Shown: positions 1 through 23,300 of the stretch, piece by piece
Position numbering within the stretch: the first letter of the stretch is position 1
Layout of the letters: each line of letters starts with the position of its first letter
IMG/VR virus record: IMGVR_UViG_3300020470_004038
Coordinates: 1 to 23,300 of that record
Length of the DNA: 23,300 nucleotides
Direction: 5' to 3' (one strand)
Source: a virus
Program-made: the position numbers and the translations under genes
Notes under the pieces: model-generated
Seen by the model: the letters and a program-made list of their open reading frames with translations, nothing else
Told to the model about the DNA's origin: nothing
Databases searched by the model: none

Positions 1-369
1 GGTACACTTAACAAAATAGATAATATCTATGCTCTGGAAGGCCCGCTATATAGTAAGCAACTAGGAATTGCTGGAACCGTTGATTGTATTGCTGAATATG
101 ACGGTGAGTTAGCAATAATAGATTTTAAGACATCTAAGAAACCAAAACCACGTGAGTGGATTGAACATTATTTTGTTCAGGCAATGGCATACGGATGTAT
201 GCTCTATGAGATGAAAGGCATCTCTATCAAAAAACTTGTAATCATTATGGCTTGTGAAAATGGAGAATGTGTTGTCTACGAAGAAACCGACAAAGCAAAG
301 TATATCAAACTCCTCGGAGAATATATTAGAAAGTTTGTTGGAGATAAATTGGAGCTCTATGGAACCTAA
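1..369 (+). CDS. PD-(D/E)XK family exonuclease, C-terminal part (5' truncated)
   Basis: The reading frame is open from the first base of the window and ends in TAA, giving 122 residues of a longer protein whose start lies outside. It shows the core of a RecB/Cas4/MGME1-like nuclease: an Asp in GTVD (visible residue 28), then IIDFKTSKK (Asp41 and Lys43 as the metal-binding D-x-K pair), then a QxxxY motif in VQAMAY (Gln60, Tyr64). These are the order and spacing expected of motifs I-III of that superfamily, so nuclease activity on DNA is likely. The following gp33 gene starts inside its last codons, which points to co-transcription with the replication genes. Which phage pathway it serves (host DNA degradation, recombination or replication end processing) cannot be told from this fragment. 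The superfamily assignment is fairly firm; the exact family is inference. Confidence 0.8.
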   Translation, partial: GTLNKIDNIYALEGPLYSKQLGIAGTVDCIAEYDGELAIIDFKTSKKPKPREWIEHYFVQAMAYGCMLYEMKGISIKKLVIIMACENGECVVYEETDKAKYIKLLGEYIRKFVGDKLELYGT

Positions 370-619
370 CAAAGAATTAGAAAAAGCAATTGAGAGTAAA
401 TTTTTAACTCCTCAAAAATTTGCTCTTGAAATAGAATCTATTGTATCAAATGAAGGTATGAATTACATTGATGCAATATGCTATTATTGTGAGATTAATA
501 GTCTTGAAATAGAATCTGTTACAAAATTAGTTTCTAAACCACTTAAAGAGAAGTTAAAATATGATGCACAAGAACTTAACTTTATGAAAAAAACATCAAG
601 AGCTAAATTACCTTTATAA
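359..619 (+). CDS. gp33: gp33 late-transcription coactivator
   Basis: This 86-residue protein matches my memory of cyanophage gp33: a charged N-terminus, a central segment MNYIDAICYYCE, then a C-terminal part with VSKLVSKPLKEKLK and the ending KKTSRAKLPL. In T4, gp33 bridges host RNA polymerase and the gp45 sliding clamp, and works with gp55 to activate late promoters. T4 gp33 is 112 aa, so this one is short. The frame is open further upstream (an ATG at 254), but that would overlap the nuclease gene by over 100 nt. The ATG at 359 overlaps it by 11 nt only and gives a protein of the expected form. The stop TAA shares its last A with the ATG of the next gene, so translation is probably coupled. 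The target promoters may be the CTAAATA motifs found further along the window. Confidence 0.85.
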   Translation: MEPNKELEKAIESKFLTPQKFALEIESIVSNEGMNYIDAICYYCEINSLEIESVTKLVSKPLKEKLKYDAQELNFMKKTSRAKLPL

Positions 620-1233
620 TGGAAACCCTTGAAGGAATTGCTTACACAAAACCCTTTCCTCATTTAATTATAAAAAATTTTTATAATGAAAATGAATTAA
701 AATTAATTTGGGAAGAACTTACATTCTATACTAAACCAGGAAAATTTTTAGAAGCAAAGAATTTTGGCGGTGTCGTCAATAAAACTAATTCACATGCTTT
801 AGCATTAGATGGTGTTTATCAGGAAGAATATAGAAATTTATCTAATATTCTAACAGTTAATAGAAAGTTATTTGACACTGAACTTCTAAAAACATTTTCC
901 GATATAGATGATTGTTGTAGTATAGCACTTACTTCTAATTGGGACATTACTAAAGTTAGGTATTATCATGACAATGAATATTATGATCCTCATACCGATA
1001 GAGATTTTCAATTTTTAGCTTTTTCTTATTTTTATAAAGAACCTAAAAAATTTAATGGTGGCGAAATTTATTTTCCAGACTATAATTATGAATATAATTG
1101 TGATAATAATTCTATTATAATATTACCAGGTTGGGTTAAACATGGTGTGAAAAAAGTAAGTATAAATGATTCTGATTATTATGATGGTTATGGGAGATAT
1201 TGTATCTCCAGTTTTTTTGGAAACAAAGGTTAA
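619..1233 (+). CDS. 2-oxoglutarate/Fe(II)-dependent oxygenase
   Basis: A 204-residue protein with the signature of the prolyl-4-hydroxylase-like 2OG-Fe(II) oxygenases. The HxD pair is His125/Asp127 in DPHTDRD, the second iron ligand is His175 in WVKHGV, and the 2-oxoglutarate-binding Arg is Arg193 in GRYCISSFF. The motif FNGGEIYFP (about 145-153) is the usual strand before the distal His. All catalytic positions are present, so it should be active as an iron-dependent hydroxylase or similar oxygenase. The substrate cannot be read from the sequence. Its position is odd: it sits between gp33 and gp59, and shares one base with each neighbour (TAATG at both joints), so it is translated as part of the replication operon. 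Such enzymes are common auxiliary genes in marine T4-like phages. Its codons are richer in A and T than those of gp32, which hints at a later insertion, but this is an impression and not a count. Confidence 0.85.
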   Translation: METLEGIAYTKPFPHLIIKNFYNENELKLIWEELTFYTKPGKFLEAKNFGGVVNKTNSHALALDGVYQEEYRNLSNILTVNRKLFDTELLKTFSDIDDCCSIALTSNWDITKVRYYHDNEYYDPHTDRDFQFLAFSYFYKEPKKFNGGEIYFPDYNYEYNCDNNSIIILPGWVKHGVKKVSINDSDYYDGYGRYCISSFFGNKG

Positions 1234-1829
1234 TGAAAGTGACACCGTTTGAGACTTATAGAACTTATCTTTCTATGAAAAGTCATTTTACTAATCCTAA
1301 GTATGACTTTATAAAGTATGGTGGTAAATCAAGAGCTACCATGACTTCTTTTAATAAAAGAAAAGATAAATATTGGTTTGAAAAGACTTCTCGAAAGTAT
1401 TCAGATCAAGAAGTTATAGATTTTCTTTTAGCAAATTTTGTAACTACAGACAATCCACAAAACTTATGGATTGGAGAAATTATCAACTCAGGAGAAAGGA
1501 ATTATTCACAATGGATGAAACGAAAACAGAGTTTGACTTACTTGTTCAAAGAACAAAGCAGCGAATTGCTATCTCAGAAAGACTTGAACGAAGTATTCGA
1601 TTGCTCGATGGGTCATCCCCCATTGCTAAAAAAATATCTGGGTGGAGAGATTTCGCTCGAAACGCTTACGATACTGGAAAAAGTCTTTTCTTTCGTAAAA
1701 GATTTTGATGAGAAATTAAAAGATCCTGTGTGGGAAACCGTCAGTATGAAAATTAAGAAGTATATACCCTTTCTAAATATTAATGTGTTTCACTATAAAA
1801 AAATATTAAGGGAATTAATCGATGAGTGA
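1233..1829 (+). CDS. gp59: gp59 loader of replicative helicase
   Basis: A 198-residue protein recognised as gp59 by its N-terminal stretch VTPFETYRTYLSMKSHF, the KYGGKSRA motif and the segment SLTYLFKEQ in the middle. T4 gp59 (217 aa) binds forked DNA and gp32 and loads the gp41 helicase at replication and recombination forks. The ATG at 1233 is chosen because its A is the last base of the stop codon of the oxygenase gene (TAATG). An upstream in-frame ATG at 1200 would add 11 residues that do not look like gp59. It overlaps the next gene by 8 nt. The product acts directly with gp32, which is encoded two genes downstream. No missing residues or frame breaks are visible. Confidence 0.88.
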   Translation: MKVTPFETYRTYLSMKSHFTNPKYDFIKYGGKSRATMTSFNKRKDKYWFEKTSRKYSDQEVIDFLLANFVTTDNPQNLWIGEIINSGERNYSQWMKRKQSLTYLFKEQSSELLSQKDLNEVFDCSMGHPPLLKKYLGGEISLETLTILEKVFSFVKDFDEKLKDPVWETVSMKIKKYIPFLNINVFHYKKILRELIDE

Positions 1830-2154
1830 TTTTTTTGATTCTGAAATTGTTCGTGAGGAAATGGAAGATATCCATCAACTCCAGCAAGAAATTTATGGCC
1901 AATTAATGAATATTAATGACCTACCAACTGAAGAAAAGAAGGAACATATTGAAAAGTTGATGGACTTATTAGATAAGCAACGTGTGATGTATGCAAGATT
2001 GTCTCTTTCAGATGATCCAAAAGCAATTGAATTAAAATCTCAGTTACAAAAATCAGTAGTTCTAATGGGTTTCCCAGAAAATACTGATATTCGCACATTG
2101 TTTGACCATATGTATGACACTATAAAGTCACTTGAGCAATTTGTTGACAAGTGA
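1822..2154 (+). CDS. DUF1825-like small protein
   Basis: A 110-residue, mostly helical, charged protein. The N-terminus SDFFDSEIVREEMEDIHQLQQEIY and the central KKEHIEKLMDLLDKQRVMYARLSLSDDP resemble, from memory, the DUF1825 family of cyanobacteria, which starts with FFDSEIVQEE and has a similar MExLMDRYR-type core. No enzymatic motif is visible and the function is unknown. The Leu/Lys/Glu pattern suggests a helical bundle or coiled coil that could pair with itself or another protein. It overlaps the end of gp59 by 8 nt and is the last gene of the first operon. The -35 box of the gp32 promoter lies inside its last codons. The family link supports a cyanobacterial host, but a distant resemblance between short helical proteins is possible. 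Confidence 0.65.
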   Translation: MSDFFDSEIVREEMEDIHQLQQEIYGQLMNINDLPTEEKKEHIEKLMDLLDKQRVMYARLSLSDDPKAIELKSQLQKSVVLMGFPENTDIRTLFDHMYDTIKSLEQFVDK

Positions 2155-2172
2155 TCGATGATCTGTTATAAT
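2144..2172 (+). promoter_or_regulatory. Strong sigma70-type promoter for gp32
   Basis: TTGACA at 2144-2149 and TATAAT at 2167-2172 are both perfect matches to the bacterial consensus, and the spacer is exactly 17 nt. A TG at 2164-2165 one base before the -10 box gives an extended -10 element. The predicted start is about 2178-2180. The -35 box lies in the last codons of the DUF1825-like gene. It should be read by the unmodified host RNA polymerase, so gp32 can be transcribed early and at high level, apart from the operon upstream. Confidence 0.85.
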
Positions 2173-2176
2173 ATTA

Positions 2177-2303
2177 TTGTTGGTTCGACGGAACTGACAA
2201 GGGAGTGACTGAATAAACTTGCTGGCATAAGGCTAGTTAAGGTGATGCGTCAGAGGTGGTGCTCGCTGTGCTTGCACAGAATCATCCTACCAGATGGGAC
2301 GCA
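2177..2303 (+). ncRNA. Structured 5' leader of gp32 (candidate cis-regulatory RNA)
   Basis: The leader starts at the predicted transcription start and is about 50% G+C in an AT-rich region. Three helices can be drawn by hand. A 5'-terminal hairpin pairs 2177-2186 with 2191-2200 (10 bp including two G-U, loop GACG). A second pairs 2218-2225 with 2233-2241 (8 bp with one bulged U). A long imperfect stem-loop pairs 2246-2251 with 2298-2303 and 2255-2259 with 2287-2291, and is capped by a 5-bp helix 2266-2270/2275-2279 with loop CUUG. I do not recognise it as a known riboswitch or ncRNA class. Its place suggests control of gp32 translation or mRNA stability. T4 gene 32 mRNA also has a structured leader element bound by its own product, so an autogenous role is plausible but not shown. 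It could also be a free small RNA. Confidence 0.5.
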
Positions 2304-2415
2304 GATAGTGCAGTAAAAATCTACTAATGTAGCAATGCCCTGTACTTGTTGGTATACATTAATCCAACCTCCCACCCCAAATCCAATTAATCCTATTAAT
2401 CCGAGGTTAATCCAA
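2304..2415 (+). promoter_or_regulatory. gp32 translation initiation region with TTAATCC repeats
   Basis: Four copies of TTAATCC lie at 2359-2365, 2387-2393, 2396-2402 and 2407-2413, the last three flanking the Shine-Dalgarno GAGG (2403-2406, 9 nt before the ATG). The segment is almost free of G and hence poorly structured, as expected of a site coated by a single-strand binding protein. AACCTC at 2366-2371 is fully complementary to GAGGTT at 2403-2408 and could hide the Shine-Dalgarno. CCAAC at 2364-2368 can instead pair with GTTGG at 2348-2352, so the two pairings exclude each other. A weak CTAC/GTAG hairpin lies at 2321-2332. This resembles in logic, not sequence, the autogenous operator of T4 gene 32. 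Confidence 0.45.
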
Positions 2416-3315
2416 ATGTCGTTTGCTAATCTTAAAAAGCAATCTAAATTAGGTTCTCTTACCCAAAAGTTGGTAAAAGAAGTTGAAAAAATGAATACTA
2501 ACGGTTCATCAGCTGATGACCGTCTTTGGAAGTTAGACGTAGATAAATCAGGCAATGGTTATGCCGTTATACGTTTTCTTCCTGCTCCTGATGGTGAGGA
2601 TCTACCATTTGTAAAATTATATTCCCATGCATTTAAAGGTGCTGGTGGATGGTATATTGAAAATTCTTTGACTACTCTTGGTCAAAAGGATCCAGTTTCT
2701 GAGTACAATACTACACTCTGGAACAACGGCACTGATGCTGGTAAAGATGCTGCTCGTAGGCAGAAGCGTAAACTTACATATATCAGTAACATCTATGTCG
2801 TAAAGGATCCAGCAAATCCTGAAAACGAAGGTCAAGTATTCTTATACAAGTATGGTAAGAAAATCTTTGATAAAATCACTGCAGCAATGCAACCTGAGTT
2901 TGAGGATGAGGAAGCAATTGATCCATTTGATTTCTGGCAAGGTGCCAACTTCAAGTTGAAGGCAAAGAACGTTGCTGGTTATAGAAACTATGATTCTTCT
3001 GAGTTCACTGCCGTTTCTCCATTATTGGATGATGATGATGCATTAGAAGCATTATGGAAGAAAGAAAACTCTCTTCAAGATTTTGTTGCTCCTGATCAGT
3101 TCAAGTCTTATGATGAATTGAAGAAGCGTCTTGGTTATGTTCTTGGTGGTAATGCGACAGTTACTCAAGATCCTGAAGTGGAAGATGAAGATCGTGCTCG
3201 TGGGCCTTCCCCAGTAGCATCTGTTCCATCTGAACCAGAACCTGCTATTGCAATTGGAACTGGTGATGAAGATGATGATACGTTATCATACTTTGCGAAA
3301 CTCGCAGCAGATTAA
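2416..3315 (+). CDS. gp32: gp32 single-stranded DNA binding protein
   Basis: A 299-residue protein, about the size of T4 gp32 (301 aa), with the same three-part plan. There is a basic N-terminus (FANLKKQSKLGSLTQKL) for cooperative self-binding. The central OB-type core includes YAVIRFLPAPDGEDLPFVKLYSH and the aromatic-rich FDFWQGANFKLKAKN and YRNYDSSEF. The C-terminal linker is acidic (DPEVEDEDRA) and ends in GDEDDDTLSYFAKLAAD, the tail that recruits gp59, polymerase and other replication proteins. It coats ssDNA during replication, recombination and repair. There is no cysteine in the protein, so the zinc-binding Cys cluster of T4 gp32 is missing. The ATG at 2416 is preferred to the in-frame ATG at 2335, because the latter would add a Pro/Asn/Cys-rich stretch encoded by the leader repeats and has no ribosome binding site. 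It has its own promoter and terminator. Confidence 0.93.
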   Translation: MSFANLKKQSKLGSLTQKLVKEVEKMNTNGSSADDRLWKLDVDKSGNGYAVIRFLPAPDGEDLPFVKLYSHAFKGAGGWYIENSLTTLGQKDPVSEYNTTLWNNGTDAGKDAARRQKRKLTYISNIYVVKDPANPENEGQVFLYKYGKKIFDKITAAMQPEFEDEEAIDPFDFWQGANFKLKAKNVAGYRNYDSSEFTAVSPLLDDDDALEALWKKENSLQDFVAPDQFKSYDELKKRLGYVLGGNATVTQDPEVEDEDRARGPSPVASVPSEPEPAIAIGTGDEDDDTLSYFAKLAAD

Positions 3316-3318
3316 CAC

Positions 3319-3347
3319 AAAAAAGGGGTCTCACGACCCCTTTTTTT
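3319..3347. terminator. Bidirectional intrinsic terminator between gp32 and gp53
   Basis: A perfect stem GGGGTC/GACCCC (3325-3330 with 3335-3340) with loop TCAC is flanked by six A on the left and seven T on the right, so it can act on both strands. It ends gp32 transcription on the plus strand and that of the gp4-gp48-gp53 cluster on the minus strand. The stop codon of gp53 lies at its edge, in the T tract. Confidence 0.92.
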
Positions 3348-4011
3348 ATGGCATTGTAACTCTTGTATTTTCCGTTTTTGCTAATCGATCATTGATTCTT
3401 TGGGAGGATCTTTGATATATCATAATATCTCTCATATCATTTAAGAATTGTTGTAAATATCTTCTTCTTAAAAGATAGATAGATCTTTTTTTATCATTTT
3501 TTATTGTTTCATATTCCCAATTACTAATACCTAAAATGGTTGAGTTGGAACCAGGTGTAATATAAGTATTTCCTTCATAATAAGATATTGAAAAATCTTT
3601 ATCTACATGTTTACCTTGAGGTAGAATTAATTTACCATTAGAGTCTCTAATTTCCTTAGTTTCATAATGATGTATATCTCCTAAAGCATCTTCATTTTTG
3701 TAAATATTAAGTACGTAATAATATAAATCTCTATTTGATAAAGGCCATTCATCTCTCACATTAATAATACCAGCAGTTATAAGAACAACCCAATCTAATT
3801 CTGAATTGCCATAAAATTCCTCTGCCACAGTATCAGGTCTTGCACCTTCCATTATTTCATACTTATCAAAGATTGTGAAGATATTTTGTAGATCATCACG
3901 TAGTTTGTTTCTTCTGAATAAGTTTTTAACCGTTAGATAACTCTGAGAAGAGAGACTATCCGATAAAAAGTTTTGATATTCTAGGTTTGGTAATTCTCTA
4001 AAGTATCCCAT
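3346..4011 (-). CDS. gp53: gp53 baseplate wedge protein
   Basis: A 221-residue protein (T4 gp53 is 196 aa) recognised by its start GYFRELPNLEYQNFLSD and by the segment AEEFYGNSELDWVVLITAGIIN. The latter is the conserved core of gp53-like wedge proteins: a short compact domain that reads as a LysM-like fold in T4. gp53 clamps neighbouring wedges together when the baseplate ring closes around the hub. The C-terminal half (KRSIYLLRRRYLQQFLNDMRDIMIYQ) is basic and helical. It is the last gene of the minus-strand cluster. Its ATG follows the gp48 stop after one base, so it should be translated from the same mRNA, and its own stop touches the bidirectional terminator. Confidence 0.88.
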   Translation of the reverse strand: MGYFRELPNLEYQNFLSDSLSSQSYLTVKNLFRRNKLRDDLQNIFTIFDKYEIMEGARPDTVAEEFYGNSELDWVVLITAGIINVRDEWPLSNRDLYYYVLNIYKNEDALGDIHHYETKEIRDSNGKLILPQGKHVDKDFSISYYEGNTYITPGSNSTILGISNWEYETIKNDKKRSIYLLRRRYLQQFLNDMRDIMIYQRSSQRINDRLAKTENTRVTMP

Positions 4012-4012
4012 C

Positions 4013-5269
4013 TTAGAATCCTACTCCATCTTCGTTGTTATCATACCCTGCATAATCCTCATTGTATATTGGTGTAAGTTCTGTAAATGAGAGTGTAAGC
4101 ATAGATGAAATTGGTGCACCATCTTTATATGTTGCAAATGTACCATCACCTGTATAATTGACAGCTACATTTTTAAGAGCACATATTTTCATTCTATTTA
4201 AATAATCCTTTGCTCTGCCCATATATTCAATTTGGAATACATTAGGTGTTCTTAATACAGTTCCACCAGATCCTTTAGGTGCCATATTTCTCTTAAATGA
4301 TTTTATTATTGTTCTTATAATTTGTGCTTCTTTTTCATAACGAGGGGTTAACTTGAAATTAAATGTGAAATTTCTAAGAGTCGGACCAGAAAATAATAAT
4401 TCTAAATTTGGATTTAGGATTTCTCCTTGGTTTCTAGCCAGGAGTTGATCTAGAGTTATATTTCCACCAATAAGTGAATTAACTGCTTGTTTGGCAAAAT
4501 AACTTTGTACCATATTCTGATTGGCAGAAAGTGATCCTAAAATGCCCTGAAAACTCTCTCTTACTTTTTCCGCATTTCCTTGTACTGCTCCAATAGAACC
4601 CTCATAAAGTTTACTTTCTAAGTCATTCATCCTAGATTCACCCCAAGCAGTAGAGTTAGTATCTGCAAGTTGTGCGGGAATTGGGAGAATGACACTTCCT
4701 AATAAATCTCTAGTATCTCTTAGATTACCTTGTTCTTGAGATAAGGATTCATTTCCTGATGAAATAAAAGAAGTTTGATTTCTTTTTGATAACTGTAATG
4801 CAGTTCTAACAGATCTTTTATACTCAAAAACAGAAAACTTTAGAAAATCTTGAGTATTATCTATTGTACTATAAGGGTATCGTAGATCAGATGGCATTCT
4901 CTGACTAGGCCCTCTTCTACCATCTCTTATTAAATTTTTCTCCCAAGGATTTTTCCATGGTTTAGTGGATGTAGTTGTTGTAGAAGAATTGTCATTTTCT
5001 ACTAATACTTTAACTTTCTTTTTGTCTTCCTCTGAAAGTTTCTCATATCCTTCTTGTAACGCTTCTCTTACTTTTTTATTATGATCCCATTGCCACGCCC
5101 ATCCACCAGTACCTTCACTATCAAGATCAAATGCATTCATGGTAACGATATCAGCTGCTCCTAGTACTCCATTCCACCCTCTCTTCATAAAATCCTTAAA
5201 CCCTGGATTATTCCAAAAGTTCTGGTTCTTTGGTTGCTTAAAAGGATTATCGGGAGAAATTTCTGACAT
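4013..5269 (-). CDS. gp48: gp48 baseplate tail-tube cap protein
   Basis: A 418-residue protein (T4 gp48 is 364 aa). The C-terminal half carries the recognisable gp48 features: SGPTLRNFTFNFKLTPRYEKEA (about 290-312), the IIRTIIKSFKRNMAP helix, and the ending LTLSFTELTPIYNEDY. These belong to the tube-like fold shared with gp19 and gp54. In T4, gp48 sits on the central hub and is the platform on which tube growth begins, together with gp54. The N-terminal third is specific to this phage group, with an Asn/Trp-rich start, a Lys/Glu stretch and a Ser/Thr linker near residue 95. The start is preceded by AAAGG at a good distance. A CTAAATA motif lies 24 nt before the ATG, so the gene can be transcribed on its own from a late promoter. 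Confidence 0.87.
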   Translation of the reverse strand: MSEISPDNPFKQPKNQNFWNNPGFKDFMKRGWNGVLGAADIVTMNAFDLDSEGTGGWAWQWDHNKKVREALQEGYEKLSEEDKKKVKVLVENDNSSTTTTSTKPWKNPWEKNLIRDGRRGPSQRMPSDLRYPYSTIDNTQDFLKFSVFEYKRSVRTALQLSKRNQTSFISSGNESLSQEQGNLRDTRDLLGSVILPIPAQLADTNSTAWGESRMNDLESKLYEGSIGAVQGNAEKVRESFQGILGSLSANQNMVQSYFAKQAVNSLIGGNITLDQLLARNQGEILNPNLELLFSGPTLRNFTFNFKLTPRYEKEAQIIRTIIKSFKRNMAPKGSGGTVLRTPNVFQIEYMGRAKDYLNRMKICALKNVAVNYTGDGTFATYKDGAPISSMLTLSFTELTPIYNEDYAGYDNNEDGVGF

Positions 5270-5288
5270 CGACCTTTATATATTAATT

Positions 5289-5669
5289 TTAACTATTTAG
5301 TTGTCTTTTTCCAAAAGGTATCTCTCTTGCATCCGCAAGTTCCTCTGGATAGACTTCATACAACTGACCTACGACCTCATTCCATGTATATTGTCTATAA
5401 GAACCCCAATGAAAATTAATTCCACGAAATCCCCAACGGAATAAATCAGTTACTGCAACTAAAGGATGTGCATCATATTCTATATTATTAGTTTTAGGAT
5501 TATAAACAAATGTATAATATTTTCCCACATCAGGAACAGGAGTGACAGTATTATTAAGAGCTTCCATCATTTCCATCATCAAGTCATCAGGGTCTTCTGT
5601 TCCCATTAGATTATCGACAACACCACGAATTCGATTATGTTTATCATCGGTAGGGTAACTTGAGGTCAT
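5289..5669 (-). CDS. Conserved phage protein of unknown function (WGFRG protein)
   Basis: A 126-residue protein that I recall from related cyanophage genomes but cannot assign a function. The N-terminal third is acidic and Met-rich (EDPDDLMMEMMEAL). The rest is aromatic, with KYYTFVYNPKT, DLFRWGFRGINFHWGSYRQYTW and LYEVYPEEL, and looks like a compact globular domain rather than a membrane protein. No signal peptide or catalytic motif is visible. Its ATG overlaps the stop of gp4 (ATGA), so it is translated with gp4. Its end overlaps the CTAAATA motif that probably drives gp48. The setting among head-completion and baseplate genes suggests a minor virion or assembly protein, but this is inference from position only. 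Confidence 0.75.
   Translation of the reverse strand: MTSSYPTDDKHNRIRGVVDNLMGTEDPDDLMMEMMEALNNTVTPVPDVGKYYTFVYNPKTNNIEYDAHPLVAVTDLFRWGFRGINFHWGSYRQYTWNEVVGQLYEVYPEELADAREIPFGKRQLNS
5294..5300 (-). promoter_or_regulatory. Late promoter motif upstream of gp48
   Basis: On the minus strand the sequence reads CTAAATA, 24 nt before the gp48 ATG. It is close to the T4 late -10 box TATAAATA and identical to the motif found before the tube gene, gp26 and the 887-aa gene. It overlaps the last codons of the gene upstream. Confidence 0.5.
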
Positions 5670-6106
5670 TTAGATATTCCTAATTCTTTTTCTGTTAATA
5701 TTTTAAATTCCAATCCTCTGTCCAGACAGTATTCTTCTGCTGCTTTCCATTTTGCCTGATTCTTTGCATATTCACGCACTTCATAGATATATCCTCTTGT
5801 CTTCTTTTTTTGACGTTTTGGTTCCATACATTGTCTTAGAGGTTTTACTTCAATAATCATTTTTTTAATTTTACCAGTCTTTTCTCTTACTTTAATATAA
5901 AAGTCTGGAAAGTATCTATGAACTCTATTATCTAAAGGAGATCTATAAGGAAGAAAGAACTCTTCACTTCCCCACTCTAAAATATTCTGATTACTATCAC
6001 AATATTTCATGAATTTTAGTTCCCATAAAGAACGGTAAATTATGTTTCTATAGTCACCTTTATACTTTAATGGGTTGTTAGGTCTATATCTTCCTTTATA
6101 AGACAT
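5666..6106 (-). CDS. gp4: gp4 head completion protein (TnsA-like nuclease fold)
   Basis: A 146-residue protein, close to T4 gp4 (150 aa). It shows the pattern of the TnsA/PD-(D/E)XK fold: Glu29 in YRSLWELKFM, Asp68 in HRYFPDFYIKV, and Glu86-x-Lys88 in MIIEVKP. The segment ILEWGSEEFFLPYRSPLDN between them is typical of gp4. In T4, gp4 (also called gp50/65) is added to the DNA-filled head before tail joining and is thought to trim or protect the DNA end. All putative catalytic residues are kept, so nuclease activity is possible. It is the first gene of the minus-strand cluster and faces the tube gene across a 38-bp divergent promoter region. No good Shine-Dalgarno is seen before its ATG. Confidence 0.88.
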   Translation of the reverse strand: MSYKGRYRPNNPLKYKGDYRNIIYRSLWELKFMKYCDSNQNILEWGSEEFFLPYRSPLDNRVHRYFPDFYIKVREKTGKIKKMIIEVKPLRQCMEPKRQKKKTRGYIYEVREYAKNQAKWKAAEEYCLDRGLEFKILTEKELGISK

Positions 6107-6113
6107 CTAAATA
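6107..6113 (+). promoter_or_regulatory. Late promoter motif upstream of the tube-like gene
   Basis: CTAAATA (in TCTAAATAC) starts one base past the gp4 start codon, 31 nt upstream of the tube gene at 6145. The expected RNA start leaves a short leader that contains AAGG at 6136-6139 as ribosome binding site. Confidence 0.5.
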
Positions 6114-6139
6114 CTTTATAATATAAAAATAATATAAGG

Positions 6140-6146
6140 TATTTAT
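6140..6146 (-). promoter_or_regulatory. Late promoter motif for the gp4 cluster
   Basis: The minus strand reads ATAAATA here (in CATAAATAC), 33 nt before the gp4 ATG and overlapping the start codon of the tube-like gene on the other strand. With the plus-strand motif at 6107 it forms a facing pair of late-type boxes in a divergent region only 38 bp long. Confidence 0.45.
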
Positions 6147-6789
6147 GGCACCAGTAATACAAAGGTTCAAAATGAATGTTTTGAATAGAACTGACATTAC
6201 TAAACTGTCTTTAACAAATCAATACCAGGTAAATATTTCTGGAATTACAGGAGCACTTAGAGAGTATCTTCGCAGTTTCTATGGTGTTGATAATAATTAT
6301 TTAAATGGTGCGGTGGGCATAATGTGTTCTGAAGCTACTCTTCCTACCAGTTCATTTGCAACTGCAGAAGTTAAAGATAATTTTCAGGGTATAAATCAAC
6401 AATTTGCTCATACTAGAATGTATCTTGATAGTGATTTTACATTCTATATTGATAGAAATTATAATGTACTTAAATTTTTTGAAGGGTGGATGGATTATAT
6501 TTCGGGGGATAATACGGTAGATGGTGTTACTAATATAGATAATCATAATTATTATCGTCGATTTAATTATCCTATGCAATCAAATGACACTGTAGGATAT
6601 AAATGTGGAACGTTAACAATTGCCAAATTTGATAGGAACTATGAGAAAAGTGTGGGATATGAGTTTATAAATGCATTTCCTAAAGCTATGACATCGATTC
6701 CAGTGTCTTATGGAGATGCCGATATATTGAAAGTAACTGTTCAATTTGCTTATGATCGTTATATAATGGGAGGTTTAAGTCCAAGTTAG
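6145..6789 (+). CDS. Tail tube gp19-family protein (gp54-like tube initiator candidate)
   Basis: A 214-residue protein with features of the T4 gp19 tail-tube family: an early segment LTNQYQVNISGI, a central CSEATLPTSSFATAEVKDNFQGINQQFAHTR (here the typical LP.SS...E..G..Q..A..R pattern), then FTFYIDRNYNVLKFFEGWMDYISG and the ending LKVTVQFAYDRY. These are the strands and insertion loop used by tube proteins to form hexameric rings. The major tube gene normally sits with the sheath gene elsewhere. A family member here, beside gp48 and gp26, is more likely the tube initiator that plays the gp54 role on top of the hub. The choice between gp19 and gp54 is inference from position. AAGG precedes the ATG by 5 nt. 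Confidence 0.8.
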   Translation: MAPVIQRFKMNVLNRTDITKLSLTNQYQVNISGITGALREYLRSFYGVDNNYLNGAVGIMCSEATLPTSSFATAEVKDNFQGINQQFAHTRMYLDSDFTFYIDRNYNVLKFFEGWMDYISGDNTVDGVTNIDNHNYYRRFNYPMQSNDTVGYKCGTLTIAKFDRNYEKSVGYEFINAFPKAMTSIPVSYGDADILKVTVQFAYDRYIMGGLSPS

Positions 6790-6792
6790 TTG

Positions 6793-6799
6793 CTAAATA
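6793..6799 (+). promoter_or_regulatory. Late promoter motif upstream of gp26
   Basis: CTAAATA lies 4 nt after the stop of the tube-like gene and 25 nt before the gp26 ATG, in a 35-nt gap with no strong Shine-Dalgarno. Confidence 0.5.
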
Positions 6800-6824
6800 A
6801 CCTTACTGAAGTGTATTAAAAATT

Positions 6825-7547
6825 ATGCCTTTACCACAAATATCTGCTCCGACCTATGAGTTGGTATTACCGTCGAGTAATAAAAAGATTAAATATAGAC
6901 CTTTTTTAGTTAAAGAGGAAAAGATTCTAATCATGGCATTAGAATCAGAAGATACTAAACAAATTACTAATGCAATTAAAACTGTTATTGGAAATTGTGT
7001 TTTATCGAGAGGTATTAAAGTTGAAAAATTAGCAACTTTTGATATTGAATATTTGTTCTTAAATGTTCGTGCCAAGTCTGTTGGTGAGACAGTGGAAGTG
7101 AATGTAACATGTCCAGATGATGGTGAGACGCAGGTTCCTGTTGAAATTGATATTGATTCAATTAAAGTTCAGAAAAATCCTAAACATTCGAATGTTATAA
7201 AATTGGATGATAATTTGTCCGTACAAATGCAATATCCATCATTAACACAGTTTATTGAATCTAATTTTGATATAGACCCTCAAAAGAGTCAAGTGGATGA
7301 ATCATTGAATGTAATTATGTCTTGTATTAAGCAAGTATATAATGAAGAGGAAGCATGGGATGCTACAGAATGTACTAAGAAAGAATTAAAGGATTTTGTG
7401 GAACAAATGAACTCTAAACAGTTTAAGGATATTGAATCATTTTTTGATACGATGCCTAAACTTTCTCATACTCTTAAGGTAACTAATCCCAAAACTAAAG
7501 TGGAAAGCGAAGTTGTAATTGAGGGCCTTGCATCTTTTTTCAACTAG
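6825..7547 (+). CDS. gp26: gp26-like baseplate hub / assembly chaperone
   Basis: A 240-residue protein of the T4 baseplate protein family (gp26). Typical parts are the N-terminal YELVLPSSNKKIKYRPFLVKEEKILIMALES, the segment FDIEYLFLNVRAKSVGE, two Cys (VTCPDDGE and MSCIKQVY) and the C-terminal region with FVEQMNSKQFKDIESFFDTMPKL. T4 gp26 (208 aa) is needed to build the central hub. By size, charge and position ahead of candidate tape-measure genes, this family resembles the tail-assembly chaperones of other phages. The zero frame ends at TAG (7545-7547). Just before it, T TTT TTC at 7535-7541 can slip by -1 into a conserved-looking reading frame, giving a 301-residue fusion with the gp51-like tail. 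Confidence 0.85.
   Translation: MPLPQISAPTYELVLPSSNKKIKYRPFLVKEEKILIMALESEDTKQITNAIKTVIGNCVLSRGIKVEKLATFDIEYLFLNVRAKSVGETVEVNVTCPDDGETQVPVEIDIDSIKVQKNPKHSNVIKLDDNLSVQMQYPSLTQFIESNFDIDPQKSQVDESLNVIMSCIKQVYNEEEAWDATECTKKELKDFVEQMNSKQFKDIESFFDTMPKLSHTLKVTNPKTKVESEVVIEGLASFFN
7521..7547 (+). promoter_or_regulatory. Programmed -1 frameshift site in gp26
   Basis: The heptamer T TTT TTC (7535-7541) is in the correct frame for tandem slippage (codons TTT and TTC, both Phe). A Shine-Dalgarno-like GAGGG (7521-7525) lies 9 nt upstream, as in the dnaX frameshift cassette. The zero-frame stop TAG follows after one sense codon. The -1 frame opens just upstream, after a TGA at 7520-7522, and stays open to 7729. 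Only a weak hairpin (AGC/GCT around 7546-7555) is seen downstream. Confidence 0.7.
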
Positions 7548-7729
7548 CCCTGGCTCATGAAAGTTTGGAAAATTATTATAGAACAAACTTTGCTTTGATC
7601 CAGCACCATAAATATAGCTTAACAGAGTTAGAAAATATGATTCCGTGGGAAAGAGAGATTTACATTTCACTTCTCCAGCAATATATTGAAGAAGAAAATT
7701 TAAAACAGCAACAACAAAGTGGCATTTAA
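7541..7729 (+). CDS. gp51: gp51-like reading frame, -1 extension of gp26
   Basis: From 7541 this frame encodes 62 residues, QLALAHESLENYYRTNFALI, then QHHKYSLTELENMIPWEREIY, and a Glu/Gln-rich end. The SLTELENMIPWEREIY part is a helical signature found in the C-terminal parts of frameshifted tail-assembly chaperones and in gp51-type proteins of T4-like phages. There is no usable start: the first ATG (7637) lies inside the conserved motif and would leave 30 residues, and no Shine-Dalgarno precedes any GTG or TTG candidate. It is therefore best read as the tail of a gp26-gp51 fusion made by -1 frameshifting at 7535-7541. In T4, gp51 is a separate, non-structural factor essential for hub assembly. 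A start at an unusual codon after reinitiation near the TAG remains possible. Confidence 0.75.
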   Translation, partial: QLALAHESLENYYRTNFALIQHHKYSLTELENMIPWEREIYISLLQQYIEEENLKQQQQSGI

Positions 7730-9035
7730 GTCGATTTTCAAAACTAAATCTTTAGTACCGAAGATAACTAAAATTTCTTCTTCAATTTTTGGTCGTCGTT
7801 CAACTCCTACTCCTATATTAACACCTTCGGGTACACCAGTTTCTGAAACATTAGTTGAAACTAATAGGATTTTAGAGGAAATACAAAAGCAATTAACTTT
7901 AGATTTTGCCTATAGAATTGCCAAAGAAGAAGATGAAATAAAGACTATTAGAAAAAATACTGCCATTATGAAAGGTGGTAAAATAGGTGGTGGGGAAAAA
8001 GATACTAAATTAGGTGGAGGTATTGGTAAAGTATTTCAGACTGTTACTGCTCCTGTAAAGGGTGTCTTTAGTAGAATATTAGGATTTTTTGGATGGTTAG
8101 GAGCAGGGTTTATTGTTAATAAAGGATTAAAATGGTTATCTGATAATCCAGAGAGAATAGATAAAATTGTTAATTTTGTATCCAAACATTGGAAATTAAT
8201 TGCAGGTTTAGTTGTCGGGGGAGTAATACTTAATACCGTTGCCAATCTTATAGGAACAATTTCTCTCTTAAAGGGAGCTCTTGGATTACTTGGTATTGGT
8301 GCAGGTGCAAAAGGTGCAGTTGCTGCTGGAAATAAAACAGGATTCTTCACTAAACTTTCTAGGAGGGGTGTAACAACTACTAAGACAGGTACTAGGTTCA
8401 GTGGAATGCCTGGTACTAGTCCTAAAATTACACAATTCAGTAGAACAAAAACTCCTGTATCAAGATTCTTACAAAAACAGAGGGTTACATCTAAGTTACT
8501 GGGACGTAATTTGAGATTACCCAAAACAAGAATAGGAGGGGGATTATTTTCTATTTTAATGGGTGGTTTGGAATATAAAGGTAGATTGGATGAAGGTCAA
8601 AGTCATTTGCAAGCAGGGTTGGGAACTGCTGGAACTATTGGTGGTGGAATGGCTGGTGCCAAAGGTGGAGCAATGGCAGGTGCTGCTATTGGTGCAATGT
8701 TTGGTGGTGTCGGTGCAGTTCCAGGAGCACTAATTGGTGGTTTGATTGGTGGTATTGGTGGATCTTGGTTAGGTGGAAGAGCTATGGATGCAGTATCTGG
8801 TGCTGATATGGGTAATCAATTATCTCAACAAGAACTAAACAGACATGAAAATCTTTTTCATAATACACAGAGGAGAAGTGGTAATGTTAGTATGATTAAT
8901 TTGGGAGAAACTACTGAGGGTGGTAGTGGATTTGGTCCTTCTGGAGACGCTGAAGTTGTCAGTACCTTCTCATCTGAGGATCTGGGTAATATAAGTGTAA
9001 ATTATATGAGAATGGAATTGGGGGTATATGTATAA
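7719..9035 (+). CDS. Gly-rich membrane-like structural protein A (tape-measure candidate)
   Basis: A 438-residue protein not assigned to a known T4 gene. The N-terminus is basic. Residues about 44-85 are a charged helix (ETNRILEEIQKQL), and a segment RILGFFGWLGAGFIVNKGLKWL with a second hydrophobic helix WKLIAGLVVGGVILNTVANLIG follows at about 115-190. Residues about 295-360 are a long Gly/Ala stretch with spaced Gly (AGAAIGAMFGGVGAVPGALIG) like a glycine zipper. Such hydrophobic Gly-rich helices are usual in tape-measure proteins, which are released into the host membrane, and the gene follows the chaperone-like gp26/gp51 as tape-measure genes often do. The start is GTG (7719), overlapping the gp51-like frame by 11 nt with no clear Shine-Dalgarno. 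The next in-frame ATG is about 80 codons further in. Confidence 0.7.
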   Translation: MAFKSIFKTKSLVPKITKISSSIFGRRSTPTPILTPSGTPVSETLVETNRILEEIQKQLTLDFAYRIAKEEDEIKTIRKNTAIMKGGKIGGGEKDTKLGGGIGKVFQTVTAPVKGVFSRILGFFGWLGAGFIVNKGLKWLSDNPERIDKIVNFVSKHWKLIAGLVVGGVILNTVANLIGTISLLKGALGLLGIGAGAKGAVAAGNKTGFFTKLSRRGVTTTKTGTRFSGMPGTSPKITQFSRTKTPVSRFLQKQRVTSKLLGRNLRLPKTRIGGGLFSILMGGLEYKGRLDEGQSHLQAGLGTAGTIGGGMAGAKGGAMAGAAIGAMFGGVGAVPGALIGGLIGGIGGSWLGGRAMDAVSGADMGNQLSQQELNRHENLFHNTQRRSGNVSMINLGETTEGGSGFGPSGDAEVVSTFSSEDLGNISVNYMRMELGVYV

Positions 9036-10007
9036 ATGGAAATTGCAGAAGTAAAAAAAGTAAAACTTAATGTTACTAATATTAAAAGTGTTCTTATTAG
9101 ATCTAATAAGAAATTTAGGAATGTGGAACAGAAAAAAAGTTATTTAACTCGTCGTCAAGAAGAACAAGAGAAAAGGATATTATTAGAAAAGAAAATAGAA
9201 GGTTCTCCTTCAAGAAAAATACCTAAGATTCCTCTTTTAGGTAAAGCAGCAGGAGTTGCTAGATCTATTTGGGATAGATTGGTTAATTTCTTTGGATGGT
9301 TATTGGCAGGATTTCTTGTAACTCGATTACCACAAATCATAGAAAACTTAAAAACACGTTTTGCATTTATTAAACCAATTTGGGAAGGTGCCATGAAGAC
9401 TTTTGCTATTATTGGTAAAGGTATGAGTTGGTTGTTTAATGGTATAAGCAGTCTTTTTAATTTAAATAAATCTACAAAGGATTTGCAAAAAGCCGAATCA
9501 GATTTAAAGAATTTGGATAAAGACTTAAAAGGGATGAATCATGAATTGAAAGGTGGTGGAACTCAAGCACGAGAAAGAACTTCATCTGATTCATCCACTA
9601 ATGTGAATGATAATAATAGTCAATTTTCATCAGTAAATTATAATCAAGGACCTTTTATAGATAATAATCTTGAAAGTACGGGTCAGGTAATGAGGCAAGC
9701 ATTATTAAAAGAGGATAATAAAATACAAACAAAGAGTAAGAAGATTAAAGAGAAGAAACATAGAGAAGTTAAAAATCCCCGTTTAGATTCTAGGTTGGAT
9801 CGAAATGTTAAAGTTAGAACAAAAACTGCCTCGTCGGTATTAAATCAAAAAGGACCTTTAGATAAAGATCAACATATACCTGCAGATCTTATAGTTGTAG
9901 AAAGAACTAAAGTAAAATGGTGGAATCCAGCAACTTGGAGTCGGGCTAGTAATAATAATTCTAATGTTTCAGAATTTCTTGACAACGGTGTACAGGATCT
10001 AGGATGA
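9036..10007 (+). CDS. Membrane-like structural protein B (partner of protein A)
   Basis: A 323-residue protein of unknown function. The N-terminal 60 residues are basic and helical (RRQEEQEKRILLEKKIEG). A hydrophobic part at about 75-140 has WDRLVNFFGWLLAGFLVTRLPQIIENL and MKTFAIIGKGMSWLFNGISSLF, then a coiled-coil-like DLQKAESDLKNLDKDLKGM and a long polar, Asn/Ser/Lys-rich tail. The FFGW-L-AGF core, its distance from a basic segment and the following charged helix match protein A just upstream, so the two are probably related or form one assembly. The position between gp51-like and gp27-like genes suggests a minor hub or tape-measure component. GGGGG about 12 nt upstream may serve as ribosome binding site. 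It overlaps the next gene by 4 nt (ATGA). Confidence 0.7.
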   Translation: MEIAEVKKVKLNVTNIKSVLIRSNKKFRNVEQKKSYLTRRQEEQEKRILLEKKIEGSPSRKIPKIPLLGKAAGVARSIWDRLVNFFGWLLAGFLVTRLPQIIENLKTRFAFIKPIWEGAMKTFAIIGKGMSWLFNGISSLFNLNKSTKDLQKAESDLKNLDKDLKGMNHELKGGGTQARERTSSDSSTNVNDNNSQFSSVNYNQGPFIDNNLESTGQVMRQALLKEDNKIQTKSKKIKEKKHREVKNPRLDSRLDRNVKVRTKTASSVLNQKGPLDKDQHIPADLIVVERTKVKWWNPATWSRASNNNSNVSEFLDNGVQDLG

Positions 10008-11341
10008 CAATACAACAACCTCCCATATACGAAAAGTTCGTTATAATATCAACTGATGGTAGAAGATATGTCACTGCAGATGATGGTCAATTTAGAGTGA
10101 CTGACATATATTATTATGAAAATATACTTTCTCCACATATAACAGGAACAGTTACTCTTGTTAGTAGTATTGGTGTTTCTAATTCTGCAGATGATATTCA
10201 AGATAGGGTGGGTTCTTTACATAGTTACCTTCCTCTTGAAGTAGGATGTGAACTTCTATTAAAGGTTAAAAATTATATTGGTGAAGGATTGGATTTTTCA
10301 TCTACTACTAATCCTCATAAGAGATTATATGTTAATGAAGTAAAAGTCTTAGAGAAAACATCTACTTCAGAGATTTTGCAATTTAGATTTGTATCTAGGA
10401 TAGGATGGACTAATCCTACTAAAAGAGTAACCAGACATTTTGATGGAAGAATAAGTGAATCTGTAAAAAATATTCTAAGAAATGACTTAAAATTACCTGG
10501 TGATTTAATTCAGGTTGATGATTCTAGTAATTCTTATTCATTTGCAGGAATGACTCAGAGGCCTTTTGATTTACTTGGTATGTTAGCAAAACAGACCATT
10601 CCTCAAAATACGGCAGGAGCAGGTTATTTTTGCTATGAAACTAAGAGTGGATTTAAATATATTTCTGCAGATACGTTAATCAATTCTAATCCTTATCCTG
10701 AGAATTATAATTATAATTCTTTTGTGGAGTCCTCATATCAAGCTTCAGATGTTGAAAATCAATTTAAAATAGAATCTTTAACTGTAACACAAGATCAAAA
10801 TTTATTAAATCAGATTAGAACTGGTATATATGCCACGAAGACTATATTTTTTAATCCAGCAACTTTTGAGTTTACCGAGATTGATATTTCTGTGGATAAT
10901 GATAAGTTATATAAGAATCCTAAATTTTCTACTCTAGGTAAAACACCACAAATTCCTAAGATATTGGAAGAAGAATTTAATTCTGGAAATAGATTTCATC
11001 GGGTAGAAACTGCTATATTAAATATTGGGGGTGATAAAGAAAGTGTTACTCCTAACAATAACCCTGAGTTTTATTTTGCTGCTGCAGCAGCAAGATATAA
11101 TTTATTATTCTCTCAAAAAACTTCTATACTTATTATGGGTAATACTGATTTGGAAGCTGGTGAAGTATTGAATCTGGTAATTGAGGATATATCCAATAGA
11201 AAGGAAATGGGCCCAGATCAAAAACAAAGTGGTAGATATATAATTGGCTCTTTATGTCATCATTTTAATCCTGAAAAAAGTGAAACTTCTTTAGGTTTAT
11301 TGCGTGATTCTTATGGATTACATTCATCTCAAAATACTTAA
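10004..11341 (+). CDS. gp27: gp27-like baseplate hub protein
   Basis: A 445-residue protein (T4 gp27 is 391 aa). It has the layout of hub proteins of the gp27/gpD/VgrG N-terminal family. An N-terminal barrel with VTDIYYYENILSPHITGTVTLV is followed by a helical insert with KRVTRHFDGRISESVKNIL and RPFDLLGMLAKQTIP (the usual P-x-DLL-x-x-LA motif). The C-terminal barrel ends in GRYIIGSLCHHFNPEKSETS and GLLRDSYGL. In T4, three copies form the torus that joins the tube to the gp5 spike. Gene order gp26, gp51, ..., gp27 agrees with T4. It starts in ATGA overlap with the gene before it. The assignment rests on remembered family patterns; the fold is more certain than the number. Confidence 0.8.
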   Translation: MTIQQPPIYEKFVIISTDGRRYVTADDGQFRVTDIYYYENILSPHITGTVTLVSSIGVSNSADDIQDRVGSLHSYLPLEVGCELLLKVKNYIGEGLDFSSTTNPHKRLYVNEVKVLEKTSTSEILQFRFVSRIGWTNPTKRVTRHFDGRISESVKNILRNDLKLPGDLIQVDDSSNSYSFAGMTQRPFDLLGMLAKQTIPQNTAGAGYFCYETKSGFKYISADTLINSNPYPENYNYNSFVESSYQASDVENQFKIESLTVTQDQNLLNQIRTGIYATKTIFFNPATFEFTEIDISVDNDKLYKNPKFSTLGKTPQIPKILEEEFNSGNRFHRVETAILNIGGDKESVTPNNNPEFYFAAAAARYNLLFSQKTSILIMGNTDLEAGEVLNLVIEDISNRKEMGPDQKQSGRYIIGSLCHHFNPEKSETSLGLLRDSYGLHSSQNT

Positions 11342-11347
11342 TATAAA

Positions 11348-11995
11348 ATGAATAATTCTTTTGCTTCTGATAGTTTTTATGGGTTAGGAACTCACGAATG
11401 GATTGGAACGGTGCTTCCTTATGCATCTCAAGAAAATCAGCAAAATGGTATGGCAGGTTTTGGTATTCGTAGAAGAGTTGCCATTATGGGATATCATCCT
11501 TCTGATATTTCTCAAATACCTGATGATCAAATTGTATTTGCTTTAGTTGCTCTTCCACCGACTGCGGGCTCTGGAGCAGCTGGTAGAAAAATGAGTGTGA
11601 GATTAACTCAAGGTGATGTAGTTCTTGGAAAGTTTTTAGATGGAAATGCAAAACAAAATCCTGTTATTTTGCATGTTTTAGGAAGAACTCAAAATGCCAA
11701 ATTTCAATCTGGTAGATACGGTCTTAAAACTGGATTTGTGGGTTCATCTAAACAAACTAACTTAAATCCACCTAATCCAGGTGACGGTACTCCTTCACAA
11801 GAATTTAATGCAGATACTCCTGAAGGAACCCCTAGTGCCATTAAAACTGCAAATAAATCTAATAAAAGTTCTAGCAATGCACAAAGATTAATGAAAAAGG
11901 GTGGATTGGTTGGTGGTACAGTAGGTGTATTAAAAAGTAAGGCTAAAAATGCTGCTGGTTCCTTGATTAAAAAGACGATCACAGGTCTATTCTAA
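11348..11995 (+). CDS. gp5: gp5 N-terminal-like OB-fold spike protein (no lysozyme domain)
   Basis: A 215-residue protein. Residues about 17-115 look like the OB-fold of gp5/gpV/VgrG spike proteins: HEWIGTVLPY, RVAIMGYHPSDISQIPDDQIVFALVALPP, then GDVVLGKFLDGNAKQNPVILHVLGRT. This domain binds the gp27 ring in T4. After it comes a Pro/Asn/Ser-rich linker (about 130-180) and a basic Gly-rich end (GGLVGGTVGVLKSKAKNAAG). T4 gp5 (575 aa) continues into a lysozyme domain and a beta-helix needle; both are absent here. The needle seems to be encoded separately at 14686-15351. It follows the gp27-like gene after 6 nt, as partner genes should. Its stop codon overlaps a CTAAATA motif. Confidence 0.75.
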   Translation: MNNSFASDSFYGLGTHEWIGTVLPYASQENQQNGMAGFGIRRRVAIMGYHPSDISQIPDDQIVFALVALPPTAGSGAAGRKMSVRLTQGDVVLGKFLDGNAKQNPVILHVLGRTQNAKFQSGRYGLKTGFVGSSKQTNLNPPNPGDGTPSQEFNADTPEGTPSAIKTANKSNKSSSNAQRLMKKGGLVGGTVGVLKSKAKNAAGSLIKKTITGLF

Positions 11996-11998
11996 ATA
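11992..11998 (+). promoter_or_regulatory. Late promoter motif upstream of the 887-aa gene
   Basis: CTAAATA overlaps the stop codon of the OB-fold gene and lies 21 nt before the ATG at 12020. Between them is a strong Shine-Dalgarno (AGGAGG, 12005-12010). Confidence 0.5.
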
Positions 11999-12019
11999 AT
12001 TAATAGGAGGATATTACCC

Positions 12020-14683
12020 ATGGCAGAATCAGTCCCACAGTGGAAACAAGACTTACTAAAAGAAGCAGAACAAAAAGATAGGAGTAATGAATTTCTTGTT
12101 AGGGTTTTAAATGATAAACAAGAACCATTAAATAGGCAAGCAGCTGCTTTTGCGGTTCCTGTCGTTGTATGGGGAGTTAAAAGTTTAGCTGCTGCAATTC
12201 TTGCTGTAGGGACATATGAAGCCGGTAGAAGATATTTAAACAATGGTAAAGTATTCACTAATGGTACGGAGGTGTATAGTGATAGAGAAATTGAAGCATT
12301 ACTTGACGATCCTAATTTTTGGAGGCAACCATCTTCGGATATAGATTCTTCTCCATCTTCTACTGATGCTACTTCTGCTGCTACTTCTGAAACAGTTTCT
12401 CCTATAACTACAGTTAATCCTTTAGATACTACTACGTCTTCGGAGACAGTAGTTGAATCAACTTCATCTCCTGATGCAACTGTAGTTTCATCTTCTACAA
12501 GTACTCAAACAGTTAATGATGAACAATTAAGAGCTGCCGTTCCATTTATTATTGCTTTTGATCTCATACAATCTCCTGTAAAAAAAGAGAAGATTCAATT
12601 TATAATTGATAATTATGCAGATAATCCTATTATTGCAGAAGCTCTTAATACACCACTGGATAGTCTTCCTGCTACTAATAGAGAGGCCATTCTTACAGAA
12701 GTTAATGAGTCTTTAGAGTATCAGAATACAGGGCCTAATATAAGAATAGAAGAGGGTACTATTGACGGGGTTACTGAAATACCTAATGTAGTTAGAGGTC
12801 CCAATACAAGAGTGGTTACTCCTGACGGGACTATTTTTGTCAATCCTGCTAATCCCGATGATGTAACTAGGGGAAGAGGGATTAATGTACCCCAACCTCG
12901 TGTTGATACAACTGATTTGGAGTATCCCACTACAGGAACGGGTACTGAAGTGATTGATCAGGCTGATCAGATTCAATCTGAACTTATTTCTCAGGCGGTT
13001 ACAACCAGTGAGGTAGTAAGTCAAGAATCTATATTAACGCAGGTAAATAAACAATTACCACGAAATAATCATATTCCTGACAGTACAGTAACAGGACGTG
13101 ACATTACACAAGCTGATCCTTGCAGAGATAATACTTTAGATGAGGTATCAAGTCAAATTGAAAATTTATTTAATATGATTAATGGGCCAGGAAGTGCTAT
13201 TTTAAATCTACCACAAGCAATTAAAGATGCTTCGGGAATGATAGGTAGATCTATGAATAAATTTGTCAATAAAATGACCACTGCTCTAAGTCAAAAATTA
13301 GAAAAGATGATTTCGGGTGGATTTCAGACTTTAGCTTCTGGTATAATGGCTCAAGTTTCTAAGGCATTTCCGATGACCGCAGCAATTGCGAAGATTACTG
13401 GTATTCAGGATGCTTTATTAAGTCCTATTAAAGCTTTGTTTGACGGTATTTTTTGTGCTTCATCTAGAATTTCTGCTACCATACCAAATATTGCTGCAGA
13501 TTTGCTTACTGGAGCAGTAGATAATCTTCTTAATGTTCCTATTTGTGCTGTTGAGCAAATGATAGGTGGAATGGTTACTAAAATTGCTAGTATGGCTGAT
13601 TCTTTAGTAGGCCCTCTTTTAGGACCTATTTCAAAGGTATTGGGTGTTGCTATGAATGTTAAAGATTTTATGCTTGATGGTATAGATTTACTTAAGAAGG
13701 TTGGTGGATTTTTCTCATGTGGAGAAAAGCAAGATTGTCCTACAAGTAGCGTTTATAAAAATACTGTAGGACAACAAAAAGATAGGTCAGAGTCATCTAA
13801 TAAAAAGAGTTGGGGAAATGTTTTTAGAGGAGCAGCAAATGCCTCAGTGAATATTGCTACTGGTACACTTGGTGTAGTAGGTGATGTTGCAGAGGTTGGT
13901 AGTGAAATATTGGAACCATTGAATACACCTGGTGCTCTCAATACATTATCTGGTGCATCTCTTGTAGGAGGAGCATCTAGTGTAACTACTGCATTTGAGG
14001 AAAGTTATGGAAAATGGAGTATTTTTGGACAAAAATTATCAGATGTAGAAGAAACTCCTACAGATTGTAATACTGGTAATATATTTGAGTGTGGATTACC
14101 TAAAGTAGAATTTTTTGGGGGTGAAGGTATAGGAGGAGTAGGAAAGGCTATTCTTGGTGGAGTGAAGGCAGAGTTCAATTTTGATGATATATATGGAGAT
14201 GTGAAGAGAACCGCAAGTATTGTTGGAATAGAGATGGAAGATAGAGGTAGTGGATATACATCTCCTCCTATTGTAACTCTTACTGATAACTGTGATAGAG
14301 GATATGGTGCTTATGCGAAGGCACATATAGATCAAAATCCATATTCACCTACTTATGGTGAGATTTTAAGTGTATCTATGATTACTGTTGGTGAAAATTA
14401 TCCTGCAGAAGAGGAACCAGTTCCATTATATATTAGTGGAGTTGTTATTGATAATCCAGGAGAAGGATATGAAGAGGGAGATACTTTAGATAACTTTGAT
14501 TTGACTATTGTAGATGGTAGAATAGAAAGTGTTGATATTGTTAATAGGTTAGCTTACTCTGGTTTACCTGAACTAAATATTAATACTAATCTAGGTTTTG
14601 GTGCAGTGCTTCGACCTTTAATGTCTAAAACTAGACCTCAAGGTGATGTACTTGAAGTTATTGATTGTGTTGGGAAGGTTTAA
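12020..14683 (+). CDS. Large baseplate/virion protein with membrane segment, unknown
   Basis: An 887-residue protein I cannot name. A charged start (about 1-40) is followed by a hydrophobic segment AFAVPVVVWGVKSLAAAILAV (about 43-63) and a Ser/Thr-rich low-complexity linker (about 104-165). A helical region at about 385-575 is rich in Ala, Gly and Met, with many mild hydrophobic helices and paired Cys (CASSR, PICAVEQM, CGEKQDC). The C-terminal part from about 730 has strands with DRGSGYTSPPIVTLTD and GEILSVSMITVGENYP, a module also seen in the next large gene. It is preceded by the best Shine-Dalgarno in the window (AGGAGG, 9 nt before ATG) and a late promoter motif, so it should be made in quantity. 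It lies between the OB-fold and beta-helix spike genes, which suggests a hub-associated or membrane-contacting protein. Tape-measure function is also possible. Confidence 0.7.
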   Translation: MAESVPQWKQDLLKEAEQKDRSNEFLVRVLNDKQEPLNRQAAAFAVPVVVWGVKSLAAAILAVGTYEAGRRYLNNGKVFTNGTEVYSDREIEALLDDPNFWRQPSSDIDSSPSSTDATSAATSETVSPITTVNPLDTTTSSETVVESTSSPDATVVSSSTSTQTVNDEQLRAAVPFIIAFDLIQSPVKKEKIQFIIDNYADNPIIAEALNTPLDSLPATNREAILTEVNESLEYQNTGPNIRIEEGTIDGVTEIPNVVRGPNTRVVTPDGTIFVNPANPDDVTRGRGINVPQPRVDTTDLEYPTTGTGTEVIDQADQIQSELISQAVTTSEVVSQESILTQVNKQLPRNNHIPDSTVTGRDITQADPCRDNTLDEVSSQIENLFNMINGPGSAILNLPQAIKDASGMIGRSMNKFVNKMTTALSQKLEKMISGGFQTLASGIMAQVSKAFPMTAAIAKITGIQDALLSPIKALFDGIFCASSRISATIPNIAADLLTGAVDNLLNVPICAVEQMIGGMVTKIASMADSLVGPLLGPISKVLGVAMNVKDFMLDGIDLLKKVGGFFSCGEKQDCPTSSVYKNTVGQQKDRSESSNKKSWGNVFRGAANASVNIATGTLGVVGDVAEVGSEILEPLNTPGALNTLSGASLVGGASSVTTAFEESYGKWSIFGQKLSDVEETPTDCNTGNIFECGLPKVEFFGGEGIGGVGKAILGGVKAEFNFDDIYGDVKRTASIVGIEMEDRGSGYTSPPIVTLTDNCDRGYGAYAKAHIDQNPYSPTYGEILSVSMITVGENYPAEEEPVPLYISGVVIDNPGEGYEEGDTLDNFDLTIVDGRIESVDIVNRLAYSGLPELNINTNLGFGAVLRPLMSKTRPQGDVLEVIDCVGKV

Positions 14684-14685
14684 TT

Positions 14686-15351
14686 ATGACAGCTGATGCG
14701 TGGCAACAGAATATTTATGGTAATCTTATTATAGAATCTAATAAGAGTGATACTGTTAGTGATTTAGCTGGTGGTGAAGCATTTTCTCTTAAAGGAACTA
14801 ATAAAGAAGGTAATAGATTTATATTAGCTCATCATGAAGGTGGTATTACTAGAGTTGAAACCGAACAAGGTCTTCAGATAGATGCTGGTGCTAAGAAAAC
14901 ATCTAATGGTGGAACTGCCTTACAAGTAACTGCACATACAGGAAATCTTTCTTTAACTTCAGTAAAAGATCATGTTCTTATTAAAGCAAGTAGAACTATT
15001 ACTTTAGATGCTAATGATATTATTCTTAAAGGAACGAATAATATTCAAATAGGTGGTGATGATGTTGGTGATACAAGAGAAATTAAGTTAATTGCTCAAA
15101 AAATAAATGTTACTGGACCTGCTGGTAAGCAAGATCTTCTTGATCATCTCAAATTAAGTTCTTTTATGGCAGCAACAAGTGGTAAATTGAGTTTTGTGAG
15201 TGATACCGCACTTGGAATGACAAAAAGTTTTGATATAGGAGGTATTGCTGGTAGTAAATTAGGTGCAGCTGCAGGTGGTGCTATTGGAGGTCCTGTGGGT
15301 GCGGCTATTGGTAGTAAAATCGGAGAACAAATTGGATCGGAAATAGTATAA
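14686..15351 (+). CDS. gp5 C-terminal-like beta-helix spike protein
   Basis: A 221-residue protein. Residues about 20-135 form short strands with the rhythm of the gp5/VgrG needle: LQIDAGAKKT, ALQVTAHTGNLSLTS, VLIKASRTITLDANDIILKG, NIQIGGDD. Such 8-10-residue repeats with D/N/G at turns build the trimeric triple-stranded beta-helix that pierces the outer membrane. The C-terminal 40 residues are Gly/Ala-rich (GSKLGAAAGGAIGGPVGAAIG), a glycine-zipper type helix not found in T4 gp5. The ATG at 14686 is chosen for the Shine-Dalgarno GGGAAGG 7 nt upstream. An earlier in-frame ATG at 14665 would overlap the previous gene. With the OB-fold gene it seems to supply the two ends of a split gp5. Confidence 0.72.
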   Translation: MTADAWQQNIYGNLIIESNKSDTVSDLAGGEAFSLKGTNKEGNRFILAHHEGGITRVETEQGLQIDAGAKKTSNGGTALQVTAHTGNLSLTSVKDHVLIKASRTITLDANDIILKGTNNIQIGGDDVGDTREIKLIAQKINVTGPAGKQDLLDHLKLSSFMAATSGKLSFVSDTALGMTKSFDIGGIAGSKLGAAAGGAIGGPVGAAIGSKIGEQIGSEIV

Positions 15352-18300
15352 TGTCATCACTTAATCAAGACTTTACAAGATCAGGAAACTCAGTATTTGA
15401 GAATGTTTATATCTATGGTAATCTTGATTATCAATTTAAAAGCATTTCAGTTGATGATTTAGAAGTCAGAGGAAATTCATATACAAGTGGTATTGCCACG
15501 TTTGCTGATGATGTTGATATTTGGGGTAAGTTAGATATTAGTTATCTAACTGTTAAGAATAGATTTAATGTAGGTTCTGGAGGTACTGTATTTGTTGGTA
15601 TTAATACTGGTGAATTAAGTGGCCGAGTTGGTATAGGAACCACTCAACCTCTAGAGAAACTACAGGTTAATGGGGATAATTCTTCTGTAGTAGTTACTGG
15701 ATTTGGTACTGTTGGAATTGGAACAACTACTCCATTTGGTAGTTGGATTAACCCTGTTACATTTAGTGAATCTGGTCAAGGGCCCTTAAAACTGGAAGTT
15801 GATGGTAGTGTTCATATTGATAGAAATATTTACGACTCTGTAGGTTCTCCTGGAGAAAATAATTATTGGTTAAAGAGGGATGAGCATGGTATTAGATGGC
15901 AACCAATACCTCCTAGTTTAGATCAAGAAGGAATTAAAGTTCAGGATGAAGGTGTCTATGTTCCCATTTCAGTGGGTACTGCTCAAACATTTGATACTCT
16001 GAACTTTGTACAATCAAATAGTCTTGGTTTGGGAACTGATACACTACTTCCTACAGCAGCAAATATTAGTAGTCCAACTGGAGTAGCAACTATATTTACT
16101 TTTGATTTATGGGGATTTGATGGTGAAGGTGATAATGCTTCAATTTATAGACAAACTAATGTTGGTATTTTAACAGTAAGTCCTATAACACCTCTTCAAG
16201 TTGGAGCAGGTGCAACTGACAGTGTTGTAGTTACTGGTATTGGTTCTGTAGGTGTTGGTACTACTAATCCCGTACAAAGATTTCAAGTAGGTGTACCTGA
16301 TTCAGATGGTGGTGCGTATACAGTTATTACTAAAAAGGGTTATGTTGGTGTTGCAACGATAGATCCAGAGTATGCGTTAGATGTTTGGGATGATGCTTAT
16401 TTTAGGCAGAAATTAACAGTTACTAGACATACTGAATTAGATTTCACCTTGAATGTAGATAACGCAGCAACATTCCAGAGTACAGTAGATGTAGATGGTC
16501 CTACAACTCTTAATAATACATTAGATGTAGATGGTTTAACTACATTTAATAATGCTACACCAGCTACAAGTACTCTAAATGCTTCTGTCCAATTGGATGG
16601 TGGTTTAGGTATTGTTAAAAATTTAATAATTGGTGGTATTACTGAAGTAAGGTCAAATGAATCGTCTCTTAGTCCTGCTACTGGTGCTCTTCAGGTTACT
16701 GGTGGTGTTGGAATTGGAGAGAATTTGCATATTCAGGATAATTTAAATGTTAAAGGTAATACTGTTTTAGGTGATACAACTAATGACACTACAACGGTGA
16801 GTGGTACTTTACATGTAGAATCTCCTATAGAATCTGTAGGGGTAAATACTGGAGCTGTTCTTGTTGAAGGTGGAGTTGGTGTTAAGAGAAATGTAAGTAT
16901 TGGTGGTAGTTTGACTGTTAGTGGTCTTTCTACTTTTGTTGGAACTGTAGAATTAGAGTCATCATTGTTAGATATTAATAATGATAATGGATTTTCTGAT
17001 GCAGTTGGTGTATGTAAGACTGATTATCGTTTGGCATCAGTGGGAACTGGTGTATCATGGAGACCATCTGGTGTTCAGACAAAAAATGCCATTTGGGTTT
17101 CGATGAATGGATGTGATAGTAATAGTGGATTACTTGAAGGTGATTCTAAAAGAACAATTGGTGCTGCTGCATCAATAGCACAGACAGGAGATACTATTAT
17201 TGTTCGTTCAGGTGTTTATAAAGAAAATAATCCAATAGGTCTTAGAACTGAGGTTACTGTTTCTGGTGAAGATTTAAGATTGGTGACAGTTGTTCCTCTT
17301 AATACTAATAAAGATGTATTTCAGGTAAGAGCAGGATGTCTAATACAGAATATGAACTTCGCAGGTATTACAAGTCCTACTAATCATCCTAATTGTGGAG
17401 CTGTGGCATTCCCTCCAACTGCAGAGGGCGTTGCATTAGGTAAAGATTTTCAGGCTGTAACTGGATATACCGCACTGGGCCCAGCAAACCAAGGACCAGA
17501 TAGAATAGATCCATCAAAAGGTGGTAGATATAGAAGTCCTTATGTCAGGAACTGTACTAACTTTATGACTGGTAGTATTGGAATGAAAATTAACGGTGAT
17601 TATGTTAATGCTGCATATACAGGTGTTAATGATTTAGGACAAGATCTAAAATCTATGGTCTGTGATTCATTTACTCAGTATAATGAAAATGGAATCGGTG
17701 TATCAATAACTAATAATGCTTATGCCCAGTTAGTTTCTATCTTTACTATTGGATGTGATATTGCTATATTCTGTGGATCTGGTGGACAGTGTGACCTAAC
17801 AAACTCTAACTCATCTTTCGGTAATGTCGGACTAAAGGCAGATGGTATTGGAGATGTTGAGTTTACTGGGATTACTAATGTAAGTTCTATTGGTGGTCAG
17901 GATGTTATTGCAATTAATAATGTTAGAGATATAGAAGAAAATATAAGAAAACCTTTTGATGGTCAAGGAGCATATTTCCAAATTGATTTAGATAATTATC
18001 CCGATACTAATGCAACTGGCATATTAACAGCACCACTTCAATTTATTAGAAGTATTGATATTATTGATGGTGGTACTGGATATGCTCCAGGATCTCCTCC
18101 TAATGTTACTATTCCTAATCCTTTAGGCCCTGAATCAATTTTACCAGAGTTTTCTGCTAATGTAAGTGCGGCAGGAACAATTAGTTCTATTGATGTTATT
18201 GCGAGTGGGAGAAACTTCTTACCCAATCAAGAACTTCCTGTCACTTTCTCTAGTGGAGATGCTATTGCCAGAGTAAATACAGATCCTGTATTATATACGG

Positions 18301-18686
18301 TAAGTGAATCGACAGAACCTAATCCATTATCAGGATTAACTGATGTCACATTTAATGAATTTATTCCTTATAGTATTGGGGCTGGCGTAAGTGTTGCTTT
18401 CTCAAGGTTAAGTCGTATCATTACCAGTTCACATTCTTTTGAATATGTCGGTGCTGGTACAGACCTAAATAGAGCAAACCCCTTCCAGGGTGGGGAACCT
18501 ATTCCTGAAAATGAAGTTATTTCTATTAATGGTGGGCAAGTTCCATATACCAGCACTGATCAAAAAGGTAACTTTAGAATCGGTGATGGTCTAACCATTG
18601 ATCAGACTACTTCTACTATTTCTGGAAGAGACTTTAACAGAGCGATTCAAGCACAATTAACACCATTAATACTTTCGTTGAGATAA
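15351..18686 (+). CDS. Fibre-like virion protein with beta-helix domain (1111 aa)
   Basis: A 1111-residue protein typical of the long structural genes of marine T4-like phages. The N-terminal half holds repeats of the form VGIGTT-x-P followed by a short strand (VGIGTTQPLEKLQV, VGIGTTTPF, VGVGTTNPVQRFQV), a fibre motif, and DVDG-type short repeats near 380-400. Around residues 580-830 the pattern changes to a right-handed parallel beta-helix, like pectate lyases: SMNGCDSNSG, RTIGAAASIAQTGDTIIVRSGVYKEN, then FQVRAGCLIQNMNFAGI. Next comes the GGTGYAPGSPPNVTI module, also present in the 887-aa protein. The end, FRIGDGLTIDQTTSTISGRDFNRAIQAQ, is a conserved tail of these fibres. It probably sits on the baseplate and contacts the host surface; enzymatic cleavage of sugar is possible but no catalytic residues can be named. 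The ATG overlaps the previous stop (TAATG). Confidence 0.78.
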   Translation: MSSLNQDFTRSGNSVFENVYIYGNLDYQFKSISVDDLEVRGNSYTSGIATFADDVDIWGKLDISYLTVKNRFNVGSGGTVFVGINTGELSGRVGIGTTQPLEKLQVNGDNSSVVVTGFGTVGIGTTTPFGSWINPVTFSESGQGPLKLEVDGSVHIDRNIYDSVGSPGENNYWLKRDEHGIRWQPIPPSLDQEGIKVQDEGVYVPISVGTAQTFDTLNFVQSNSLGLGTDTLLPTAANISSPTGVATIFTFDLWGFDGEGDNASIYRQTNVGILTVSPITPLQVGAGATDSVVVTGIGSVGVGTTNPVQRFQVGVPDSDGGAYTVITKKGYVGVATIDPEYALDVWDDAYFRQKLTVTRHTELDFTLNVDNAATFQSTVDVDGPTTLNNTLDVDGLTTFNNATPATSTLNASVQLDGGLGIVKNLIIGGITEVRSNESSLSPATGALQVTGGVGIGENLHIQDNLNVKGNTVLGDTTNDTTTVSGTLHVESPIESVGVNTGAVLVEGGVGVKRNVSIGGSLTVSGLSTFVGTVELESSLLDINNDNGFSDAVGVCKTDYRLASVGTGVSWRPSGVQTKNAIWVSMNGCDSNSGLLEGDSKRTIGAAASIAQTGDTIIVRSGVYKENNPIGLRTEVTVSGEDLRLVTVVPLNTNKDVFQVRAGCLIQNMNFAGITSPTNHPNCGAVAFPPTAEGVALGKDFQAVTGYTALGPANQGPDRIDPSKGGRYRSPYVRNCTNFMTGSIGMKINGDYVNAAYTGVNDLGQDLKSMVCDSFTQYNENGIGVSITNNAYAQLVSIFTIGCDIAIFCGSGGQCDLTNSNSSFGNVGLKADGIGDVEFTGITNVSSIGGQDVIAINNVRDIEENIRKPFDGQGAYFQIDLDNYPDTNATGILTAPLQFIRSIDIIDGGTGYAPGSPPNVTIPNPLGPESILPEFSANVSAAGTISSIDVIASGRNFLPNQELPVTFSSGDAIARVNTDPVLYTVSESTEPNPLSGLTDVTFNEFIPYSIGAGVSVAFSRLSRIITSSHSFEYVGAGTDLNRANPFQGGEPIPENEVISINGGQVPYTSTDQKGNFRIGDGLTIDQTTSTISGRDFNRAIQAQLTPLILSLR

Positions 18687-18687
18687 T

Positions 18688-20640
18688 ATGGCAATAGCAC
18701 CAGTCAATAAGTTTATATCAGTTGCTGTTCCTGTGGCACCAGGAGAGCAAAAATTGTATGAAGTACCCACTGGAACTTCTGCACTTGTGTTGTATGCACA
18801 AGTTGCTAATGTAGGTATAGGGCAATCATATCCTACTGTTACTTTTATTCAACGGAGAGAAACAAGAAGTACAGGTAATACTAGAGATATAAGAGTTATA
18901 AAAGACGTTGAGATTCCACCCAATGATGCAGTAATATTAATTGATGGTAGAATTGTATTAGAAAAAACACCATTAATTGTAGATCGTTTATATATTACAG
19001 GAATTCAGACTGGAATAACCACAATTTTCAATGTAGATTATAATGAACCTGCTGGACTTGCTACAGTAACTACAATGACTCCACATGGTTTTGGGGTGGG
19101 TAGTGAAATAACCATGGCAGGTATTGCTTTTACTTGTCCTAGTGGTACTGGTATTACAACAACTATATTTCCTGATCCACAAAAATCATATATTGTAGAT
19201 ACAATAGTTGAGGAAGAACCTAGTGTTGGTGCATCTAAAACATTTACATCTATAGTTGGAAGTGCTGTTGGTTATAAGCATGTTTATAATGCTGCTATTC
19301 ATGATTTTGTTAGAGCTAGGCCAGACGCAGTTACTTTGACAGGTGGATCTAGTTATACTCCTTCAGGAGCACTCTATAATCCTACTACAGGAATTGTGAC
19401 ATTTTCTATACCTTGTCATGGGATGCTTGATTCAACTGCTACTAATCTTAAAGATCCTGGAGCTGGCACTGCATATAATGCAAATGCTGGTATATTAACT
19501 GTTCATACCACTACGACTCATGGTTATGATAATGGGGATTTGATTAGATTTGATGATGATGCACTAACTTTTACATGTGCGATGGATAGTAATACTGCAG
19601 AAAAGAAATATCCAAGAGCATCAGATCCAACCAGAGGTGTATGGTTACCTATTTCTAATAAAACTGCAAGTACTTTTGAACTTAATGTAGGAAAGAGTCC
19701 ATTAGATTATTTCAGCGTTCAAGCAGCAAATTATGATGCTGCTTCTGGAATTATGACTGCTACTATAGGTAGTCATAAGTTAAAGGTAGGTACAAGTATT
19801 AAATTAGCAAATAAATCTCTACAGTTTAGATGTGCACAAGATAATTTTGTAGGTATTCATACATATCCTCGACCTGCAGGATATGGTGGTGCAAGTTCGA
19901 ATGATCCTGCATATGATACTGCTGTTAATATTGATGCTGTTACTGATACAACTATTACTTTAGATGTTGGATCTTCTTCTTATGTGGGGGTACATACGTT
20001 TGTAGCTGCCACTGGATTAACAGTAACTGATGCTGAATATACACCTCAGTCAGGTATTATGACTTGTACTGTTGCTAATCATGGCATGGATAATGGTGAT
20101 GGTATTCAATTTGCAACTGAATCTTTAACTTTTAGTTGTGGATATTGTGGTGCAATAGGAGTTTCTTCGCAAAAATCTTATCCAAGAGAGAAAGATTATG
20201 CAAATAATAGATGGTTACGTATTGATAATGTTACTACTAATACGTTTGAGGTACAAGTTTTAGATACTATTCCTTCTACTAATACTGATAGACATTATTT
20301 TGAGTCGGCAACTAGTGAAGGTGTTACGAGAGGTGTTGTTGTAAGTGGTGGTGCTTATGAACATACATTTGTTAGTGCGGTGTCAGGAAGTATGAAACGT
20401 TCTAATAAGACTATATCTATTACAAATAATTCTTTGATATTTAAATGTAGTGTAGATAATTTCAAGACCGAACATAGTTATCCCCGACCAACAGATCCTG
20501 TTGCTGGTATAGCAACTCCAATTACTAGAGCTGATTATAATACGATAAGTGCATATGTTGGTGTATCTTCAGCTGGCGGATTAGTAGGTCCTTTACAAAT
20601 GGAATTTCTTGCTAGTATTCTAGAGAACAGCAATGCCTAA
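18688..20640 (+). CDS. Fibre-like virion protein with Cys/YPR repeats (650 aa)
   Basis: A 650-residue protein. The N-terminal 110 residues look like an attachment domain (KFISVAVPVAPGEQKLYEVPTGTSALVLYAQVANVG). The rest is made of about five imperfect repeats of roughly 80-150 residues. Each has a T-x-HG(M/Y/F) turn, a G-x-x-I strand, an L-x-F-x-C strand and, 10-18 residues later, a YPR-type motif. Examples are FTCAMDSNTAEKKYPRASDP (about 292), FRCAQDNFVGIHTYPRPAG (about 378), FSCGYCG...SYPREKD (about 481) and FKCSVDNFKTEHSYPRPTDP (about 583). The first copy (FTCPSGT, about 145) is degenerate, with FPDPQ. The protein is all-beta in appearance, fitting a tail fibre or baseplate adhesin. It follows the previous gene after 1 nt and overlaps the next by 8 nt. 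Confidence 0.75.
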   Translation: MAIAPVNKFISVAVPVAPGEQKLYEVPTGTSALVLYAQVANVGIGQSYPTVTFIQRRETRSTGNTRDIRVIKDVEIPPNDAVILIDGRIVLEKTPLIVDRLYITGIQTGITTIFNVDYNEPAGLATVTTMTPHGFGVGSEITMAGIAFTCPSGTGITTTIFPDPQKSYIVDTIVEEEPSVGASKTFTSIVGSAVGYKHVYNAAIHDFVRARPDAVTLTGGSSYTPSGALYNPTTGIVTFSIPCHGMLDSTATNLKDPGAGTAYNANAGILTVHTTTTHGYDNGDLIRFDDDALTFTCAMDSNTAEKKYPRASDPTRGVWLPISNKTASTFELNVGKSPLDYFSVQAANYDAASGIMTATIGSHKLKVGTSIKLANKSLQFRCAQDNFVGIHTYPRPAGYGGASSNDPAYDTAVNIDAVTDTTITLDVGSSSYVGVHTFVAATGLTVTDAEYTPQSGIMTCTVANHGMDNGDGIQFATESLTFSCGYCGAIGVSSQKSYPREKDYANNRWLRIDNVTTNTFEVQVLDTIPSTNTDRHYFESATSEGVTRGVVVSGGAYEHTFVSAVSGSMKRSNKTISITNNSLIFKCSVDNFKTEHSYPRPTDPVAGIATPITRADYNTISAYVGVSSAGGLVGPLQMEFLASILENSNA

Positions 20641-23300
20641 GTATCTTAGTGGAAGAGTAAAACAAGTCCCTCAGTCGGCTTTATCTACCAATAGATATCA
20701 GTATCTTGGTTTAGATCAGGCAGAACCTAATTTTAGTAATCCTTCATCGTTAGGTATTGCTGACGGTGGTAGTAGTGCTGGCATACCTGTTGGAACAAGA
20801 TATCAACTCATAACAATTCATGGTGATACTTCGGGAGATAGGTATTGGCAACCTGTTGGTGGTGGTCTAATACCTGGAGCTATTAGTGTATATGAAGAGG
20901 GATCTCTGGTAGGGAGTGCCGATAGTATAACCCAATTAGATTTTATAGGAAATGTAGTAACAGCAACTGGTACACCTCTTAATCCGAGAGCTACTCTCAC
21001 TTTCAGACCACCAGGTGATAATTCAAGTGTATTATTCAAAGATTCTGGTGATTTTGCCACATCTTCTAACTTAATATTTGATGGTACGTCAGGTATTCTT
21101 ACTGCTACTCAATTAAATGTTGGTGTTGCTGGAACTGTTATTACAGCAATTAGTAATAGTGGAGTTACTTATGTAGGAATATCGGAGAATAATCCTACTC
21201 AACAGTTACATATAGATGGTAATCTTAGATTAACAGGTACAGTTTATGATGGTGATAATTTTGGAGGAAATCAGGGAGATTTATTAGTAAAGGCATCTGT
21301 AGGTGATCATCTTGAATGGAAATCACCAACTAATGTTCAATCAGGTGCTGGTGGAACTATATCAGAAATACAATATCATGATGATACAGGATTAGTAGAT
21401 GGTGCTCCTAATTTTGTATGGATAGAAGCGACACAAAGAGTAGGAATTGGTAGTACCCAACCTAATTCTTTATTAGATGTTGTTGGGATTGCTTCATTTA
21501 GTAGAGTAGAAGTAAGTGGTATTACAACAACTTATGGATTATTAGATATTAATGCAGGTGGTCAGGCAGATGCATTTACGGTAGAAAATTTAACATCAGG
21601 TAGAGTTGTTCTTGCTGGAGCAGGTGGTTCTTTAACAGATAGTTCTAATTTAACTTTTAATACTACCAGTAATACTTTTAATGTAACGGGACATACAGAT
21701 CTTGATAATGTAAAAATAAGTGGTGTTTCTACATTAGGTTCGGTTAGAATAGAATCTAATACTATTGATACAGATGCAGGTAATTTAATATTAGATTCTG
21801 CTGCAGGAACTGTTCAATCACAGGATATATTCTTTGTTAATAATAGTACGGATTCCTTTGATCCTGATAGTGGGGCACTACAAGTAAATGGTGGTGTAGG
21901 TATAAACAAGAATGTAAATGTTGGTGGTGCACTCTCTATCACAGGGCCTATCGCCCCCGACATAGCAGTTACACTTTCATCTGCTGGTGGAATTACGACT
22001 ACGGGTGGAGATCTTTATGTTGGTGGAGATTTATTTATTAAAAATGATCTTCTTTTAGATGAAGGTAATTTCCAGAGACTTATTGTTAATCCTGGTGTTT
22101 CGACCTTTAAGGGTGATGTAGAATTATGGGGACAGGCAGGTATTGTATCTGCTTTCTGGGATCAATCTGATGATAAACTCAGTCTTTTAGGTAATACTAA
22201 ATTAACTTTTGGTAATGGGCCAGATTTAGAAATATATTATACTCCTGGTGATGGATCTAATGATGGTAGTGTAATTAAACATACTGGACCTCATGATATG
22301 AGGTTACAAGTACCTGCAGGTTCTCATGATATAGTGTTTGAGACTACTGCTGGTGCTAATATGGCAGTATTTAATGCTGATGGAGGTACTGAATTACTTT
22401 GGAGAGGTGGTAGTAGTGCTGGTACAAAATTTAAGACAGCTCAACATGGTGTAGAAGTTACTGGTGTATTCGGTGTAAGTGGTATTGCTTCATTTCATAA
22501 TAACGTAAGATTTATTGGTTCTGCTGGTGTTACATCTGCATTTTGGGATAGGTCTAATAATAGACTTAAGTTTTATGATGAATCAAAAGCAACATTTGGT
22601 GATGGAAATGATTTGGAAATATATCATACAGCTGAACTTAAAGGTGCAGTTGATGATAATGGAGATCCTATTACTGATAATACTAGATGTTCACTAATTA
22701 AAGATAAAGGATCAGGTGGATTAATATTTAAGTCAGATGGTGGAGGTGGACCAGGAGCATTCCAATTCTTTGGTGAAGATTGGAGACCATTATTAAAGTT
22801 ACATAGTGGTAATAATGCAAGAGTTCGTTTATATCATGCTGGATCGGAGAAATTAGTTACCACAGCAGATGGAATTGATATAACAGGAACTACTGATACT
22901 GATCAATTAAATGTATCTGGTGTTTCTACATTTTTAGGTCCAGTTCATGATGAAGGTGGTCAAGCAGGAGGTATTGGAAATCTTTTAGAAGCAACATCAA
23001 CAGGAGTAAATTGGATAAGTCCTGGTGATTTGACTATTAGAAATTCTGTTAGAGTTCTTACCACTGGAGTTACAACTGATAGTACTTATCATTTAACATT
23101 TGTTGAGGATAATAATACTCCAGGTGTAGACGAAGCCGTTTATACTGGTGCTGGAATAACAGTTAATGCTAGTAACGATTATCTTTATCTTGGTGGATCT
23201 TTATACTTGGATGGTACAAGTAATTATACTGATGGTGATATTCATAGTTGGGGTGGAAGTGATGGTGAATTTGCCATTTCTAATGAAGGTTCAGGTCCTA
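20633..23300 (+). CDS. Large tail-fibre-like protein (3' truncated)
   Basis: The frame is open from the ATG at 20633 to the window end (889 codons) with no stop, so the gene continues outside. It starts MPKYLSGRVKQVPQSALSTN and a conserved LGLDQAEPNFSNP. It then carries many short fibre repeats: VGIGSTQPNSLLDVVG and VGISENNPTQQLHIDG (same type as in the 1111-aa protein), VSGVSTFLG and VSGIASFHN strands, and paired modules of the form FWD-x-S-(D/N)-(D/N)-x-L-x-(L/F) followed by TFG-(N/D)-G-x-DLEIY (about residues 506-540 and 638-665). These DLEIYH-type modules are common in fibres of marine myoviruses. It is likely a long fibre or adhesin that touches the host. The C-terminal receptor-binding or chaperone domain lies beyond the window. 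Confidence 0.78.
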   Translation, partial: MPKYLSGRVKQVPQSALSTNRYQYLGLDQAEPNFSNPSSLGIADGGSSAGIPVGTRYQLITIHGDTSGDRYWQPVGGGLIPGAISVYEEGSLVGSADSITQLDFIGNVVTATGTPLNPRATLTFRPPGDNSSVLFKDSGDFATSSNLIFDGTSGILTATQLNVGVAGTVITAISNSGVTYVGISENNPTQQLHIDGNLRLTGTVYDGDNFGGNQGDLLVKASVGDHLEWKSPTNVQSGAGGTISEIQYHDDTGLVDGAPNFVWIEATQRVGIGSTQPNSLLDVVGIASFSRVEVSGITTTYGLLDINAGGQADAFTVENLTSGRVVLAGAGGSLTDSSNLTFNTTSNTFNVTGHTDLDNVKISGVSTLGSVRIESNTIDTDAGNLILDSAAGTVQSQDIFFVNNSTDSFDPDSGALQVNGGVGINKNVNVGGALSITGPIAPDIAVTLSSAGGITTTGGDLYVGGDLFIKNDLLLDEGNFQRLIVNPGVSTFKGDVELWGQAGIVSAFWDQSDDKLSLLGNTKLTFGNGPDLEIYYTPGDGSNDGSVIKHTGPHDMRLQVPAGSHDIVFETTAGANMAVFNADGGTELLWRGGSSAGTKFKTAQHGVEVTGVFGVSGIASFHNNVRFIGSAGVTSAFWDRSNNRLKFYDESKATFGDGNDLEIYHTAELKGAVDDNGDPITDNTRCSLIKDKGSGGLIFKSDGGGGPGAFQFFGEDWRPLLKLHSGNNARVRLYHAGSEKLVTTADGIDITGTTDTDQLNVSGVSTFLGPVHDEGGQAGGIGNLLEATSTGVNWISPGDLTIRNSVRVLTTGVTTDSTYHLTFVEDNNTPGVDEAVYTGAGITVNASNDYLYLGGSLYLDGTSNYTDGDIHSWGGSDGEFAISNEGSGP

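What the first reader, a model, noticed from the sequence alone, without database searches (positions are those of the whole stretch)
7521..7729. Probable programmed -1 frameshift joining gp26 to a gp51-like tail
T TTT TTC at 7535-7541 is a canonical X-XXY-YYZ slippery heptamer in the gp26 frame, one sense codon before its TAG. The -1 frame is open only from 7523 to the TAA at 7727-7729, has no usable start, and encodes a tail with the motif SLTELENMIPWEREIY. A Shine-Dalgarno-like GAGGG lies 9 nt upstream, as in the dnaX cassette. The fusion would be 301 aa against 240 aa for gp26. Programmed frameshifting is well known in tail-assembly chaperone genes of lambda-like and many other tailed phages. 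T4 makes gp26 and gp51 as separate genes, and I am not sure the fusion has been described for T4-like cyanophages. If real, gp26/gp51 is the T4-type counterpart of the G/GT chaperone pair.
Basis: partly seen in the sequence, partly recalled or inferred. Interest (0 to 1): 0.72.

Follow-up and report, generated by a model that had tools for sequence, protein, structure and literature searches.

The report
Cyanophage tail-chaperone frameshift site (gp26/gp51)
This marine virus probably makes a short and a longer version of one tail-building helper protein from a single gene by having ribosomes slip back one base at a run of T's; the signal is real and widely conserved, but this arrangement was already published for T4-like phages in 2022.

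Summary
Confirmed. T TTT TTC at 7535-7541 lies in the gp26 frame (6825-7547), and a -1 frame open from 7523 to TAA 7727-7729 carries the gp51-like tail without a usable start. The phase-correct T6 site occurs in 138 of 141 distinct gp26 loci with a complete 3' end and in 72 of 74 sequence clusters. It persists when the second Phe codon becomes Leu, and in GC-rich phages that otherwise use TTC. The -1 tail is under purifying selection (median dN/dS 0.12). RNA folding strength peaks 5 nt downstream, and an SD-like GAGGG is enriched upstream. T4 gp26 and gp51 are paralogues: T4 gp51 is a gp26-like domain plus this tail, so T4 makes the short and long forms from two genes. The predicted gp26 fold matches the HK97 tail assembly chaperone (Z 8.0). 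It is not new as a kind: Vladimirov, Gautam & Davidson (Virology 2022) reported frameshifted tail assembly chaperones in T4-like phages and separate genes in T4 (cited in PMC10885494 and PMC12846349). A possible extension is that Ackermannviridae keep the -1 tail behind a different site, N NTT TTY.

The parts
6145..6789 (+). tail tube protein gene, upstream neighbour
   Evidence: phrog_45 tail tube, E 2.2e-35
6825..7547 (+). gp26 = short tail assembly chaperone (TAC-N, G-like), 240 aa
   Evidence: PF12322 E 5.4e-74; phrog_150 E 7e-80; fold match to HK97 TAC 2OB9 Z 8.0 over residues 1-86
7521..7525 (+). Shine-Dalgarno-like GAGGG, 9 nt before the heptamer
   Evidence: GAGGG/GAAGGG enriched at this Glu-Gly pair compared with other Glu-Gly pairs of gp26, Fisher p 6e-6
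7535..7541 (+). slippery heptamer T TTT TTC
   Evidence: phase-conserved T TTT TTN in 72/74 clusters and 138/141 distinct loci
7545..7547 (+). zero-frame TAG that ends gp26, one sense codon after the heptamer
7550..7603 (+). predicted stem-loop downstream of the slip site, possible stimulator
   Evidence: MFE -14 kcal/mol, z -2.3; mean z -1.5 peak at this place over 71 clusters; no shared consensus fold
7541..7729 (+). -1 frame tail = gp51-like TAC-C domain (62 aa after the slip), TAA at 7727-7729; frame open from 7523
   Evidence: phrog_634 baseplate hub assembly catalyst E 1.8e-29; tail always in -1 in relatives; dN/dS 0.12
7719..9035 (+). candidate tape measure protein gene, downstream neighbour (GTG start overlaps the end of the tail)
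   Evidence: only weak matches to tape measure PHROGs; the gene in this region is annotated as tape measure in Cr30 and HTVC008M, after one small gene

Best explanation
gp26 is the tail assembly chaperone of this T4-type cyanophage. Most ribosomes read gp26 to its TAG and make the 240-aa short form (TAC-N, like lambda gpG). A fraction, with P- and A-site tRNAs on TTT and TTC at 7536-7541, slip back one base and read on in the -1 frame to TAA 7727-7729. They make a 301-aa long form (TAC-NC, like lambda gpGT) whose last 62 residues are the gp51 domain. By analogy with lambda, the common domain coats the tape measure protein and the extra domain recruits tail tube protein, and neither stays in the virion. 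Shown here: sequence anatomy, conservation, selection, folding peak, homology, fold resemblance. Inferred: the slippage itself, its efficiency, and the chaperone action.
For: Heptamer in slippery phase in 138/141 distinct loci and tail in the -1 frame, 72/74 clusters. TTT at the site even in ACP17, which has 0 TTT among 12 other Phe codons, and in phiM12 and Mendera; the heptamer is kept when the second codon is Leu TTA/TTG. No -1 stop between slip site and tail, median 64 codons open against 7 in +1; dN/dS 0.12. Downstream folding peak, mean z -1.5, 51% of clusters below -1.5. SD-like enrichment p 6e-6. T4 and a Campylobacter phage have two PF12322 genes, a short one and a long one with the tail; frameshift-type phages have one. 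Fold: 2OB9 HK97 TAC Z 8.0, 3FGX Z 8.0, 3KLU YqbN Z 7.2. Order tail tube - gp26 - tail - tape measure candidate. Literature: PMC10885494 and PMC12846349 citing Vladimirov et al. 2022.
Against: No trans-frame peptide, ribosome profiling or reporter test. No conserved consensus RNA structure. About a third of clusters have an ATG two or three codons after the slip site, so separate translation of the tail cannot be excluded there. VAP7 and K355-like Vibrio phages lack the canonical heptamer and have a stop-start overlap. GenBank annotates gp51 as a separate gene.
Confidence: 0.93

Rival explanations
1. The tail is translated as its own small protein (gp51) by reinitiation or an internal start after the gp26 stop, as GenBank annotates.
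For: P-SSM2 gp51 is annotated from an ATG just after gp26; 20 of 72 clusters have an ATG at codon 3 and 4 at codon 2 after the slip; VAP7, K355, K475 have TAATG.
Against: The window and many relatives have no ATG before the conserved motif and no well-placed Shine-Dalgarno; it does not explain the synonymous conservation of T TTT TTN in phase; the homologous T4 gp51 carries the gp26-like domain in the same chain.
Confidence: 0.04
2. RNA polymerase slippage on the T6 run, not ribosome slippage, makes mRNAs that encode the fusion.
For: The run is homopolymeric; adding one U would also give the -1 frame.
Against: The run stays at 6 in 114 of 138 loci and is always in X-XXY-YYZ phase, which polymerase slippage would not require; distant relatives with only four or five T's keep the same -1 relation.
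Confidence: 0.02
3. A sequencing or assembly indel in the poly-T run splits one gene.
For: Homopolymers are error-prone; one IMG/VR record (L100) has five T's where its near-identical relative has six.
Against: The same frame relation is seen in 138 distinct loci from isolates and metagenomes.
Confidence: 0.005

Closest known systems
Tail assembly chaperones of T4-like phages (Vladimirov, Gautam & Davidson 2022, Virology 566:9-15, doi 10.1016/j.virol.2021.11.003)
   Same: Short form plus frameshifted long form with a polyT slip site; T4 uses a short gene and a longer fused gene (as paraphrased in PMC12846349 and PMC10885494).
   Different: Nothing in principle. The paper is not held in the library, so I could not check whether this clade or the Ackermannviridae are covered.
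Lambda gpG/gpGT
   Same: Two-form chaperone, -1 slip near the end of the first gene, position between tail tube and tape measure genes, similar N-terminal fold to the HK97 counterpart gp13 (2OB9).
   Different: No sequence similarity; gp26 is longer (240 aa) with an extra C-terminal half; the slip site is T TTT TTC (lambda uses G GGA AAG, from my knowledge).
P2 gpE/gpE+E' and Vandenendeviridae Adele TAC
   Same: Myovirus tail assembly chaperone with a -1 slip; Adele has an invariant GTTTTT motif (PMC12846349).
   Different: Different protein families; the Adele-type motif resembles the non-canonical sites of Ackermannviridae seen here rather than the window's.
E. coli dnaX frameshift cassette
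   Same: Upstream SD-like element, heptamer, downstream stem-loop.
   Different: A AAA AAG heptamer; a function other than tail assembly.

Membership tests
Programmed -1 ribosomal frameshift (tandem slippage) | X XXY YYZ heptamer in the zero frame | tested here: met
   T TTT TTC 7535-7541
Programmed -1 ribosomal frameshift (tandem slippage) | site conserved beyond protein constraint | tested here: met
Programmed -1 ribosomal frameshift (tandem slippage) | -1 ORF conserved, under selection, without own start | tested here: met
   for the window and its clade; some clusters have an ATG nearby
Programmed -1 ribosomal frameshift (tandem slippage) | stimulators (upstream SD-like element, downstream structure) | tested here: inconclusive
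   statistical signals present, no conserved fold, function untested
Programmed -1 ribosomal frameshift (tandem slippage) | trans-frame protein detected | not testable with these tools
   needs reporter, proteomics or ribosome profiling
Tail assembly chaperone pair (TAC-N/TAC-NC) | gene between tail tube and tape measure genes | tested here: inconclusive
   tail tube upstream; tape measure only by weak matches and by annotation in Cr30 and HTVC008M
Tail assembly chaperone pair (TAC-N/TAC-NC) | short form plus C-terminally extended long form | tested here: met
   frame anatomy here; two genes (short and long) in T4 and a Campylobacter phage
Tail assembly chaperone pair (TAC-N/TAC-NC) | TAC-N fold | tested here: met
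   best structural matches are HK97 TAC 2OB9 and 3FGX, 3KLU (YqbN), Z 7.2-8.0 over residues 1-96 only; Foldseek alone was weak
Tail assembly chaperone pair (TAC-N/TAC-NC) | needed for tail assembly, absent from virion | not testable with these tools
   T4 gp51 is required but absent from the particle (PMC3004832)
PF12322 T4_baseplate (gp26 family) | profile match above cut-off | tested here: met
   249 bits, cut-off 24.5

The most novel reading that the evidence does not exclude
The same chaperone pair uses at least two further expression modes in relatives: Ackermannviridae, where T6 is replaced by a T7-gene-10-like site (A/G ATT TTC, G GTT TTC) with the -1 tail kept and often no start, and Vibrio K355/VAP7-type phages, where a similar NTTTTY site is combined with a TAATG stop-start overlap. 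Slippage class would then have switched within one orthologous gene.
Probability: 0.4. Interest if true: 0.45.

Novelty: new member of a known kind. Interest (0 to 1): 0.3.

Why it matters
It settles what the small 'gp51' of cyanophages most likely is: not a truncated T4 gp51 (Sullivan et al. 2010 noted that it lacks the first ~200 residues, PMC3037559) but the frameshift-added end of gp26. The GenBank records looked at here annotate it as a separate gene or miss it. It also explains why T4 has two paralogous hub-assembly chaperones.

Tried and rejected
A conserved downstream RNA fold: RNAalifold found none, although individual folds are strong. The search for related loci with the K355 gp26 found nothing, and with VAP7, Mendera and Cr30 it found few loci. 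The Vladimirov 2022 paper could not be read. Pfam found no named tape measure domain in the downstream genes. Sequencing error and polymerase slippage were considered and rejected on frame and phase conservation. L100 (+1 in the survey) is explained by a T5 instead of T6 run.

Full report
What is there. The gp26 ORF (6825-7547) ends TCT TTT TTC AAC TAG; T-TTT-TTC at 7535-7541 is a canonical slippery heptamer in its frame, and the -1 frame is open from 7523 to the TAA at 7727-7729. The tail matches phrog_634, baseplate hub assembly catalyst, E 1.8e-29; gp26 matches PF12322, E 5.4e-74, and phrog_150. Only a TTG (7565) precedes the conserved motif; the first ATG is inside it.

Conservation. Relatives were fetched from IMG/VR and phage records. 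In 138 of 141 distinct gp26 loci with a complete 3' end the T6 run is present and in X-XXY-YYZ phase; of 74 clusters at 85% identity, 72 have it, the two exceptions being VAP7 and K355. The tail is in -1 in essentially all. The first codon is always TTT, although 228 of 744 other Phe codons in these ORFs are TTC. The second codon varies among TTC, TTT, TTA and TTG, so the amino acid changes while the heptamer stays. In ACP17 (60% GC) no other gp26 Phe codon is TTT, yet the site is. T6 runs elsewhere in gp26 are in the slippery phase in only 7 of 70 cases. The tail evolves under purifying selection, median dN/dS 0.12 over 495 pairs, and the -1 frame stays open for a median of 64 codons against 7 for +1.

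Stimulators. Windows of 55 nt that start 5 nt after the heptamer fold better than shuffled sequence (mean z -1.5, 51% below -1.5) while windows elsewhere average about -0.3. The folds differ between phages; RNAalifold finds no consensus. The Glu-Gly codons upstream favour GAGGG/GAAGGG compared with other Glu-Gly pairs in gp26 (Fisher p 6e-6; pairs treated as independent). Both fit dnaX-like stimulators, but neither is tested functionally.

What it is. T4 gp26 and gp51 lie on opposite strands and are paralogues (BLASTP E 2e-6). PF12322 finds exactly these two genes in T4, and two in a Campylobacter phage, but one gene in the frameshift-type phages searched. T4 gp51 and the Campylobacter long protein end in the tail domain (tail HMM E 4e-8 and 2e-8). 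So T4 encodes the short and long forms separately, while the window's clade makes both from one gene. The AlphaFold model of gp26 (mean pLDDT 88.6) matches the HK97 tail assembly chaperone 2OB9 (Z 8.0, rmsd 3.9, 84 aligned), 3FGX (Z 8.0, rmsd 4.3, 86 aligned) and YqbN 3KLU (Z 7.2, rmsd 4.2, 86 aligned), all over the N-terminal ~90 residues. A Vibrio PICI protein (5IR0) follows at Z 5.1, then nothing above Z 2.8. Foldseek alone ranked 2OB9 second with a weak score. The gene lies between a tail tube gene and a gene that relatives annotate as tape measure, in those relatives after one small gene. All this fits the lambda G/GT system.

Novelty. The full-text library shows that this is published: Vladimirov, Gautam & Davidson 2022 identified the tail assembly chaperones of T4-like phages. 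PMC10885494 states that some T4-like phages carry one short gene and one longer fused gene instead of frameshifting. PMC12846349 states that polyT sequences are known -1 signals in TAC-N genes of T4-like phages. From memory, the abstract says frameshifting is conserved in several T4-like groups and that T4 itself uses separate genes; I could not open the paper. The earlier review PMC5009743 listed T4 as the exception, and Sullivan et al. noted the 'reduced' cyanophage gp51; the passages found give no frameshift explanation (PMC3037559).

Exceptions and extension. In Ackermannviridae (Marshall, phiMAM1, PP35 and 18 IMG/VR loci) the tail is again in -1 and unannotated in the three records opened, but the site is (A/G) ATT TTC or G GTT TTC; most have no start codon before the conserved part. 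VAP7, K355 and K475 have C GTT TTT, A CTT TTC and G CTT TTT plus TAATG. These resemble the T7 gene 10 site (my knowledge) and the Adele GTTTTT motif (PMC12846349). Whether this is described I could not establish; one literature search found no paper on it for Ackermannviridae.

Verdict. Observation and interpretation are right; ordinary in kind, with a useful annotation consequence.

Noticed in passing
L183:3286-3292 (Salmonella phage Marshall), L184, L185, L190-L207: Ackermannviridae keep the gp51-like tail in -1 after gp26, unannotated in the records opened, with A/G ATT TTC or G GTT TTC in place of the T6 heptamer and mostly no start codon.
   Followed up: partly
L088 (VAP7), L090 (K355), L189 (K475), end of gp26: Vibrio phages with NTT TTY plus a TAATG stop-start overlap; the tail may be made by reinitiation, slippage or both.
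   Followed up: partly
L188:3229-3411 (Aeromonas phage Aeh1): Aeh1 was reported to lack gp51 (PMC3037559), but the tail is there, unannotated, in -1 behind T TTT TTC.
   Followed up: yes
L096:2022-2762 and record MW074126 10393-11019: Campylobacter phage CJLB-14 has a short and a long gp26-family gene, like T4: a second case of two genes instead of frameshifting.
   Followed up: partly
L100, around 2247: A Stenotrophomonas phage record with five T's where its near-identical relative has six; probably a homopolymer error, but it would break the slip site.
   Followed up: no
window 11348-11995 and 12020-14683: The gp5-like hub/lysozyme family (phrog_1922) is split over two genes: profile positions 20-182 in the first, 183-652 in the second.
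   Followed up: no
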